Positions 1-64,000 of a stretch of 64,000 nt of DNA are shown piece by piece (positions within the stretch are counted from its first letter, which is position 1; each line of letters opens with the position of its first letter). The position numbers and the translations under genes are program-made. The notes under the pieces are model-generated. The model searched no databases. It worked only from the letters and a program-made list of their open reading frames with translations, and was not told the origin of the DNA. The stretch covers positions 1-64,000 of the forward strand of contig NZ_JHXH01000012.1 of assembly GCF_000621805.1 (NCBI RefSeq), read 5' to 3'. Source of the stretch: Ruminococcus sp. FC2018. Its GTDB lineage: Bacteria; Bacillota; Clostridia; Oscillospirales; Ruminococcaceae.

Positions 1-1
1 G

Positions 2-37
2 GAGAAACCCAAGAAGAAACGAAAGAAAGCAGCGTAG
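2..37 (+). CDS. C-terminal tail of an unidentified gene (partial)
   Basis: The first bases read in frame as a lysine/arginine-rich tail (EKPKKKRKKAA) ending in TAG, and a terminator follows directly. Such tails are common on DNA-binding or mobilisation proteins of mobile elements, but the rest lies outside the window and the protein cannot be identified. Confidence 0.4.
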   Translation, partial: EKPKKKRKKAA

Positions 38-45
38 ATATTCCG

Positions 46-75
46 CCGCACAGAGCAGTCTGTGCGGTCTTTTTT
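46..75 (+). terminator. Rho-independent terminator
   Basis: A 9-bp stem (CCGCACAGA / TCTGTGCGG) with a GCAG loop is followed by TCTTTTTTT. It closes the partial gene at the left edge and separates it from the ATPase gene. Confidence 0.85.
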
Positions 76-196
76 TGCTTTGTAAAACGTAAAGATTTTA
101 TGAACGACAGAAAAATGTCGCTTTTTGTCTTCTGCCATCGGTAAGTATATAGAGGGCGATCGTTCTCAATAAACAAAAAAAGAAAGGAGAAATCAC

Positions 197-1495
197 ATGA
201 ACAAACTGATCATCAAGTCCTGCGAGGAGATAATGACCACGCTGTACAAGCCGATAGAGTTCGCCGTTGACGGCTTGCTTGCCCAAGGCTTGTACATCCT
301 TGCAGGCTCCCCGAAGACGGGGAAATCGTGGCTGGCATTGCAGCTTTGCCTTGCAGTCGCCAAGGGAGAAAAGCTGTTAGAGCGTGAAACTGCAAACGGA
401 ACGGCTCTTTATCTGTGCCTCGAAGATGGCTACGAGCGTATCCAAAAGCGGCTGTACGAACTGACAGACGAACCGTCGGACAAACTGTTCTTTTCGATAA
501 TGGCTGACTCTATCGGCTGTGGATTGGAGGAACAGATCACCAAGTTCAAATCTGCACACGAGGACTTGCATCTCATTGTAATCGACACACTGCAAATGGT
601 TCGCAGTGAAACAGAGTCCACATATGGCAGCGACTACGCAGAGCTATTGCCTCTAAAAAATCTTGCACAGCAGCTTGGAATCTGCATCGTGCTTGTACAT
701 CATCTGCGCAAGGCTACCGATAGCGACCCGTTCAATATGGTCTCGGGCAGCACAGGGCTTAACGGCTGTGTTGACGGACTGCTGGTGCTGATGAAAGCAA
801 AGCGGAGTGCAAATCAGGCGACCTTGCACTGCACAGGTCGTGACATCGAGGACACCGAGCTGCTGCTCACTCGGCAGGGTGCAAGGTGGACAGTCACCGA
901 CGAGAGCGAGGACAAGCCGCCTGACATTTTCTCTTTTGCCATTCATGACCTGATGCTGGAAATGCTTTCGTTCAAAGGCTCGGCAACAGAGCTGTGCGGT
1001 CTGCTGACGGAAAAGTTTGAGCAAGAATTTTTCCCGAACATGATAAAGAAAGACCTGACCTTGCACGGCTACGAACTGCAAAGCTACGGCGTGAATTTCT
1101 CGCACAAGAGAAGCAATGGACAGAGACTGATTATGCTGGCGTACGACCGTGACAGTGACACCAGTGACGGCAGAAATCTTATGCCCGAGCCGTCACAAAA
1201 CGCTGACCCTGCTGTCACTGCCGAGCAACCCGAAAGCTCGCAAGCCATTGATTCTATTGGCTCTGCGGCAACAGAAGGAAGCAACACTTGTGAAAAGTCA
1301 ACTGACCCTGTCGGGCAGTTAGCTGTCCCTTTTCGGAAAGGCGCTGACCCTGAGTACCTGCTCATCAATGGAAAGAAAATCGAGGTGAAACGATACACAC
1401 TTAACGAGTTGCTCAACCAAAGTGCAGCAAGACTGCGAGAAAAGATTTTCAAGGAACGAGGTGTTCTCGTCCCCGAGTTCGACCCCGCACTGTGA
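197..1495 (+). CDS. RepA-like AAA family ATPase of a mobile element
   Basis: 432-residue RecA-fold ATPase of the RepA / KaiC-like type that integrative elements and plasmids use for replication or mobilisation. The Walker A motif GSPKTGKS is near residues 37-44 and the Walker B strand LIVIDTLQMV lies near residue 125; a downstream VLVHHLRKA segment is typical of hexameric RepA helicases. The last 130 residues are Ser/Thr/Glu rich and look like a flexible tail. ATG has a good AAAGGAGA site 6 bases upstream. With the serine recombinase 1.2 kb downstream it marks the end of an integrated element. Helicase activity is inferred from the family. Confidence 0.8.
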   Translation: MNKLIIKSCEEIMTTLYKPIEFAVDGLLAQGLYILAGSPKTGKSWLALQLCLAVAKGEKLLERETANGTALYLCLEDGYERIQKRLYELTDEPSDKLFFSIMADSIGCGLEEQITKFKSAHEDLHLIVIDTLQMVRSETESTYGSDYAELLPLKNLAQQLGICIVLVHHLRKATDSDPFNMVSGSTGLNGCVDGLLVLMKAKRSANQATLHCTGRDIEDTELLLTRQGARWTVTDESEDKPPDIFSFAIHDLMLEMLSFKGSATELCGLLTEKFEQEFFPNMIKKDLTLHGYELQSYGVNFSHKRSNGQRLIMLAYDRDSDTSDGRNLMPEPSQNADPAVTAEQPESSQAIDSIGSAATEGSNTCEKSTDPVGQLAVPFRKGADPEYLLINGKKIEVKRYTLNELLNQSAARLREKIFKERGVLVPEFDPAL

Positions 1496-1497
1496 GC

Positions 1498-2266
1498 CGA
1501 AATTTGCCCACCCTCTCCCCCGGTGGAGAGTTTACCCGACCCGCATGCACAGAACGCCACACAGGGCATCGTGGCGCAAGTGTGAGCGAATGAAAAAGCA
1601 AGGAACACTAACGGCTGGAGTTTACTATCTGTATAGTAACTCTGAAATTGCGGAAAAGACAAAACCCCGAGCTTGAGCGCTTTGCAGCTCACGGGTGCAG
1701 CAAAAAACTGTTCCAAGTTTAAGTCGGCAGGTCAAGCCACACAGCATATTTCTCTCTTCTGCGAATGATAGCGAAGAAAGAAAACAGCTAATTTGAGGGT
1801 GTCAAACGGCAGTCCGAAAACCGCTAAACTTTGTGACCAGCCAGCATCGCAGTCGGCAGTCCACCACCGCCCGCTTCACTGGCTCGGGGCGGACCCCGTG
1901 AACCCCCTGTCGCATTAGCAGAAAAAGAATATGTCTGAACTGATAACCCGACAGTTTTGAGTACAGCCAAACAAGGCTCGATTTCAGAGCATTCAGAGCT
2001 TTGCAGGAAAAAGCACGGCGTCATTTGCCGCCGCACGCCTCACTTCGACGAGCAAAGCTCGGCGTGTTTGCGAGAGAATCTGCGAAATGAGAATTGGAGT
2101 CAAAATGTGAAAAAGCCAAAACTACCGACGTCAAAATTCAAAAAATGTGCCTGTAACTCCGCTTGTGCGAGGTTATCCGATGGCGTCACGGGCTGTTTTC
2201 GGCTGAACAAAAAAGTTGTGTTGAAACTCTTAACGGCAAAAAATAAATACGAAAGGAAGATCAAAA
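1498..2266. other. Intergenic stretch of the mobile element, no convincing gene
   Basis: About 770 bases without an ORF that has both a ribosome site and family-like sequence. An open frame at 1957-2280 is Cys/Lys rich and without recognisable domains, and I do not call it. A short hairpin (CTCTCC / GGAGAG, 1513-1530) lies just after the ATPase gene. The stretch may hold element-specific sites such as an origin, but nothing proves this. Confidence 0.5.
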
Positions 2267-2476
2267 ATGACAAACTATAATCCAAAAGCGATGTGCTGCT
2301 TGATGCACAAAAAAGACAGACAAAATTCGTTGCAGTTGGTGATAGATAACCGCCGCAGAGTGTGGTACTCTTGTGGTAAAAACTACTGCAATAAATGGTA
2401 TAATCCACCTGACGATGATAAGAATAAAGATAGGAGTGATGCGTTTGAAGATTACAGAAAAATGCAAGGCTCTTGA
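2267..2476 (+). CDS. Small cysteine-containing hypothetical protein
   Basis: 69-residue ORF preceded by a plausible ribosome site (GAAAGGAAG, 9 bases before ATG). It carries spaced Cys residues (CCLMHKK, then SCGKNYCNKW), which could bind a metal like small zinc-ribbon proteins of mobile elements, but I recognise no family. Its 3' end overlaps the next small ORF by 38 bases in another frame, suggesting translational coupling. It lies 1.2 kb after the ATPase gene and just before the recombinase gene. Confidence 0.45.
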   Translation: MTNYNPKAMCCLMHKKDRQNSLQLVIDNRRRVWYSCGKNYCNKWYNPPDDDKNKDRSDAFEDYRKMQGS

Positions 2477-2588
2477 GCTTAAAAAGCAGACGCTCACCGC
2501 CTGGACGAGAATACTTCTCGGGCGTGGTGAGATAGATGTGAAAAAGTACAACCGGATGCTTGTGCTGATAGATAAGCTCACAGCCTGA
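2439..2588 (+). CDS. Small hypothetical protein upstream of the recombinase
   Basis: 49-residue basic ORF (MRLKITEKCKALELKKQTL...) with an AGGAG right before the start; the spacing is short, so a GTG one codon earlier or an ATG at 2415 are alternatives. The predicted helix-rich sequence with a possible helix-turn-helix (ITEKCKALELKKQTLTAWTR) may be a DNA-binding accessory such as a recombination directionality factor. That is a guess from position and size only. Confidence 0.45.
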   Translation: MRLKITEKCKALELKKQTLTAWTRILLGRGEIDVKKYNRMLVLIDKLTA

Positions 2589-2591
2589 AAA

Positions 2592-2612
2592 AGCCCGCTG
2601 CAAAGGCGGGCT
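2592..2612 (+). terminator. Stem-loop after the small ORFs, without a U-run
   Basis: 7-bp stem AGCCCGC / GCGGGCT with a 7-base loop directly after the stop at 2588. There is no T-tract, so it may be an RNA 3'-end stabiliser rather than a full terminator. Confidence 0.45.
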
Positions 2613-2645
2613 ACATAGAGTAGATATGTAAATGTTTCCACCGTA

Positions 2646-2673
2646 TTGATTTTGAAAAATAACAAGTTATAAT
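2646..2673 (+). promoter_or_regulatory. Promoter of the serine recombinase gene
   Basis: TTGATT, 16-base spacer, TATAAT, ending 21 bases before the recombinase start; AAGGAGG follows as the ribosome site. Confidence 0.6.
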
Positions 2674-2694
2674 TAAAATAAAGGAGGATATCTT

Positions 2695-4389
2695 ATGGAT
2701 ATTTACAAGGCTCGTCAGCTGATGATGAGCGAGCGGAAAACTATTTTTGACCTGGACATCAACGTGACTTTCTACGCACGAGTGTCCACCCTCTCGGACG
2801 AGCAGGAAAACTCTATCGAGAATCAGATAAGCTACTTCACCGAGATGATAAAGTCAAATGCACATTGGAACTACGTCGAGGGCTATGTGGACAGAGTCAG
2901 AGGTGAGAGTGCCGAGAATCGTGAGTCGTTTATGCAGATGATAGACGACGGCAAGGCGGGCAAGTTCGACCTCGTGCTGACTAAAGAGGTCAGCAGATTT
3001 GCAAGAAACACCATCGACAGCCTGACCTACACAAGAGAGCTTCTCTCCTCGGGCGTGGGAGTGTTCTTTCAGAATGACAACATCTGCACCATAGACCCCG
3101 ACTCCGAGCTTCGCCTTACGATAATGTCAAGCATAGCCGCAGACGAGGTAAGAAAGCTGTCCGAGCGTGTGCGATTCGGTCACAAGCGTGCTATCAAGAA
3201 CGGCAACGTCCTTGGCAACAACCGCATCTTCGGATATGACAAGAAAGACTGCAAGCTGGTCATCAACGAAGAGGAAGCCGAAATGGTCAGGCTCATCTTC
3301 GAGCTGTACTCCACAGGCGATGCCAGCGTGCGGAAGATAGAACGGATACTCTACGACAAAGGCTATCGGGGACGCAACGGCACACGCATACACCACAACA
3401 CCATCTCGGGAATAATTCAGAACCCCAAGTACAAAGGCTACTACTGCGGAAACAAAGTCACCACCGTTGACTACCGCACCAAAGAGCAGAAGTTCCTGCC
3501 GCAGGATGAATGGGTGATGTACAAGGACGAAACAGGCGAAACAGTCCCAGCGATAGTCTCCGAGGAGATATGGGAAAGGTGCAATCAGATATTTGCCTAC
3601 CGCAGCAGCGTGATAAAAGCAAGAGAACACTCCTTCAAGGACAAAAGCGTGTTCACTGGAAAGATATGGTGTCAGGCTCACGATAAGCCATACTGGCGGA
3701 CGAGCTTTTCAAACAGCGCATCAAAGGGCAAGCCCGTCTACGAATGGATATGCTCCGAGAAAAAACGCTTCGGCACAAAGACCTGCGCATCATTTGCAAT
3801 ACTTGAAAGCGAGCTTTACAAAATGCTGTCGGGATTTTTCACCGAGATAGCAGGCGACCTTGACGACTACATCGAATCATTCCTTGAGATATACAAGCAA
3901 GCCGACAACACAGGCGAGCTGCAAAAGGATCTGAACAGACTGCAGGTTCAGCTTGACAAGGAGAACCGCAAGCGTGACAAACTGCTGGAACTTTACATGG
4001 AAGAAACTATCTCCAAGGCGGAGTTCACCGAGCGCAACACCAAGCACACCAAGGTCATCCAGGACATCGAAAACGAAATGCAATACCGCAAAGAAAAATC
4101 CCAGGACAGCGAGCAGTACGCAAAGAATATCCGCCGCATCGGCGACTACTTCCGCAATATGTACGACCCAACAGGCGTAATGACCAAGGAAGATGTTGAC
4201 GAAATGGCAAAGGCGGTCATCGACAGGATAGATGTGGTGCCAATGAACAAAAACACCATGAAGCTGCAAATAAAGCTGCTAACCGGCGATAACGAGCCTG
4301 TCACCTACGTACGCAAGGGAGCGAGGTATGCTCGGCGTTCGGGTAACATCAGCAAGAAGATGATCGACTCCTACAAGGCAGGCAAGTAA
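2695..4389 (+). CDS. Large serine recombinase (site-specific integrase)
   Basis: 564-residue large serine recombinase that would cut and join att sites to integrate or excise the element. The N-terminal resolvase domain starts with TFYARVST (catalytic Ser of the YARVS motif near residue 31) and continues through LVLTKEVSRFARN and SSIAADEVRKLSERVRFG. Next is the recombinase domain (residues about 165-290, with NNRIFGYD and an NPKYKGYYCGNK end), then a poorly conserved zinc-ribbon-like region and a coiled coil (about 400-480, rich in Glu/Lys). The usual DGxSGT stretch is altered to VDRVRGES. The gene lies at the element's right edge against a housekeeping cluster, as expected for an integrase next to its att site. 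Confidence 0.92.
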   Translation: MDIYKARQLMMSERKTIFDLDINVTFYARVSTLSDEQENSIENQISYFTEMIKSNAHWNYVEGYVDRVRGESAENRESFMQMIDDGKAGKFDLVLTKEVSRFARNTIDSLTYTRELLSSGVGVFFQNDNICTIDPDSELRLTIMSSIAADEVRKLSERVRFGHKRAIKNGNVLGNNRIFGYDKKDCKLVINEEEAEMVRLIFELYSTGDASVRKIERILYDKGYRGRNGTRIHHNTISGIIQNPKYKGYYCGNKVTTVDYRTKEQKFLPQDEWVMYKDETGETVPAIVSEEIWERCNQIFAYRSSVIKAREHSFKDKSVFTGKIWCQAHDKPYWRTSFSNSASKGKPVYEWICSEKKRFGTKTCASFAILESELYKMLSGFFTEIAGDLDDYIESFLEIYKQADNTGELQKDLNRLQVQLDKENRKRDKLLELYMEETISKAEFTERNTKHTKVIQDIENEMQYRKEKSQDSEQYAKNIRRIGDYFRNMYDPTGVMTKEDVDEMAKAVIDRIDVVPMNKNTMKLQIKLLTGDNEPVTYVRKGARYARRSGNISKKMIDSYKAGK

Positions 4390-4400
4390 ACCACACCAAT

Positions 4401-4431
4401 AAAAAAGCCACCCTATATGGGTGGTTTTTTT
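4401..4431 (+). terminator. Terminator of the recombinase gene (bidirectional)
   Basis: CCACCC / GGGTGG stem with a TATAT loop, an A-run before and seven Ts after, 20 bases past the recombinase stop. It can serve both strands. Confidence 0.9.
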
Positions 4432-4435
4432 GCAG

Positions 4436-4467
4436 CAAAAAGCTTCCCCGCAAAAGCAGAGAAGCTT
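4436..4467 (-). terminator. Terminator of the coaD cluster
   Basis: Read on the minus strand, AAGCTTC pairs with GAAGCTT around a GC-containing loop and is followed by TTTT. It lies 25 bases after the stop of the coiled-coil gene. Confidence 0.75.
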
Positions 4468-4491
4468 GTATCCGTTACTATGTATCGGAGC

Positions 4492-5046
4492 TTATTTGTC
4501 GTCCTTGATAGGAGGCGTGATCTTTGGACCCTTAGCCGGCGGGATAGCCGAAGCATTGTTGTTTGGACCTGCGATCTTTTCAAGAGCCTCGTGTGTCGCC
4601 GTAACATCAGCCACACACTTTGACAGTACATTGTGAGCCTCGCCAAGAGAAATGTTCAGCTTCTCAACCATAGCCTTTCTGATAGCCATGTCCTGAGCCT
4701 TTGCATTTGAAATGATCTTCTCAGCCTCTTCGTTCGCCCTCTGAGCCTCTGCGTTTGCATACTCGTGAGCCTGCTTAACGATTTCTTCCTCGCTGATAAG
4801 CTCCTTAGCCTTTGCCTGAGCGTCCTTAACGATCTGGTCGGCCTGACGCCTTGCATCGTCAAGAATGCTCTGTCTGTCCCTCTCTATCTCCTTTGCCTTC
4901 TGGATCTCATCGGGAGTGGACTCGATAAGCTCGTCAACGATCTCCATCATCATCTCAGCATCTACCTTTTTCTTGTTTGAAAAAGGTGTGCCCTGAGCGT
5001 TCATAAGTGCGGATTTAAGGTTGTTCAGTCCCTCTTCAAGATTCAT
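4492..5046 (-). CDS. DivIVA-like / ATPase-annotated coiled-coil protein
   Basis: 184 residues, largely a charged Ala/Glu/Lys heptad-rich helix from about residue 50 to 130 (AKEIERDRQSILDDARRQAD and on), followed by a Pro/Asn-rich disordered tail (IPPAKGPKITPPIKDDK). Proteins like this often sit after coaD/rsmD in Clostridia and are named ATPase or DivIVA-like, but no nucleotide-binding motif is visible, so a structural role near the membrane or division site is only an inference. AAAGGATGAG precedes ATG. It is last in a leftward operon with coaD (24 bases apart) and rsmD. Confidence 0.75.
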   Translation of the reverse strand: MNLEEGLNNLKSALMNAQGTPFSNKKKVDAEMMMEIVDELIESTPDEIQKAKEIERDRQSILDDARRQADQIVKDAQAKAKELISEEEIVKQAHEYANAEAQRANEEAEKIISNAKAQDMAIRKAMVEKLNISLGEAHNVLSKCVADVTATHEALEKIAGPNNNASAIPPAKGPKITPPIKDDK

Positions 5047-5069
5047 GTATATCTCATCCTTTCTTCAAC

Positions 5070-5570
5070 CTATATTTTTATATCGTCAGACTTGAGAAGT
5101 CTGCTTTTTATAAAATCATGTATCTGCGGCGGAACAAAGCCCGAGATGTCACCGCCGAAGTATGCGATCTGCTTGACAACGCTGGAGGATAAAAACATAT
5201 TCTCCCCCGTGGTGGTGAGAAATACCGTCTCCGCACCGTCGTAAAGCTTTCTGTTTGCCAGAGCCATCTGAAATTCGTATTCAAAATCCGAAACAGCCCG
5301 CAAACCCTTGACAATAGCCGTTGCGCCGGTCCTTTTAAGATAGTCCGCCAACAGCCCGTCATTGCAGTCAACAACAACGTTGTCCAGATCCTTGACCACA
5401 TCGTATATCATCTCCACACGTTCTCCCACCGTGAAAGCTGCCTTCTTTGCTGCATTGAAAGAAACCAGCACGATCACCTTGTCAAAAAGCGTGGATGCCC
5501 TGTTTATAATGTCCAGATGCCCCAGCGTTATAGGGTCGAAACTTCCGGGACAAACCGCAATGCGCTTCAT
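5070..5570 (-). CDS. coaD: Phosphopantetheine adenylyltransferase
   Basis: 166 residues, the usual family length. Catalyses transfer of AMP from ATP to 4'-phosphopantetheine, the penultimate step of coenzyme A synthesis, in the cytoplasm. The N-terminal nucleotidyltransferase signature CPGSFDPITLGHLDII is intact, and the C-terminal part has the SSSVVKQIAYFGGDISGFVP stretch that carries the ISSTxVR-like motif. AGGAGG lies just before ATG, and the start overlaps the rsmD stop as ATGA, so translation is probably coupled to rsmD. Confidence 0.97.
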   Translation of the reverse strand: MKRIAVCPGSFDPITLGHLDIINRASTLFDKVIVLVSFNAAKKAAFTVGERVEMIYDVVKDLDNVVVDCNDGLLADYLKRTGATAIVKGLRAVSDFEYEFQMALANRKLYDGAETVFLTTTGENMFLSSSVVKQIAYFGGDISGFVPPQIHDFIKSRLLKSDDIKI

Positions 5571-6115
5571 ATGTCCTCCTGTGGTGCCTTGAATACAGTC
5601 ACCGCCGTCTTGCCGTATTTATACCGCTTGTAAAGCCTGATGCCATCGTAACTATCCGTCAGCTCAAGTTCCTTTTCGTGCTCGCAAACAACAATACCGC
5701 CGCTGTTGAGCTGATCGCCCATGAATCCCAGAGCCTTCTCAACAAGCCCCTGCCTGTACGGCGGATCTATAAAGACAATGTCAAAACCGCCCTTTGACAC
5801 CCTCAGGTATTCAAAGCTGTCCATGCCCAGTACCCTTGACTGTGCCACGAACTTGCAGTCGCTTATGTTCTGCTTGACGATCCTTATAGCCTCAGGGTTT
5901 GAATCAACAAATACACAGTGATCCGCTTCCCTGCTCAGAGCCTCAATGCCCATCTGACCGCTGCCTGCGAAAAGATCAAGCACCTTGGAGCCCGCAACAT
6001 CGAACTGTATAATGGAAAAAACAGACTCCTTGACCATGTCCGTGGTGGGTCTGGTGTCTAACCCCTCTAAGGTCGCAAGCTTCTTGCCCCTGCATTTTCC
6101 GGTAATAACTCTCAT
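5567..6115 (-). CDS. rsmD: 16S rRNA (guanine(966)-N(2))-methyltransferase
   Basis: 182 residues from the ATG at 6115 (MRVITGKCRGKKL), chosen over a TTG four codons upstream because TTGGAGA sits at the right distance from this ATG. It would methylate G966 of 16S rRNA using S-adenosylmethionine. The SAM-binding motif VLDLFAGSGQMGIEALSR and the catalytic motif IVFIDPPYRQG (the D/N-PP-Y/F motif of N-methyltransferases) are present. First gene of the rsmD-coaD-coiled-coil operon, a common Firmicutes arrangement. Confidence 0.95.
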   Translation of the reverse strand: MRVITGKCRGKKLATLEGLDTRPTTDMVKESVFSIIQFDVAGSKVLDLFAGSGQMGIEALSREADHCVFVDSNPEAIRIVKQNISDCKFVAQSRVLGMDSFEYLRVSKGGFDIVFIDPPYRQGLVEKALGFMGDQLNSGGIVVCEHEKELELTDSYDGIRLYKRYKYGKTAVTVFKAPQEDI

Positions 6116-6169
6116 AAGCGTCTCCAATGGGTAAAAAGATATAATTTCCCAACTAATTATACAATAATT

Positions 6170-6540
6170 ATTTCAATTTGTCTATACCTTTTTGAATTTT
6201 TCTTAATTTTTTCTGCCAAAGGCATGGAATGACTGCCGCCTGCCAAGCCGCCTGCCCCCCCTTGCAGCATGGGTGAGCGAGCTTTGTTTTTCCATTATCC
6301 CTGTGTTGTTGTCGGGGATATTCTCTTGGTGCTCTATCGGGAGTAGTTCTTCCGGGTAAGTTTTTCTCCGCACTCTCTTTGGGAGCCTTTCGGTTATTTT
6401 TCCCTGCCCCGTCGCAGACGGAGTGGGGAAAAATCATTAAGAGGTTTCTCAGGGGGGGTACGGGGGGAAGTCTTCTCCAAAAGAGTTCCCCCCGATAAAG
6501 CTCCAAAAGAGTTTCCCCCTGCTGCCACGCAGAAGTAATG
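6170..6540. repeat. GC-rich intergenic region with nested hairpins
   Basis: About 370 bases without a credible gene. It holds several long inverted repeats: TTTTTCCC...GGGGAAAAA enclosing CCGTC / GACGG (about 6399-6432), and GGGGGGAA (6462-6469) pairing with TTCCCCCC (6486-6493). A related 'aaaagagt...cccc' sequence recurs at 6505-6518 and near 39350-39382. It looks like a degenerate intergenic repeat rather than a terminator alone. A 112-codon open frame on the minus strand here (6168-6506) is not called. Confidence 0.5.
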
Positions 6541-6559
6541 CGGCAGATCCGGATATGTG

Positions 6560-7324
6560 TTATGCCTCGCCCTTTTTGCTCTGGACCTTTCCTGTCATGG
6601 CAACGAGCAATTTTCTTGGCATGAGCCTTGAACCCACCGCAGCCAGTTTAAGCGCAGCCGATGGCACAATGATAGTCTTGCCGCCGAACATACCCTTGAT
6701 CGCATCCTTGGCGCATTGTTCTGCACTTATGGCTTTGACGCCGAATGAACAGCCTGCCACCTGGTTAAATTCAGTGTCCACAGGTCCAGGGCACAGCGCA
6801 CATACATGCACCCTGCTGCCTGCCTCCTGAAGCTCTCTTGCAACTGCGCTGGTAAGGTCGGCAACGTATGCCTTTGATGCGTAGTAGGTGCTCATGTACG
6901 GACCGCCGCTCATAAGTCCCGCAGAGGATGCAATATTCATGATATAGCCCCTGTCCTTTTGTGCAAAATCCTTCACGAAAAGCTTTGTGAGAATGTGTAC
7001 CGCAGTTATATTGGTGTCTATCATCTCCAGCTCACGCTCAAGCTCTGTCTCGCAGAACTTACCGAAAAGTCCGAATCCCGCACCGTTTATAAGTACCCCC
7101 ACATTCTCATCCTTTACCTCGTCATAGAGTCTGTAACAGTCCTCTTTTTTGGATACATCGCATACAATGACCCTTGTGTTCTCTCCCAGCTCGTCAGCCA
7201 GCTCTCTGAGCCTGTCCTCTCTGCGAGCACAAAGAATACACCGAAAGCCCCTTGCATAAAGCTCTCTTGCGATCTCCCTGCCGATCCCCGAGCTTGCCCC
7301 GGTGATAAGTGCCGTCCTTGCCAT
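6560..7324 (-). CDS. Short-chain dehydrogenase/reductase (SDR)
   Basis: 254-residue classical SDR, NAD(P)-dependent, substrate unknown. The Rossmann nucleotide motif GASSGIG is at residues 9-15, LINGAGFG corresponds to the NNAG structural motif, the catalytic Ser lies in NIASSAGL, and the YxxxK pair is YYASKAYVADL. PGPVDTEF is the usual post-catalytic PG motif. An Arg-rich ARREDR stretch after the second strand suggests preference for NADP. The sequence resembles the DltE/YdfG-like group. It stands alone, leftward, divergent from the nucleotidyltransferase gene. Confidence 0.9.
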   Translation of the reverse strand: MARTALITGASSGIGREIARELYARGFRCILCARREDRLRELADELGENTRVIVCDVSKKEDCYRLYDEVKDENVGVLINGAGFGLFGKFCETELERELEMIDTNITAVHILTKLFVKDFAQKDRGYIMNIASSAGLMSGGPYMSTYYASKAYVADLTSAVARELQEAGSRVHVCALCPGPVDTEFNQVAGCSFGVKAISAEQCAKDAIKGMFGGKTIIVPSAALKLAAVGSRLMPRKLLVAMTGKVQSKKGEA

Positions 7325-7440
7325 ATATATTACCTCCTTGCGGTTTTGTTTCCCTTTGATTTTACCATACCCCTCCGACCTTTGTCAATCAGCCTGTATA
7401 TTATTTTTACTGTTTTTTTTGCCGTTTTCTTAACATTCTA

Positions 7441-7469
7441 TTGACAAATCCTTTGCTATGTGAGATAAT
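7441..7469 (+). promoter_or_regulatory. Promoter of the nucleotidyltransferase gene
   Basis: TTGACA, 17-base spacer, GATAAT, 46 bases before the ATG at 7515. Confidence 0.8.
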
Positions 7470-7514
7470 ATAGCTGTAAAACCAGCGCAAATACATTGCT
7501 TGGAGGACGAAAAC

Positions 7515-8426
7515 ATGAACGCAACCCTGGTAATACTCGCAGCAGGACTCGGGAGCCGCTTTGCAGGCGGAATAAAACAGCTTGAACCCCTGGGACCGGG
7601 CGGAGAGATAATCATGGATTATTCCATATATGATGCAGTTGAAGCCGGATTTGATAAAGTGGTGTTCATTATCCGCAGGGATATTAAGGACGCCTTTGAT
7701 AAAATGATAGGCGAGCGTATAAAAAAGATAGTTAAAACAGATTATGTATTTCAGGAGCTTGACTGTCTCCCCAAAGGATTTGAGTGTCCCAAGGACCGTG
7801 TAAAACCCTGGGGACACGGTCATGCCGTCTATTGCTGCAAAGATGCGGTCAAAGAGCCTTTTGTTGTCATCAATGCCGACGACTACTACGGCAAACAAGC
7901 CTTTGTCCAGCTGTATGATAAACTGAAGGAAATGCAGTCTGCCCCGCAAACACCAATGTCTATCGCCCTTGTAGGGTTTGAGCTCCAAAATACCCTCAGC
8001 GAATTCGGCAGCGTAAACCGTGGAGTCTGCAAGGTGAAAAACGGCAAGCTGGAAAGCATAAAGGAAACCTATAATATCCGCCGTGAAGCCGACGGAAAAA
8101 TACATTGCGGAAAAGAAACCGACGAGGTAATAGCCGACGATAACCCTGTTTCAATGAATATGTGGGCTTGCCCCCCTGAGTTCATCACAAAGCTGGGTGA
8201 GTATTTTGAAAGCTTCCTCAAAGAAAATGTAAACAATATCACCGCCGAGTTCCTGCTTCCAGGCGGGATAGAGAAAATGATCGAAAACGGCGACGTTACC
8301 TGCGCCGTTACCCAAAGCAGCGATAAGTGGTTCGGCATAACCTATGCCGAGGATACCCCAAGCGCAAAGGCAAATTTCAAAGCATTGGTGGATAAAGGCG
8401 TTTATCCTGCAAAGCTGTGGGGCTGA
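7515..8426 (+). CDS. NTP-transferase family protein (sugar nucleotidyltransferase-like)
   Basis: 303 residues. The ATG at 7515 is preferred over an in-frame TTG at 7500 because TGGAGG (7501-7506) is correctly spaced from it. The N-terminal LVILAAGLGSRFAGGIKQLEPLGPGG is the pyrophosphorylase signature G-x-G-x-R with a K downstream; VINADDYYG carries the metal-binding Asp pair. The family joins a sugar phosphate to a nucleotide; here the substrate is unknown, and the gene has its own promoter and terminator with no pathway neighbours. Confidence 0.85.
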   Translation: MNATLVILAAGLGSRFAGGIKQLEPLGPGGEIIMDYSIYDAVEAGFDKVVFIIRRDIKDAFDKMIGERIKKIVKTDYVFQELDCLPKGFECPKDRVKPWGHGHAVYCCKDAVKEPFVVINADDYYGKQAFVQLYDKLKEMQSAPQTPMSIALVGFELQNTLSEFGSVNRGVCKVKNGKLESIKETYNIRREADGKIHCGKETDEVIADDNPVSMNMWACPPEFITKLGEYFESFLKENVNNITAEFLLPGGIEKMIENGDVTCAVTQSSDKWFGITYAEDTPSAKANFKALVDKGVYPAKLWG

Positions 8427-8495
8427 CAGAGCACACTATTAAAAATACCCGGGGAAGATCCCTGCCAAAAAAGATCCCTCCCCAGTCAATATCCT

Positions 8496-8514
8496 AAGGC
8501 ATTGTGCCTTTTTA
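8496..8514 (+). terminator. Short terminator after the nucleotidyltransferase gene
   Basis: AAGGCA-TTG-TGCCTT stem followed by TTTAT. Its end overlaps the last codon of the small minus-strand gene. A second imperfect stem (GGGGA...GATC / GATC...TCCCC) lies just upstream at about 8451-8483. Confidence 0.6.
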
Positions 8515-8694
8515 TCCCATTATCTGAGCGATACCCTCGGCAACCTCACCGATGGCGTGCATAGCACGGCTGGTACGCCTTTTGAGCATACGCTTTTCCG
8601 AGCCTGTGGAGTTTGCCACAGCGTACAGCGCAGTGCCTACCGCAGCGCATACGGAAACTCCCGCAATTATAGTCTTGACCTTCAACCTTTTCAC
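8512..8694 (-). CDS. Small membrane-associated hypothetical protein
   Basis: 60 residues from a GTG start. The N-terminal half is a short basic stretch followed by one hydrophobic segment (TIIAGVSVCAAVGTALYAVA, residues 8-27); the C-terminal half is basic then amphipathic (MLKRRTSRAMHAIGEVAEG). It resembles YtxH-like small membrane proteins only in layout. A run of Gs abuts the start and no ideal ribosome site is visible, so the start is uncertain. Function unknown. Confidence 0.55.
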   Translation of the reverse strand: MKRLKVKTIIAGVSVCAAVGTALYAVANSTGSEKRMLKRRTSRAMHAIGEVAEGIAQIMG

Positions 8695-8872
8695 CCCCGC
8701 ATAAATAAGATTTTTACAAAATCATTCGTCTTTTGTATATCTTTATTTTTTCCCGCAGGGTCTGAAAATATAGCTGTGGATTATTTCCGTTTTTCTGGCT
8801 GAAAAATCCTTAAAAATTTTTAATCTAAATCGTTTTAGACAAATATTATTCATAGTTTGTTATAAATTGTTC

Positions 8873-8902
8873 TTTACATTTTGACCTCTGCTATGTTATA
8901 AT
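8873..8902 (+). promoter_or_regulatory. Promoter of leuC
   Basis: TTTACA, 18-base spacer, TATAAT. The transcript would have a leader of about 105 bases containing a GGGCG...CGCCC hairpin (about 8965-8987) before the ribosome site AAAGGGG. No T-box signature is visible in the leader. The preceding 8695-8872 is AT-rich and otherwise empty. Confidence 0.6.
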
Positions 8903-9013
8903 GTTAAGTGGCAAATGATGATTGATTAAAATAAATTATTATCTCCTGTACAGAGTGCAGGGACAGGGCGCAGACTTTGCCGCCCAATATGTGTTTAAAG
9001 GGGCTTATTTATC

Positions 9014-10273
9014 ATGGCAATGACAATGACTCAGAAAATACTTGCAGCGCACGCAGGACTGGACAGCGTAAAAGCAGGACAGCTTATAATGGCTGACCTT
9101 GACCTTGTGCTGGGGAATGACGTCACCTCGCCTGTTGCCATAAATGAGTTCAATAAGGCAGGATTCAGCGATATATTCGATAAGAATAAAGTCACCATGG
9201 TCATGGACCACTTTGCGCCTAATAAGGATATCAAAGCCGCCGCACAGTGTAAACAGTGCAGGGATTTCTGCGGAAAATACGATATAGTCAACTTCTTTGA
9301 CGTGGGCGATATGGGTATCGAGCATGCCCTGCTTCCCGAAAAAGGACTTGTTGCCCCCGGCGACTGCGTTATCGGCGCAGATTCACATACCTGTACATAC
9401 GGCGCTCTCGGCGCATTCTCCACAGGTATCGGCTCCACCGATATGTGCGCAGGTATGGCAAAGGGCAAGACCTGGTTCAAGGTGCCAAGCGCAATAAAGT
9501 TCAATATCGTAGGCAAGCTGCCAAAGTACAGTGCCGCAAAGGACGTTATTCTGCATATTATCGGAATGATAGGCGTGGACGGCGCACTTTATAAGTCTAT
9601 GGAGTTCTCCGGCGAGGGACTTGTGAACCTTTCTATGGAGGATAGACTCTGTATGGCGAATATGGCGATCGAAGCAGGGGCAAAGAACGGTATCTTTGCC
9701 GTTGACAGCGTAACGCTCGATTATATAAAGGATAAGGTCAACAGAGATTATAAGATATATGAAGCAGATGCCGATGCCGAGTACGAGGCAGAGTATACCA
9801 TCGACCTTAGTCAGATAAAGCCCACCGTGGCTTTCCCCCACCTCCCCGAAAACACAAAGACCTTCGATGAAATAGGCGACGTGGTTATCGACCAGGTGGT
9901 GATCGGCTCCTGTACCAACGGAAGGATCGAGGATCTGAGATGTGCCGCAGAGATACTCAAGGATAAGCATATCGCAAAAAATGTAAGATGTATCGTTATC
10001 CCTGCCACCCAGAAGGTTTATATGCAGGCTATGAAAGAAGGTCTGCTTGAAATATTCATCAATGCAGGCTGTGCAGTTTCAACGCCTACCTGCGGACCGT
10101 GCCTCGGCGGACATATGGGTATCCTCGCAAAGGGCGAAAGAGCCGTGGCAACAACCAACCGTAACTTTGTGGGCAGAATGGGACATCCCGAGTCCGAGGT
10201 CTACCTTGCGTCTCCATATGTGGCAGCCGCAAGTGCAGTGGCAGGAAAAATAGCCCAGCCCTCACAGCTTTAA
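9014..10273 (+). CDS. leuC: 3-isopropylmalate dehydratase large subunit
   Basis: 419 residues, the length of the short (HacA/archaeal-type) LeuC class common in Clostridia. With LeuD it isomerises 2-isopropylmalate to 3-isopropylmalate in leucine synthesis, using a [4Fe-4S] cluster. Cluster ligands are visible as the Cys of VIGSCTNGR and the two Cys of [21 protein letters not shown] and NRNFVGRMG are further aconitase-family motifs. The start ([10 protein letters not shown]) follows AAAGGGG. LeuD is 473 bases downstream with a small unknown gene between. Confidence 0.96.
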
Positions 10274-10326
10274 GCATAGTCTATGAAAAGAGAACATAAA
10301 GGATAAGAAGGAGGTAACAAAAAGCT

Positions 10327-10713
10327 ATGAAGAATTTTCTTAAAGAGATATTCAACGACCTTGTGCTAAGCCTTGTTACCAAAAAATACGGCAACCAGCT
10401 CAACGACGACCAGCGTGAGGAAAAAGCCGACGAGATAATAAGGATACTGCACGATACCAACTCGTATACCGTGGAAATGGCGCAGGCGCTTATAGATAAA
10501 AAGGGCTTTAATTCCTTTTATAATACCCAGATAAACGGACAGCCCGTTATCGGACTGGTGAAAGAGGGTATGTTCCATAAGCCCAAGACCTGCTATTTTA
10601 TAACAAGAAATAAAGAGAAGCTTGACACAGCGTATCTGGACCAGATCTATGACGAGCTGCGAAGACAAGCCCAGGGCGATAATGTGTTCAATTCCCCTGA
10701 TTTCAAACCGTAA
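10327..10713 (+). CDS. Hypothetical protein between leuC and leuD
   Basis: 128 residues, strong ribosome site (AAGGAGG) 11 bases before ATG, 53 bases after leuC and 32 before leuD, so clearly part of the operon. Soluble, charged, probably alpha/beta: an N-terminal helix ([20 protein letters not shown]), a central strand-rich stretch ([20 protein letters not shown]) and a C-terminal helix. One Cys, no metal or nucleotide motif. I do not recognise the family; the position suggests a link to isopropylmalate isomerase assembly or regulation, but this is inference. Confidence 0.8.
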
Positions 10714-10745
10714 AGGAATATAACCACCGAAGGGAGAGCTTAGAA

Positions 10746-11225
10746 ATGATAGCTCGAGGCAAAGTACATAAATACGGAGATAACGTTGATACCGACGTAA
10801 TAATCCCCGCAAGATACCTTAACACCGCCGATATGCAGGAGCTTGCAAAGCATTGTATGGAAGACATCGACATCGACTTTGCAAAGAACGTGCAAAAGGG
10901 AGATATAATGGTGGGACAGGCGAATTTCGGCTGCGGCTCTTCAAGAGAGCACGCTCCCGCTGCAATAAAAGCCAGCGGAATATCCTGCGTTATCGCAAAA
11001 ACCTTTGCAAGGATCTTTTACAGGAATGCCATCAATATCGGACTGCCTATAATCGAGTGTGAAGAGGCAGCCGACAAGATAAGCGCAGGCGACGACGTGG
11101 AGATCGACTTTGAAACAGGCGTTATCACCAATCACACAAAGGGCGAAACCTATCAGGGACAGTCCTTCCCCGATTTTCTCATCAATATAATCGACTCCAA
11201 CGGACTGCTCAACTCGCTGAAATAA
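10746..11225 (+). CDS. leuD: 3-isopropylmalate dehydratase small subunit
   Basis: 159 residues, typical of the short LeuD class that pairs with HacA-type LeuC. It supplies the swivelling substrate-recognition domain: [14 protein letters not shown] near the N-terminus and the [13 protein letters not shown] loop (residues about 58-71), whose Ser-Arg bind substrate, are intact, followed by [18 protein letters not shown]. Last gene before a terminator. Confidence 0.96.
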
Positions 11226-11233
11226 CAACAAAG

Positions 11234-11257
11234 TGCTATCGTATGATAGCATTTTTT
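11234..11257 (+). terminator. Terminator of leuC-orf-leuD
   Basis: TGCTATC-GTAT-GATAGCA stem followed by TTTTTT, 8 bases after the leuD stop. It separates leuB from the rest of the leucine genes. Confidence 0.9.
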
Positions 11258-11290
11258 GTGTGCTCGGCTGCAATAACTTGAAAATGCTGT

Positions 11291-11526
11291 TCGATCCGCC
11301 TTTTCACAGGCGGATCGAGGAAAAACAGTCTGAAACTTCTCAAAGGGGCACGCCCTCTCTTGCAGGGCTTTCCCTCTTTCAAAACAGTCCACCGGACTGT
11401 TTTGAAATTCACCCTTTTCGGAGAGCCTGACGGTCAGGCATTTCGCTGTCTGCGGACAGCGACGAGGGCTCTGCCCTCGACCGCACGCTATCCGCAGGAT
11501 AGTGTAGCTTTCTTTTACGAGAAAAG
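11291..11526. repeat. Chain of seven to eight consecutive hairpins between leuD and leuB
   Basis: The 236 bases are almost wholly made of adjacent inverted repeats: 11291-11318 (10-bp arms), 11352-11368 (5), 11377-11407 (14-bp perfect arms, 3-base loop), 11425-11439 (6), 11444-11461 (7), 11463-11479 (7), 11488-11502 (6) and 11512-11526 (5). No gene fits. The purpose is unknown: a mosaic intergenic repeat or a structured RNA. leuB starts 58 bases downstream. Confidence 0.75.
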
Positions 11527-11583
11527 GCTTGAGCGAAAAACCTGTTATTATGCTACTAATACATTGAAAGAAGGAATATTCAA

Positions 11584-12666
11584 ATGGAAAAGAAGATCAC
11601 AGTTATCAAAGGCGACGGAATAGGTCCCGAGATCGTTACCCAGGCTCAGAAAATCCTTGATAAAGTCGCAGAAAAATACGAACATACCTTTAACTATACC
11701 CATATCCTTATGGGCGGCTGCTCAATAGATGCCTGCGGCGAACCCCTTACCGATGCGGCTGTTGCCACCGCAAAAGCCGCAGATGCAGTGCTTCTGGGAG
11801 CAATCGGCGGAAATACCTCCACATCGCCCTGGTATAAGCTGCCCCCCAACCTCCGCCCGGAAGCAGGTCTGCTTAAAATAAGAAAAGAGCTTGGACTGTT
11901 CGCAAACCTGCGTCCCGCCGTGCTCTTTGACCAGCTCCGCTCCGCCTGCCCCCTCAACGACGAGATAATCGGCGACGGCTTTGACATGATGATAATGAGA
12001 GAGCTTACCGGCGGTCTCTACTTCGGCGCAAGAAAAACCGAAACAGTTGACGGCGTTGAAACCGCTACCGATACCCTTACATATACCGAAAAGGAAATCG
12101 AACGTATCGCTAAACGTGGTTTCGATATCGCCATGAAACGCCGTAAAAAGGTAACTTCCGTGGATAAAGCAAATGTCCTTGACTCCTCACGTCTGTGGCG
12201 CAAGGTTGTAAATAAAGTGGCACAAAGCTACCCCGAGGTGGAGCTTGAGCATATGCTGGTGGACAACTGCGCTATGCAGCTTGTCAAGGATCCCGGTCAG
12301 TTCGACGTTATCCTTACCGAAAATATGTTTGGCGATATCCTCTCCGACGAGGCTGCAATGGTCACAGGTTCCATCGGAATGCTCTCCTCAGCCTCCCTCA
12401 ACGATACAAAATTCGGTCTGTACGAGCCAAGCCACGGCTCTGCCCCCGATATCGCAGGCAAGGATCTGGCTAACCCCATCGCAACTATCCTCTCCGCCGC
12501 TATGATGCTGCGCTATTCCTTTGATATGGATAAAGAAGCTGATGCAGTGGAAAACGCCGTAAAACAGGTACTTTCCGACGGTTACAGAACCGTGGATATA
12601 ATGTCCGACGGCAAGACCCGTGTGGGCTGCGAGCAAATGGGCGATCTTATCTGCGAAAGAATATAG
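11584..12666 (+). CDS. leuB: 3-isopropylmalate dehydrogenase
   Basis: 360 residues, normal length. NAD-dependent oxidative decarboxylation of 3-isopropylmalate in leucine synthesis. GDGIGPEIV opens the fold; substrate-binding Arg residues lie in LRKxLxxFANLRP-like LGLFANLRPA and in MIMRELTGGLYFG; the metal-binding and NAD region NMFGDILSDEAAMVTGSIGM and EPSHGSAPDIAGK are intact. The ribosome site (GAAAGAAGGAAT) is modest. Separated from leuCD by a terminator and the hairpin chain, and without an obvious own consensus promoter. Confidence 0.97.
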   Translation: MEKKITVIKGDGIGPEIVTQAQKILDKVAEKYEHTFNYTHILMGGCSIDACGEPLTDAAVATAKAADAVLLGAIGGNTSTSPWYKLPPNLRPEAGLLKIRKELGLFANLRPAVLFDQLRSACPLNDEIIGDGFDMMIMRELTGGLYFGARKTETVDGVETATDTLTYTEKEIERIAKRGFDIAMKRRKKVTSVDKANVLDSSRLWRKVVNKVAQSYPEVELEHMLVDNCAMQLVKDPGQFDVILTENMFGDILSDEAAMVTGSIGMLSSASLNDTKFGLYEPSHGSAPDIAGKDLANPIATILSAAMMLRYSFDMDKEADAVENAVKQVLSDGYRTVDIMSDGKTRVGCEQMGDLICERI

Positions 12667-12730
12667 CTCCAAAGGGTATACTATTATAATATATATAATA
12701 TGCCCCACGACGGTTAAAAACATAAATAAC

Positions 12731-12768
12731 GGGGAGTCCTCAACCAAATGAGGCTCCCCTGATTTTTT
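12731..12768 (+). terminator. Terminator of leuB
   Basis: GGGGAG(T)CCTCA pairs with TGAGGCTCCCC around ACCAAA and is followed by TGATTTTTTC, 64 bases after the leuB stop. Confidence 0.9.
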
Positions 12769-12769
12769 C

Positions 12770-13440
12770 ACTACGCCACGGTTTTTACACTTTCAAACAT
12801 TCGTTTCGCCGGTTTTCCAACGTATTTTATCTGTCCATTAAAACGTACTTTTGCCCTAAACAGCGTGTTTTGCCGATGCAGTGCCCACAAAGATTAAATG
12901 ATTTAGCATAGTTTCATTTTGTGGTAACGCCCCTTTTATTTAATAACCGATAGTTCATATTTTGTGCACTTTACCAAATGTCACCAAAATGGTACAGTAT
13001 GATTTTTCTGCGTATATGCGCCATTTTAGAATTTTTCAAAAATGTTCATAAATGTGTAACAGCAAAAATGCAAACAGTTTTTAAATTTAAAATCCTTGTA
13101 TTTTTCTGTTCTTGATTTGTAACTTTTGTTCCGAAAACGATTAAGTTACATTTTTGCGTTTGTTTTTTGGTGTTTTGCATCTGAGAGCTGAAAAATTTAG
13201 AACTTTTCCGTTTTTATGTTAATATTGCACATTAAAAAATGCTTTTCTTTGTTCATCATATACTGAATTTCACAAAAAACAGCTCAAAAATCAATGTATT
13301 TGGAAAAAATGTCCTGCTGAAAAATTACAAAACGGTAACAAATGTGATGATTGTGTGGTGAATTTGCATAAAGGCTGAGTTAGATTTTTGTTGAAACCGA
13401 CATATTTTATTACAAGGCGCAAAAAAATAAAAGAAAAGAC
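12770..13440. other. Long AT-rich gene-free region upstream of the LacI gene
   Basis: About 670 bases of AT-rich DNA with many stops in all frames and no ribosome-site/ORF pair. I see no terminator, tRNA or repeat array. It may hold upstream regulatory sites for the transporter locus. Confidence 0.6.
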
Positions 13441-13469
13441 TTGAAATCGAATAAGGAATATTGTATATT
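13441..13469 (+). promoter_or_regulatory. Promoter of the LacI-family regulator gene
   Basis: TTGAAA, 17-base spacer, TATATT, about 80 bases upstream of the start codon. Confidence 0.6.
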
Positions 13470-13475
13470 CTTATT

Positions 13476-13529
13476 AGCGGAAACGCTGAAATGTTATGCA
13501 TCTTGATGAAAATGCGAAAACGTTTTTAT
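13476..13529. promoter_or_regulatory. Probable LacI-type operators
   Basis: AAAACGTTTT (13517-13526) is a perfect CG-centred palindrome within GCGAAAACGTTTTTATC, the typical shape of a LacI-family site. AGCG-GAAA-CGCT (13476-13487), just downstream of the -10 box, may be a second half-related site. Their position between promoter and start suggests autoregulation. Confidence 0.6.
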
Positions 13530-13551
13530 CGAGCGAAAGGCGGAAAGACCA

Positions 13552-14559
13552 TTGGTTTCTTTAAAAGACATTTCCGTCCGCTGCGGTGTTTCAGTCGCTA
13601 CGGTCAGCAAGGCGCTGAACGGGCATAAAGATGTATCTGCCGCTACGAGAGAAAGGCTGCTCAAAGCCGCAAAGGAAATGGGCTACTTCCCCAATTCCCA
13701 GGCAAGGGCGCTCAAGACCAACAGAACGCACAATTTAGGCGTTATGTTTCTTGATGAAGCCGGAAGCGGTCTGACTCACGAGTTTTTTGCAAAGCTGCTC
13801 AACAGCTTCAAGACAGAGGCGGAGTCTTTAGGCTATGATATCACCTTTATAAGCGGCTCGATGGGCAAGAACAAGATGTCCACCTACGAGCACTGCAAGT
13901 ACAGGAATGTGGACGGTGTGATCATAGCGTGCACGGATTTCACTTCTCAGGATGTTTATGAGGTCGTCAATGGAGATATCCCCATTGTTACCATAGATCA
14001 TATCTTTGACTGCCGGACAGCTGTTATGTCCAACAATGAAAAAGGTATAGAAAAGCTGATCGAATATGTCACCAACAAGGGGCATACAAAACTGGCTTAC
14101 ATTCAGGGGAACAAATCATCTGTTGCCGACAAACGACTGGCAGGTTTCTGTAAAGCCTGTATAAGCAGAGGGATAAATGTAAATAACGACTGGCTGGTCC
14201 AGGGCGATTTTCACAATCCCGAAAAGACTTATGAGCTTACCAAGAAGCTGCTTTCGGACAAGGACAGACCAACTTGTATCTTTATGCCGGACGATTATTC
14301 GGCAATAGGCGGGTATAACGCCATCAAAGATCTTGGAATGTCGATACCGGAGGACATCTCGGTGGTAGGATACGACGGGATCACTTATTCGCAGCTGATC
14401 TCACCAAGACTCACCACTTATTCCCAGGATACTGCGAAGATCGGAAAGATCGCTGCAAAACAGCTGATCTCACTGATCGAGGATCCCCAGACCACCTTTA
14501 CGGAGGTCATAACTGTGGAAGGGTCGCTGGTCGAAGGCGATTCGGTAGCACAGGTTTAA
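13552..14559 (+). CDS. LacI-family transcriptional regulator
   Basis: 335 residues, probable TTG start (VSLKDISVRCGVSVATVSKA) after GAAAGGCGGAAAG. The N-terminal helix-turn-helix with the LacI hinge (GVSVATVSKALNG, then FPNSQARALKTNRTHNLGVMF) is followed by a periplasmic-binding-protein-like sugar domain (VVGYDGITYSQLISPRLTTYSQ at the C-terminal side). It would repress the transporter genes 77 bases downstream and be released by a sugar ligand. The sugar is not identifiable from sequence. Confidence 0.93.
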   Translation: MVSLKDISVRCGVSVATVSKALNGHKDVSAATRERLLKAAKEMGYFPNSQARALKTNRTHNLGVMFLDEAGSGLTHEFFAKLLNSFKTEAESLGYDITFISGSMGKNKMSTYEHCKYRNVDGVIIACTDFTSQDVYEVVNGDIPIVTIDHIFDCRTAVMSNNEKGIEKLIEYVTNKGHTKLAYIQGNKSSVADKRLAGFCKACISRGINVNNDWLVQGDFHNPEKTYELTKKLLSDKDRPTCIFMPDDYSAIGGYNAIKDLGMSIPEDISVVGYDGITYSQLISPRLTTYSQDTAKIGKIAAKQLISLIEDPQTTFTEVITVEGSLVEGDSVAQV

Positions 14560-14635
14560 TTCACGGCATTAATATTTTACGGCAATCCCGCCGTAAGACA
14601 ATTCAATATAATGCAAATTTAAGGAGGAAATTATT

Positions 14636-16150
14636 ATGGCAAATCTTAAGAGAGTACTTGCAGGCGCACTTAGCCTCTGCATGGTAGGATCAATGCTCAC
14701 CGCTTGCGGCGACAGCTCTTCTTCCAGCGACAGCTCTAAGAAGGACAGCTCTTCTGCAGCATCTGGCAGCTCTTCCGCTGCTGATTCTTCAACAGCTGAG
14801 TCCAAGGCTGACAGACAGAACACAGCTGAGCTCCACGGTAAGGCTTCTTCTGAGGAGTCCAAGAAGACACTGAGAATCGAGTGCTGGAACACTGAGTTCA
14901 GAGAGAGACTCGAGAAGTACTATCCAAAGGGCACCAAGATGGAGATCAAGACCAACGAGTACGAGAAGAAGAACGATGACGGTACAACAACAAAGATGAC
15001 CGGTATCGAGTCCATCAACGGCGTTAAGATCGAGTGGATCCAGACAGCTAACGAAGGTAACGCTTACCAGACAAAGCTGGATGAGGACCTCAAGAAGCAG
15101 AAAGATTCCGACAATAAGGTAGATATGTTCCTTATCGAGGCTGACTACGCTCTGAAGTACATCAACGGTGACGTTGCACTTTCCGTACAGGATATCGGCG
15201 TTACAGAGGATGACCTGAAGGAGCAGTACAAGTACACAAAGGACGTTGCTACAGATACAAAGACCAACGAGCTCAAGGGTGTTTCCTGGCAGGCTACTCC
15301 TGGTCTTCTGATGTACAACACCAAGTATGCTAAGGACGTTCTCGGAACAGACGAGCCTGACAAGGTTCAGGAGTTCGTTAAGGACTGGGATACATTCAAG
15401 GATACTGCTAAGAAGATGAAGGATAAGGGTATCGCAATGGTTTCCGGCTATGACGATACATACAGACTCTTCTCCAACAACGTAAAGGCACCTTGGGTTA
15501 CCGACAACAAGCTGACTATTGACGATCAGTACAAGGCTTGGGCTGAGATGACCAAGGAGTTCACTGACAACGGCTGGAACAACAAGACATCCCTGTGGGA
15601 TACTGCTTGGGCAGCTGGTCAGAAGCCAGACGGTAAGACATTTGCATACTTCTTCTCCACATGGGGCATTGCATTCACACTCGAAGGCAACGCAGGTGGA
15701 GCAGGCGCAGATCAGATCGGCACATGGGCAGCTTGCCCAGGTCCTCAGTCTTATTTCTGGGGCGGCACATGGATCTGCGGAGCTATCGACTCCGATAACA
15801 CAGATATCGTTGCTGATATCATGAAGGTTATGACATGTAACAAGGATGTCATGAAGTCTATCACCGAGGGTGAGCAGGATTACACCAACAACAAGGCTGC
15901 AATCAAGGAGCTCATCGACGGCGGATACAAGTCCAGACTCCACAATGGTCAGAACCACCTCGTTCTCCTCTCTGAGAACGCTGACAAGATCGACCTTACT
16001 AATAAGCTCTCCGCTTATGACCAGGGTTGTAACGAGAAGTTCCAGGCTGCTATGGCTGACTGGTACAAGGGCAACACCAAGTCTTATGATGATGCAGTTG
16101 CAGCATTCAAGACTGAGATCAAGAAGCTCTACGCTAACCTCGAGGTTTAA
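14636..16150 (+). CDS. Sugar ABC transporter substrate-binding lipoprotein
   Basis: 504 residues. Signal peptide with lipobox LTAC (Cys at about residue 24), then a long Ser/Asp/Lys linker (residues 25-65), then a family 1 type extracellular solute-binding fold rich in Trp near the binding cleft (WNTEFRERL, GVSWQATPGLLMYNTKYA, FFSTWGIAFTLEGNAG, WAACPGPQSYFWGGTW). AAGGAGG precedes ATG. Codons are strongly biased (AAG, GCT, CTC), as expected for an abundant protein. Probably binds an oligosaccharide; the exact ligand is unknown. Followed by a terminator-like hairpin that would lower expression of the permeases. Confidence 0.93.
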   Translation: MANLKRVLAGALSLCMVGSMLTACGDSSSSSDSSKKDSSSAASGSSSAADSSTAESKADRQNTAELHGKASSEESKKTLRIECWNTEFRERLEKYYPKGTKMEIKTNEYEKKNDDGTTTKMTGIESINGVKIEWIQTANEGNAYQTKLDEDLKKQKDSDNKVDMFLIEADYALKYINGDVALSVQDIGVTEDDLKEQYKYTKDVATDTKTNELKGVSWQATPGLLMYNTKYAKDVLGTDEPDKVQEFVKDWDTFKDTAKKMKDKGIAMVSGYDDTYRLFSNNVKAPWVTDNKLTIDDQYKAWAEMTKEFTDNGWNNKTSLWDTAWAAGQKPDGKTFAYFFSTWGIAFTLEGNAGGAGADQIGTWAACPGPQSYFWGGTWICGAIDSDNTDIVADIMKVMTCNKDVMKSITEGEQDYTNNKAAIKELIDGGYKSRLHNGQNHLVLLSENADKIDLTNKLSAYDQGCNEKFQAAMADWYKGNTKSYDDAVAAFKTEIKKLYANLEV

Positions 16151-16186
16151 TTACCCGCTTAGCGCATAAGCAAAATTTCATCTAAA

Positions 16187-16226
16187 AAATAATAGGGGGT
16201 GGGAGGATCCCTCCCCCTAATTATTT
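16187..16226 (+). terminator. Hairpin between binding protein and permeases (attenuator/stabiliser)
   Basis: AATAATAGGGGG-T-GGGA pairs with TCCC-TCCCCCTAATTATT, then TTTATC. It lies 37 bases after the binding-protein stop within the operon, and probably gives partial termination or protects the upstream mRNA. Confidence 0.65.
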
Positions 16227-16258
16227 TATCTTTAACTTAAACTCTCTCGGAAAGGAAT

Positions 16259-16282
16259 GTAATTGATCACTTTTTCAATTAC
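16259..16282 (+). promoter_or_regulatory. Perfect hairpin just before the permease ribosome site
   Basis: GTAATTGA / TCAATTAC, 8-bp arms with an 8-base loop, ending 2 bases before the AAAGGG of the first permease gene. It could influence translation start. Confidence 0.5.
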
Positions 16283-16298
16283 TAAAGGGTAATCGTGT

Positions 16299-17255
16299 AT
16301 GAAAAGAAAAAGTGTAAGCTATGCAAAATGGGGTTACATTTTCATGATCCCGTTTTTCGTTGTTTATATTATCTTCTCATTGTATCCTTTGATCCAGACT
16401 TTCTATAACAGCTTCCTTGATTACGTAATCGACCGTGGTACTATCGGCGGAGGTTGGGGTGCTGAAACCACTGCTACCGAAACCATTAAGTTCTGCGGAC
16501 TTGACAACTATGTGAACATCTTTGCTAAGGAAGAGACCCTTCTCCAGAGCTTCTGGAACACAGTTATCATGTGGATAATCGGTTTCATTCCTCAGATCGC
16601 TGTTTCACTTCTCCTTGCTACCTGGTTTACAGACCTGCGTCTGAAAATCAAGGCTCAAGGCTTCTTCAAGACTGTTATTTATCTTCCTAACGTTATCATG
16701 GCTTCTGCAGTTGCGTTCATGTTCACCTCGCTGCTTGAACGAGGAGGTTCATTGTTCAACGCTACAAGCTGGATGACCGGCGAAGACTTAAGTATACTTG
16801 ATACTGTCTGGGGTACCAGAGGTACAATCGGATTTATCAACTTCCTGTTATGGTACGGTAATACAACCATCCTTCTCATGGCTGCTATCATGGGTATCGA
16901 CCCAACTCTTTATGAGTCAGCTCAGATCGACGGTGCTACACCAAGAGATACCTTCTGGAAGATCACAATCCCGCTTATCAGACCTATCCTTTCATTCGTT
17001 CTCGTAACGTCTATGATCGGTGGTCTTCAGATGTACGACGTTCCTGCTCTGTTGACTAAGGACCAGGGTAATCCTAAGGGTAAAGCCCTTACTATTATCA
17101 TGGAGGTTCAGCTGCGTAAGGATTCCGGTGTAGGTAAGGCTTCTGCCGTCTGCATTGCCATCTTTATCGTTTCCGCTATCCTCGGTATCATCCTTATGTT
17201 CGGTATGAACGACGACAAACCTAAAAAGAAAAAGAAGAAAAGGAGGGCGGCATAA
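16299..17255 (+). CDS. Sugar ABC transporter permease 1 (MalF/UgpA type)
   Basis: 318 residues with about six membrane segments, beginning with IFMIPFFVVYIIFSLYPLIQ. The cytoplasmic EAA loop is visible as YESAQIDGATPRDTFWKITIPLI, which contacts the ATPase. The C-terminus is a Lys-rich tail (KPKKKKKKRRAA). Its stop is directly followed by the ATG of the second permease. No ABC ATPase gene follows, so a shared MsmX-like ATPase elsewhere is likely. Confidence 0.94.
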   Translation: MKRKSVSYAKWGYIFMIPFFVVYIIFSLYPLIQTFYNSFLDYVIDRGTIGGGWGAETTATETIKFCGLDNYVNIFAKEETLLQSFWNTVIMWIIGFIPQIAVSLLLATWFTDLRLKIKAQGFFKTVIYLPNVIMASAVAFMFTSLLERGGSLFNATSWMTGEDLSILDTVWGTRGTIGFINFLLWYGNTTILLMAAIMGIDPTLYESAQIDGATPRDTFWKITIPLIRPILSFVLVTSMIGGLQMYDVPALLTKDQGNPKGKALTIIMEVQLRKDSGVGKASAVCIAIFIVSAILGIILMFGMNDDKPKKKKKKRRAA

Positions 17256-18137
17256 ATGACTGGTTCACTTGAGGTTGTTGGTCAGAAGACCAGTAATACC
17301 ACCCTTACGATCAGAAGAATAGTTGCATATGTTGTGCTTGCTGTTCTTGTTTTCGTTTCCCTTTTCCCATTCTTCCTGCTGCTTATAAATGCTACTCGTG
17401 AAAGACGTCAGGTAGGTATTCAGTTCTACCCGGGCAGCGAGCTTATCAACAATATTAAAAAGCTCTTTGCTCCTGCTACTGCTGTTGCTTACGGAAGTGT
17501 TTACAGAGCTCTGATTAACTCGCTGATCATTTCAGCCAGTGCTTCTCTGCTCAGCGTTTACTTCTCCGCTATCACAGCTTATGCTACTCACGTTTATCAG
17601 TTTAAGCTCAGAAAATTTGCTGATACCTTCATCCTTTTGATAATGATGGTTCCGACTCAGGCTTCTGCTATCGGTTTCTACAGAATCATGAAGGACTGGG
17701 GTCTCACAGACTCTTACATTCCACTTATCATTCCTTCTATTGCAGCTCCTGCTACATACTACTTCATGAAGCAGTACATGGCTTCTTCTCTCCCTCTGGA
17801 GATCATTGAAGCTGCTCGTATCGACGGATGCGGTGAGTTCAGGATTTTTAACAGCATTGTTACTCCTATCCTGAAACCTGCGTATGCAGTTCAGATCATC
17901 TTCACATTCGTTGCTAACTGGAACAACTTCTTCATGCCAAGACTTATCATCGACTCTAAGGAAAAGTTTACTGTTCCTCTCGTATTGAGCCAGATGCGTG
18001 TTGCAGGTCCGCAGGAAAAGGACAACGGTGTATTCTATCTGTACATGGTAATCGCTATTTTGCCTGTTGTTATAGTTTACCTATTCTTGTCCAAGTTCAT
18101 TATTCGTGGAATTGCTCTTGGTAGCGTTAAGGGCTAA
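17256..18137 (+). CDS. Sugar ABC transporter permease 2 (MalG/AraQ type)
   Basis: 293 residues, six predicted membrane helices, EAA loop LEIIEAARIDGCGEFRIFNS and the usual C-terminal FIIRGIALGSVKG of this family. AGGAGGGC within the end of the first permease gene serves as ribosome site; the genes abut without spacing. Forms the translocation pore with the first permease. Ends the operon before a strong terminator. Confidence 0.94.
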   Translation: MTGSLEVVGQKTSNTTLTIRRIVAYVVLAVLVFVSLFPFFLLLINATRERRQVGIQFYPGSELINNIKKLFAPATAVAYGSVYRALINSLIISASASLLSVYFSAITAYATHVYQFKLRKFADTFILLIMMVPTQASAIGFYRIMKDWGLTDSYIPLIIPSIAAPATYYFMKQYMASSLPLEIIEAARIDGCGEFRIFNSIVTPILKPAYAVQIIFTFVANWNNFFMPRLIIDSKEKFTVPLVLSQMRVAGPQEKDNGVFYLYMVIAILPVVIVYLFLSKFIIRGIALGSVKG

Positions 18138-18150
18138 TCGCCCGTTTAAT

Positions 18151-18184
18151 AAATCGGAACACTTTACGTGTTCCGATTTTTTTT
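18151..18184 (+). terminator. Terminator of the sugar ABC operon
   Basis: 12-bp perfect stem AAATCGGAACAC / GTGTTCCGATTT with a TTTAC loop and a run of Ts. On the minus strand it would also lie right behind the phage-type genes, but with a weaker T-tract. Confidence 0.92.
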
Positions 18185-18197
18185 GCCTTATTTTCCT

Positions 18198-19133
18198 TTA
18201 CTTCTGCCCCAGGTCGTCATCATAGCAGCTTATTTTCGTTCTCACGCCTTTACTGTCCGCTGTCATGAAAACGGCGTTTATGTATTTGCTGTCACAATCT
18301 GTGGAGGTATTTACCACACGGTCAAACAGCTGCTCATTGGCAAAGGATGGGTACTCAAAAAAGCTGAAATTCCGCTTCTGGTTGGAGATCGCTGTTTTGT
18401 ACACAAGTCCTTTGTTCATATCATAAAGCCATTGGCGGTCCAATTCATAATAACGTGATCGCTTAATGGAATACTTCCCTGTTTGCGGATTGTTATAATT
18501 ATAATCGTAAGTCCCGTCTCCGATCCGCATATGCACATCTGAAAGCATATTCAGTGTGTTTACTCCGAATCCGCAAGAAAGCAATTTTACACCTGTATAG
18601 TCCACCTGTCGGCTATGGCTGAGGGTGGACATAATTTTATTTGTGCCGTGGATATAGGGCAGGCGGTCGTTTGCTTTGATGTTATAGGCGATTATTGCGC
18701 TCCACAAGGTGGAAGTGGGCTTAACATAAATGTAATTCACCACAGGTGTGCCCGTCTCTATGGTGATGTTCGGGTGCGGCAGACAGCCTGTCACAAGTGA
18801 GGCAAGGTCAACGTCGCTTTTTATTCCCGGTTCAGGCTCATTATTGGCTGTGAGGGAGGTATAGCTTCGGGCTGACACGGTGATAAGGCTCATGCCTGCG
18901 CTTGTGGTCATGGTGACCTTATCGGGTATTCCGTGAAAGACCGTATCGGTTCCCCACAGAAGCTTTATACTGCATATCTGGGCGGCGGTAATAGGGGTAT
19001 CGCTGGCAAATTCAGCGGTGAGGGCTGCAAAGGGTGTATACAGCTCACGCTGCATTGTAAGGCGTATCCCCTTTTCAAATGTGCGCTGAATATTGTTCAC
19101 GTCCAGGATCACAAGTTTAAGTGGTCTGTCCAT
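18198..19133 (-). CDS. Phage baseplate-hub-like protein (XkdQ/gpD-like)
   Basis: 311 residues, last gene of the leftward phage-type cassette. The first 110 residues have the beta-rich layout of hub proteins (strand pairs around LTMQRELYTPFAALTAEF, KLLWGTDTVFHGIPDKV, ITVSARSYTSLTANNE), in which a 'v-x-G/A-R-s' strand is followed by a short helix-rich insert (KSDVDLASLVTG). The rest has many Tyr and Asn (GDGTYDYNYNNPQTGKYS). Identification is by pattern and position, not by a firm motif. It overlaps the preceding gene by 17 bases. Confidence 0.55.
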   Translation of the reverse strand: MDRPLKLVILDVNNIQRTFEKGIRLTMQRELYTPFAALTAEFASDTPITAAQICSIKLLWGTDTVFHGIPDKVTMTTSAGMSLITVSARSYTSLTANNEPEPGIKSDVDLASLVTGCLPHPNITIETGTPVVNYIYVKPTSTLWSAIIAYNIKANDRLPYIHGTNKIMSTLSHSRQVDYTGVKLLSCGFGVNTLNMLSDVHMRIGDGTYDYNYNNPQTGKYSIKRSRYYELDRQWLYDMNKGLVYKTAISNQKRNFSFFEYPSFANEQLFDRVVNTSTDCDSKYINAVFMTADSKGVRTKISCYDDDLGQK

Positions 19134-19482
19134 TTTCCACGCTCCTTATCTTCAGGACAAATGTATCTATTCCGCTGTCGCAGCGGTCGGTGAGGCGGCT
19201 TTGCACAAGACAGCAGCCTTGGAAGGTCATGCCGTCAAGGGTCATAGCTGCCATACCGCTTTCAAGGGGTGCGGTAAAGGCGGTCAGGTCAGACAGACGG
19301 CTATGGGGCAGCTTTCCCTCAAGGGTCAGCTCTTTGAACCGAAGTCCCGAGGGGCTTGAGATAAAGCCACCATGCACCAGCGGCAGCTGTGTCAGGGCGT
19401 ATATGGAGCGGATATCATAGCTGTCCAGCAGGATACTATTACCGCCGCAGGTGGCTGTGCAGAAGGTCGTTCGGTCAATCAT
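19117..19482 (-). CDS. Phage tail-associated-like small protein
   Basis: 121 residues, beta-rich, no membrane segment. Sequence such as FKELTLEGKLPHSRL and MAALTLDGMTFQG-like MAAMTLDGMTFQGCC is reminiscent of small tail or tail-tip proteins, but I cannot name a family. It overlaps the upstream gene by 8 bases and the downstream hub-like gene by 17, so it is translated as part of the unit. Confidence 0.5.
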   Translation of the reverse strand: MIDRTTFCTATCGGNSILLDSYDIRSIYALTQLPLVHGGFISSPSGLRFKELTLEGKLPHSRLSDLTAFTAPLESGMAAMTLDGMTFQGCCLVQSRLTDRCDSGIDTFVLKIRSVENGQTT

Positions 19483-19903
19483 CGGGCACCTCCTGTGTTA
19501 CATTTGTCCGCAGTGTAAGCTCGATGTCCCTTTCAAGGCGTTTAAGGGGCATGGACTGGACGGTTTTTGAGGCTGTCATTTTACAGATAAGCAGCTCACG
19601 GCTTGCGGCAAGGGCATAAAACAGCTCATCGCAGGCGGCGGAAAAAGTATCATAATCCACAAAGTCTCCGCTTTTGCCATAAAGACGCAGCTTTATCAAT
19701 GTATCCGTCTGTGCATACAGCTTCATATCGGATATATCATAGGCGCAGGCGGTGACGGAGGTATTTTCTACACAGATGACGGCAAGCATATCCTGTGGGT
19801 GGGTAAGGCTGTCAACGGCGGAAAACTCGGTCATTGGGAAAAAGCCGGCGTCGGTAATAAGGCTTTGCAGGGGTGTCATAAAAGGTCTTGTATCAGCAGT
19901 CAT
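19475..19903 (-). CDS. Phage tail-terminator / neck-like protein
   Basis: 142 residues, in the gene position where phages encode tail completion or terminator proteins (after the head-tail connector). It contains a strand-rich middle (MLAVICVENTSVTACAYDIS, TLIKLRLYGKSGDFVDY) and a C-terminal strand pair (DIELTLRTNVTQEVPDD), consistent with the ferredoxin-like tail-terminator fold, but no decisive motif. GGAGGG lies in the end of the upstream gene, one base apart from the stop. Confidence 0.5.
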   Translation of the reverse strand: MTADTRPFMTPLQSLITDAGFFPMTEFSAVDSLTHPQDMLAVICVENTSVTACAYDISDMKLYAQTDTLIKLRLYGKSGDFVDYDTFSAACDELFYALAASRELLICKMTASKTVQSMPLKRLERDIELTLRTNVTQEVPDD

Positions 19904-19904
19904 T

Positions 19905-20282
19905 TTATCCCTCCATTGCCTTAAACAGAAAGTCGGTACCCAGCGTCACCGGGCGGATTGCTTCAAGGGCGGACTCCTTCAGGCAGCGTGCGGAGCGCAC
20001 ACGGCTTTCGTATGCCACGTCTGCGGAGGCTTTTCCCGAGAGGGTACAGATAAGCTTATTACGGGCATTTTCTTTGCAGACATAGTCATAAAAGGCGCAG
20101 GCTGCGGCGGCATACTCTGCTCTTGAGATGTCACCTGCGGTACACCTTCTATCGTCCAGGAGCCGGCTCACCATGTGGTAGGAATTCTCGATAAGCCCCA
20201 GGTTTTCTGTGGTCTGCTGTGAGCTGCAGCCGCTGAGGTGGTCAAACTGTGCAATTACGTTTTCTAAGGATAGTTTTATCAT
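19905..20282 (-). CDS. Phage head-tail connector-like protein
   Basis: 125 residues, mainly alpha-helical, following the capsid gene as gp6/XkdH-type connectors do. Helices around ENLGLIENSYHMVSRLLDDR and ISRAEYAAAACAFYDYVCKE match the helical bundle of small connector or DNA-packaging adaptors in layout. It would bind below the portal and start the neck. The ribosome site GGAGAGAAAG precedes ATG. Confidence 0.55.
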   Translation of the reverse strand: MIKLSLENVIAQFDHLSGCSSQQTTENLGLIENSYHMVSRLLDDRRCTAGDISRAEYAAAACAFYDYVCKENARNKLICTLSGKASADVAYESRVRSARCLKESALEAIRPVTLGTDFLFKAMEG

Positions 20283-20305
20283 TCTTTCTCTCCTTTTCGT
20301 TTATT

Positions 20306-20346
20306 GCCCCCAATGGGGGGCTTCCCTGCCCTTTGAGGGTGGGAAG
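20306..20346 (-). terminator. Tandem hairpins after the capsid gene
   Basis: GCCCCC / GGGGGGC (20306-20321) and CTTCCC...GGGAAG (20321-20346, with an inner CCCT / AGGG) lie head to tail between the capsid and connector genes. There is no U-run, so they may stabilise the capsid mRNA or reduce read-through. Confidence 0.55.
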
Positions 20347-20365
20347 CATGGTCCAAGAGCTTTTG

Positions 20366-21337
20366 TCAGGAACCGGTGGAAAGTGTCTTGACTGCGCCGC
20401 TTGAAAGCTTGGAGAAGCCAACGGTCACGGAGCAGGCTATCTCTGAACACTGGGTGGAGATAAGCTTGTCAAAGTCTACCACAACGTCGGTACCGAAAAC
20501 TGCTTCGAGGGCGCAGTTCTTATCGATGCCTACGGCGATGTCGCTTGTAAGCTGGGGGCACTTTACCAGGGTCACGCCAAAAGGTGTTTTTACGGCTCCC
20601 CCTGTCATATACTCACCGGCACAGTATTTCATCTGCTCAAGACCCAGGATCTGCGCCATTGTTTCAGGCTTGCAGACCATGGTGGTCATATTGTAGTCGC
20701 TCATGCTGCTCCAGAAGTCGGCAAGGTCGGCATAGGTTATGCTGCTGCCTGAGATAGAGGAGGGTGTTACTCCGTATGCGGCTGTGGACATACAAAGACC
20801 GTTTACGTCTCTGGCGATAGATGCACCCAGGTTTTTGAGGATAACGCCGAAAGCTTCAAGACGCTGCTTTCTTATGGACTCATAGGAAAGGGAGAGCTTT
20901 CTTGCGAACTTTGTCAGGGCGGTAGCTGTGGAGGCAAGTCTTACGGTAGTTGTGGGGAGTGTGCCTGCCTCGGCAACCTCATCGGTGCCCTGTTTTACCA
21001 CGGTAAGTCCACGGAAGTCCATGCTGTCGGTATATGTAGTTGCGGCTGCAACGTAAGGCAGGATAGATGCCTCGTTAAGACCTGCTTTGATAGCTCTTCT
21101 TACATACTCGGGGAAGAGGACTGCGGACTGGGCGGAGAGGAAGAATTTTTCCACTCTGTCGGAGTTTGCGCCTTTGAGCTTTATGTCAAAACGCTTGAGC
21201 TGTCTTTCAAAGGCGTCAAGGTTCTTCAGCTCGGTGTTTTCGTAGGCTGAGTCCGGGTCAAGGTCACAAAGTGCCTGGGTGAAGGACTTGCCGGTGATGT
21301 TATAAAGGGACTTGTCAAGTTTTACGTCGGTATACAT
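20366..21337 (-). CDS. Phage-type major capsid protein (HK97 fold)
   Basis: 323 residues. The first 70 are helical and charged, like a scaffold/delta domain; next comes the E-loop-like strand region (YTDSMDFRGLTVVKQGTDEVAEAGTLP split by turns), then the spine-helix pattern LTKFARKLSLSYESIRKQ and NLGASIARDVNG, and the C-terminal P and A domains (TPFGVTLVKCPQLTSD, AVGIDKNCALEAVFG, VTVGFSKLSSGAVKTL). This order is characteristic of HK97-fold capsids. Good ribosome site (AAAGGAGA). Directly follows the protease gene. Confidence 0.8.
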   Translation of the reverse strand: MYTDVKLDKSLYNITGKSFTQALCDLDPDSAYENTELKNLDAFERQLKRFDIKLKGANSDRVEKFFLSAQSAVLFPEYVRRAIKAGLNEASILPYVAAATTYTDSMDFRGLTVVKQGTDEVAEAGTLPTTTVRLASTATALTKFARKLSLSYESIRKQRLEAFGVILKNLGASIARDVNGLCMSTAAYGVTPSSISGSSITYADLADFWSSMSDYNMTTMVCKPETMAQILGLEQMKYCAGEYMTGGAVKTPFGVTLVKCPQLTSDIAVGIDKNCALEAVFGTDVVVDFDKLISTQCSEIACSVTVGFSKLSSGAVKTLSTGS

Positions 21338-21354
21338 ATTTTCGTTTCTCCTTT

Positions 21355-22254
21355 TCAGATAGTATAATTTTCGTTTTCGTCTGTGTCATCATCTGCGGGC
21401 TGGGTGATGAAGCTCTTTTCGCTCTGCTCTATATCCGCTGCGTGGCTTTGGACGTAGCTTTCAAGCTTTTTACGAAGCTCAAGCAGGCGGTAGATATCCA
21501 TTTCCTCAGTCATTGCGCACACCTGGTCGGTGGTATAAAAGGGGGTACAGAAATAAGACAGCTTCAGTATCTCCCCTCTCACATGGTCAGCGGCGGCAGA
21601 CAGCTTCTTTGTTGCCTCACCAAGCTCGCTTCTGAGCTTTGTAAGCTGCTTTGAGGTGTCCTGCCTTGTTTCATGGCGTTTGGTGACACCTGCGCCCTGC
21701 TGGGCGGGGACCGCAACAAAGGACCACTCATAGGCATCGGTGGGGTCTTCAAGGGTCACATAGCACAGCTTTTCTCCGTAGCGTTTGCCCTTGATATGGG
21801 AGCAGCTATGCTGTGCTCTGTCGGTGCCGCAGACAGAACAGGTATGCTTTGCAACGGCACAGCTCACGGATACCTCCTTTTTTATGCCGCCGTTTATCTC
21901 TTTGATAAGGTCGGCATTGGAGGAGGTCCTGACCATATAGGCTTTGGCGGTGAGGGCGGTATACGGCTGTCCGTCAAGGGTCAGGCGGGTATCATCGGTA
22001 ACGACGGCGGTGGAAAAGATGCGTGCCGTCTGTCCCGACGAGGTAGGGTCGTGGTCGAAGATGCCTGTTTTGCCAAGAAAAAGCTTTGCCAGCTCTTGCA
22101 GAGCTGCGTTTGAAAAGCGCTCGTTATCCCTGTCGATGTCGTTATCGCAAAGGGTAAGGCTGAAGCAGAAGACATCCTCCGGTTTCAGCGGGTCGATGGT
22201 ATAACGGTTTATCATATCCATGACCTTGTCTGTAACGGGAAATGATTTTTCCAA
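21355..22254 (-). CDS. Prohead protease / scaffold with cysteine cluster
   Basis: 299 residues, probable TTG start (ribosome site AAAGGAG 8 bases upstream, inside the portal gene end). The N-terminal 130 residues fit the S78/U35 prohead protease: His68 in IFDHDPTSSGQTARI and Ser129 in KKEVSVSCAV as probable catalytic residues. A four-Cys insert follows (CSVCG ... SCSHIKGKRYGEKLC, Cys139, 142, 151, 164), which may bind zinc. The remainder is a helical, charged region (residues about 195-280) like a scaffold. It would cleave and mature the head formed by the downstream capsid protein. Confidence 0.75.
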   Translation of the reverse strand: MEKSFPVTDKVMDMINRYTIDPLKPEDVFCFSLTLCDNDIDRDNERFSNAALQELAKLFLGKTGIFDHDPTSSGQTARIFSTAVVTDDTRLTLDGQPYTALTAKAYMVRTSSNADLIKEINGGIKKEVSVSCAVAKHTCSVCGTDRAQHSCSHIKGKRYGEKLCYVTLEDPTDAYEWSFVAVPAQQGAGVTKRHETRQDTSKQLTKLRSELGEATKKLSAAADHVRGEILKLSYFCTPFYTTDQVCAMTEEMDIYRLLELRKKLESYVQSHAADIEQSEKSFITQPADDDTDENENYTI

Positions 22255-23415
22255 TCAGTTCTCTCCTTTCTGTAAAGAGTTTTCAAGTACCTGTGCACGG
22301 GCATTATCAAGTCGTGCCTGAGCAAGGTTCACCTCGTCCTGGAGGTTGATATTCGCCCAGTTTACCTTGCAGCCGCAGGGTGCTCCCATAAGGCGAAGGA
22401 AGGTATCTCCCACACGCTGCACCACCGGGGTGAGCAGGCGGCGGTAATACTCAAGCTCGCTGGTGAGGATATCCGCCTGCTGGGAGCTCATTTTTTCGGT
22501 GGTTGACCAGTTAAGTCCCAGCATAAAGGGGGGAATGGAAAGCTTGGCAACTATCTGCTCAAGGAGCTGGCGCACAGGTATCTGAGTATCAAGGACCTTA
22601 TTGTCTGCGCCGATAACTCTTATATCCACGTCCCCTACGGTGACAAAGTCCTTGACAACACCGCTGCGGGAGGCAGTCATGCCGTCCGCCCACTCTTTGG
22701 CTATCGCCATGGCACGCTCCTTTGCATAGATACGATCGGAGCCGTCGGGGGCAGGCTTATAGGTCACGGCGTAACGCACGTTTCCGGCACGCTCAAAATT
22801 CCTGCCGATACAGTCATAGATGCTCATAAGCAGGCTGCTCACCGCAGGAAGTCCACGCAGCAGGGATACTCCCTGGGGGTCCTGTGGACTGGGGTTGAGA
22901 GTGGTGTACATAAGCTTATGGGGGGCGGTAACGGGGATATCCTTCTTGCTGAAGGCGCCTTTCACCTTAATATCAAGGGGGGACTTTCCGCAGGTGAAGG
23001 TATAAAGGGTAGGGTCGCCCACATAAAGACCTTTCACGGTCATGGTGCGGTGGTCGGTAAACACCCTGCCCACTGCTCTGCCGTAGGTCAGCAGGCTGTC
23101 AAGGTACATATCGGCAAAGGTATGGACAGAGTTTCCCGAGATACCCACAGGCACGTCATTGCAAAAGGCATCAAGCTGAGGCTGGTACCTTTCGTCAAGG
23201 GCTTGCAGGGTGAAGTCGCCTGTAAGGCGGACTATCTTATGGATACAGGAATCTATCACGGGGACCTTTTCACGCAGGTCGTAAAAGATGCTCTCGGTGA
23301 GATATTCTCCGTTATGGGCGAGGCGATAGGTAAATCTGTCGCTTTCACGGTTGGCAGCTGCACAGGTATCCGCAGGCGGCTGCTTTTTTTTGAATATGTC
23401 TTTTATAAGACCCAA
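22255..23415 (-). CDS. Phage portal protein
   Basis: 386 residues, close to the length of short portal proteins of the HK97/SPP1-related class; TTG start 7 bases after AAAGGAGG. It contains the wing/stem layout: DSCIHKIVRLTGDF, GRAVGRVFTDHRTMTVKGLYVGD, then the clip/stem region with KLSIPPFMLGLNWSTTEK and a long helix (MSSQQADILTSELEYYRRLL). It forms the dodecameric ring for DNA entry and the docking site of the terminase. No internal stop or frameshift. Confidence 0.85.
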   Translation of the reverse strand: MGLIKDIFKKKQPPADTCAAANRESDRFTYRLAHNGEYLTESIFYDLREKVPVIDSCIHKIVRLTGDFTLQALDERYQPQLDAFCNDVPVGISGNSVHTFADMYLDSLLTYGRAVGRVFTDHRTMTVKGLYVGDPTLYTFTCGKSPLDIKVKGAFSKKDIPVTAPHKLMYTTLNPSPQDPQGVSLLRGLPAVSSLLMSIYDCIGRNFERAGNVRYAVTYKPAPDGSDRIYAKERAMAIAKEWADGMTASRSGVVKDFVTVGDVDIRVIGADNKVLDTQIPVRQLLEQIVAKLSIPPFMLGLNWSTTEKMSSQQADILTSELEYYRRLLTPVVQRVGDTFLRLMGAPCGCKVNWANINLQDEVNLAQARLDNARAQVLENSLQKGEN

Positions 23416-23433
23416 AGTATTCCTCCTTTCTTA

Positions 23434-24711
23434 TCAGTTCCTTTCAAGAGAGAGGGCGAAAAACGGCTGGGTTTGCTCATCGGCGATGACGGTGGTCACA
23501 AAGTAGCGTATATCGTCCATGGCGTGGTCGTTCTCCTTTATGGGACAATCCTTGCCTGCGGTCTCGTCCCAACGGTAGAGGGTGAACTCACGCAGGGTGT
23601 CGGTGCATTTCTCGCTTATCATAAGCTTGCCTTCACGAATGCAGTCGGACACCTTCCTTATGCCTGTGAGCACGTCGTTTTTCGCTGCTGCGACACTGTA
23701 TTTGCCGTGACGGCGGATACACTGGATAAAGGACTGGGCGGAGGGGTCACAGACTATCACTTCAACATTCCTGTCACCGATAAGACGGCAAAGTCCTTGA
23801 TAGTGCTCCTCGTCGGTCCTTCGTTGTCCGCTGCGGCGTGAGTCGTAATAATATTCCTCAAGTCGGTACCAGATGCCTGCCGACCTGCCCCAGAGACCAA
23901 AGCTTGAGGGATTTACGGTGCCGTAGTCACAGCTTACAGCATATTTATCACAAAGGGGCTCGCCCTTGAAGGTATGTATACGGGTATCGAACATGGGGTA
24001 AACGATACCCTGGGGGGCTGTCCATTCTCCTCGGACAAAGCGTTTATAAAAGGCTCCTGTGTAAAGCCGCTTATAACGCTGTATGACCTGGGGGGACAGG
24101 GAGGGATTGTCCTTCAGCCCGAAATGGATATGACACAGGTTCTTTTCACGGGCTTTGTCTATCCAGTCGGTCTTGAACCAATGATACGGTCCGTCAGGGT
24201 TGCAGTTGAACCAGAGCTTTGAGTTCTTTACGGAACACCTTGCCACTGCCTGCTCCACAAAGCTGCGGGGCATCAGTACTACCTCGTCAAGGAGCAACCC
24301 TGCAAGGGTAATGCCCTGTATCAGTGCGGCAGAGCCTTCATCCTTTCCGCCGAAGATATAAAATCGGTTGCGGTGACCGTTATAGGTCAGCTCGAAAAAG
24401 TTGGAGGTCTTATGCTCACGCACGGTCATTCCCATTTTCCTCACACGTACAAGCAGGTCGTCAAGAAGATTGCGCCGAAGTGAGGATATTGTTTTTCCGC
24501 AAAGGGCAAAACACCTGCCGTCAAAACGATCCATCGCCCAGATCACAAAGGATACGGACATGGCGGTGGTCTTTCCGCTTCGGATAGCTCCGTCACATAT
24601 CACGCCGTCGTAGTTTTTATACTTGGTGTTGTGCCACCAATGGAACAAAAACAGCTGTTTCGGGGAAAGCCTTGGCAGATCATTCAGGCATCTCCTCAGG
24701 GACATCGTCAT
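23434..24711 (-). CDS. Phage terminase large subunit
   Basis: About 425 residues. Packages DNA into proheads with an ATPase motor and cuts it with a nuclease. All catalytic parts are intact: Walker A GAIRSGKTT (residues about 41-49), Walker B LLLDE (about 139-143), coupling motif FNCNPDG (about 168-174), and RNase H-like nuclease acidics at VSCDYG (Asp about 262), VCDPS (Asp about 322) and MDDIRYF (Asp-Asp about 399-400). The start at 24711 fits AAGGACGGTG; it overlaps the small-subunit gene by 32 bases. A PBSX-type / Terminase_3 relative. Confidence 0.93.
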   Translation of the reverse strand: MTMSLRRCLNDLPRLSPKQLFLFHWWHNTKYKNYDGVICDGAIRSGKTTAMSVSFVIWAMDRFDGRCFALCGKTISSLRRNLLDDLLVRVRKMGMTVREHKTSNFFELTYNGHRNRFYIFGGKDEGSAALIQGITLAGLLLDEVVLMPRSFVEQAVARCSVKNSKLWFNCNPDGPYHWFKTDWIDKAREKNLCHIHFGLKDNPSLSPQVIQRYKRLYTGAFYKRFVRGEWTAPQGIVYPMFDTRIHTFKGEPLCDKYAVSCDYGTVNPSSFGLWGRSAGIWYRLEEYYYDSRRSGQRRTDEEHYQGLCRLIGDRNVEVIVCDPSAQSFIQCIRRHGKYSVAAAKNDVLTGIRKVSDCIREGKLMISEKCTDTLREFTLYRWDETAGKDCPIKENDHAMDDIRYFVTTVIADEQTQPFFALSLERN

Positions 24712-25195
24712 CACCGTCCTTCAGCATATAGGATATATCCTCATCAGAGGTGCGGCAGACGGCAGAGAGAAAATCATCTGCTTTGCTGTCGCTTTGAAGC
24801 TTGTCGTCAAGCTCAAGAAGCTTTTCCAGCGCCTTCTGGCGGTCAAAGAACTTTACCTCTACCCCGCCGCCTTTGACTCGCTTTATCTCACTTATATTGA
24901 AAAGGTCAGAGTGGGCTATGGCGTAGGGGGTGGGCTGGTCGGAAAAAATCAGGGACACAGCATCGTTGACGCTTCCAAAGGCAAGACGGGCAAGCCCTGC
25001 ACGTACCTCGGAAAAGGAATAGGGGGCGCTGCTTTCTATGCTTCGCAGGCTTTTTTGCACCCCGGGGGTGTTCGCCATGCGCTCCCCTTCGGTCTTTGCT
25101 TTGCTTGGTGGGATACCCAGACGCACTGCCGTTTCAAAGCTGTTGCGCAAACGGGCGTAAAGCTGGGCAAAGGTTTTTGTGGTCAGATTTTTCAT
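24680..25195 (-). CDS. Phage terminase small subunit
   Basis: 171 residues from the ATG at 25195 (9 bases after AAGGAG); an ATG two codons upstream is possible. The N-terminal part is helical and basic, then GIPPSKAKTEGERMANTPGVQKSL resembles the small-terminase segment that pairs a helix-turn-helix with a linker; the middle is an oligomerisation helix, and the C-terminus is acidic (GDDDVPEEMPE) and would contact the large subunit. It recognises the DNA to be packaged. First gene of the cassette. Confidence 0.75.
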   Translation of the reverse strand: MKNLTTKTFAQLYARLRNSFETAVRLGIPPSKAKTEGERMANTPGVQKSLRSIESSAPYSFSEVRAGLARLAFGSVNDAVSLIFSDQPTPYAIAHSDLFNISEIKRVKGGGVEVKFFDRQKALEKLLELDDKLQSDSKADDFLSAVCRTSDEDISYMLKDGDDDVPEEMPE

Positions 25196-25242
25196 GGTCA
25201 TCGGCTCCTTTGTTGCGTATTTAAGTTGTATTGGTTGGATAT

Positions 25243-25326
25243 AAGGACTGTTTTTGGTGACCTGCTAAAGAATTATCCGGCAGCAGCAGAATTGTCAGCT
25301 TTAAGTCACCCAATGGAAAAGTCCTT
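25243..25326 (-). promoter_or_regulatory. Nested stem structure upstream of the terminase genes
   Basis: Three arms nest without conflict: 25243-25249 with 25320-25326 (7 bp), 25256-25261 with 25305-25310 (6 bp), 25266-25270 with 25299-25303 (5 bp). It lies 48 bases upstream of the terS start, so it may be a 5'-leader RNA fold. I match it to no known riboswitch. Confidence 0.45.
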
Positions 25327-25351
25327 TCACTAATAGCGAAAAAGGGGGGAT

Positions 25352-25375
25352 TTGTTGCATTGAAACGTGCAACAA
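25352..25375. promoter_or_regulatory. Inverted repeat, possible operator
   Basis: TTGTTGCA / TGCAACAA, perfect 8-bp arms with an 8-base spacer. A related palindrome TAGTTG-TTG-CAACTA lies at 25594-25608, which suggests a regulator binding both. Confidence 0.45.
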
Positions 25376-25666
25376 TTACAGAAAATCGGTATAATTAGTT
25401 CTTTTATCATTTTTGTGCACAAAAAGGGGACGCTTGTTTTGTGGGAAAAGACGGATAAGATGCGGTAAGATGTGAATTATTTGGGAGAAAAAACAATCTG
25501 CACACAAGAGCAGAAAGGTAGTCGGGTGGACATAATGCACATACAAGCGAGTGTATCTCCGTGCAAAAGTTACATATAATGAGTATGTATAATTAGTTGT
25601 TGCAACTATTTTCATAATAATTTACAGTTATTTTTGGCGAACACCTAACATTTGATAACTGTGGGC

Positions 25667-25695
25667 TTGCAAATTTTGTGCTTTTATGGTATACT
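25667..25695 (+). promoter_or_regulatory. Promoter of glgP
   Basis: TTGCAA, 17-base spacer, TATACT with an extended TGG before the -10 box. The leader to the start codon is about 135 bases. Confidence 0.75.
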
Positions 25696-25835
25696 GGATA
25701 TTGCAGATGTGCCCAAGGGGGTAATATGCGCTTATATAACAAGTCGAATTATGTCCTGATGCGGAGAAAAACCTCGCAGACAGGGTAAAAATAACGCCCC
25801 TTGATCTCAAAGGGACGGTATCAGGAGGAAAAAAC

Positions 25836-28244
25836 ATGGCAAAGACAACTGCGGAAGGCAGCATAACCAAAACAGAGCTTAAAAATCAGTTTGTGGAAAT
25901 TCTCCACAACGATTTTCAGACTACACCCGACGAGGCTTCGGATAAGCAGGTGTATGAGGCTCTTACAAAGATCGTTGTAAGTATTCTTAAAGCTAAGAGA
26001 AGAAAATTTACAGTAAATCACAACTCACAGGGCAAAAAGAAGGTTTATTACCTTTCTATGGAGTTCCTTATGGGACGTTCGCTGAAAACTTCAATATATA
26101 ACCTATGCATTGCTGACAAGGTCACTTCCATGCTCAAGGACTTTGGTATCTCTATCAACGGTATCTACGAGCAGGAGCCTGATGCAGGTCTGGGCAACGG
26201 CGGTCTGGGCAGACTTGCTGCCTGCTATCTTGACGCTCTGGCAGCAGACGGCTACCACGCAACAGGTTATTCAATTTGCTATGAATACGGTATCTTCAAG
26301 CAGAAGCTGGAGGACGGCTGGCAGACAGAGCTGCCGGATAACTGGCTCCCCGGCGGCAGCGCATGGCTGGTGCCTGTACCTACACAGTCGGTTGAGGTTC
26401 GCTTTGACGGCGAGCTGAACGAATACTGGGACGACCAGTACCACTGTGTAAAGTACGAAAACTACACTTCGGTAATGGCTGTGCCTTACGACCTGTATGT
26501 TTCGGGTTACAAGAGCGATGCGGTATCAAAGCTGCGTCTTTGGAAGGCTGAGCTGTCTACATTCGATATGTCCATGTTCAACAAGGGCGATTACACCAAG
26601 GCTCTGGGCAGAAATATCATCTCTCAGGCTATCACCAAGGTGCTTTATCCTAACGACAACCACGCTGAGGGCAAGTCTCTGAGACTGCGTCAGCAGTACT
26701 TCCTTTGCGCTGCGTCTATCGGCGACATCGTAAACCAGCATATGAACGTTTACGGCACGCTGGATAACCTTTACGAGAAGGTGGCTATCCACATTAACGA
26801 CACACACCCCACGCTGGCTATCCCCGAGCTTATGAGGACACTGCTGGACGACTGCGGATACACCTGGGAGAAGGCTTGGCACATAGTTACCAACACCTTT
26901 GCTTACACTAACCACACAGTCATGCCCGAGGCTCTGGAAAAGTGGGACTGCAATCTTCTCAAGAGCGTTTGCCCCAGAATTTTCTCTATCATCGTTGAGA
27001 TAAACGACAGATACTGCAAGGACCTTTGGGAGAGATACAGAGATGAGGCTAAGGTTTCCCATATGTCTATTGTGGAAAACAACAAGGTCAAGATGGCTAC
27101 TCTTTGCGTTCACGCTTCCCACAGCGTCAACGGCGTGGCTAAGATACACTCGGAGATAATCAAGAAAGAGACCTTCAAGGACGAATATCTTGACACACCT
27201 ACAAAGTTCAAGAACGTTACTAACGGTATTGCTTACAGACGCTGGCTGTATCAGTCCAACGAGGGGCTGACCAAGCTGCTGCGTGAGAAGATCGGCGACG
27301 GCTTCCTCAGAAACGCTGCGGAGCTTTCAAAGCTCACTGTTTTTGCAAACGACAAGGCTGTTCTTGAGTCTCTGGGCAAGATAAAGCACACAAACAAGGA
27401 AAGCTTTGCAAAGTATGTTAAGAACCAGTACAACGTTTTGCTCAACACAGATTCTATCTTTGATGTTCAGGTAAAGAGGCTGCACGAGTACAAGCGTCAG
27501 CAGCTCAACGCTCTGAATATCATTGCTCAGTACAATTATCTCAAGAACAATCCAAACGCTGACTTTGTGCCAAAGACATACATCTTTGCCGCAAAGGCTG
27601 CGCCGGGATACTACATGGCAAAGCAGATAATCAAGCTTATCTGGAACATTTCCCAGGAGCTTAAAAAGGATAAGAATCTGGGCGAAAAGCTGAGCGTCAT
27701 TTTCCTTGAGGATTACAACGTTTCCCTTTCCGAGATCCTTATGCCGGCAGCGGACATCAGCGAACAGATCTCTCTGGCAGGTACTGAGGCAAGCGGTACG
27801 GGCAACATGAAGCTGATGATAAACGGTGCGATCACTCTGGGCACTATGGACGGCGCTAACGTTGAGATCCACGAGCAGGTGGGCGATGACAACATCATTA
27901 TCTTCGGTATGAACGTTGACGAGGTAAACGCTTGCAAGAACAGCTACAATCCTATGGATATGTACAACTCAAACGGTGTTATCAAGGCTGCTATCGACAG
28001 GCTTCAGGGCGGCATTAACGGCAACACCTTCAACGAGATATCTGAAAACCTCAAGACCAAGGATCCATACATGGCTCTGAAGGACTTTGACAGCTATCAG
28101 CAGGCACAGAAGTACGCTTCGGAATGCTACACAGACAAGATGAAGTGGAACAAGATGAGTCTTGCAAACATTGCAGGTGCAGGTATTTTCTCGGCAGACA
28201 GATCTGTTGAGGAGTACGCTAAGGACATCTGGGGACTTAAATAA
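25836..28244 (+). CDS. glgP: Glycogen/alpha-glucan phosphorylase
   Basis: 802 residues, full length for GT35. Releases glucose 1-phosphate from alpha-1,4-glucan in the cytoplasm. KKVYYLSMEFLMGRSL, EQEPDAGLGNGGLGRLAACYLDA and HINDTHPTLAIPELMR are family signatures; the pyridoxal phosphate site is EASGTGNMKLMINGA with its Lys. AGGAGG lies before ATG. Codon use is strongly biased, as expected for an abundant enzyme. Together with the pullulanase at 33-35 kb it gives complete breakdown of stored or imported glucan. Confidence 0.97.
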   Translation: MAKTTAEGSITKTELKNQFVEILHNDFQTTPDEASDKQVYEALTKIVVSILKAKRRKFTVNHNSQGKKKVYYLSMEFLMGRSLKTSIYNLCIADKVTSMLKDFGISINGIYEQEPDAGLGNGGLGRLAACYLDALAADGYHATGYSICYEYGIFKQKLEDGWQTELPDNWLPGGSAWLVPVPTQSVEVRFDGELNEYWDDQYHCVKYENYTSVMAVPYDLYVSGYKSDAVSKLRLWKAELSTFDMSMFNKGDYTKALGRNIISQAITKVLYPNDNHAEGKSLRLRQQYFLCAASIGDIVNQHMNVYGTLDNLYEKVAIHINDTHPTLAIPELMRTLLDDCGYTWEKAWHIVTNTFAYTNHTVMPEALEKWDCNLLKSVCPRIFSIIVEINDRYCKDLWERYRDEAKVSHMSIVENNKVKMATLCVHASHSVNGVAKIHSEIIKKETFKDEYLDTPTKFKNVTNGIAYRRWLYQSNEGLTKLLREKIGDGFLRNAAELSKLTVFANDKAVLESLGKIKHTNKESFAKYVKNQYNVLLNTDSIFDVQVKRLHEYKRQQLNALNIIAQYNYLKNNPNADFVPKTYIFAAKAAPGYYMAKQIIKLIWNISQELKKDKNLGEKLSVIFLEDYNVSLSEILMPAADISEQISLAGTEASGTGNMKLMINGAITLGTMDGANVEIHEQVGDDNIIIFGMNVDEVNACKNSYNPMDMYNSNGVIKAAIDRLQGGINGNTFNEISENLKTKDPYMALKDFDSYQQAQKYASECYTDKMKWNKMSLANIAGAGIFSADRSVEEYAKDIWGLK

Positions 28245-28260
28245 TCTATCCGAAATTGCA

Positions 28261-28295
28261 AAACAGCCATACAGAGCAAGTCTGTATGGCTGTTT
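28261..28295 (+). terminator. Strong hairpin after glgP
   Basis: 15-bp perfect stem AAACAGCCATACAGA / TCTGTATGGCTGTTT, loop GCAAG, no U-run beyond GTTT. It can act as a weak terminator or RNA stabiliser. Confidence 0.6.
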
Positions 28296-28318
28296 GTGGG
28301 TAAAAAGAGGGTGAGGAC

Positions 28319-29056
28319 TTGGACAAGCAGCAATTCTGCGACGCTTGCGAAAAGGTGATCGGTGAGCAGCGTCAGCGCAGGGGTATCGGTACTCTTGGAG
28401 AAAAAACGCTGCACGCTGTGCTTAAAAATTACTACGAGCCTCACCGGGAAAACCACGAGATAAAGGTCGGACGGTACGTTGCGGACATTGTGGGGGAACA
28501 GGGAGTCATTGAGATACAGACACGGCAGTTTTTCAGGCTTGTGCCAAAGCTGGATAACTTTTTGGAATTCTGCGACGTTACGGTGGTTTATCCAATGCCT
28601 GCCCTTAAATACGTAAGCTGGCTGGACATGGACACAGGGGAGGTGTCCCCGAAGCGGAGGTCCCCTCGGAAATACCGTATTTACGATGCTTTCAAGGAGA
28701 TATACAACATAAAGTACGCTCTTGACAATCCACGGTTTCACCTGGTGCTGTGCCTTATGGAAATGGACGAGATAAGATATCTTAACGGCTGGTCCAAGGA
28801 CAAAAAGCGTGGCTCCAGCAGATGCGACCGCATACCCAAGGAGATAATCGAGGAAGTCCGCTTTGACTGCGTACAGGATTACAGGCTGTTTATCCCCGGC
28901 TCCCTGCCTGTAAGGTTCACCTCGGCGCAATACGCAAAGGCTTGCTCTATCAGCAAAGAGCTTGCAGGCATGGGGCTTAACATACTGAATTATCTGGGAC
29001 TTGTTGAGCGTGTGGACAAGGTGGGAAACAGCTACATTTACACCGTTGCCGATTGA
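28319..29056 (+). CDS. Conserved hypothetical protein, possible PD-(D/E)xK fold
   Basis: 245 residues from a probable TTG start. The first 100 residues read KTLHAVLKNYYEP..EIKVGRYVADIVGEQGVIEIQTRQF, in which an Asp (ADIV) and a Glu-x-Gln (EIQT) are spaced like the metal-binding D and E-x-K/Q of restriction-endonuclease-like nucleases. The rest shows a basic middle (DKKRGSSRCDRIP) and a C-terminal winged-helix-like end (FTSAQYAKACSISKELAGMG). Known function: none that I recognise. It is 75 bases after glgP, and its stop codon overlaps the next promoter. Confidence 0.7.
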   Translation: MDKQQFCDACEKVIGEQRQRRGIGTLGEKTLHAVLKNYYEPHRENHEIKVGRYVADIVGEQGVIEIQTRQFFRLVPKLDNFLEFCDVTVVYPMPALKYVSWLDMDTGEVSPKRRSPRKYRIYDAFKEIYNIKYALDNPRFHLVLCLMEMDEIRYLNGWSKDKKRGSSRCDRIPKEIIEEVRFDCVQDYRLFIPGSLPVRFTSAQYAKACSISKELAGMGLNILNYLGLVERVDKVGNSYIYTVAD

Positions 29057-29081
29057 CAAAGCAGAGAAAAAAATATATAAT
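29053..29081 (+). promoter_or_regulatory. Promoter of the S11 peptidase-like gene
   Basis: TTGACA, 17-base spacer, TATAAT; the -35 box overlaps the stop codon of the preceding gene. A nested hairpin (AGCGTTC..CCCTG/CAGGG..GGAACGCT, 29099-29129) lies in the leader. Confidence 0.8.
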
Positions 29082-29176
29082 GTATGTGTATGTTTTTCAG
29101 CGTTCACTTCCCTGACAGGGTGGAACGCTTACAAAAGCTTGGAACAAACGTGCAGTTAATATAAAGGAATGGTTAA

Positions 29177-30625
29177 ATGAAACTCAAAAAGAAGTTTTGC
29201 AGGGTGCTTGGCTTTATGCTGGCTCTGGCAATGGTATTGCCGGGAGTGAGTGGGGCGGCACTGAATTTCAAGCCGGTATCCTCCATTGACAAGGACGGCA
29301 AACCGGTGGAGCTTACCTTGCGCTCAAAGGCTTGCTGCGTTATGGACATGGACAGCGGCGACATTATTTACAGCATGAACGGCGGCAAGGAGATGCCTGT
29401 GGGCACTCTGAACATGATAATGACAAGCCTGTTGATCGTTGAAAAATACAACGACATCGGCACTCTTAAAAACACCACCGTCAGCGCAGGCTCAGAGGCT
29501 TACGACGAGCTTTTCGACAAGGGCGCACCTACGGCGGACATCCAGCCCAATGAAAAGGTGAGCTACTACGACATTTTGTGCGCTATGATCTTACAGTCCT
29601 CCTGCGAGGCGGCGAACATTGCGGCTCTTGACATGGGAGGCGGAAAGCTTGCGGGCTTTACCAAGCTTATGAACGACAGAGCTCAGCAGATGGGACTTAA
29701 ACACACCAAATTCTCCAGCGCACACGGTTTATGGACCAGCGGAAACTATTCCACCTGCGAGGATATGGCGGTGCTTTGCAAGTATGTTATGGAAAATTCC
29801 AGCATACTCAAAGAGATTTTCAACATGAGCACCTACACCATGTCCAAAACAGACAAGCACCCTGAGGGCACTACACTTTACAACAACAATGTGCTTATAA
29901 ACAGCGCATCTTTATACTACTACTCCTCGGCAAAGGGCATCAAGACAGGCTCAACAAACGATGCAGGCAGATGCCTTGCAAGCTGTGCGGTAATAGAGGG
30001 CAAAAACTATCTCATTGTATCCCTGGGCGCACCGGCGGAAATTCTGGAGGAGGACAAGGAAAAGGGCAAGGACGACCCTGATTCGGTCTATGCTCAGGAC
30101 TACATCTACTACAACCTTATCGACCACATCAACATTTACAACTGGTGCAGGACATTCCTTGTGGAGTCGGATTTTCTCAACCCTGACAGCGAGGTCCGTG
30201 ATGTACAGGTGCTTTACGGAGACAAGAACTATGCCAATCTGAAGGCAAAGACAGGCTTCAGCAGAGTCTGGCCAAGCTACATCAAGACAGAGGACGTTAA
30301 GCGTGAGATAACCGTAAAGGAGAACATTGTGGCACCGGTAGAGGTGGGCGATGTTCTGGGTGAGATGAAGCTGAGCTACAACGGAGAGACTATCGCTACG
30401 CTGGACCTTATTTCCACCACCAAGGTGGAGCGTTCAGAGTCAGCTTCAAAATGGGAGATAGCAAAGAGCTATTTTAAGTCAAAGGTCTTTTATGTAACAC
30501 TGGTGCTCATTGGCTGTCTTATAGTGTTATACACGGTGGTACACGTTGTAAGGACAAACAGAAAATATCTTAAAAAGAATGCGGAGGTGCACTCTGATGA
30601 TAATAGACTGGACGAAGATGAATGA
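29177..30625 (+). CDS. D,D-carboxypeptidase-like protein (peptidase S11) with degenerate active site
   Basis: 482 residues: signal peptide (to about residue 27), S11 domain, then C-terminal membrane helix (VTLVLIGCLIVLYTVVHVV) and a short charged tail, as in DacF-type proteins. The catalytic SxxK, normally S-M/T-T-K, reads GTLN (residues 76-79), so both Ser and Lys are missing; the second motif SxN reads SSC (141-143); only KTG in KGIKTGSTNDAGR is intact. It probably binds rather than hydrolyses peptidoglycan. AAAGGAATGG precedes ATG. The cupin gene overlaps its end. Confidence 0.85.
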   Translation: MKLKKKFCRVLGFMLALAMVLPGVSGAALNFKPVSSIDKDGKPVELTLRSKACCVMDMDSGDIIYSMNGGKEMPVGTLNMIMTSLLIVEKYNDIGTLKNTTVSAGSEAYDELFDKGAPTADIQPNEKVSYYDILCAMILQSSCEAANIAALDMGGGKLAGFTKLMNDRAQQMGLKHTKFSSAHGLWTSGNYSTCEDMAVLCKYVMENSSILKEIFNMSTYTMSKTDKHPEGTTLYNNNVLINSASLYYYSSAKGIKTGSTNDAGRCLASCAVIEGKNYLIVSLGAPAEILEEDKEKGKDDPDSVYAQDYIYYNLIDHINIYNWCRTFLVESDFLNPDSEVRDVQVLYGDKNYANLKAKTGFSRVWPSYIKTEDVKREITVKENIVAPVEVGDVLGEMKLSYNGETIATLDLISTTKVERSESASKWEIAKSYFKSKVFYVTLVLIGCLIVLYTVVHVVRTNRKYLKKNAEVHSDDNRLDEDE

Positions 30626-30929
30626 ACAGCTCTCAGAGGGCTTTAAGGGCGGAGAGAAATTCTACGCAAGAAAAGCCTTTGAGGACGGTGACAACAAGAT
30701 AATGCTGGGACGGCTCGTTCCGGGGGCGTCTATCGGTCTTCACACCCACGAGGGGGACAGCGAGGTAATTTTCTTCCTGCAGGGAAAGGGCAAGGTGCTG
30801 TATGACGGCGGATATGAAAAGGCAGAGGCAGGACTGTGCCACTACTGCCCTATGGGACATGAACACAGTCTTATAAACGACGGCGACAGCGACCTTATTT
30901 TCTACGCCGTTGTTCCAAAGCACAGGTAG
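30597..30929 (+). CDS. Small cupin-domain protein
   Basis: 110 residues, starting at the ATG with GGAGGTG 10 bases upstream inside the end of the preceding gene (29 bases of overlap, different frame). Single cupin barrel: first motif HTHEGDSEVIFFLQG with metal-binding His, second motif MGHEHSLIND. Substrate unknown. It is translated with the S11-like gene. Confidence 0.85.
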   Translation: MIIDWTKMNEQLSEGFKGGEKFYARKAFEDGDNKIMLGRLVPGASIGLHTHEGDSEVIFFLQGKGKVLYDGGYEKAEAGLCHYCPMGHEHSLINDGDSDLIFYAVVPKHR

Positions 30930-30944
30930 ATATACAAATAAAAA

Positions 30945-30973
30945 GGGGGGAGTTTTTAGTTAAGCTCCCCCCC
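30945..30973 (+). terminator. Hairpin after the cupin gene
   Basis: GGGGGGAG / CTCCCCCC stem with an AT-rich loop 15 bases after the stop. The region 30974-31170 has no gene that I can support. Confidence 0.65.
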
Positions 30974-31174
30974 TGAATATTTATTAAAGGATCGACTCAC
31001 TCTGTCTGCGCCGCTAAGGGACAATGGCAGCTGATAAGCTGTTGAAAAGCAGAAGAAAATTGGGCATATTCCGCAAAAAAAGCTGTAATAACATGCTCGT
31101 ACACCGGTGGCAGCCTGTGAAAGCTGCGCAGATACGGTGTTTTAGTATGGTGAAAGATTTTTTTGAAAAGGGGC

Positions 31175-31203
31175 TTGACAAAACCCCCGGTGTGTGCTAT
31201 AAT
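31175..31203 (+). promoter_or_regulatory. Consensus promoter of the cysK leader
   Basis: TTGACA, 17-base spacer, TATAAT, about 420 bases upstream of cysK. Confidence 0.85.
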
Positions 31204-31220
31204 GCTATCAAACCACCAAA

Positions 31221-31235
31221 CTACCTGATTGGTAG
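31221..31235. promoter_or_regulatory. Palindrome downstream of the cysK promoter
   Basis: CTACC-TGATT-GGTAG right after the likely transcription start. Rrf2-family (CymR/IscR-like) cysteine regulators bind sites of this general shape; assignment is tentative. Confidence 0.45.
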
Positions 31236-31255
31236 GTTAAAGGGAGATGAGCATT

Positions 31256-31381
31256 ATGCAAGGCAGATCTTACAGGTTTTTAAGACAGTATTACCGTTTC
31301 GGTCGAATGTGGCGATGTTGCAGCCGCAACAACACATTTAACTTGAAAGAAAGAACTTGTAATGAGTATTTACAGATTTGA
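31256..31381 (+). CDS. Leader peptide with tandem cysteine codons upstream of cysK
   Basis: 41-codon ORF with AAAGGGAG 9 bases before ATG. The peptide is Arg rich and has a Trp-Arg-Cys-Cys stretch (residues 19-22) encoded by TGT TGC, plus a third Cys at 35. It sits between the promoter and cysK, as an attenuation leader sensing charged Cys-tRNA would. Also possible is a simple unused uORF. No downstream antiterminator is proven. Confidence 0.55.
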   Translation: MQGRSYRFLRQYYRFGRMWRCCSRNNTFNLKERTCNEYLQI

Positions 31382-31569
31382 AGCATTACAATTACACGTA
31401 GGACAGGAACAGGCAGACCCGGTAACGGATTAGGGGCGGTATGGCTGCTCCGGCAGAGCCTTTCGGGGCAGCTGTCATGACCTACACAATTCAGGCTCTT
31501 GCTCAGGCAGGCATGATCCATGCCACGGTAAGGCTTTATATCAGAAAAAACACATTGACGACATTACTG

Positions 31570-31600
31570 CAGACCTTGACAATGCATTTGCACAGGTCTG
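31570..31600 (+). promoter_or_regulatory. Hairpin just before the cysK ribosome site
   Basis: CAGACCT / AGGTCTG, 7-bp arms, 17-base loop, followed by ATAAAAACGGAGG. A possible regulatory element of the leader. Confidence 0.45.
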
Positions 31601-31621
31601 ATAAAAACGGAGGAATTTATT

Positions 31622-32554
31622 ATGGCTAACATTTACACATCAGCAGATCAACTTGTAGGCGGCACTCCCCTGCTGGAGCTTTCGCACATTGAAAAGGAGC
31701 TTGGTCTGAAGGCAAAGATCCTTGCAAAACTGGAATACTTTAACCCGGCAGGCTCTGTAAAGGACAGGGTGGCAAAGGCTATGATCGAGGATGCGGAAAA
31801 ACAGGGCAAGCTGAACGCAGATTCGGTAATAATCGAGCCTACAAGCGGCAACACAGGCATTGGTCTGGCATCTGTTGCGGCGGCTCGGGGCTACCGCATA
31901 ATCATTGTTATGCCCGAGACGATGTCCGTTGAGAGACGGCAGCTGATGAAGGCATACGGTGCGGAGCTTGTACTCACAGAGGGGGCAAAGGGCATGAAGG
32001 GTGCTATTGCCGAGGCTGAGAGGCTTGAGAGAGAAACTCCTGGTGGAATTATCATGGGACAGTTCGTAAACCCTGCAAATCCAAAGGCACACTTTGATAG
32101 CACAGGTCCTGAGATATACCGTGACACAGACGGAAAGGTGGATATTTTCGTTGCAGGCGTTGGCACAGGAGGAACGGTAACAGGTGTGGGCAAATTCCTT
32201 AAAAGCAAGAACCCTGACGTTAAGATAGTTGCTGTTGAACCTGCATCATCACCGGTACTTTCAAAGGGTGAGGCAGGAGCGCACAAGATACAGGGCATTG
32301 GCGCAGGCTTTGTTCCGGACGTTCTGGACACAGGCATATACAGCGAGATCATTGCGGTGGAAAACGATGACGCTTTTGAATACGGCAAGCTGGTAGGCAA
32401 GAAAGAAGGCGTACTGGTGGGCATATCCTCGGGCGCAGCTGTTTACGCTGCTGTTGAGCTGGCTAAGCGTGAGGAAAACGCAGGCAAAACTATCGTTGCT
32501 CTGCTGCCCGACACAGGCGATAGGTATTTGTCTACTTCCCTGTTTGCTGACTGA
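31622..32554 (+). CDS. cysK: Cysteine synthase (O-acetylserine sulfhydrylase)
   Basis: 310 residues, usual length. Makes cysteine from O-acetylserine and sulfide with pyridoxal phosphate. The PLP Lys is in NPAGSVKDRVAKAM, the substrate loop is EPTSGNTGIGLA, the phosphate cup is VAGVGTGGTVTGVG, and GISSGAAVYAA is the C-terminal motif. Ribosome site CGGAGG is strong. The long leader with the Cys-rich ORF suggests control by cysteine supply. Confidence 0.96.
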   Translation: MANIYTSADQLVGGTPLLELSHIEKELGLKAKILAKLEYFNPAGSVKDRVAKAMIEDAEKQGKLNADSVIIEPTSGNTGIGLASVAAARGYRIIIVMPETMSVERRQLMKAYGAELVLTEGAKGMKGAIAEAERLERETPGGIIMGQFVNPANPKAHFDSTGPEIYRDTDGKVDIFVAGVGTGGTVTGVGKFLKSKNPDVKIVAVEPASSPVLSKGEAGAHKIQGIGAGFVPDVLDTGIYSEIIAVENDDAFEYGKLVGKKEGVLVGISSGAAVYAAVELAKREENAGKTIVALLPDTGDRYLSTSLFAD

Positions 32555-32608
32555 GCCTACTGCGGCAGGCTTATTAAGGAGCGCACCGCGGTTCAGACGG
32601 AGGTAAAA

Positions 32609-33301
32609 ATGGACAGTTCATCAACGCTTGAGATCAAGGCTATCGGTCACATAAAGAGCGATTTTCCCACCAAGTTCGGAATACCCAGGCAGAGCGGGCT
32701 TTGCAAGAACCTTCTGTCACAGATAGTTTTTGAATCGCCTTACAATACGGCAGATGCGTTCAGAGGTATCGAGGAATTCTCCCATATATGGGTAATATGG
32801 GGCTTTTCGGACAACGCAAGGGAGGTCTTCTCCCCTACGGTGAGACCGCCTAAGCTTGGGGGCAACGAAAGGCGTGGGGTATTTGCCACACGCTCCCCTT
32901 TCAGACCTAATCCTCTGGGGCTATCCTGCGTTAAGCTGGAGCGGGTGATACGCTCGGATAACGGGATCATCCTTGAAGTGTCGGGAGGCGACATGAAGGA
33001 GGGCACGCCTGTTTACGACATCAAGCCGTACATTCCCTATGCGGACTGCATTGAGGAGGCAGACGGCGGTTTCGGGCAGCGGCACAGCGGCGACAGGCTG
33101 AAGGTGGAGGTCAGATCTGATCTGATGGAGCTTGTTGCCCCGGAAAAGCGCAGCGCACTTACAGAGGTTCTGTCCCTTGACCCTCGTCCCGGATATCAGG
33201 ACGACGGGCAGAGGGTTTACGGCTTTGAATTTGCCGGACTGGAGATAAAGTTCAAGGTGAACGGTGACACGCTGACTGTCACGGAAATATATGCTGTATA
33301 A
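32609..33301 (+). CDS. trmO: tRNA (N6-threonylcarbamoyladenosine(37)-N6)-methyltransferase
   Basis: 230 residues, TsaA/TrmO family. Methylates t6A at position 37 of threonine tRNA using S-adenosylmethionine. Family motifs are IGHIKSDFPTKFGIPRQSG, HIWVIWGFSDN, RPPKLGGNERRGVFATRSPFRPNPLGLS split over two stretches, and YDIKPYIPYADC. The ORF lies 54 bases after cysK with its own GGAGG, so it may share the transcript. Confidence 0.92.
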   Translation: MDSSSTLEIKAIGHIKSDFPTKFGIPRQSGLCKNLLSQIVFESPYNTADAFRGIEEFSHIWVIWGFSDNAREVFSPTVRPPKLGGNERRGVFATRSPFRPNPLGLSCVKLERVIRSDNGIILEVSGGDMKEGTPVYDIKPYIPYADCIEEADGGFGQRHSGDRLKVEVRSDLMELVAPEKRSALTEVLSLDPRPGYQDDGQRVYGFEFAGLEIKFKVNGDTLTVTEIYAV

Positions 33302-33308
33302 AAGAAAA

Positions 33309-33337
33309 ACGGGCACCAAAAAGTGTCCGTTTTTTTG
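33309..33337 (+). terminator. Bidirectional terminator between trmO and pulA
   Basis: ACGGGCAC / GTGTCCGT (one G-U pair) with an A-run before and a T-run after. It serves trmO and, on the other strand, the pullulanase gene. Confidence 0.85.
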
Positions 33338-33345
33338 TACTTATT

Positions 33346-35298
33346 TTAAAATGGCTTCAGCTTATACACCACAGCGGAGATACGTGGGCAGCAGACATGA
33401 CCTGTTCTTGGGGCGGGATAGGACTTTCCGTTTTCGTCCAGCACCAGCAGCCACTCCCCCATGGGCAGGTCAAAATACCTATCTTCATTGCTGCCGTTAA
33501 GGGCGACAACGAAGCTTTCGCTGCCCTCAAAGAGGCTGTAGATAAGGAAATTTCCATGACTTATTTTCCAGAACGAGAGCTTCTGCTCCACCTCCCACTT
33601 CATGGACATTCGCAGCAGGCTGCTTGATTTACGCAGGGCGATAAGCGCCTTATAGTAATCAAAGACTGCGGAATACTGAGTTTTTCGTGTCCAGTCGATG
33701 GCGTTGGTATAGTCGGGGGCATTATAGCTGTTCTCGTCAAAGATGTTGACCTCGTTTGGCTCCTCCCCGGGCTTTAAAATTCTTGGCTTAGTGCGCAGAA
33801 AATCCTGTCCAAGCTGGAGAAACGGCACGCCCTGAGACAGCAGCACAATGGCAGCTGCCAGCTTATCCATACGGATACGGTCCTCCTCAGATGCGTTATT
33901 TGAACAGATACAAAGCTTGTCCCACAGGGTATTATTATCGTGAGCCTCGCAATAGTTTATGGTCTGGGTGGGTTCAAACGCCCAACAGGCTTCCTTTGCC
34001 TCATGCAGTTCCGGGTGAGGCACAGAGCCTGCGATGCCTCGTTTGAGCATTGCCACGCTATGGGTATTGCCGCTTACAAAGCCTGTATCAAACACATTGA
34101 ACGTACCGCCCTTGATGCTGTCACGGATATTATCGTTGAACAGTCCCACTCTGCCGAAGCGGTAGGAGTTCCATTTATACGCCAGTTTATCCGATGCCAG
34201 GGGCGATGCTCCCCCTGTCCAGCCCTCGCCGTACAAGAGGATCTGCGGGTCTATCTTATCCAGCTCGTCACGGATATGATTCATGGTATCTATATCGTGA
34301 AGCGCCATAAGGTCGAAACGGAAGCCGTCCACCTTATACTCCGTTGCCCAGAATTTAAGAGAATCCACAATATATTTACGCATCATAAGGTGCTCCGATG
34401 CAGTTTCGTTACCGCAGCCCGAGCCGTTGGTGAACTTGCCGTTGATATGACGGTGGTAATAATAGGGGAAGGAACGCTCGAATGCAGACTCATCGGTATA
34501 ATATGTATGATTGAAAACAACGTCCATTACCACGCCGATGCCTCTTTTATGAAGCTCCATGACCAGCTTTTTAAACTCCCTCACACGGCACTTTGGGTCG
34601 TAGGGATCGGTGGAATAGGAGCCTTCAAGGCAATTATAATTCTTCGGGTCATAGCCCCAGTTAAACTGGTTCTTTTCGGGGTGCGCCTCATCAACGGTGG
34701 CATAATCCGCCACAGGCAGCAGCTGTACATGGGTAACACCAAGCTCCTGCAAGTGGTCAAGGCAGGTATTGGTGCTGCGGTTCCTTGTGCCGCCCTTTGC
34801 CATTGCAAGAAACTTGCCACGAAGCTTTGCTGGAACTCCGGAGGACGGATGGACGGAAAAATCCCTTACGTGACACTCGTAGATAACTGCGTCACAAGGG
34901 TTTTTGCACACAGGTCGGTCTACATTTTCCCAGCCAATGGGGTCGGTGGTCGAAAAGTTTACCACCGCTCCCAGATCACCGTTTACGCCGCACGCCTTTG
35001 CGTAGATGTCTATGGTCTCAGGGTTCTTCTTGTGGTTATATTCAAAGGAATAGGTATAAAAACAGCCGTCAAGGTCTCGCAGTATCTCTACATACCACAC
35101 GCCCTTGTCCAGCCGTTCCATGGGAAGCGACTCCATTCGGCTCAGACCCTCTCCGTCAAGATATAAATTCAGGTATACACCCGTCGCCATCGGCGCCCAT
35201 GTCTTGAATACAGTCTTGTCCTCGTGTATTATCGCTCCGAGGTCATCGCCGTCGTAAAAATATTCCTGATCTATCCATGCATAGTTTATTTTATACAA
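33346..35298 (-). CDS. pulA: Type I pullulanase (GH13)
   Basis: 650 residues, no signal peptide, so cytoplasmic. Cleaves alpha-1,6 branches of glycogen or starch fragments. N-terminal CBM48-like domain (FKTWAPMATGVYLNLY), then the GH13 barrel: FNWGYDPKNYN is the YNWGYDP pullulanase signature, nucleophile Asp in VDGFRFDLMAL, acid/base Glu in LLYGEGW, third acid in CEAHDNNT. Works together with GlgP. The leftward gene stands alone, 39 bases downstream of psd's stop in the other direction of reading order. Confidence 0.94.
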   Translation of the reverse strand: MYKINYAWIDQEYFYDGDDLGAIIHEDKTVFKTWAPMATGVYLNLYLDGEGLSRMESLPMERLDKGVWYVEILRDLDGCFYTYSFEYNHKKNPETIDIYAKACGVNGDLGAVVNFSTTDPIGWENVDRPVCKNPCDAVIYECHVRDFSVHPSSGVPAKLRGKFLAMAKGGTRNRSTNTCLDHLQELGVTHVQLLPVADYATVDEAHPEKNQFNWGYDPKNYNCLEGSYSTDPYDPKCRVREFKKLVMELHKRGIGVVMDVVFNHTYYTDESAFERSFPYYYHRHINGKFTNGSGCGNETASEHLMMRKYIVDSLKFWATEYKVDGFRFDLMALHDIDTMNHIRDELDKIDPQILLYGEGWTGGASPLASDKLAYKWNSYRFGRVGLFNDNIRDSIKGGTFNVFDTGFVSGNTHSVAMLKRGIAGSVPHPELHEAKEACWAFEPTQTINYCEAHDNNTLWDKLCICSNNASEEDRIRMDKLAAAIVLLSQGVPFLQLGQDFLRTKPRILKPGEEPNEVNIFDENSYNAPDYTNAIDWTRKTQYSAVFDYYKALIALRKSSSLLRMSMKWEVEQKLSFWKISHGNFLIYSLFEGSESFVVALNGSNEDRYFDLPMGEWLLVLDENGKSYPAPRTGHVCCPRISAVVYKLKPF

Positions 35299-35337
35299 CG
35301 GCTTAACCTCTCTTTCCTAATAGATCAATAATTTTCG

Positions 35338-36213
35338 TCAATGCTTTACAGCCACGCCCACAGCTTCTCCCTGGAGCAATTTAGTTTCAAAGCCTTGTCG
35401 GGTGTTTTCCAGCAGGTCGGGGCAGACCTTGACCTTATCCTTTTCAAGCAGCAGGACGATAGTAGAGCCGCCGAACTCGAAATAACCTTTTTCCTCCCCT
35501 CGCAGGACAGTTCTTCTGCCGTAGGGGTGGGCGTTGGTGATTTTGCCCACCAGGAGCGCTCCCACTTCCATTTGCACAACGTCGCCGAAATTCTCGGTTC
35601 TTATAACGCAATAGCGTCTGGAATTTTCACGGTAAACGGGGACATACTCATTGACCACGGGGTTTACGGTACTGAGCACGCCGTTAATAGCTCTGTCGTG
35701 GCTTTTAATGCCTGTTGCGGCATAGCAATATCTATGATAATCGTCGGGGGTAAGGCGGATTATTACCGCTGTGCCGCCCTCATAACGCTTAGCCAGCTTT
35801 TTATCACGAAGCAGGCTCTTCACTGAATAAACAGAATTTTTGATAACAAAGCCGTTGACCTCGTCGATCTTATAGGCTGTGACCTTACCGTCGGAGGGTG
35901 AGATAAGGATATTTTTATCCTTTGGGATCGGTCGTGAGCCGGGCTTTATTTTTCTTGTGAAAAAGTCATTGAAGGAACGATACGCCTTTGGCTCATAGTC
36001 AGAAAGGTCGATATTGTTCTTCTCGGCAAAGTCAGAGATAAAGCTTGCAGAGATCTTGCTGTCAAGGATCATTCCCCCCAGCTCGGAAAATCCGGGCATA
36101 CTCAGCAGTCTGAGAAAAGCTCTGCAAAAGTAGCTGTTATACGCTCTCTGAAGCAGCTTGTCCTGTGAGGTGGTCTCTTCAAACTCCTCGCCTTTTCTAT
36201 TGCGGTATTTCAT
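35338..36213 (-). CDS. psd: Phosphatidylserine decarboxylase proenzyme
   Basis: 291 residues. Converts phosphatidylserine to phosphatidylethanolamine at the membrane. It autocleaves before a Ser to form the pyruvoyl cofactor; the motif here is FGGSTIVLLL (GGST, the variant common in Clostridia in place of LGST). SPSDGKV and PDDYHRYCY near the middle are further family motifs, with the active His in the latter. Follows pssA by 26 bases, so the two consecutive phospholipid steps are in one operon. Confidence 0.95.
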   Translation of the reverse strand: MKYRNRKGEEFEETTSQDKLLQRAYNSYFCRAFLRLLSMPGFSELGGMILDSKISASFISDFAEKNNIDLSDYEPKAYRSFNDFFTRKIKPGSRPIPKDKNILISPSDGKVTAYKIDEVNGFVIKNSVYSVKSLLRDKKLAKRYEGGTAVIIRLTPDDYHRYCYAATGIKSHDRAINGVLSTVNPVVNEYVPVYRENSRRYCVIRTENFGDVVQMEVGALLVGKITNAHPYGRRTVLRGEEKGYFEFGGSTIVLLLEKDKVKVCPDLLENTRQGFETKLLQGEAVGVAVKH

Positions 36214-36239
36214 TACAAACCCTCCCTAATATTCCAGCC

Positions 36240-36869
36240 TCAATGTGACGGTGCGAATTTCCAGATACCCAGTATTACCAGTGCGGCAAGGGTGAACATA
36301 AGGAAGATGCTCTTTGCGGATACTTTCTTAACCTTGATATCAAGCACGAAAAGCACTGCAAGTGCTAACATAAAGCCCTGGAAAACGTAGGGGTATGCGG
36401 CATTGGGTATATTTCTCTTTCCCAAAAACAGAAGGGGAAGAATGATAGAGGAGGTTGTTATAGGCAGTCCCTGATATTCCTTTCTGTTTTCGGCAGTGGT
36501 TCTCTGGCGTTCCTCCTCCATAACGTTAAAGTAGCCGAGTCGGATAAGACCGCAGAGCACGATAAGTATTGCCGACGCAAGTCCCAGTCCGTAGTTAAAT
36601 CCCATTTTGTAACCGATGCACGCCGGCAGAACGCCGAATGCCACAAGGTCGCACAGAGAATCTATCTGGATACCGAACAGCTTTTCCTGGTCTGTTCTGT
36701 CCTTTTTATGCCTTGCCACCTTTCCGTCAAACAAGTCGCATATTCCCGAAATAAGCAGGCACAGGATAGCTATTGCTTCACGACCTTCAAAGACCTGAGT
36801 TATACCTACCACAGCCGAGCAAAGGCTCAGGTAAGTAAGGATTACGGTATAATTATAAAACCCGATTAT
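36240..36869 (-). CDS. pssA: CDP-diacylglycerol-serine O-phosphatidyltransferase, probable AUA start
   Basis: Joins CDP-diacylglycerol and serine to phosphatidylserine. The CDP-alcohol signature is full: DLFDGKVAR...GIQIDSLCD (DxxDGxxAR...GxxxDxxxD). Several membrane helices follow. The first ordinary start is a GTG at 36812, giving 190 residues, but the frame is open upstream to the flippase-like gene's stop and encodes IGFYNYTVILTYLSLCSAV, the conserved PssA N-terminus. Only ATA (36869) or ATC (36866) can begin it; AAGGTG lies 5 bases before ATA. Hence a 209-residue protein with a non-standard start is likely, coupled to the upstream gene. Confidence 0.88.
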   Translation of the reverse strand: MIGFYNYTVILTYLSLCSAVVGITQVFEGREAIAILCLLISGICDLFDGKVARHKKDRTDQEKLFGIQIDSLCDLVAFGVLPACIGYKMGFNYGLGLASAILIVLCGLIRLGYFNVMEEERQRTTAENRKEYQGLPITTSSIILPLLFLGKRNIPNAAYPYVFQGFMLALAVLFVLDIKVKKVSAKSIFLMFTLAALVILGIWKFAPSH

Positions 36870-36878
36870 ATTTTCACC

Positions 36879-38009
36879 TTATTCCTTGTTTTTTTGTTCC
36901 TTGACCACCTGCACCTGATCCGGGACAGCTATTTCCGCTTGCGCCGCATCTTCAGCCTTGTCGGTGGACTTTCCGTATTTTTTTATATTCAGCAGATGTG
37001 TAAACAGCGTTACAAGTCCTCCCACGATAATTACAGCATAGAAGCTGATACCACGGTTAAGGAGTATTGCGGGGCTGAGAAGCTCATCTGCAAATACGCC
37101 TGTGAAAAACGCTATAAAGCAAGCCTCGGTTATACCTGCTGCACCGGGAAGAGGCAGCATTTCAACGGCGACACCGATAAGCACCTGAAGTGCCACTATC
37201 TGCATAAAGCTTGCGCCGTGCAGTCCGTAGGACTTATAGATGACCCATGTGAGCATGAACAGCGAGAGTCTTTGCAACACTGTGATCCATGTTATGGTGA
37301 ACAAAGAGCCCATGTTACCGCCGATATATTTTGAGGCTTTGACGTAGTTATCAAATATCCTTGTGACCCTTTTGATATAGCCTTCGGTATTTTTCTTATT
37401 GAGCACATGGATACGGGTCAGAAAGTTTATGAGTTTTATCGCCATTTTCCTTGACCAAAGCGGCTTGAGGCAGACGATAAGAAGCAGGGTGATATAGGCA
37501 AGATTCAGGAAAAATCCCACATACACCAGCCACATATATCCCCCCACGTGCTCGGTAACATAGCCATGGTAGAAGATATAGAAGAATAATCCCAAAAGCA
37601 CCAGCACAGCTTTATATACCACTGCGATGACCAGCATTATCAGGGACGAATAGCCGTAGTAGATACCGTCCTTTTTCATATATATCATCTGTGCAGGCTG
37701 ACCGCCGGACGAGGACGGGGTTATATAGGAATAGAAAAATCCGATAAACGAATATTTCAGACACCGCCGAAAGGGCGTTTTTTCTTTAAAGAGCCAGAGC
37801 ATATACTTGATTATCACCGATTCGCCGGCGATAAAGCAGAAGGTACACACACAGCCAAGGATGAGCCACAGCTTATCTGCACGATGAAGCTCGCTCATGA
37901 CCTCGGAAAGCTCCTTATTGTTGAACAATATCCTGAATGTGAGATACCCCACCACTGCGATAAACAGCACATTCAGAGTATATTTGACCTTTTTGTTTAT
38001 AGTTATCAC
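36879..38009 (-). CDS. Flippase-like membrane protein (LPG synthase TM-domain family)
   Basis: 376 residues, about eight membrane helices, PF03706-type (UPF0104 / MprF N-terminal flippase-like). GFFYSYITPSSSGGQPAQM and EMLPLPGAAGITEACF are the two conserved re-entrant motifs of this family. Hydrophilic C-terminus (about 30 residues) rich in Asp/Ala. The start is unclear: a GTG at 38009 has its Shine-Dalgarno G's fused with the codon. Located upstream of pssA in a phospholipid cluster; lipid translocation is inferred. Confidence 0.85.
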   Translation of the reverse strand: MITINKKVKYTLNVLFIAVVGYLTFRILFNNKELSEVMSELHRADKLWLILGCVCTFCFIAGESVIIKYMLWLFKEKTPFRRCLKYSFIGFFYSYITPSSSGGQPAQMIYMKKDGIYYGYSSLIMLVIAVVYKAVLVLLGLFFYIFYHGYVTEHVGGYMWLVYVGFFLNLAYITLLLIVCLKPLWSRKMAIKLINFLTRIHVLNKKNTEGYIKRVTRIFDNYVKASKYIGGNMGSLFTITWITVLQRLSLFMLTWVIYKSYGLHGASFMQIVALQVLIGVAVEMLPLPGAAGITEACFIAFFTGVFADELLSPAILLNRGISFYAVIIVGGLVTLFTHLLNIKKYGKSTDKAEDAAQAEIAVPDQVQVVKEQKNKE

Positions 38010-38070
38010 TCCATATTTCTCATATCCGTATCATCACTGTGGGTGAAGCAGCGTTATAACAGGGGCTGCA

Positions 38071-39054
38071 TCACTCGGTGATAAAGCAGAAGCAAGCAGC
38101 CACAAGAATCTGAATGATAACGAACCTTGTTACCACCTGTGTATCAGACCAGCCTTTATTCTTTCTCACATGGTCATGGATAGGTGTACGGATATTCTTC
38201 ATAAATCCCTTTAATCTCAGGAAACGAATGAATGAGAGCTTCACAAGTCCCAGACCTCCGTCTATAATAAGCATAAGTGCCAATGGGATAAATATCAGCG
38301 GCGAACCTGTTTTCAGACAGATAAGCGCAAGGAACACGCCCAATGCTCTGGAGCCTGCATCACCCATAAGTATAGAGCTTGGTGAGGCATTGGACCAAAG
38401 ATATGCTCCCAATGCGGCAAGCATTATCAGACAGGCGGTTATCATTGCCGAGTCCTCAAGCAATCTGCTCACAAAGAAGATCGTCACCATACAAAGTGTT
38501 GCGCACAGTCCGTCAACTCCGTCGGAGCAGTTGGTAACATTTATCGCTGCCCACACAAGCAAAGTTGCAAGGGCAATAAAAACTGCCGGATGAGGCTCGA
38601 TAATTTCTTTGAGCAGCGGAAGCTTGAATCTGCCGGAATTAAAGTAATAATAAGTCCCTGCGATACCGCCGGAAATTATAAGGTCGATAAGTCCCTTTTT
38701 GACCTCGCCCCAGGGAACGTCCGAGGCATCGTCCAGATAACCGCTGAGCATTGCGCCGTATATAAACACAAGATACAGCACCATTTCAAGGTCAAGAGGT
38801 ATAAAAAGCGCAGTAAGGATAACAAATCCGGTAATGAAGATAAGACCTGCTCCCCTGGCTTTTCCCTGGGAGAGAGCACCGTTTACCGCAAACTCACGTC
38901 CCTGGTCTTTGGGAAGTATCTTTCTGAATATTTTGATGGTGAAAAATACAAACAAAAAGCTTGTGAGAAAAACGATACACAGAGCAAGCCCCTTCATGGG
39001 CTTACCGTTTATCATTATATTTTTTCCCAGCTTTTCGATCAGGTCGTAGAGCAT
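38071..39054 (-). CDS. mraY: MraY-like phospho-N-acetylmuramoyl-pentapeptide transferase
   Basis: 327 residues, about ten membrane helices. It would attach phospho-MurNAc-pentapeptide to undecaprenyl phosphate to make lipid I. Motifs: GYLDDASD (aspartate pair), NVTNCSDGVDGL (NxxNxxDGxDGL), MGDAGSRALG (GDxGS-type; usual GDTGSLALG) and PIHDHVRKNKGW (usual PIHHHFE). The HDH variant and lack of division-cluster neighbours make it divergent; a related lipid-carrier sugar transferase remains possible. Good ribosome site (AAAGGATGAGGA). Confidence 0.82.
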   Translation of the reverse strand: MLYDLIEKLGKNIMINGKPMKGLALCIVFLTSFLFVFFTIKIFRKILPKDQGREFAVNGALSQGKARGAGLIFITGFVILTALFIPLDLEMVLYLVFIYGAMLSGYLDDASDVPWGEVKKGLIDLIISGGIAGTYYYFNSGRFKLPLLKEIIEPHPAVFIALATLLVWAAINVTNCSDGVDGLCATLCMVTIFFVSRLLEDSAMITACLIMLAALGAYLWSNASPSSILMGDAGSRALGVFLALICLKTGSPLIFIPLALMLIIDGGLGLVKLSFIRFLRLKGFMKNIRTPIHDHVRKNKGWSDTQVVTRFVIIQILVAACFCFITE

Positions 39055-39126
39055 CGGTCCTCATCCTTTTCACATTTATGTCAGATAACATTTTGCGTTA
39101 CATATGCGATATATGCACGCACAGCT

Positions 39127-39155
39127 ATTATACCATATTTATGCGCAAAATGCAA
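39127..39155 (-). promoter_or_regulatory. Promoter of the mraY-to-psd cluster
   Basis: On the minus strand: TTGCAT, 17-base spacer, TATAAT, about 73 bases before mraY. Confidence 0.65.
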
Positions 39156-39349
39156 ATAATATAGCAAATAAATTTGCACAAAAAACGCCCCTGCAAAAAG
39201 GATATTTTTACAAATCACGTATAAAAGGCGCAAAAAGCCGAAGAACAGCCTGTTACGCCTTAATAATTCTATCAAATTCCCGAAACAAAAATTGGACATC
39301 ACGCTGTGTCCCGGCAAGCATACGTGCGGCTTTTTTTCAAAATAAGCAA

Positions 39350-39382
39350 GGGGAAAACTCCTTACACAAAAGAGTCCCCCCC
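39350..39382 (-). terminator. Probable terminator of the femAB-type gene
   Basis: On the minus strand GGGG..ACTC pairs with GAGT..CCCC across about 11 bases, soon after the stop at 39390. The sequence resembles the repeat near 6480-6530. Confidence 0.4.
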
Positions 39383-39389
39383 GGATGTC

Positions 39390-40490
39390 CTACTGCATAT
39401 CTTTATTTCTGTTTTTCAGAAGCTTCTTTGTCTTTCGGTCATGCTTCCACATAACTATTTTTTCGCACAGATCCACTATCTTTTTCATAAACGGCTTGAA
39501 CACATAGAAGAACTCGCCCGCATAGGTGACCACCTCGCCGTTGAAGCCCTTTTTGAACTTATAAACGCCGTAGTTAGGGTGCTCCGGGTCCTTATAGAAG
39601 GGTATGCCCTGGAAGTCGTAGATATAATTCTTACCCTCTATCGCCCAGTTTATCATAGTCCACTGCATGAGGTAGTTGGGGTAAAGGTTTCTGTGGTGAT
39701 TGGCGGATGCGCCGTAGACGTAGCAAGTCTTACCTGCATACTGTGTAGTAACGGCACCGGAAAGAGGTATCTGCTTGCCGTCCTCGTCCACATAGCACAT
39801 AAACAAACGGCAATGCTTTTCGCCCAGCCCCTCTATCATCTTTACAAAATACTCCTTTGAACGGATAGAAAATCCGTCACGGATACCCGTTGCCTGCATC
39901 AGCGGATAGAAATCGTCAAGAGCCTCCGTACCGCAAGCCTTACAGTACACGCCCTTTCTTCCGGCTTTTCTTATCCTGTTGCGCCAGTCGGGCTGGAATG
40001 TCATCATGACCTCATCGGGAGTTTTTCCCTCTATGTTGCGAAGCATATAGTTGTTTCTTGCCTGTATGGTGGTAAGCTCCGCTGCGTTATAGGTATGCTT
40101 GAAGCCCATGGATATTATCATTTCTGAGATGTCCTTATCCTTCTCCTCATGGCAAGGGTCCCACATGAACTGGTAGCACTTATACTTTTTAGCCAGCACC
40201 TTTATGCCCTCAAACAGATCCTCCATTGTCTGCTTGTCACGCCAGTCGCAGACAGGTCCGTGGGGAGCATACAGAAAAGTGCAGCCGAAAATCGGGATCT
40301 TCTTGATAATAACAAGGCAGGTGCCTTTTATCTTGCCCTGTTCGTCCCTGGAAATAACGGCGTCCCAGCCCCAGTTGTCCTTTACCTTGGGCCACAGCAG
40401 GGACTGCATGAAATTTCCGTATTTACTTGTGCTTGCGAACTCTTCAAACTCGGCAAGCATATTTTTGTCCTTTTTATTGATTATCTCCAT
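39390..40490 (-). CDS. FemAB-family peptidyltransferase (interpeptide bridge ligase)
   Basis: 366 residues from the ATG at 40490 (ribosome site GGGAAGG 7 bases upstream); an ATG six codons earlier lacks a site. GNAT-fold FemX/MurM-type enzyme that adds an amino acid from tRNA to the stem peptide of lipid-linked peptidoglycan precursors. Typical pieces: NFMQSLLWPKVKDNWGWDAV, YAPHGPVCDW, ELTTIQARNNYMLRNIEGKTPDEVMMTF broken by turns, and YDFQGIPFYKDPEHPNYGVYKFKKGF split likewise. Amino acid specificity is not visible. Confidence 0.9.
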   Translation of the reverse strand: MEIINKKDKNMLAEFEEFASTSKYGNFMQSLLWPKVKDNWGWDAVISRDEQGKIKGTCLVIIKKIPIFGCTFLYAPHGPVCDWRDKQTMEDLFEGIKVLAKKYKCYQFMWDPCHEEKDKDISEMIISMGFKHTYNAAELTTIQARNNYMLRNIEGKTPDEVMMTFQPDWRNRIRKAGRKGVYCKACGTEALDDFYPLMQATGIRDGFSIRSKEYFVKMIEGLGEKHCRLFMCYVDEDGKQIPLSGAVTTQYAGKTCYVYGASANHHRNLYPNYLMQWTMINWAIEGKNYIYDFQGIPFYKDPEHPNYGVYKFKKGFNGEVVTYAGEFFYVFKPFMKKIVDLCEKIVMWKHDRKTKKLLKNRNKDMQ

Positions 40491-40615
40491 ATATGTACCT
40501 TCCCGCATTTATTCTCAATTATGCTTATTATACACTTTAATTCCCAAAAAATCAAGGGATTTCCGCATTTTTAGTCATTATCGGCAATTTTTAATATATA
40601 TACCTGAACGCACAC

Positions 40616-40644
40616 TTGATTTTTATGGCATATTGTGATATAAT
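40616..40644 (+). promoter_or_regulatory. Promoter of the VanY-type peptidase gene
   Basis: TTGATT, 17-base spacer, TATAAT with an extended TGA before the -10 box. Confidence 0.75.
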
Positions 40645-40707
40645 GACCACAAGTGTAAAAATTTCAGAAACAAAAATTCCCTCAGAACCGGAAAGAACTG
40701 ATAAAGA

Positions 40708-41718
40708 ATGATTGATGACAGTAAAATAACTCAGATCGAAGATCATGGCGAAAACGGCGTATCCCATGCCGAGGACAGCCAGGTCAGGGTCACAAATAAA
40801 ACGGCGCACAAAACCTTTTTACAGCGCAACAAATACCGCATAAGACAGATATGCGGTGTGGCAATTTTACTTATAGTTATAACTTCTGTGGCGGTGCTTA
40901 TCACAAAAAACAGCGGCAGTGACATAGAGTCAGGTGACAGCGAGGCTCAGGCTTTTATTCAAAATACAGAGTCAGATACAGAAGTTACCACCTCCGCTGT
41001 CTCCACCACGACCTCCGCTTCACAAAGCTCAACGACTTCCTCGGCAACGGTCACGGAGGATACCACCACTTCCTCTCAGCAAACCACACAGGAGACCACT
41101 ACACAGCAGACGACCACCACAGAGGTCAACACTCAGAAGCCCATGACCTCCACCACAACAAAGGTGGTTGACAACAAGGACCCGGAGGTGGTGAAGCCTA
41201 CGGTCATCAAGGGAATACTCGTGGTAAACAAGAGCTACCCTCTGCCTGCGGATTACAACCCGGGAGGACTGACTCCGGAAACCGCTGCGGCTTTTGAGAA
41301 AATGCGGCAGGCTGCGGCTCTGGACGGGATACAGCTGTGGATATGCTCCGGATTCAGAAGCTATTACACACAGCAGAATCTGTTTGCACAGTACTGCTGG
41401 CGTGACGGAACGGAAAAGGCAGAGACCTATTCCGCAAGACCGGGACACAGTGAGCACCAGACAGGACTTGCAATAGACGTAAACTATGCAAGCAGCTGGC
41501 AGTTTGACAACACGCCGGAGGCAAAGTGGCTGGCAGAGCACTGCAACGATTACGGCTTTATTATCAGATACAAGCCGGGCAAGGAGCAGTACACAGGATA
41601 CGTTGCGGAATCGTGGCATATCAGGTACCTGGGGGATGTGGAGCTTTGCAAGACTATCGAGGCTTCGGGACTTTGCCTTGAGGAATATCTGGGCATTTCA
41701 AGTAAATACAACAACTGA
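40708..41718 (+). CDS. Membrane-anchored VanY-type D,D-carboxypeptidase
   Basis: 336 residues: cytoplasmic N-terminus (1-50), one membrane helix (about 51-66, ICGVAILLIVITSVAVL), a long Thr/Ser/Gln-rich linker (about 80-150), then an M15B peptidase domain. The zinc motif SEHQTGLAIDV (SxHxxGxAxD) with catalytic Glu/His in ESWHIRYLG is intact, and GFRSYYTQQNLFAQYC is the preceding conserved segment. It probably trims terminal D-Ala from peptidoglycan stem peptides. Own promoter and terminator. Confidence 0.93.
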   Translation: MIDDSKITQIEDHGENGVSHAEDSQVRVTNKTAHKTFLQRNKYRIRQICGVAILLIVITSVAVLITKNSGSDIESGDSEAQAFIQNTESDTEVTTSAVSTTTSASQSSTTSSATVTEDTTTSSQQTTQETTTQQTTTTEVNTQKPMTSTTTKVVDNKDPEVVKPTVIKGILVVNKSYPLPADYNPGGLTPETAAAFEKMRQAAALDGIQLWICSGFRSYYTQQNLFAQYCWRDGTEKAETYSARPGHSEHQTGLAIDVNYASSWQFDNTPEAKWLAEHCNDYGFIIRYKPGKEQYTGYVAESWHIRYLGDVELCKTIEASGLCLEEYLGISSKYNN

Positions 41719-41725
41719 CAACAAA

Positions 41726-41759
41726 ACCCTCGCAGCAGCAGACTGCGGGGGTTTTTTTA
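41726..41759 (+). terminator. Terminator of the VanY-type gene
   Basis: ACCCTCGCAG / CTGCGGGGGT (one U-G pair), loop CAGCAGA, then seven Ts. Confidence 0.9.
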
Positions 41760-41813
41760 TGCTCTTTTAAAAGATGCATAAATGTCACCAAAAAGGGGAA
41801 ACTGTTTTTGTGC

Positions 41814-41868
41814 AGTTATATAATTCGTAGGCAAAGTTATATAATTCTATTGACAAATTATTTAATTG
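41814..41868 (+). promoter_or_regulatory. Three 21-bp-spaced repeats upstream of the RHH gene
   Basis: AGTTATATAATTC occurs twice exactly (41814-41826 and 41835-41847), and a third copy matching 10 of 13 bases begins at 41856. The spacing is 21 bases each time, i.e. two helix turns. The third copy overlaps the -35/-10 spacer, so it could be an autoregulatory operator for the RHH protein. Confidence 0.65.
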
Positions 41869-41877
41869 TGGTACAAT
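41850..41877 (+). promoter_or_regulatory. Promoter of the RHH-clpB unit
   Basis: TTGACA, 16-base spacer, TACAAT, 29 bases before the ATG at 41907. Confidence 0.8.
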
Positions 41878-41906
41878 AGTTTACAGAGGAAAAAGGAGGG
41901 AAGGTC

Positions 41907-42563
41907 ATGGGTAAAAGCGTTTACAGTCTGGTGCTTGACGACGATGTGGTGAATGCGGTGGACAAGCTGGCGCACTCTATGAACACCAGCAGGAGCAATC
42001 TTATAAACACTATCCTTGCGCAGAAGGTGGAGCTTGACACGCCGCAGATGCGTATCGAGAGCATTTTTTCCGCAATGCAGAGCCTTATCGACAACCGCTT
42101 TCAGCTTATAGACAGACAAAGCAACTCCACCATGTCCATAAAGAGTATGCTGGAATACAAATACAAACCCACAATCCGCTACTCGGTGGAACTGGCAAGG
42201 GACACGGGAGGCAAGGTGGGCAGCCTTAAAGTGCGGCTGAGGACCACATCGGGAAATCTTATGGGGCTTATGGAAAGCTTTTTCACCCTTTGGAGAGAGC
42301 TTGAAAAAGCTGAACTTTCTCATCTTTTCACAGGGGGCTTCCCGGGAAGCATATCTCAGGGCTGCTTCACAAGGGACTTTTACTCCCCTGCCCGGGAGCG
42401 TCTTAATGACAAGGACATCGGAATGGCTATCGGGCGGTATATCAGACTTATTGACAAATGCATACAGCAATACTTTGACAATCTTGATGACCCGCAAAGG
42501 GCGGCAAGGCTTACGGAGCAGACGTATAAACAGTACCTTGATGAGGGGGTACTTATCTTATAA
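41907..42563 (+). CDS. Ribbon-helix-helix protein linked to clpB
   Basis: 218 residues. Residues 1-45 (SVYSLVLDDDVVNAVDKLAHSMNTSRSNLINTILAQK split over a strand and two helices) fit the CopG/Arc ribbon-helix-helix DNA-binding fold. The remaining 170 residues are alpha/beta with a conserved-looking stretch (IRYSVELARDTGGKVGSLKVRL) and no known domain that I recognise. AAAGGAGGG precedes ATG; it is 49 bases before clpB on the same transcript. Repressor role inferred from the 21-bp repeats. Confidence 0.75.
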   Translation: MGKSVYSLVLDDDVVNAVDKLAHSMNTSRSNLINTILAQKVELDTPQMRIESIFSAMQSLIDNRFQLIDRQSNSTMSIKSMLEYKYKPTIRYSVELARDTGGKVGSLKVRLRTTSGNLMGLMESFFTLWRELEKAELSHLFTGGFPGSISQGCFTRDFYSPARERLNDKDIGMAIGRYIRLIDKCIQQYFDNLDDPQRAARLTEQTYKQYLDEGVLIL

Positions 42564-42611
42564 AACAACCCTTCCCAAAGAGGCAGGGAAAACAGAAAGG
42601 AGAAATGTAAA

Positions 42612-45224
42612 ATGAATGTACAGAAGCTGACACAGAAATCTATCGAGGCAATTAACAGCGCACAGTCCGTGGCTGCCACATACGGTAACCAGGCGGTGGA
42701 CCAGCAGCACCTTATGCTGGCTCTGCTTACCCAGGAAAACGGGCTTATACCTCAGCTGCTGACAAAAATGGAAATAGACCCGGAAAACTTCAAGCTGGCG
42801 GTGACACAGTCGGTAAACGCCATACCAAAGGTGAGCATTTCAGGCAGCAGGCAGGCTGATTCGGTATATATCTCAAACGAGCTGGACAGGGCGTTGGCGG
42901 ACGCAGAGAACTGCGCTATGCAGATGAAGGACGAGTTCGTTTCGGTGGAACATCTTATGCTGGGAATGATAAACCAGCCAAACAGCGAGATGAAGCGGCT
43001 TTTCAAGACCTTTAATCTGACCAAAGACGAGTTTTTACAGGTCCTTCAATCGGTAAGGGGCAACGCCAAGGTCACCAGTCAGAACCCTGAGGAGACATAC
43101 GATGTGCTGAAAAAGTACGGTCAGGATCTTGTGGAGCTGGCAAGGGCAAACAAGCTGGACCCGGTCATAGGACGTGACAGCGAGATAAGAAACGTTATCC
43201 GTATTCTGTCACGAAAGACAAAAAATAACCCTTGCCTTATCGGCGAACCGGGCGTGGGCAAAACAGCTATTGCAGAGGGACTTGCTCAGCGTATCGTCAG
43301 CGGCGACGTGCCCGACAACCTGAAAGACAGGCAGCTTTTCAGCCTTGACATGGGTGCGCTTATCGCAGGAGCAAAATACCGGGGCGAGTTTGAGGAGCGT
43401 TTTAAGGCTGTGGTGCAGGAGATAAAGAAGTCCGAGGGCAGGATAATCCTGTTTATCGACGAGCTGCACAACATTGTTGGGGCAGGAAAAACAGACGGAG
43501 CGATGGACGCAGGCAACCTGCTCAAGCCTATGCTGGCAAGGGGCGAGCTGCACTGTATCGGTGCCACTACCCTTAACGAATACAGGCAGTATATCGAAAA
43601 GGACGCTGCTCTTGAAAGGCGTTTCCAGCCGGTAATGGTGGACGAACCTACCGTTGAGGACACTATATCCATACTGCGTGGACTCAAAGAAAGATACGAG
43701 GTTTTCCACGGAGTAAAGATACAGGACCAGGCTCTTGTATCGGCGGCGGTGCTTTCAAACAGATACATCAGCGACAGGTTCCTCCCCGACAAGGCTATCG
43801 ACCTTGTGGACGAAGCCTGCGCACTTATCCGCACGGAAATGGACTCCATGCCCACGGAGCTTGACGAGATAAGGCGTAAGATACTCCAGCACGAGATAGA
43901 GGAAACGGTGCTTAAAAAAGAAAACGACAAGCTGGCTGTGGAGCATCTTCACGACGTTCAGAAGGAGCTTGCACAGATGCGTGAGCAGTTCAGCGAGATG
44001 AAGGCAAAGTGGGAGAACGAAAAGTCGGCTATCTCCAAGGTGCAAAAGCTCCGTGAGGAGATAGAACAGTGCTCCAAGGACATCGAAAAGGCTGAGCGTG
44101 AGTACGACCTGAACAAGCTGGCAGAGCTTAAATACGGCAAAATGGCACAGCTCCAGTCACAGCTTGAGCAGGAGGAGGAAAAGGCTGAAAAATCCGCAAG
44201 CAAGAACACACTTTTGCGTGACAAGGTCACAGAGGAGGAGATCGCCCGGATCATCGGACGCTGGACAGGTATCCCTGTTTCAAAGCTGGTGGAGAGCGAA
44301 AGAGACAAGCTTCTGCGCCTGCCGGACATTCTCCACAAGCGTGTTATCGGGCAGGACGAGGCGGTGGAGCTTGTTTCACAGGCGATACTCCGTTCCCGTG
44401 CAGGCATCGCAAACCCTGCACAGCCTATCGGCTCTTTCCTGTTCCTGGGTCCTACGGGAGTGGGCAAGACAGAGCTTGCAAAGGCACTTGCACAGGCTCT
44501 TTTTGACGACGAGAACAGCATCGTTAGGATAGATATGTCCGAATACATGGAGAAATTCAGCGTTTCAAGACTTATCGGAGCGCCTCCGGGATATGTGGGC
44601 TACGAGGAGGGCGGACAGCTTACAGAGGCTGTGCGCAGAAAGCCGTACTCGGTAGTTCTGCTGGACGAGATAGAAAAGGCTCACCCCGACGTTTTCAACA
44701 TACTTCTTCAGGTGCTTGACGACGGCCGGATAACCGATTCTCAGGGCAGGACGGTGGATTTCAAGAACACTATCATTATCCTCACCTCAAACCTTGGCTC
44801 GCCTTATATCCTTGAGGGCATAGGCGACGACGGGGAGCTTTCACAGCAGGCTCGCCAGCAGGTGGACGGACTTCTTCACCAGCAGTTCAGACCTGAATTC
44901 CTCAACAGGCTTGATGAGATAATCTACTACAAGCCCCTTATGCGCTCACAGATAGGAAAGATAGTTGACCTTATGCTGGAGCAGCTGCAAAAGCGGCTTG
45001 AGAGCAAGCATCTGAGCATACAGGTAACTCAGGCTGCAAAGGACGCAGTTATCTCCCGTGGATACGACCAGAACTTCGGCGCAAGACCGCTGAAAAGGTT
45101 TATACAGCGAAATATCGAGACCCTTATCGCCCGCATGATAATTGCTCAGGACATTGAGCCTGACAGTGTGATAAAGGTGGATCATGACGGAGAAAATTTC
45201 ACAGCCGACGTATCCCCGGTCTGA
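42612..45224 (+). CDS. clpB: ATP-dependent chaperone ClpB
   Basis: 870 residues, full length. Disaggregase that pulls proteins from aggregates with DnaK. N-terminal repeat domain (1-150), first AAA+ with Walker [14 protein letters not shown] and Walker [13 protein letters not shown], ClpB-type coiled-coil M domain (about 405-530, Glu/Lys rich), second AAA+ with [13 protein letters not shown] and [15 protein letters not shown]-terminal sensor-2 region ([13 protein letters not shown]). The M domain and lack of a ClpP loop mark it as ClpB. GAAAGGAG precedes ATG. Confidence 0.97.
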
Positions 45225-45236
45225 ACATAAAATAAA

Positions 45237-45276
45237 AATGCCGATAGTGAACAAGATCACTGTCGGCATTGTTTTT
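45237..45276 (+). terminator. Bidirectional terminator between clpB and the S11 carboxypeptidase
   Basis: 14-bp stem AATGCCGATAGTGA / TCACTGTCGGCATT (one U-G-type pair) with ACAAGA loop and flanking A- and T-runs, usable by both converging genes. Confidence 0.92.
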
Positions 45277-45288
45277 GCTTATTGGGTT

Positions 45289-46419
45289 TTATGCTGCAGG
45301 TTTAGCGGCTGCTGCGGCGGTGGTGGTTGCCGGGGCTGCTGCGTCTGCTGTTCCGGGCACCTTAGCCTTGCTTCCGGGGACATATTTTTCAAACATTGCC
45401 ACGGTCTCGCTGCCGCAGGTGGCTGCGGTGGAGCTTTTGGAGATTATGCAGCAATAGGTATGTCCGTTGTCGGTATCCTTTGCAAAGGTCGCCATTGCAA
45501 AGCCTGCTTCATTGGTATAGCCGGTCTTACCGCCGGTTATGGAGATGCTGTCGTCGTTTGAGCCGTTGCCGTTTTTGTCGATAAAGAAACCGCTTACTCT
45601 GCCAAGCACGGTACACTGAAGGTCGATACCGGTAGGGTTCTGCTGTGTCTGTGCGGTGGTATACTTCATGGTGTTGAGCACCTTTCGGCAGGTAACATTA
45701 TGGTTTGCGACTTTCATAATAACAGCCATATCCGCAAGTGTGGTATAGTGTTTTTCGTCATGAAGACCTGTGGTGTTGGTAAAGTGGGTATTTTTCAGAC
45801 CAAGCTCCTGGATACGCTTGTTCATAAGCTCCATGAACTTATCCTTTGAACCGGCGATAGCGTTTTCAAGTCCCACGCAGGCGTCTGCACCGCTGGGAAG
45901 GACAGCTCCGTAGAGAAGGTCCATTATTGTCACCTTTTCTCCCGGCTTGAAGCCTGCCATCGAGGCGTTCTCTTCCTCCAGCGGAGCCAGATCCTCCGGC
46001 TTGAAGGTATATGTATCGTCATAGGATTTTGCGTTCTCGCAGGCAACCAGCACTGTCAGGACTTTTGTAAGAGATGCTGGATAGATCCTCAGATCCATAT
46101 TGGAGCCGGCATATATAACATCGTCGTCAAGGTCTGCAAGCAACGTAGCCTGGGAGGTAAGTCCCTTTATATCAGTCTTTTTGAAGTCGGGGCTTTGCTT
46201 TAAGTACAGATCCACTTCCTTTGGTGTTTCCGGCACAGGGGCAGTAGCGGCTGTTGTGGTAGTGGTCACCACGTTGTTCTTTTTTTCCTGAGGATTATCG
46301 TCGGTGTCCTTGATGTCGTTTCGCCCTCCAAGCATCATCACTATTGCACCGATGCCGATAAGGATTATCATTATCAGAACTGCTACCAATGCGGCGTTGC
46401 CATTTTTATTATTCTTCAC
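45289..46419 (-). CDS. D-alanyl-D-alanine carboxypeptidase (S11)
   Basis: 376 residues from the GTG at 46419, chosen because AAGGGAAG is correctly spaced. One N-terminal membrane helix (AALVAVLIMIILIGIGAIVM), a Thr/Ala-rich linker, then the S11 domain: catalytic SLTK in IYPASLTKVLT, second motif SGAD (usual SGND; Asn replaced by Ala), and GGKTGYTN. C-terminus is an Ala/Thr-rich tail. Unlike the paralogue at 29-30 kb it keeps Ser and Lys and should be active. 25 bases after the CBS-domain gene. Confidence 0.9.
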   Translation of the reverse strand: MKNNKNGNAALVAVLIMIILIGIGAIVMMLGGRNDIKDTDDNPQEKKNNVVTTTTTAATAPVPETPKEVDLYLKQSPDFKKTDIKGLTSQATLLADLDDDVIYAGSNMDLRIYPASLTKVLTVLVACENAKSYDDTYTFKPEDLAPLEEENASMAGFKPGEKVTIMDLLYGAVLPSGADACVGLENAIAGSKDKFMELMNKRIQELGLKNTHFTNTTGLHDEKHYTTLADMAVIMKVANHNVTCRKVLNTMKYTTAQTQQNPTGIDLQCTVLGRVSGFFIDKNGNGSNDDSISITGGKTGYTNEAGFAMATFAKDTDNGHTYCCIISKSSTAATCGSETVAMFEKYVPGSKAKVPGTADAAAPATTTAAAAAKPAA

Positions 46420-46444
46420 TCTTTTTTCTTCCCTTCTTTTATTT

Positions 46445-46894
46445 TCAGTCCCATGCCAGGGCTTCATCTTCCTGCTGGCTTTCCGGCTTGGCAAGCCTGC
46501 TGTGGCAATACTTCAGCACGTCGCTTCTGGTTATTATGCCGATAAACATTTTCCTGTCGTCGATAACAGGGACAAAGTTCTGGTTCACCAGCATAAGTAT
46601 CACATCGTCTATGGTTGCGGTAACAAGCACAGGCTTCACTTCAACGTTGCGCTTTACTTTTATATCGTCAACGGTGAACATCTCAAGGTCACGCCTTGTG
46701 CATATTGCCTTATTCACCATAAACCACATCAGGTCCCCCTCGGAAAGGGTCTTTACATACTCCCCGTCATGGCTGATCACGGGTATTACAGTAAATCCGT
46801 GGTTGCCCATTATCTCCAAAGCCTGGCGGCAGGTGCTGTCGTTATAGACATAGTCGATCAGTGCTTTGGGATGAAGCAGCTGTATTATATTCAT
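46445..46894 (-). CDS. CBS-domain protein
   Basis: 149 residues consisting of two CBS repeats (DSTCRQALEIMGNHGFTVIPVI and ATIDDVILMLVNQNFVPVID), the second followed by FIGIITRSDVLKYC. CBS pairs bind adenosine nucleotides and often act as switches. No catalytic domain; partner unknown. It starts 19 bases after the lipoprotein gene's reading in this leftward unit. Confidence 0.9.
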   Translation of the reverse strand: MNIIQLLHPKALIDYVYNDSTCRQALEIMGNHGFTVIPVISHDGEYVKTLSEGDLMWFMVNKAICTRRDLEMFTVDDIKVKRNVEVKPVLVTATIDDVILMLVNQNFVPVIDDRKMFIGIITRSDVLKYCHSRLAKPESQQEDEALAWD

Positions 46895-46913
46895 TATTAT
46901 TCACCTTAAAGTA

Positions 46914-47837
46914 TTATTTTTCCGATGCCTTGGCACCTGCGGCAATGACCGCAGAGGCAAAATCAATGTAAGACACGGTCTTCAGGTCATAGGTGGTAAG
47001 ACCTACATTATAGAGCGTTTCATTGGTTATTTTATTGTCCCTCATCACCTGGCGGCAGAATTCTTCCCGCTTTTGCTCGGTAAAGCCTTCAAAATGCACA
47101 TAGCCCTTATCCGTAAGTTCCTTTTCATTAAACGCCGGTACATCAGCGGACACTGTACTCATTTTCTCTATCTCTCTGGTCTCCACCTCGTTATCCTTTC
47201 CCTCAATGGAATAGGTCACGGTGTACTTTTTCAGCTCACCTGTGGTCTTGTCAAAGTAAAAGTCCAGTACTGTAATATATGTGCCTGCGGTATAGGTATA
47301 TTCCTCGGCATCATACTTTTTTTCTTCCTGAGGATCTATATGTGTCCTCGTAGGTTCAAGAGACTGTTTCACCGTCTGAACGATAAGGTTTCCGGTGGGA
47401 TCCTCATTTATCTCCCCCACTTTTCTGGAAAACGCCTTGGTCTTATCATCGTATCTGTATGTGGTGTTTCCGGTGCAGACAACATATGACTTTATGTCGC
47501 CGTAGTCGGTGGTCTGTCTGATTATGCCCTTGTCCTTTAAAAGAGTCATCTTTGCATCTCTGCCTATGCCTTTTACGGTGCAGACAAATTCATAGGACGG
47601 GTTTTCAAAAAAGGCAGCTGCCTTCTTTATCCTCTCTCCCATGACCTTTTCCTCCGGCTTGCTTTCGCTTTGGGAAGAACTGCTTTCGGCAGTGCTCTCG
47701 GAAGAAGTCTGAGAGGAACTGTCGGTGCTTTCACCGGATGAGCTGTCGCTGTCTGAAGAGCTTGATTTTGAGCAGGCACCTGCAAACAGGGAAAGTGCGG
47801 CGGTAAATATCAGAATTGTTTTTCTCAGTTTATCCAT
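46914..47837 (-). CDS. Lipoprotein of unknown function
   Basis: 307 residues. Signal peptide with lipobox FAGAC (Cys about residue 22), Ser/Asp/Glu-rich linker (23-65), then a beta-rich domain (strands such as YEFVCTVKGIG, KSYVVCTGNTTYRYD, TYITVLDFYFDKTTGELKKYT) resembling LolA/LppX-like lipoprotein carriers in style. Function unknown. Same strand and close spacing with the CBS and carboxypeptidase genes. Confidence 0.8.
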   Translation of the reverse strand: MDKLRKTILIFTAALSLFAGACSKSSSSDSDSSSGESTDSSSQTSSESTAESSSSQSESKPEEKVMGERIKKAAAFFENPSYEFVCTVKGIGRDAKMTLLKDKGIIRQTTDYGDIKSYVVCTGNTTYRYDDKTKAFSRKVGEINEDPTGNLIVQTVKQSLEPTRTHIDPQEEKKYDAEEYTYTAGTYITVLDFYFDKTTGELKKYTVTYSIEGKDNEVETREIEKMSTVSADVPAFNEKELTDKGYVHFEGFTEQKREEFCRQVMRDNKITNETLYNVGLTTYDLKTVSYIDFASAVIAAGAKASEK

Positions 47838-47961
47838 AAGTCATCCTTTTTTCATATCACACTTTCAGGGTACGCAGCAAGGCACACCCATACACTTTAA
47901 GATTATACTACACATTCCCCTTTCTGTCAAGACGGCAATGCGCAAAAAAGCCCAATTAAAC

Positions 47962-47990
47962 TTGACAATCACAGGGTTGTGATGTATAAT
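47962..47990 (+). promoter_or_regulatory. ilvB promoter containing an internal palindrome
   Basis: TTGACA, 17-base spacer, TATAAT. The spacer itself is ATCACA-GGGT-TGTGAT (47968-47983), a perfect inverted repeat that could bind a repressor. Confidence 0.75.
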
Positions 47991-48031
47991 TATTACTTGA
48001 ACTATTATATGTAAAAAGGAGTGCTTTTTTT

Positions 48032-49717
48032 ATGAAGCTCAACGGTTCTGACGTTATTATGGAATGCTTGCTGGAGCAGGGCGTGGACACCGTTTTCGGT
48101 TATCCCGGCGGTGCTGTGCTGAACATTTACGATGCTCTTTACAAGTATTCCGATAAGATACACCATGTTATCACAGCACACGAGCAGGCTGCCTGCCATG
48201 CGGCTGACGGCTATTCCAGAACAACAGGCAGGACAGGTGTTGTTTTTGCCACATCGGGTCCGGGTGCCACCAACCTTGTTACGGGAATCGCCACCGCTTA
48301 CATGGATTCTATCCCACTTGTGGCTATCACAGGAAACGTACCAAGGGGACTTCTCGGTCTTGACTCCTTCCAGGAGGTGGACATCTGCGGTATCACAATG
48401 CCTATTTCAAAGCACAACTATATCGTAAAGGACCCGGACAAACTGCCCGACATTATCAGAGAGGCGTTCTTCATTGCCAACGAGGGCAGGAAGGGACCTG
48501 TGCTTATTGACGTTCCAAAGGACATATCTGCGGCGATGATAGAATATAAAAAACAAAAGCCCAAAAAGATAGTCAACCACAATCCCGACACGGTGAACGA
48601 GGAGATACAAAAGGCTGTGGAGCTTATCAAGGCAAGCAAAAAGCCTTTCATTTACGCAGGCGGCGGTGTGGTATCATGCAACGCTGCGGACGAGATGGCT
48701 GAGTTCGTCAAAAAGGTAAATGCACCTGTTGCCCTTTCCCTTATGGGACAGTGCGCTTTTGACAACACCAAGGAAGAGTACATAGGCATGCTGGGTATGC
48801 ACGGCACAAAGACCGCTGCGCTCACACTCAGCGAATGTGACCTTATGATAGTTCTTGGTTCAAGGTTCTCCGACAGAGTTCTTTGCAACCCAAACACCTT
48901 TGCAAACGGCAAGAAGATAATCCATATCGAGATAGACCCTGCGGAGATAGGCAAGAACATTGACGTTTATCACCATGTAACAGGCGACCTTGAATACATT
49001 ATCGACAAAATGACTTCCATGCTCCAGCAGCAGAGCCACCCCAAGTGGATGCAGCAGGTAAAGAAGTGGAAGAAGGAATACGCCCTTAAAATGGCTCCTA
49101 TCGAAAGCGAGGACGAGGTCCTGCCTCAGGATGTTATCCAGGAGCTTGACAAGCTCACCAAGGGCAAGGCTATCATCACCACCGAGGTGGGACAGCATCA
49201 GATGTGGGCTGCACAGTTCTACAACTTCAAGTGCGAAAGAAGCTTTGCTTCCAGCGGCGGACTGGGCACAATGGGCTACGGTCTTGGCGCAGCTATCGGC
49301 AGCAAGCTGGGCAACCCGGACAGAACGGTGGTAAACATTGCAGGCGACGGAAGCTTCTTTATGAACTGCAACGAGCTTTCTTCCCTTGCAAAGCACAATA
49401 TCCCGGTGGTGGAGCTTGTGTTTGAAAACGACGTTCTGGGAATGGTAAGACAGTGGCAGAGGCTGTTCTACGGCAAGAGATTTTCTCAGACGGATATCGA
49501 GCGTCACACAGACTTTATGAAGCTTGCTGATGCATTTGGCATCGAGGGTATAAGAATAACCAAAAAGAGTGAGATAAAGGAAGGTCTGAAAAAGGCACTT
49601 TCCTGCGGCAGACCCTGTCTGGTGGACGTGGTAATAAACAAGGATATCAACGTTCTGCCTATGGTGCCTGCGGGAGCAGACGTTTCGGAACCTATAATGG
49701 ATATCGAGCTTACATAA
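48032..49717 (+). CDS. ilvB: Acetolactate synthase large subunit
   Basis: 561 residues. Thiamine-diphosphate enzyme making acetolactate/acetohydroxybutyrate for valine, leucine and isoleucine. FGYPGGAVL with HEQAACHAADGYSR (catalytic Glu), FAD-type region GMLGMHGTK, and the TPP motif GDGSFFMNCNELSSLAKHNIPVVELVFEN (shown in parts) mark the biosynthetic class. No ilvN regulatory subunit gene follows, so it may lie elsewhere. Reading start ATG after AAAGGAG. Confidence 0.95.
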   Translation: MKLNGSDVIMECLLEQGVDTVFGYPGGAVLNIYDALYKYSDKIHHVITAHEQAACHAADGYSRTTGRTGVVFATSGPGATNLVTGIATAYMDSIPLVAITGNVPRGLLGLDSFQEVDICGITMPISKHNYIVKDPDKLPDIIREAFFIANEGRKGPVLIDVPKDISAAMIEYKKQKPKKIVNHNPDTVNEEIQKAVELIKASKKPFIYAGGGVVSCNAADEMAEFVKKVNAPVALSLMGQCAFDNTKEEYIGMLGMHGTKTAALTLSECDLMIVLGSRFSDRVLCNPNTFANGKKIIHIEIDPAEIGKNIDVYHHVTGDLEYIIDKMTSMLQQQSHPKWMQQVKKWKKEYALKMAPIESEDEVLPQDVIQELDKLTKGKAIITTEVGQHQMWAAQFYNFKCERSFASSGGLGTMGYGLGAAIGSKLGNPDRTVVNIAGDGSFFMNCNELSSLAKHNIPVVELVFENDVLGMVRQWQRLFYGKRFSQTDIERHTDFMKLADAFGIEGIRITKKSEIKEGLKKALSCGRPCLVDVVINKDINVLPMVPAGADVSEPIMDIELT

Positions 49718-49733
49718 GATCCAAACAAATACA

Positions 49734-49755
49734 AGGCACCATGTCAACGGTGCCT
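49734..49755 (+). terminator. Hairpin between ilvB and the AI-2E exporter gene
   Basis: AGGCACC / GGTGCCT, 7-bp arms, 8-base loop, no T-run; probably a weak or processing signal rather than a full stop. Confidence 0.45.
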
Positions 49756-49769
49756 GAAAAGAGGAAAAA

Positions 49770-51113
49770 ATGAAGTTTTCAAAGCGTTTCAGAGAAAACA
49801 TGATGCTGGTAGTGCTGGGCGTTGTACTGTTCTTTGTGCTGACCAACTACAAGCTTGTGCTGAACATTCTTGATTACATAAAAAATATTCTTTATCCTGT
49901 AATGCTGGGCGGACTTTTTGCGTTCATTCTCAACGTGCCTATGTCTGCTATCGAGCGGACTATTTTCCGCACGCCGAAAAAGGAAAAGCCTAAAAAGGTG
50001 ATCTGCGCCATAAAGCGTCCCTGCTCCATAGTGCTTACATTGCTTATAGCTATCGGCATACTGTCGCTTTTGCTGGTGCTGGTAATCCCGTCGCTGGCAA
50101 AGACGCTTTCTACTCTTTCCGAAAGCGCACAGGCTATTGTTGACAACATCTCGGAAAAGGTGGAGAGCAACGGCGCACTCAAGACTATTTTCAACGCATT
50201 TAATATCAAGAAGGATTCATTTACCACAGGACTTATGGACTTCCTTAAAGACAGCGTGAGCGCATTGAAATCCATGAACTCCCCCGGCTCGGCAGCAGCT
50301 GCCATCTTCTCTTCGATCATAAATGTTGTTCTTGGAATTTTCTTCTCTATCTACTTCCTTGCACAGAAAGAAAAGCTTAAAGAACAGGCAAGAAAAGTCT
50401 GCGTGGCTTTCCTTCCCGCAAGAGCCAATTCCAAGGTAACAAGAATAGGTCAGCGTACAGTGGACACCTTCGGAAAGTTCCTTACGGGACAGTGTACCGA
50501 CGCTGCTCTTCTGGGCACCCTTTGTTCGCTGGGTATGCTTCTTTTCGGCTTCCCTTACCCGCTTCTTATCGGCGTTGTTGTTGCCGTTGCGGCACTTATC
50601 CCTGTGCTTGGCTCATGTATCGGAATGGCGATCGGATTTTTGCTTATCAGCGCAACCAGCATCACACAGGCTGTGTGGTTCGTGGTGTTCCTGCTGATAC
50701 TCATTCAGATAGACTGCAACTTTATCTACCCCCGTATCGTCGGCAACTCGGTTGGGCTGCCTGCATTGTGGGTGCTCTTCGCCGTTACGGTGGGAGGCAG
50801 AATGTGGGGCGTTCTGGGAATGTTCCTTGCGGTGCCTGCCTGCGCTATCGTTTACAGCGCACTTACGGTCATTGTAAATGAGAGATATTCCAAGACAATA
50901 AGGCTCAGAAACATACAGCACTCAAAAAAGCACCGCAAAAAACGGTTCTTGTCGGATGACGAAGACGAGGACTGCGACGAGGAGGACTGCGATGACGACC
51001 TGTATCAGGATGATATTGACCAGATCTCCTTTGAGGAAATAGAAGAAAATCAGGAGGTCTGTGCACAGCAGGAAAATATCTCCGATACTCCGGTCCCGGA
51101 CAGTACAGACTAA
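49770..51113 (+). CDS. AI-2E family transporter
   Basis: 447 residues. Eight or so membrane helices in the YdiK/TqsA/AI-2E exporter arrangement: N-terminal pair, long extracytoplasmic helix (about 110-190), then conserved GYPYPLLIGVV-like GFPYPLLIGVVVAVAALIPVLG and PRIVGNSVGLPALWVL. C-terminal 60 residues are extremely acidic (DDEDEDCDEEDCDDD). The substrate is unknown; the family name comes from one member. 52 bases after ilvB, ribosome site GAGGAAAA. Confidence 0.88.
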   Translation: MKFSKRFRENMMLVVLGVVLFFVLTNYKLVLNILDYIKNILYPVMLGGLFAFILNVPMSAIERTIFRTPKKEKPKKVICAIKRPCSIVLTLLIAIGILSLLLVLVIPSLAKTLSTLSESAQAIVDNISEKVESNGALKTIFNAFNIKKDSFTTGLMDFLKDSVSALKSMNSPGSAAAAIFSSIINVVLGIFFSIYFLAQKEKLKEQARKVCVAFLPARANSKVTRIGQRTVDTFGKFLTGQCTDAALLGTLCSLGMLLFGFPYPLLIGVVVAVAALIPVLGSCIGMAIGFLLISATSITQAVWFVVFLLILIQIDCNFIYPRIVGNSVGLPALWVLFAVTVGGRMWGVLGMFLAVPACAIVYSALTVIVNERYSKTIRLRNIQHSKKHRKKRFLSDDEDEDCDEEDCDDDLYQDDIDQISFEEIEENQEVCAQQENISDTPVPDSTD

Positions 51114-51359
51114 ATTGTATGTACGAAATGCACCAAGGTCATGGTGCGGGTATTTACATTTTTTGAACAAGTTTACAATTTTGAAATTACTCCATGGTGA
51201 TTTCATTGACAGCCGTTCAATGCTGTGCTATACTCTTATCATCCGATAGATTATTCGGAAACTGTTTAAGAGAGTAAGCAAAAGAGAGAGCAAAAAGAAC
51301 GTGCAAATTAAAAAAGCCTTCCGCCGTATATGACAGAAGACTTGAAATTGATTTCCACT

Positions 51360-51410
51360 CCCACGGTTTTTCCACCGTGGGCTTTTTGTTTGCCGTGGGC
51401 TTTTTATTTT
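51360..51410 (+). terminator. Terminator with a duplicated 3' half
   Basis: CCCACGG / CCGTGGG with TTTTTG is followed by a second CCGTGGGCTTTTTA (51393 onward), a short tandem duplication. 51117-51359 before it has no gene. Confidence 0.7.
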
Positions 51411-51430
51411 TGTTTATACATAAATACAGA

Positions 51431-51898
51431 TCATGCAAAAAGGCTGGCAACTCCCTGGCTGGCAATGGTCATTATCAGACCTGCAAGCAGCACTCCGAGC
51501 ACAACTGCGATTATGCTCTTTTTAAAGTCAAGGTCAAGTATGCTGGCTGCAAGGGTTCCTGTCCATGCGCCTGTTCCGGGAAGAGGTATTCCCACAAAAA
51601 GCAGCAAAGCTACATACACGCTCTTGCCTGCCTTCTGCTGAAGCTTTTTGCCGCCCTTTTCACCCTTTTTCAGACAGAAGCTGCAGAACTTGCCGATAAC
51701 CTTTTTATCGCTGCCCCACACAAGAAGCTTTCTTGCAAAAAAGAAAATAAACGGAACAGGTATCATGTTTCCAAGCATACACACAAGCAGGCACCAGTGC
51801 CAGGGGATACCCCAGCCCGTTCCCACGGGAACACCGCCTCTCAGCTCAACAAGCGGTACCATAGATATAAGAAAAGCCATTATGTATTTTTTGAACAT
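51431..51898 (-). CDS. Small membrane export-type protein (COG2426)
   Basis: 155 residues from the ATG at 51898 (GAAGGAG 8 bases upstream); an upstream alternative would add a Cys-rich non-typical extension. Four membrane helices with the family motifs ISMVPLVELRGGVPVG and FVGIPLPGTGAWTGTLAASI. Proteins of this type are called small multidrug export or SNARE/DedA-like, with uncertain function. Confidence 0.85.
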   Translation of the reverse strand: MFKKYIMAFLISMVPLVELRGGVPVGTGWGIPWHWCLLVCMLGNMIPVPFIFFFARKLLVWGSDKKVIGKFCSFCLKKGEKGGKKLQQKAGKSVYVALLLFVGIPLPGTGAWTGTLAASILDLDFKKSIIAVVLGVLLAGLIMTIASQGVASLFA

Positions 51899-51970
51899 GA
51901 TAAAACTCCTTCTTGTAAAACACACTACCCGATAAGTATAGCATACCACGCCTGCATTGTAAAGTGTCGG

Positions 51971-51999
51971 TTGACATTTTTGGTGTTATCTGCTATAAT
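51971..51999 (+). promoter_or_regulatory. Promoter of the lipid kinase gene
   Basis: TTGACA, 17-base spacer, TATAAT, 63 bases before the start codon. Confidence 0.85.
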
Positions 52000-52061
52000 T
52001 GACCGTGATAAACTTAAACGATTTCGGTAAAAAACACCCATAATTGTAAAGGAGCATTAAA

Positions 52062-53066
52062 ATGGAACAACGGGAAAAGATGCTGTTCGTTTTTAATCCC
52101 CATGCGGGCAAGGGTCTTATACAGAAAAATCTTTGTGATATAATAAATATGTTCACCGCAGGCGGATATGACGTTCTGGCATACCCCACCCAGGCTCAGG
52201 GTGACGGATATGAAAAGATAGTGAACGTGGGAAAGGAGTACGACATCATAGTCTGCTCCGGCGGAGACGGCACTCTTTCGGAGAGCGTGAGTGCAGTGAT
52301 GAAGCTGCGTGAAAAGGAGCCGGATCTGAAGATCCCCCTTGGGTATATCCCCGCAGGTTCAACCAACGACTTTGCCAATTCCCTTGGCATATCAAAGAAA
52401 ATGCTTCAGGCTGCTTTCGGCATAATCGAGGGCGAAGCCTTTGACTGCGATATGGGACAGTTCAACGACGATTATTTTGTCTATGTGGCAGGTTTCGGTG
52501 CGTTCACGGATGTTTCCTATGAGACCTCCCAGACCTCAAAAAACCGCTTCGGTCATGCGGCATATATTGCCGAGGCACTGAAAAGGCTTCCGAAAATATC
52601 CGGTCAGACGGTTACGGTGGAGCATGACGGGGAAACGATCACAGGCAGCTTTGTTATAGGTCTTATATCAAATTCACGCTCCATAGGCGGACTTAAAAAC
52701 ATGATCTCAAAGAACGTTGTTTTTGACGACGGACTGTTTGAGGTGGTACTTGCAAAGACTCCGGAAAACGCAAGGGATTTCGGCACGCTCCTTGCCAACG
52801 CCGCAAGAAACAATCTCAGCGACAGAAACTTTATAACATTCAAGACCTCCAAGGTGACCTTCAGAAGTGAAAACGAGATACCCTGGACCCGTGACGGAGA
52901 GGCAGGGGGAAAACACAAGGAGGTAACCATAACCAACCACCAGCAGGCAATAAGACTTATCATCTCTTCCGACAAGGTGGACACGGAACACCCGTCTGCA
53001 CCGCTGAACGAAGGCGGCGATCAACTTGACTACGTCATCGAGGATCAGGAAAATATAGAAAACTGA
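52062..53066 (+). CDS. Diacylglycerol/lipid kinase (DgkB/YegS family)
   Basis: 334 residues. Phosphorylates a lipid diacylglycerol with ATP, probably recycling it into phospholipid synthesis. FVFNPHAGKG and the nucleotide motif CSGGDGTLSE are diagnostic; IPAGSTNDFANSLGI and FGAFTDVSY contain further catalytic-site segments. The C-terminal 30 residues are acidic and probably disordered. AAAGGAG precedes ATG; transcription likely continues to rnpB's vicinity but rnpB is processed separately. Confidence 0.9.
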   Translation: MEQREKMLFVFNPHAGKGLIQKNLCDIINMFTAGGYDVLAYPTQAQGDGYEKIVNVGKEYDIIVCSGGDGTLSESVSAVMKLREKEPDLKIPLGYIPAGSTNDFANSLGISKKMLQAAFGIIEGEAFDCDMGQFNDDYFVYVAGFGAFTDVSYETSQTSKNRFGHAAYIAEALKRLPKISGQTVTVEHDGETITGSFVIGLISNSRSIGGLKNMISKNVVFDDGLFEVVLAKTPENARDFGTLLANAARNNLSDRNFITFKTSKVTFRSENEIPWTRDGEAGGKHKEVTITNHQQAIRLIISSDKVDTEHPSAPLNEGGDQLDYVIEDQENIEN

Positions 53067-53087
53067 TATTGTGAATATCAACAAAGC

Positions 53088-53458
53088 AGCATCTGAAAGT
53101 GAGCAGGCTATGCGGTAGCGGGAACGATCACAGTTCATGAGGAAAGTCCGAGCATCACAGAGCAGGATAGCTGATAACGTCAGCCGAGGGTGACCTCCGA
53201 GCAAGTGCAACAGAGATATACCGCCGCAGGATCCTGCGGTAAGGGTGGAAAGGCGGGGTAAGAGCCCACCGGAGCGGCAGAGATGCCGCTGCCATGTAAA
53301 CCTTATCCGATGCAACACCAATGGTGATGCGCAAGTCAATGGCTGCTCGTCAGGCTTGCGGTCATAGGTGGCTTGAGCCGTGCGGCGACGTACGGTCCAG
53401 ATAGATTACCGCACTCGACAAAACTCGGCTTACAGGCAGGCTCACTTTCAGATGCTGT
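53088..53458 (+). ncRNA. rnpB: RNase P RNA (class A)
   Basis: About 371 bases. The universally conserved pieces GAGGAAAGTCCGAGC (about 53140), GTAAGAGCCCACCGG (about 53256), AGATAGATTACCGC (about 53398) and ACAAAACTCGGCTTACAG (about 53420) are present in order. The P1 helix is a perfect 16-bp pair between 53088-53103 and 53443-53458. It cleaves 5' leaders from tRNA precursors. A terminator follows. Confidence 0.97.
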
Positions 53459-53478
53459 TTTGAAATATTGGTGCTTTA

Positions 53479-53514
53479 CAAGGCTCCCCTTTTCCCCAGG
53501 GAGCTTTGTTTTTT
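53479..53514 (+). terminator. Terminator of rnpB
   Basis: CAAGGCTCCC / GGGAGCTTTG (one G-U pair) with a C/T loop followed by TTTTTT. Confidence 0.9.
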
Positions 53515-53566
53515 GGGGCAAATCTAAGAAAATAATTGTGAAGTTGTAACAATTCTTTGACCTGTG

Positions 53567-53595
53567 TTGTATTATTAAAGTTTATGTGTTATAAT
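53567..53595 (+). promoter_or_regulatory. Promoter of the cellulase gene
   Basis: TTGTAT, 17-base spacer, TATAAT, 63 bases before the start codon. Confidence 0.6.
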
Positions 53596-53657
53596 GTCCG
53601 GGAATGAAAATGGGATGATGTTTCCCGAAAAATCTGAATTGTCCGGAGATGAAGATA

Positions 53658-55721
53658 ATGAGCGAAAAAGATATAAAAGATCAGCAGGCTGAGCAGGAGG
53701 TTGAAAAGGCTGCACAGGAGCAGCAGGCTGAACAGACTGCACAAGAGCAGGAAACTCCCAAGGAGGAAAATGCAGCGCAAGGCAATAGCCTGTCAACGCC
53801 TAAGGAAGGCATAAATAAAAAAGTACTCATAGGGTTTATCGCTATGGGCGTGGTCATCATCATTCTTCTGGTGGTGCTTATAGTCGTTATGGTCTCCGGC
53901 AAGAAGAAAGACTCCGACAGCAGCGAAAGCTCATCTGAGGGATCTTCACAGAGCAGCGAAAGCACAGCCGCCCAGACCGACAGCATTACCGATGTCAGCG
54001 GCGTTTCCGATGACTCCCTGCCAAAGGGCGATGACAGCTCATCATCTGAGTCGGGCAGCAGTGATAAGCTGGGCAAGGGACTTTACCTTGGCTACACCGC
54101 AGGCAACACCTGGGAAGACGGGGACAAGAAAATGTGCGGACTTGCACTTTCTATCGTCAACAACACCGACGAGGCTATAAAAGGCTGGACGCTGGTGCTT
54201 GAGGTGGAGAACCTTAAATCCTGCAGCGGCTGGTGCGGCAACTTTACCGTCAGCGGCAACACCCTTACGATAACCAATGCTCCTCACAACGGAGAGATCG
54301 CAAAGGGCGCAAGCATTACCGACGTTGGATGCAACATCGGTACAGGCTCAAAGCTCAATATTAAATCTGCCAAGCTCAACGGCAAGGAAATGGTTGTCAA
54401 GGCAGGCTCCATAACCCCTCAGGGCGGCGACGACAAGGTCAAGGAAACGGCTCAGGGCAATCAGGGCAAGACAGACATTTCCCAGCTTCTCACCCGAACC
54501 AAGAACGCTAAGCAGGGCGACGACTGGCTGCATACCGACGGCAACAAGATACTTGACAAGGACGGCAAACAGGTGTGGCTCACAGGTGTGAACTGGTTTG
54601 GATACAACACCGGCACAAATACCTTTGACGGACTGTGGAACAGCCAGCTGGTGCCTACGGTAAAATCTATCGCCGACCACGGCTTTAACCTTATCAGAGT
54701 GCCCATCTCCGCAGAGCTGATACTTCAGTGGAAAAAGGGCGAATACCCCAAGGCAAATTACAACAACGCTTATAACCCGACTCTTAATGATCTTAACAGC
54801 CTTCAGATCTTCGACTATTTCTTAAAGCTTGCCGAAGAAAACGGAATGAAGGTAATGCCCGATATACACAGCGCAGAGACTAACGCAAGCGGTCACAACG
54901 TAAACCTGTGGTTCACCGAAAAGATAAGCACAGATAAGTTCTATGAGGCGCTGGAGTGGATGGCTGACAGATACAAGGGCAACGATACCATCATCGCCTT
55001 TGACCTTAAAAACGAGCCTCACGGAAAACCAAATGAGGGCAAAAACGCCGCTATCTGGAACAACTCCAAGGACGCAAACAACTGGAAATACGTTGCCGAG
55101 ACAGCTGCCGCAAAGATCCTGGCTAAAAATCCTAATGTACTTATAATGATAGAGGGCACGGAGATCTATCCCAAAAACTCAAAGGGCGATTATTCCTCCA
55201 CTGACGAGAAGGATTACTACTTCAACTGGTGGGGCGGCAACCTCAGAGCGGTAAGAGACTTCCCTATCGACCTGGGCAAATATCAGAATAAGCTGGTATA
55301 CTCCCCTCACGATTACGGTCCAACAGTCTACGAGCAGCCCTGGTTCAAGAGCGATTACACCTTTGACAGCCTTATGAAGGACTGCTGGCAGGACAACTGG
55401 TTCTATATCCATAAGGAGAACAAGGCTCCCCTGCTTATCGGCGAGTGGGGCGGATTTATGAAAGACCCTAACCTTAAATGGATGACCTTTATGCGCAAGC
55501 TCATCAAGGATAATCACCTTAACCACACCTTCTGGTGCTTCAACGCAAACTCCGGAGATACCGGCGGACTTGTTAAGGACGACTTCAGAACATGGGATAC
55601 AGAAAAGTATAACTTCGTTAAGGAAGTCCTCTGGCAGCAGGGCGGTAAGTTTGTCGGACTTGACCACGCTGTAAAGCTGGGCGCAAACGGAATTACTCTC
55701 ACGGAAGCAAAATCACTCTAA
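53658..55721 (+). CDS. Membrane-anchored GH5 cellulase with CBM2-like domain
   Basis: 687 residues from the ATG at 53658 (CCGGAG 9 bases upstream). Cytoplasmic Glu/Gln-rich N-terminus, one membrane helix (about 53-78), Ser/Asp-rich linker to about 150, a carbohydrate-binding-type beta domain ([29 protein letters not shown], about 140-255), then a GH5 (subfamily 1-like) barrel: [20 protein letters not shown], acid/base Glu in [10 protein letters not shown], nucleophile Glu in LIGEWGGF. No signal-peptidase site, so the enzyme would stay bound to the membrane with the catalytic part outside. Substrate specificity (cellulose or beta-glucan) is inferred. Confidence 0.92.
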
Positions 55722-55727
55722 TATATC

Positions 55728-55764
55728 AAGGGGAACTCTTTTAATAGAAGAGCTCCCCTTTTTT
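55728..55764 (+). terminator. Terminator of the cellulase gene
   Basis: AAGGGGAACTCTT / AAGAGCTCCCCTT stem with a loop of TTAATAG, then TTTT. The 55765-55900 stretch after it has no gene. Confidence 0.9.
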
Positions 55765-55889
55765 GTAATTTCACACACCTGTAAACGTCAACATTTCGGT
55801 TGGCGTTTTTTGTTACTTATGCAATATGAGCAAAAACCGTCTGAAGTTTTGCTGTCGGACTGTGCAAAGCGACATATTTTTGGAAAAAG

Positions 55890-55932
55890 TATAATATCCT
55901 ATTGACAAATAATATTATATGTCGTATAATAT
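55890..55932 (+). promoter_or_regulatory. Promoter with operator of the PadR envelope operon
   Basis: TTGACA (55902-55907), 17-base spacer, TATAAT (55925-55930). ATATTATA (55912-55919) and TATAATAT (55925-55932) form a perfect inverted repeat over the -10 box, and TATAATAT recurs at 55890-55897. The layout fits autorepression by the PadR protein. Confidence 0.7.
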
Positions 55933-56019
55933 GCACAGTAATAGAATATAACAGACAAAAGAGTGTAGCACAGAAGAAAAAAGACAACAGAACAAAAACT
56001 GCTGAAAGGAGTTGAATGT

Positions 56020-56391
56020 ATGAGCTTTCCGATAAGCGCAGGTCTTTTGGATTCCATGGTGCTTGCCATTGTGGAAAGAGAAGATACCTACGGTTACGAG
56101 ATAACACAGACCATGCGCAAGGCGGTGGACGTTTCCGAATCCACCCTCTACCCCGTTCTCAAACGGCTGCAGAAAAGCCAGATGCTTGAGACATACGATA
56201 AGGAGTTTATGGGGCGCAACAGGCGGTACTATCACGTGACCGCAAAGGGACGGGCACAGTTGAGCGATTACAAAAGTGAGTGGCTGGAACACAAACAAAA
56301 GGTTGACAGCATACTATTAAAAGAAACAGAAAAAAGGGTAAGTGAGGAAAATAATAAAGAAAAGGAGGAAGTGCTTCCGCAGGAGGCATAA
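56020..56391 (+). CDS. PadR-family transcriptional regulator
   Basis: 123 residues. Winged-helix DNA-binding domain (SAGLLDSMVLAIVEREDTYGYEI, ESTLYPVLKRLQ, MGRNRRYYHVTAKGR), then a short C-terminal helix that allows dimerisation. First gene of an operon whose products are membrane and surface proteins; the usual role of such a PadR is to repress it until envelope stress or a signal. AAAGGAG precedes the ATG. Confidence 0.93.
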   Translation: MSFPISAGLLDSMVLAIVEREDTYGYEITQTMRKAVDVSESTLYPVLKRLQKSQMLETYDKEFMGRNRRYYHVTAKGRAQLSDYKSEWLEHKQKVDSILLKETEKRVSEENNKEKEEVLPQEA

Positions 56392-56400
56392 CAGGGGAAT

Positions 56401-57066
56401 ATGAAAAGACTTGAATATATGACCATTCTCCGTCAGAAGCTTGTTGACGGCGGTCTGAGCAACGAAGAGATAAACGACGCACTTGAATTTTATGAGGAGC
56501 TTTTCCTTGACGGCGGATACGAGAACGAGGAAAAGACTGCGCAGAATCTTGGCGATCCGGAAAAGCTGGCTCAACAGATACTTGCAGAAAACGGCGCAGT
56601 GGGCTTTGTAAGACCACAGGCAAAAATGGAGGACGTTATTGACCCTGCAAATGCGCAGACGACTCCCCCGCCAAGACCAGACTACGACATTGCACCGGAC
56701 AACAGAAACCTTGCGCTGATAGTTATTGTGCTTATCACATCTGTTGTATGGGCACCTGTGGGATTCGGACTTCTCACCGGAGCATTTGCTGTTGCCTTTG
56801 GTATTACGGCGGCACTTTTCAGCATCGGCTGCGTAGGTATCGGACTGGTGGTTTCAGGCGGCATCACACTTTTCCAGGCACCGCCTGTGGGACTTATGCT
56901 GTTCGGAGTGGGACTGTTCCTTATCGGACTTTCGGTACTGGTATTCGTTCCCTTCTGCAAGCTGGTGGTGGGACTTTTCAAAAAGTTCTTTACATGGCTT
57001 ATCAACCTTTTCAGAAAGCTTTTCAACAAGGCAGGCTCAGGTAAGGCGGTGAGCGAAAATGGCTAA
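56401..57066 (+). CDS. DUF1700/HAAS-domain membrane protein
   Basis: 221 residues. N-terminal soluble HAAS-type helical domain (MKRLEYMTILRQKL..LDGGYENEEKTAQNLGDPEKLAQQIL), a Pro/Ala-rich linker, then four membrane helices. Such proteins often follow PadR regulators and may act as anti-sigma-like or sensing partners. Basic C-terminus. Overlaps the next gene by 8 bases; starts 9 bases after padR. Confidence 0.88.
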   Translation: MKRLEYMTILRQKLVDGGLSNEEINDALEFYEELFLDGGYENEEKTAQNLGDPEKLAQQILAENGAVGFVRPQAKMEDVIDPANAQTTPPPRPDYDIAPDNRNLALIVIVLITSVVWAPVGFGLLTGAFAVAFGITAALFSIGCVGIGLVVSGGITLFQAPPVGLMLFGVGLFLIGLSVLVFVPFCKLVVGLFKKFFTWLINLFRKLFNKAGSGKAVSENG

Positions 57067-57958
57067 GTACGACGCAATGGGTGACAGAGTTCAGAGGCGT
57101 GTGCCTATCGCCGTGTGGATAATGCTGTTGGGGCTTATTATCAGCATCGTGGGCGTTATCTGGTGTGTCAACACCGATCTGAAAAAATACATCAAGTCCG
57201 AAAACCTGTCCAAGGTACAGGAGATAAGCGACATAAAAGATCTGGAATTTGAGTTTGACTCATCTACAATAGATATTTCAAGATCAAGCGACAATAACAT
57301 ACACGTTGAGATCGAAAACGCTCCCGAGGGCGTATATAAATTCGACGCACAGGACGGCAAATTCTCCATACACCGCAAAAAATTTGTAAGTCTGATAAAG
57401 TGGTCGGGAATTTCAAATATACCTTTTCTCAAGGACATCTATCCTCAGGCGAAGATAAGCGTAAAGATCCCCGACGGACAATACGGCAAGATCAGCATCA
57501 AAAACACTGCAGGCGACCTTACCATAACAGACGCTCTTAGCTGCGAGGAGATCGAGATCGACAACGGTGTGGGAAAGCTCACTGCCAACGGCATCAAAGC
57601 AAATCGATCAGAGATCGACAACGGCGTAGGAGAGGTAACTCTTAAAAACTGCGACCTGGGAGATGCGGACGTTGACAACGGCGTTGGTGAAGTCAGCATC
57701 ACCGACAGCACGCTGAAGAAAACCGAGCTTGACAACGGTGTGGGAGAAATAAATCTCAGCGCAGAGGTAAACGGCGACATGGATATCGACAACGGTGTGG
57801 GAGATATCCAGATAAAGCTGAAGGGTGATGCGCAGGATTACAAGTTTAAGGGTGACGATGACGGCGTAAAGATAAAAGGCAGCAAGGACTCGGATGATGC
57901 AAAATACAAAGTCAAGCTTGACAACGGATTAGGAGATATAAAGATAGAATTTGAGTAA
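57059..57958 (+). CDS. DUF4097-type surface protein with DNGVGE repeats
   Basis: 299 residues: N-terminal membrane helix (about 15-38), then an extracellular beta-rich domain. Six near-identical steps at about 20-residue spacing (EIDNGVGKL, EIDNGVGEV, DVDNGVGEV, ELDNGVGEI, DIDNGVGDI, KLDNGLGDI) indicate a right-handed parallel beta-helix of the DUF4097 adhesin type. Role unknown. Translationally coupled to the DUF1700 gene. Confidence 0.88.
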   Translation: MAKYDAMGDRVQRRVPIAVWIMLLGLIISIVGVIWCVNTDLKKYIKSENLSKVQEISDIKDLEFEFDSSTIDISRSSDNNIHVEIENAPEGVYKFDAQDGKFSIHRKKFVSLIKWSGISNIPFLKDIYPQAKISVKIPDGQYGKISIKNTAGDLTITDALSCEEIEIDNGVGKLTANGIKANRSEIDNGVGEVTLKNCDLGDADVDNGVGEVSITDSTLKKTELDNGVGEINLSAEVNGDMDIDNGVGDIQIKLKGDAQDYKFKGDDDGVKIKGSKDSDDAKYKVKLDNGLGDIKIEFE

Positions 57959-57979
57959 CACTGCAAGGGGGCAAAAAAC

Positions 57980-58168
57980 ATGACAGAGCAAAGAAGACTT
58001 TACAAAGCGAAAAACAACAGGATACTTTTCGGTGTATGCGGCGGTATAGGCGACTATTTCGGGGTCGATCCCAATGTGATACGCATAGGCACAGTGCTGC
58101 TTGCCTGCACAGGCACAGGACTTGTGGCATACATTGCAGCTGCAATACTGCTGCCGGAAAAACCGTAG
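57980..58168 (+). CDS. PspC-domain protein
   Basis: 62 residues, whole PspC domain: basic start (RRLYKAKNNRILFGVCGGIGDYF), then one membrane helix (VLLACTGTGLVAYIAAAILLP). PspC-type small proteins guard the membrane or control stress systems. Last gene of the PadR operon. Confidence 0.92.
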   Translation: MTEQRRLYKAKNNRILFGVCGGIGDYFGVDPNVIRIGTVLLACTGTGLVAYIAAAILLPEKP

Positions 58169-58186
58169 CTTTCATATTCCTCTATA

Positions 58187-58230
58187 AAGCCCGAGGCAGC
58201 CCTCCTTGCTGTCTTGGGCTTACCCTTTTG
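58187..58230 (+). terminator. Terminator of the PadR operon
   Basis: AAGCCC-AGGCAGC / GCTGTCT-GGGCTT stem (one G-U pair), followed by ACCCTTTTGG. A fairly poor T-tract. Confidence 0.6.
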
Positions 58231-58233
58231 GAC

Positions 58234-58273
58234 ACAAAAAAAGCAGCTCTCAGATCGCCCGGGAGCTGCTTTC
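58234..58273 (-). terminator. Terminator of pta
   Basis: On the minus strand AAAGCAGCTCC..GAGCTGCTTT followed by TTTTTTTG, 12 bases after the pta stop. It may also stop the converging PadR operon. Confidence 0.85.
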
Positions 58274-58284
58274 GTATTTTCTTA

Positions 58285-59301
58285 TTATGCCATACCTGCG
58301 GTGATGATAGCCATTTTGTAGACCTCGTCTGCGGTGCAGCCTCTTGAAAGGTCGTTGATAGGAGCGTTAAGTCCCTGAAGAATAGGACCGTAAGCCTCAA
58401 AGCCGCCCAGTCTCTGAGCTATCTTATAGCCGATATTGCCTGCCTCGATAAGTGGGAAGATAAATGTATTTGCCTGACCTGCCACCTTGGAATCGGGGCA
58501 CTTGGTCTTTGCAACCTCTGCGGAAACAGCAGCGTCGAACTGGAACTCACCGTCAATGACAAGCTCAGGGTCAATGCTTCTTGCCTCGGCAACAGCGTCA
58601 TGTGAAAGCTGTACAGTGCCGCCCTTTCCGGAGCCGTAGGTGGAGAAGCTGAGCACAGCTACCTTCGGGTCAATGCCGAAGAAAGCGGCCGTTCTTGCTG
58701 TCTCAACGGCAACCTCTGCCAGCTGTCTTGCAGCAGAGAGAACAACGTTTCCGTCCTTGTCAACTCTGTCTGTGTAAGCAAGGTTGATAGCGCAGTCGCC
58801 CATTGCTATCTTTTCTTCCTGTCCGTCCTTTTCTCTGAAAAGGATAAAGGACGAGCTTACAAGGTTGGAGCCTTTCTTGGTCTTGATTATCTGGAGTGCA
58901 GGTCTTACGGTATCTGCTGTAGAGTAAGTAGCTCCGCCCAGAAGCGCATCAGCCTTGCCTGCCTTTACAAGCATTGTGCCGAAATAGTTGGATTTAGTAA
59001 GTGCAGCTCTGCACTCCTCCTCGGTCATCTTGCCCTTTCTCAGCTCTACCATCTGAGCCACAAGAGCCTCCATTTCAGGATATGTTGCAGCATCCAGGAT
59101 CTGTGCCTTTGAAACGTCAAAACCGTCCTTAGCGGCAGCAGCCTTTACCTCCTCAACGTTTCCGCACAGCACTACGCCCATAAGGTCCTCTTTAAGGAGC
59201 TTGTCGGCAGCCCACAGGATACGTGGGTCTGTGCCCTCTGTGAAAGCGATAGTTTTTTTGCTTGCTTTAAGGTTTGCGATAAGCTTATCGAACATTCCCA
59301 T
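58285..59301 (-). CDS. pta: Phosphate acetyltransferase
   Basis: 338 residues, the short single-domain form. Converts acetyl-CoA and phosphate to acetyl phosphate, the step before acetate kinase, for ATP from fermentation. ALLGGATYSTADTVRPAL, SFSTYGSGKGG and DGEFQFDAAVSAEVA are typical, and ANTFIFPLIEAGNIGYK is the C-terminal active-site stretch. No ackA is adjacent. TTGGAGGTATAAT precedes ATG. Confidence 0.96.
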   Translation of the reverse strand: MGMFDKLIANLKASKKTIAFTEGTDPRILWAADKLLKEDLMGVVLCGNVEEVKAAAAKDGFDVSKAQILDAATYPEMEALVAQMVELRKGKMTEEECRAALTKSNYFGTMLVKAGKADALLGGATYSTADTVRPALQIIKTKKGSNLVSSSFILFREKDGQEEKIAMGDCAINLAYTDRVDKDGNVVLSAARQLAEVAVETARTAAFFGIDPKVAVLSFSTYGSGKGGTVQLSHDAVAEARSIDPELVIDGEFQFDAAVSAEVAKTKCPDSKVAGQANTFIFPLIEAGNIGYKIAQRLGGFEAYGPILQGLNAPINDLSRGCTADEVYKMAIITAGMA

Positions 59302-59338
59302 AATATTATACCTCCAAAATAATATTTAGTGCACCAAT

Positions 59339-59367
59339 ATTATAACACATACTTTCTCCCATTTCAA
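59339..59367 (-). promoter_or_regulatory. Promoter of pta
   Basis: On the minus strand TTGAAA, 17-base spacer, TATAAT, 37 bases before the ATG. Confidence 0.8.
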
Positions 59368-59381
59368 TAGGCATATTGTTA

Positions 59382-59424
59382 CAAAAAGAAAAACTGCCCT
59401 CCTTTTTTTCGGGGAGCAGTTTTA
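59382..59424 (-). terminator. Terminator of the BceAB-type transporter
   Basis: On the minus strand AAAACTGCTCC pairs with GGAGGGCAGTTTT and is followed by TCTTTTTG; 7 bases after the permease stop. Confidence 0.85.
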
Positions 59425-59430
59425 GCATTT

Positions 59431-61506
59431 TTACGTTCTCTTTCTTATTATGCTGTAATACATTTTTGCTGTGAGCACATATATGACTGTGTACAAAACA
59501 ACATATCCTCCAAAGCCTGCAAGTGTGCATTTCAGGTATGTCTTTGTGCTGTCAAGTCCCATGTATGCCAGCAATCTGCCTACCATCGGGAAAGCAAACA
59601 CTGTGTGCACTATAGCTGTGATGAGCGGGAGGAAGAATACCAGGAGTATCTGCGAGCGTATCGAGGTCTTTACCTCTGCCTCGCTCATTCCCACGCTCTG
59701 CATTATGCGGAATCTGTCTGCGTCCTCGTAGCCCTCGGTAAGCTGTTTGTAGTAGATGATGAGTATGGTCTCGAAAATAAACAGCGTTCCGAGAAAAAGT
59801 CCAAGGAAGAATATCGAGCCGTAAGCCATCATCGCATCGCTCTTATCTACCGAGCGCAGACGCATAGGATCTATATATGCTGTATCATTGAGATTTACAG
59901 TTTCATTTATGTCTGCCACAGTCCTCATAGCTTCGTCAGCCTTTGCTGTAGGCTCGTCATAATCAATATCCAGCTCATAAAACACGTCGGAATTCATGGG
60001 TGATATCTCATTATATGCCTTTACCAGATCAAGCACCTCCCGGCTTGATGAAAAGAATACCGTTAAGTGATCACTGCTTAGTCCAGCTTTATTCTTTACT
60101 TCCTTGATCTTGTATGTCCTGCCCAGCAGTTTAAATTCCTTCATGCCGTCAAACTCATCTGAGAATGTTTCAATTATTACCTCACCATCTCCGGTGCGGT
60201 ACGACTCAAGTATCTCGTCAGCCTCCTTTTTGAACAGTACATCCTCCTGTTCATCACGGCTGAATTCGGTATTTATCATATACCACGGCATAACCGTTAT
60301 ATCAAATCTGTCATCACTCTTTACTCCGCCTTCCATACCCGGCTTTGTTTCGTAAAGATGTGTTGCACCCTCGCTGTAATCCTGCTTCTCAAAGGGCACA
60401 AGGTCCATCGTTTTCCTGCCCTTGAAATTAAAACGTGCAGATGCGTTCTTATCCACCTTCTTTGTCTTGACCCTTTCAGCGATCTTAGCTTCTACCTTAG
60501 CCGTTTCCTCGCCGGTGTTATCATAGTTTACTTTAACGATCGCATCATGCTTTGGCAGATGACCCTCAATGCCTGCCATCAACGCCATAGTTGAGCTTAC
60601 GGTTATCAGCACCATGGTTGAAAGAACTGCGGTGCTTGCAAGACCTACCGAGTTACGCTTCATACGGTAAACAAGCCCCGAAAGCGTGGTAAAATGCTTT
60701 GTCTTGTAATAGTAGCTCTTTTTCTTTTTCAGCAGCTTGAGCATGGCGATAATGCCGGCGATAAAAAGAAGATATGTGCCAATGATAACGAAAATAACTG
60801 CCATAAAGATCATCGAAAAATTGTTTGTAAGATCGGTAACAAAGAACGAAAGACCGTAGCCGGCAAAAATGAACAAAAATCCCACAATAGTCATGAAAAG
60901 CTTTGTCTTAGGCTCCTTCTCACCCTTCTTTGCGCCCGAGAGCAGCTCCACAGGGTTGGAAAAATGCAGCTTTCTGATAGTAAAAAGATAGGTCGCAAAA
61001 AGAGTGACTGCTATCATGATAAATGCTTCAAGCATCGACTTTGCAGAAATGTGGTAGCCAATGTCCACCGCATCGTCACCAAGCATTTTCGTAAATATAA
61101 GGTGGACTGCTCTTTCAAGTGCAAGCCCCGTAATGCAGCCTGCAACCAGGGTTATCACCGCAACATATATCGTTTCAAGCAGCATCAGCTTGGCAATGTG
61201 CCTTTTCTCCATTCCAAGAATGTTCAAAAGACCGAATTCGCTGTTTCTGCGCTTTAAAATAAAGCTGTTTGAATAGAACAATATGACCACCGCAAAAGCA
61301 GCCGTTACATAAGAGCCATATCTCATCAGCGTCGGCAAAGCCTCTGCGCCACGTTTCAGCTTGCTGAAATCAGGGTTTGACGCCAGCGACCTGATAACAT
61401 ACATCATCGACATCATCAGCACGCAGATAAGCAGGTATGGGATATACATCTTGGCGTTCTTTTTTATGTTCTCCCTTGACAGACGAATATAATACTTATT
61501 ATTCAT
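59431..61506 (-). CDS. ABC transporter permease, BceB/FtsX type
   Basis: 691 residues from the ATG that overlaps the ATPase stop (TGATG). Ten membrane helices in the BceB pattern, the hallmark large extracytoplasmic domain in the middle (about 290-530), then the last helices (TLFIFETILIIYYKQL, VHTVFAFPMVGRLLAYM). Peptide-antibiotic exporters or sensors have this form. No BceRS two-component gene lies within the window, so regulation may be by a distant system. Confidence 0.92.
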   Translation of the reverse strand: MNNKYYIRLSRENIKKNAKMYIPYLLICVLMMSMMYVIRSLASNPDFSKLKRGAEALPTLMRYGSYVTAAFAVVILFYSNSFILKRRNSEFGLLNILGMEKRHIAKLMLLETIYVAVITLVAGCITGLALERAVHLIFTKMLGDDAVDIGYHISAKSMLEAFIMIAVTLFATYLFTIRKLHFSNPVELLSGAKKGEKEPKTKLFMTIVGFLFIFAGYGLSFFVTDLTNNFSMIFMAVIFVIIGTYLLFIAGIIAMLKLLKKKKSYYYKTKHFTTLSGLVYRMKRNSVGLASTAVLSTMVLITVSSTMALMAGIEGHLPKHDAIVKVNYDNTGEETAKVEAKIAERVKTKKVDKNASARFNFKGRKTMDLVPFEKQDYSEGATHLYETKPGMEGGVKSDDRFDITVMPWYMINTEFSRDEQEDVLFKKEADEILESYRTGDGEVIIETFSDEFDGMKEFKLLGRTYKIKEVKNKAGLSSDHLTVFFSSSREVLDLVKAYNEISPMNSDVFYELDIDYDEPTAKADEAMRTVADINETVNLNDTAYIDPMRLRSVDKSDAMMAYGSIFFLGLFLGTLFIFETILIIYYKQLTEGYEDADRFRIMQSVGMSEAEVKTSIRSQILLVFFLPLITAIVHTVFAFPMVGRLLAYMGLDSTKTYLKCTLAGFGGYVVLYTVIYVLTAKMYYSIIRKRT

Positions 61507-62267
61507 CAATTATTCCCGCCTTTCATCAGCGATGTCAGGGTCTCGGAAATAGTCCGGTACATATCCTCAAAAGACCTGTCCTGTCTGTATAACTGATGGA
61601 AAAGTGTACCGTCCTTTATGAAAAGCACTCTGCTCGCACGGCTTGCCGCCTTGATGGAGTGGGTGACCATAAGGATAGTCTGTCCGTCCTTATTCAGGTC
61701 GTCGAATATATCCAGCACACTGTCAGTGGACTTTGAATCAAGCGCACCTGTGGGCTCGTCGGCAAGAATAAGCTTTGGCTGGGTTATCACTGCTCTTGCA
61801 ATGGCAGTACGCTGTTTCTGTCCGCCGGAAAGCTCATAGGGGTACTTTTCGATAAGCCCGTCTATCCCAAGCATCTTCACAACAGGCATAAGCCTTTTTT
61901 CCATCTCATCGTAATTCATGCCCAGAAGGACAAGAGGCAGGAGTATATTATCCTTGATGGAGAAGTTGTCAAGAAGATTGAAGTCCTGGAACACAAAGCC
62001 CAGGTTGTCACGGCGAAAAGCGGATATTTCTTTATCGTTTATCCCGGAAAGCTTTTTGCCGTCAAGGGTAACCTCACCGCTGGTTGCTTTGTCAAGGGAT
62101 GCCAGAATGTTCAGCAGCGTGGTCTTGCCCGAACCCGACTCACCCATGATAGCCACGTACTCGCCCTTTTCCACGTCAAAGCTCACACTTTTAAGCGCCT
62201 CCACCTTGTTGCCTCCAAGGCGTGTGGTATATATCTTTCCTACATCTGAAACGCTTAGAATTGCCAT
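61506..62267 (-). CDS. ABC transporter ATPase, BceA type
   Basis: 253 residues from the ATG at 62267 (AGGAGG upstream). Walker A GESGSGKTT, ABC signature LSGGQKQRTAIARA, Walker B LILADEPTGALD, switch His in VTHSIKAA, all intact. The C-terminal tail (FHQLYRQDRSFEDMYRT) is usual for MacB/BceA-type ATPases. Energises the permease next to it. Confidence 0.95.
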   Translation of the reverse strand: MAILSVSDVGKIYTTRLGGNKVEALKSVSFDVEKGEYVAIMGESGSGKTTLLNILASLDKATSGEVTLDGKKLSGINDKEISAFRRDNLGFVFQDFNLLDNFSIKDNILLPLVLLGMNYDEMEKRLMPVVKMLGIDGLIEKYPYELSGGQKQRTAIARAVITQPKLILADEPTGALDSKSTDSVLDIFDDLNKDGQTILMVTHSIKAASRASRVLFIKDGTLFHQLYRQDRSFEDMYRTISETLTSLMKGGNN

Positions 62268-62296
62268 ATTCTTTTCCTCCTGTTTTGTTCTTATAT

Positions 62297-64000
62297 CTAT
62301 CTTTTCTTTCCGAAACAATTAAGCAGCACCGGGTAAATATACACCCCTGCCATTACCGCTGCGCCGGCAGCTATAACTATAACACGCAAAACCGCATAAA
62401 CCGTATCGTCCAGCTTGACCTTTCTGCGCAGCAGCCAGACTCCGAAGCACCCTGCGATGCCTAACAGACTTATCACAATGCCTGCTGAGATACCCAGCGG
62501 CATATTGGTTATCCTTATGCTGTTTTCTCCCTGCTGAAGGTCAAAGGCGATAAAGTCGCCGAAAGCCTTTTCAAGCTTTGCCTCCTGTCCGTTTATCTCA
62601 AGCCTCAGACTTTCGCTGTAAGGGATAAACACCACGCATTTTTCACCCTTTGAGGCGGTATAGTCACCGGTTATGACTCCCTTTTCCTCTTTGAGGTTGG
62701 CGCACTTGGCGTTTTCCACAGCGCTTGAGAGCTTGCTCAGGTCAAGTCCGTAAACTCCGAAAGAGGTACACTCAACATTCTTTTCCACCCTTACGGTGAC
62801 CTCAACGGTGCGGTTGCTGAACTCTCCCAGCCAGAGCAGACCGTTTGAGCTCTGGGAGGGAAAACCTGTTTTTATGGGAAGTCCGTCAACGCTCACCGTA
62901 AATGCGGAATACTCAGGCTCGTTAAGATTTGCGCTTGGCTTGTTGAAGCAGTCAAAGTAAAGCACCTGTTTGCCCTTAACGTCGATATGATAAACGATAT
63001 CGCTTCCTCCCGACATGGGGCTTATGTCTATCTTCCCGTCCTCATCTTCCCTGATAAGCACCCTGCCTGTGGCATCAGGCTCATACTTTGTCATAAGCCT
63101 GTCGCTGCTGCCGTGACCAAAGAGAGTGCTGTAAAGATTCTGCTGTACCTCAAACCTGTCCATGTCCTCAAGGCTGTCCATAGCGGAAATATCACGGTCG
63201 GTAACAAGTCCCAGTCCAATGGTGTTGCTGCGCTTATATATTCCGTATTTGGAGTGCATATATACGCTGTCCTCAGCGCTGTCGTCGGCAAGCCCTATCT
63301 TATACTTAGTGCTGAAAAGTGCGTCGGTAAGCTCTGTTCCCCCGTGTGAGCCTACCTCCATCCAGTAGGAGGAATAGCCCAGCCTTTTCATTGTGTACAT
63401 ATAATTTTTGTTGGTAAGTGAGGTGTAATGGCTCATGGAACGATAGCCAAGAGCACCGATGTCGTTCACATCAAACTGCTTTGCGGTGGTCTTTACCCTG
63501 TAAAAATCATCGTCGTCTATCTTGCCGCTGAGCTTAAATACCTCACGGGTCGCCGCAGCCTTTTCCAGTGCCTGATCCTTTGAACCGGTCATATACATGG
63601 TCGTGGAGCTTACCGCCTGAAGCACCACAAAGCAGCTGAGCATGGCTGCAAAGAAATTCTTGTTGAGCTTGCCTTTTTTATAAAGATAAAACACCGTTCC
63701 AAAGCCTGCGGCGGTCACGGCAAAAACCTTTACCTCTATGGAAAAGCTCTTGTCGTCCGACCAAAGCCTTCTTGCGTACAGATCGATCATCTCGGCGTTT
63801 TTATTCATTACCGTCTTTACCAGAAATGCACTCAGCAGGAAAACAAACACCGAAACTACGGCAAATGCAGTCTTATCCTGCTTGTTTGTGCCTGTCTTAT
63901 ATTGGCTGATATGCTCGCTGTCCTTTTCAAGGAACATTGCGCTGCACACCAGCAGGAAGAACACGGTGATAAATGCAAATCTGCATGGGAACGACATATA
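62297..64000 (-). CDS. YfhO-family membrane protein (partial)
   Basis: C-terminal part of about 567 residues, running past the window end. Several helices at the visible N-terminal side, then a large extracytoplasmic beta-rich domain (about 160-510, with Ser/Gly-rich strands such as GGSDIVYHIDVKGKQVLYFD), and one or two last membrane helices. YfhO proteins (about 800-900 residues) are GT-C-like and in some species decorate lipoteichoic acid; the role here is inferred. Its end lies 29 bases before the ATPase start. Confidence 0.85.
   Translation of the reverse strand, partial: YMSFPCRFAFITVFFLLVCSAMFLEKDSEHISQYKTGTNKQDKTAFAVVSVFVFLLSAFLVKTVMNKNAEMIDLYARRLWSDDKSFSIEVKVFAVTAAGFGTVFYLYKKGKLNKNFFAAMLSCFVVLQAVSSTTMYMTGSKDQALEKAAATREVFKLSGKIDDDDFYRVKTTAKQFDVNDIGALGYRSMSHYTSLTNKNYMYTMKRLGYSSYWMEVGSHGGTELTDALFSTKYKIGLADDSAEDSVYMHSKYGIYKRSNTIGLGLVTDRDISAMDSLEDMDRFEVQQNLYSTLFGHGSSDRLMTKYEPDATGRVLIREDEDGKIDISPMSGGSDIVYHIDVKGKQVLYFDCFNKPSANLNEPEYSAFTVSVDGLPIKTGFPSQSSNGLLWLGEFSNRTVEVTVRVEKNVECTSFGVYGLDLSKLSSAVENAKCANLKEEKGVITGDYTASKGEKCVVFIPYSESLRLEINGQEAKLEKAFGDFIAFDLQQGENSIRITNMPLGISAGIVISLLGIAGCFGVWLLRRKVKLDDTVYAVLRVIVIAAGAAVMAGVYIYPVLLNCFGKKR

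Follow-up and report, generated by a model that had tools for sequence, protein, structure and literature searches.

Ruminococcus gut bacteria carry, as an old inherited part of their own genome, the head-and-packaging operon of what is best read as a domesticated phage that works as a gene-transfer-agent (GTA)-like particle. It probably packs bacterial DNA and may shuttle genes between gut microbes, while the lysis genes are kept at a second site behind what looks like a DNA-damage switch.

Results

Nine intact phage head and packaging genes

We analyzed a 64,000-nucleotide stretch of the Ruminococcus sp. FC2018 genome (hereafter the window). The initial annotation had described a cassette of nine tightly packed leftward genes for both terminase subunits, portal, protease, major capsid, connector-like and tail-like proteins, with intact packaging enzymes but no integrase, lysis, replication or tail-tube genes, and this observation was confirmed. 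All nine open reading frames are intact and in the described order, with overlaps of 35, 8, and 17 bases and gaps of 0-83 bases (Table 1). Residues of the usual ATPase and nuclease motifs of the large terminase TerL are invariant in the 18 aligned sequences, window included; a search with PF03354, which is the wrong family, found no terminase in this genome. The proposed boundaries were also recovered, i.e., the terminator of a sugar operon on one side and glgP, confirmed as a phosphorylase, on the other. Three points required correction. First, the assignment of gene 4 as a protease rests on position and one weak hit (E 0.07). Second, gene 9 is a baseplate hub by predicted fold. Third, the absence of lysis genes holds for the cassette but not for the genome.

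Table 1. Features of the cassette and its boundaries, in window coordinates.
Position	Strand	Feature	Evidence
24680..25201	-	gene 1, small terminase (TerS); N-terminal DNA-binding-like domain retained	PF03592 1.1e-8; structure model and Foldseek
23434..24714	-	gene 2, large terminase (TerL)	phrog_2 7.1e-49; PF03237 2.7e-15; alignment
22255..23415	-	gene 3, portal	phrog_30703 1.2e-135
21355..22254	-	gene 4, putative head protease or scaffold (by position)	phrog_16951 6.9e-98 (unknown function)
20366..21337	-	gene 5, major capsid protein	phrog_3922 4.2e-70; PF25209 1.1e-14
19905..20282	-	gene 6, connector-like (by position)	no significant family hit; conserved in the genus
19475..19903	-	gene 7, neck or closure-like (by position)	no significant family hit; conserved
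19117..19482	-	gene 8, tail-like (by position), fastest evolving of the nine	no family hit; dN/dS 0.30
18198..19133	-	gene 9, baseplate hub (Mu gp44 / T4 gp27 fold, predicted)	AlphaFold2 pLDDT 92.9; Foldseek 3d37 6.9e-17, Mu baseplate 5.3e-15
25354..25373	-	palindromic box GTTGCACGTTTCAATGCAAC upstream of TerS	one other identical copy in this genome (contig C2, C2:145675)
25314..25448	-	promoter-like module around the box (limits approximate): AAATGATAAA upstream, TATTAGTGAAAGG downstream	alignment of sites
18151..18179	+	terminator of the sugar-transport operon, boundary of the cassette

TerS retains a DNA-binding-like domain, unlike known GTAs (PMC11841831). PF03592 covers residues 8-130, and the N-terminal helices of the model overlay the SF6 small-terminase DNA-binding domain (4zc3, TM 0.82 by target, but E 1.9). 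Two relatives (loci L140 and L213) have a short TerS without this domain.

Distribution, selection, and inheritance

The portal is single-copy in 26 of 29 genomes of the genus, and in 20 of 20 good ones. The nine genes were found in order in 19 of 25 genus loci, one more locus has nine ORFs in place, and five are cut by contig ends. Flanks are shared between species, with glgP at 11 of 25 and a sugar permease at 10 of 25 loci. The cassette shares three sister pairs with the glgP tree, although deeper nodes were poorly supported. All nine genes are under purifying selection (dN/dS 0.08-0.30), and cassette dS (0.49-0.87) is near that of neighboring glgP (0.51). The initial annotation had named a full prophage at this place in sister strains, or pseudogene decay with neutral dN/dS, as findings that would point to a simple remnant; we looked for both and found neither. 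Beyond the genus, portal relatives occur in 173 of 396 family genomes (63 of 126 family genera sampled) and 57 of 345 order genomes. One relative (locus L124) does look decayed, with a broken TerS and no genes 6-9.

Neither integrase nor replication genes were seen within the cassette, and integrase, replication, tail and lysis genes of an ordinary prophage do not surround the head genes. Flanking genes were read by eye rather than in a systematic scan; a recombinase lies about 3.8 kb from TerS in locus L042, and a serine recombinase about 6.5 kb upstream, from TerL, in locus L211. The operon of another relative (L125) encodes sheath, hub, and Baseplate_J, whereas Baseplate_J was found in 1 of 29 genus genomes and no sheath or tube gene in the Ruminococcus cassette.

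To test whether a free phage carries the cassette, we searched a phage set, which gave 6 records, and IMG/VR, which gave 264 relatives, of which the best 80 were kept. Gene lists were examined for seven loci (L139, L140, L190, L204, L211, L213, and L220), leaving out 75 IMG/VR loci. Three of the seven carry bacterial genes beside the cassette, each confirmed by one family scan (RpoA and RnfC in L139, a sugar-nucleotide dehydratase in L190, and DegV in L211, which also has the recombinase mentioned above), and L204 begins inside the operon. On the loci examined, the reading of a free phage that carries the cassette was rejected. Phage databases hold pieces of this element as viruses. A hit to a Microcystis phage (27.8%) is a remote true phage.

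A second operon with lysis genes and a shared promoter box

An unlinked operon in the same genome (contig C6, 15742-18984) encodes a fibre-like protein, a phage-type 164-aa protein, an XhlA-like protein, a holin, and a GH25 endolysin. It lies beside spoVT and behind a LexA-type site, recognized by its resemblance to the LexA consensus. The operon is located beside a SpoVT_C gene in 5 of 5 genomes opened and beside an RNase R gene in 4 of 5, and dN/dS between the two nearest is 0.06-0.25. Its first gene is homologous to the gene that follows gene 9 in R. albus-type species, where GH25 also follows in 4.

The palindromic box precedes TerS in 14 of 24 genus upstream regions (0.125 expected), and is found 476-743 bp before GH25 in 7 genomes. 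However, ten R. albus-type upstream regions lack the box, as does the second operon in the window's genome. Some lysis genes could also belong to other elements: in genomes G017 and G020 a serine recombinase has inserted in or beside spoVT next to the second operon (recombinase domains confirmed in G017, where the ORF is a serine recombinase fused to SpoVT_C; the ORF in G020 carries SpoVT_C), and in genome G004 a phage integrase and an S24 repressor lie beside the GH25 gene. Rfam gave nothing at the window promoter and only hits far below threshold at locus L264, and sigma-70 hits were no more frequent than in shuffled sequence.

Discussion

We favor, with fairly good confidence, a GTA-like particle that is inherited vertically in Ruminococcus and relatives. 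What the sequences themselves show is a set of intact, selected head genes and a second operon in the same genome; the remainder is inferred. In this view, an unknown regulator switches on the head operon at the palindromic box, capsids form on the portal, and TerS and TerL fill them with short pieces of host DNA. Genes 6-8 and the hub would plug the head without a long tail, DNA damage would lift LexA from the second operon, holin and endolysin would free the particles, and the fibre-like protein would help them reach kin. The ancestor would have been a contractile-tailed phage; relatives in other genera keep a contractile tail, whereas Ruminococcus lost the sheath and baseplate-J genes but keeps the hub. 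Particle, cargo, and transfer are all inferred from sequence here. The interpretation in the initial annotation, which offered a domesticated GTA-like particle, a capsid-carrying satellite, or a remnant still under selection, was partly supported: the first option is supported, the satellite finds no support, and the remnant is contradicted. The second operon and the shared promoter box lay beyond what it could see.

Among alternatives, it is possible but unlikely that only the head cassette is domesticated, and that the fibre-holin-GH25 operon is the rest of other prophages. The missing linkage and box in this genome and the recombinase, integrase, and repressor genes described above would fit, and GH25 proteins are common (every one of 29 genomes has at least two matches). 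This is opposed by the position beside spoVT in 5 of 5 genomes opened, the homologous first gene and GH25 directly after gene 9 in R. albus-type species, the head-operon box in front of GH25 in 7 genomes, and the low dN/dS. Slightly less likely is a domesticated particle that packs DNA but serves to kill or signal to kin, as PBSX is said to do, and does not deliver genes. The authors of the FpGTA study leave the same option open (PMC12946183), and the contractile tail of the ancestor would fit. However, the lack of sheath-type tail genes in the Ruminococcus cassette and the scarcity of Baseplate_J make a contraction-driven killer unlikely there, and packaging genes would be dispensable, yet TerL is among the most constrained. 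A decaying prophage remnant or capsid-carrying satellite, suggested by the presence of only head and a few tail genes and by the decayed L124, is very unlikely given the dN/dS values, the single copy in 20 of 20 good genomes, the shared flanks, and the lack of an integrase in the cassette.

A more far-reaching reading remains tentative, at slightly less than even odds: an ancient GTA, domesticated from a contractile phage near the root of several Oscillospirales families, could be a core DNA-exchange organ of many gut and rumen bacteria. It would have two-key control (a dedicated palindromic promoter for packaging, SOS for lysis), would have lost its tail in Ruminococcus, would have been scattered but kept in genomes of 0.7-0.8 Mb, and would account for unexplained GTA-like packaging in R. 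callidus and relatives. Few GTAs are known outside Alphaproteobacteria, and the only gut one with a named cluster that our searches found is FpGTA. The element described here would be a separate and far more widespread lineage, with testable promoters and a possible link to DNA damage. GTA-like packaging has been reported in this bacterial family, and the element is also a candidate gene set for the packaging of 4.6-kb DNA reported in R. callidus without a named cluster (PMC12946183); in literature searches that covered no preprints and few subscription papers, no listed title or abstract named a Ruminococcus cluster of this kind.

Comparison with known systems

Natural DNA transfer associated with membrane vesicles has been reported in rumen Ruminococcus (Klieve et al. 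2005, cited in PMC10582989 and PMC6524685), i.e., in the same genus; however, the DNA was 23-90 kb, far larger than a small capsid holds, and this may be unrelated. PBSX of Bacillus subtilis (named in PMC12946183) is likewise Gram-positive, with a contractile ancestor, related hub and baseplate parts in relatives such as L125, and possible SOS control. The Ruminococcus form differs in lacking Baseplate_J in 28 of 29 genomes, in having no sheath or tube gene in its cassette, and in its unlinked lysis genes. The alphaproteobacterial RcGTA and CcGTA (PMC11841831) are also multi-locus and vertically inherited, with a capsid too small for the own cluster (cargo size here inferred from R. callidus), but differ in phage ancestor, host phylum, and regulation.

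FpGTA of Faecalibacterium (operons I and II; PMC12946183) is of podovirus type and the cassette is not FpGTA I. One candidate FpGTA I locus (L119, in a genome taken for Faecalibacterium by a 16S probe) has other portal (phrog_156) and capsid (phrog_1357) families. Our TerL profile found none in 6 of 6 genomes of that genus at E<=0.01, and later gave weak TerL hits of 6e-3 and 8e-4 in two of their loci. Nevertheless, FpGTA belongs to the same bacterial family, and shares with the present element a head-and-packaging operon plus an unlinked operon with fibre and lysis genes, the lack of replication or integration genes, and a near-universal presence in the genus.

Organization of the Head Cassette

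Inspection of the nine leftward genes confirmed that they are intact and tightly packed, so the observation made in the initial annotation holds; its interpretation, which had left a domesticated particle, a capsid-carrying satellite and a remnant still under selection open, is partly supported. The small terminase TerS, the large terminase TerL, the portal and the major capsid protein are clear by family, whereas gene 4 belongs to a phage family of unknown function and is called a protease by position. Genes 6-9 gave no significant family hit. The predicted structure of gene 9, modelled with high confidence (pLDDT 92.9), matches the central hub of Mu-like baseplates (3d37, E-value 6.9e-17; 3cdd, 4.5e-15; Mu baseplate, 5.3e-15). 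No tail tube is encoded in the cassette, and TerS keeps a DNA-binding-like domain. A serine recombinase gene, about 14 kb from the cassette, is probably part of another mobile element at the edge of the window.

Coordinates of the features described in this section (G000, the genome carrying the cassette; G017, its nearest relative; L247 and L248, the loci around the mfd gene)
Feature	Location	Coordinates	Orientation
Nine-gene head and packaging cassette	window	18198-25201	leftward
Serine recombinase	window	2695-4389	
Fibre-like/holin/GH25 operon	G000, contig C6	15742-18984	
Copy of the promoter module beside mfd	L247 (G000, contig C2)	L247:8676 (C2:145675)	
Copy of the promoter module beside mfd	L248 (G017)	L248:9548	

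Conservation and Selection within Ruminococcus

The cassette is inherited and not decaying. The portal was found once in 26 of 29 genomes of the genus and in 20 of 20 good ones; the three genomes without it are 80-87% complete. Of the 25 genus loci retrieved, 19 showed all nine genes in order (6 and 13 in two sets of loci), one (L049) has nine ORFs in place with gene 8 unlabelled, and five are cut by contig ends. The gene glgP is next door in 11 of 25 loci, and the sugar permease lies on the other side in 10 of 25; flanking genes were mostly named by eye from translations, with spot checks by family scans. Against G017, dN/dS was 0.08-0.30 for all nine genes, with a dS of 0.49-0.87 for the cassette and 0.51 for glgP. 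The neighbouring sugar genes have a lower dS (0.08-0.13), which we cannot explain. In eight further pairs the defined dN/dS values lie at 0.02-0.37, while three values are undefined because synonymous sites are saturated. In L041 and L049 (genomes G018 and G004), dS is about 0.2 in TerS, TerL and portal but 0.9-2.0 from the capsid gene to gene 9, so that the cassette looks mosaic, as if recombined. Trees of TerL + portal + capsid and of glgP, each calculated for nine loci, share three sister pairs, although deeper nodes are poorly supported.

Distribution beyond the Genus and Probable Origin

To determine how far the element reaches, we searched genomes of the family and the order with a portal profile. 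In total, 173 of 396 family genomes, representing 63 of 126 genera, were matched; two genomes (G035 and G323) have two matches and the others one, and a few matches are weak (down to 9e-4). In an order-wide draw, which overlaps with the first, the profile matched 57 of 345 genomes and 36 of 163 genera, each once and with an E-value of 3e-93 or better. TerL at E ≤ 1e-20 was found in 221 of 396 family genomes, a count that probably includes ordinary prophages. Among 18 loci from other genera, chosen from portal-positive long contigs, TerL lies beside the portal in 16. In very small genomes of 0.7-0.8 Mb (G095, G186 and G304; loci L130 and L132), the portal stands alone and TerL is elsewhere, in G304 about 2 kb away on the other strand; both genomes represented by L130 and L132 hold a TerL match, i.e., the element is scattered but kept. 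Several variants were observed in other genera, including a swap of genes 4 and 5 (L123, L135, and L136), an apparent fusion of genes 7 and 8 (L134 and L137), and longer operons with tail genes (L125 and others). The element does decay in some lineages, as L124 (genome G361) carries a copy with TerS split and genes 6-9 not found.

Regarding its origin, the operon in L125 includes a tail sheath (phrog_279, 1.9e-13), a baseplate hub that is found by the gene 9 profile (2e-17; phrog_177, 3e-8), a gp25-like wedge protein (phrog_120, 9e-9), and Baseplate_J (5.6e-41). No ORF of tape-measure size was seen in L125. Baseplate_J was found in 1 of 29 genus genomes. A contractile-tailed phage was therefore probably domesticated, and Ruminococcus later lost the tail but kept the hub. 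Some database entries filed as phages or viruses are the same chromosomal element, which applies to L139 (GenBank MT835508) and to the IMG/VR loci L190 and L211, all of which have bacterial genes beside it.

A Second Operon with Fibre-Like and Lysis Genes

In four R. albus-type species, a gene of ~115 aa and a GH25 muramidase gene follow gene 9. A GH25 profile built from six such proteins matched in 29 of 29 genus genomes with several copies each, most of them other GH25 proteins. In the genome of the window (G000), the best match (6e-61) lies in an operon encoding a 401-aa fibre-like protein, a 164-aa phage-type protein (phrog_5417, 2.5e-5), a 91-aa XhlA-like protein (phrog_1863, 1e-10; XhlA itself only at E 0.03), a holin (phrog_1299, 1.4e-17), and a GH25 endolysin with CW_7 repeats (phrog_291, 1.8e-48). 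We examined this region in five genomes (G000, G017, G007, G020, and G022). A SpoVT_C gene adjoins the operon in all five, and an RNase R gene lies on the other side in four; in G017 the SpoVT_C part is fused to a serine recombinase, and in G020 to recombinase-like sequence as judged by eye. In G004, however, a phage integrase and an S24 repressor lie beside the GH25 gene, which speaks against this assignment. The N-terminus of the first gene product is homologous to the gene after gene 9 in R. albus-type species (hhalign probability 97.4%, E-value 1e-11). Between G000 and G017, dN/dS was 0.06-0.25 for four genes, and between G007 and G022 it was 0.27 and 0.49 for two genes, near saturation.

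Putative Control Elements

A palindrome, GTTGCACGTTTCAATGCAAC, lies upstream of TerS. The pattern TTGCA-N-TGCAA is present there in 14 of 24 genus upstream regions, compared to 0.125 expected from mononucleotide shuffles, and in 9 of 18 loci from other genera; the ten genus regions without it are the R. albus-type ones and L047. Genome-wide, the strict pattern has 76 sites in 29 genomes against 8 for a reversed control (summed over genomes), but many sites have no clear tie to this system. In G001 (L257-L266) there are twelve sites, some of them inside a dispersed repeat that also carries a short recurring ORF. G000 has two sites, one at the cassette and one beside mfd. At the latter, as in G017, a full copy of the module has no ORF over 70 aa behind it, and may be a small RNA or a relic. 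In 7 of the 13 genomes with the strongest GH25 matches, the box stands 476-743 bp before GH25; in two more GH25 follows the cassette directly, and in four neither was seen within the 1.5 kb examined. In five genomes (L249, L250, L251, L255, and L260) the box precedes a DUF6291-type gene, confirmed for two of them, which could be a further regulon member. As the match extends on both sides of the box, it looks like one promoter module. The lysis operon of the type found in G000 instead has GAACN4GTTC at -89 to -96 in 4 of 5 genomes and a near match in the fifth. This motif is absent from the 64-kb window and was found in 1 of 23 TerS upstream regions of relatives. LexA control is inferred from the consensus alone.

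Proposed Mechanism and Comparison with FpGTA

The sequence data show a DNA-packaging head under selection with a predicted hub, a co-inherited fibre/lysis operon, and a promoter-like module shared between the two in relatives. SOS-triggered lysis, box-dependent packaging, host DNA as cargo, and delivery to kin, on the other hand, are inferred. Borodovich et al. 2026 (PMC12946183) report GTA-like packaging in Ruminococcaceae, Oscillospiraceae, and Christensenellaceae, with 4.6-kb DNA in R. callidus, and describe a cluster in Faecalibacterium only. If R. callidus uses the element described here, its 7.0-kb cassette could not fit in one particle. A candidate FpGTA I locus (L119) carries other portal and capsid families; its genus (g81) was taken for Faecalibacterium because one of its genomes matched a 16S probe that also hit three other genera. 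On this basis, the Ruminococcus element looks like a separate domestication in the same family.
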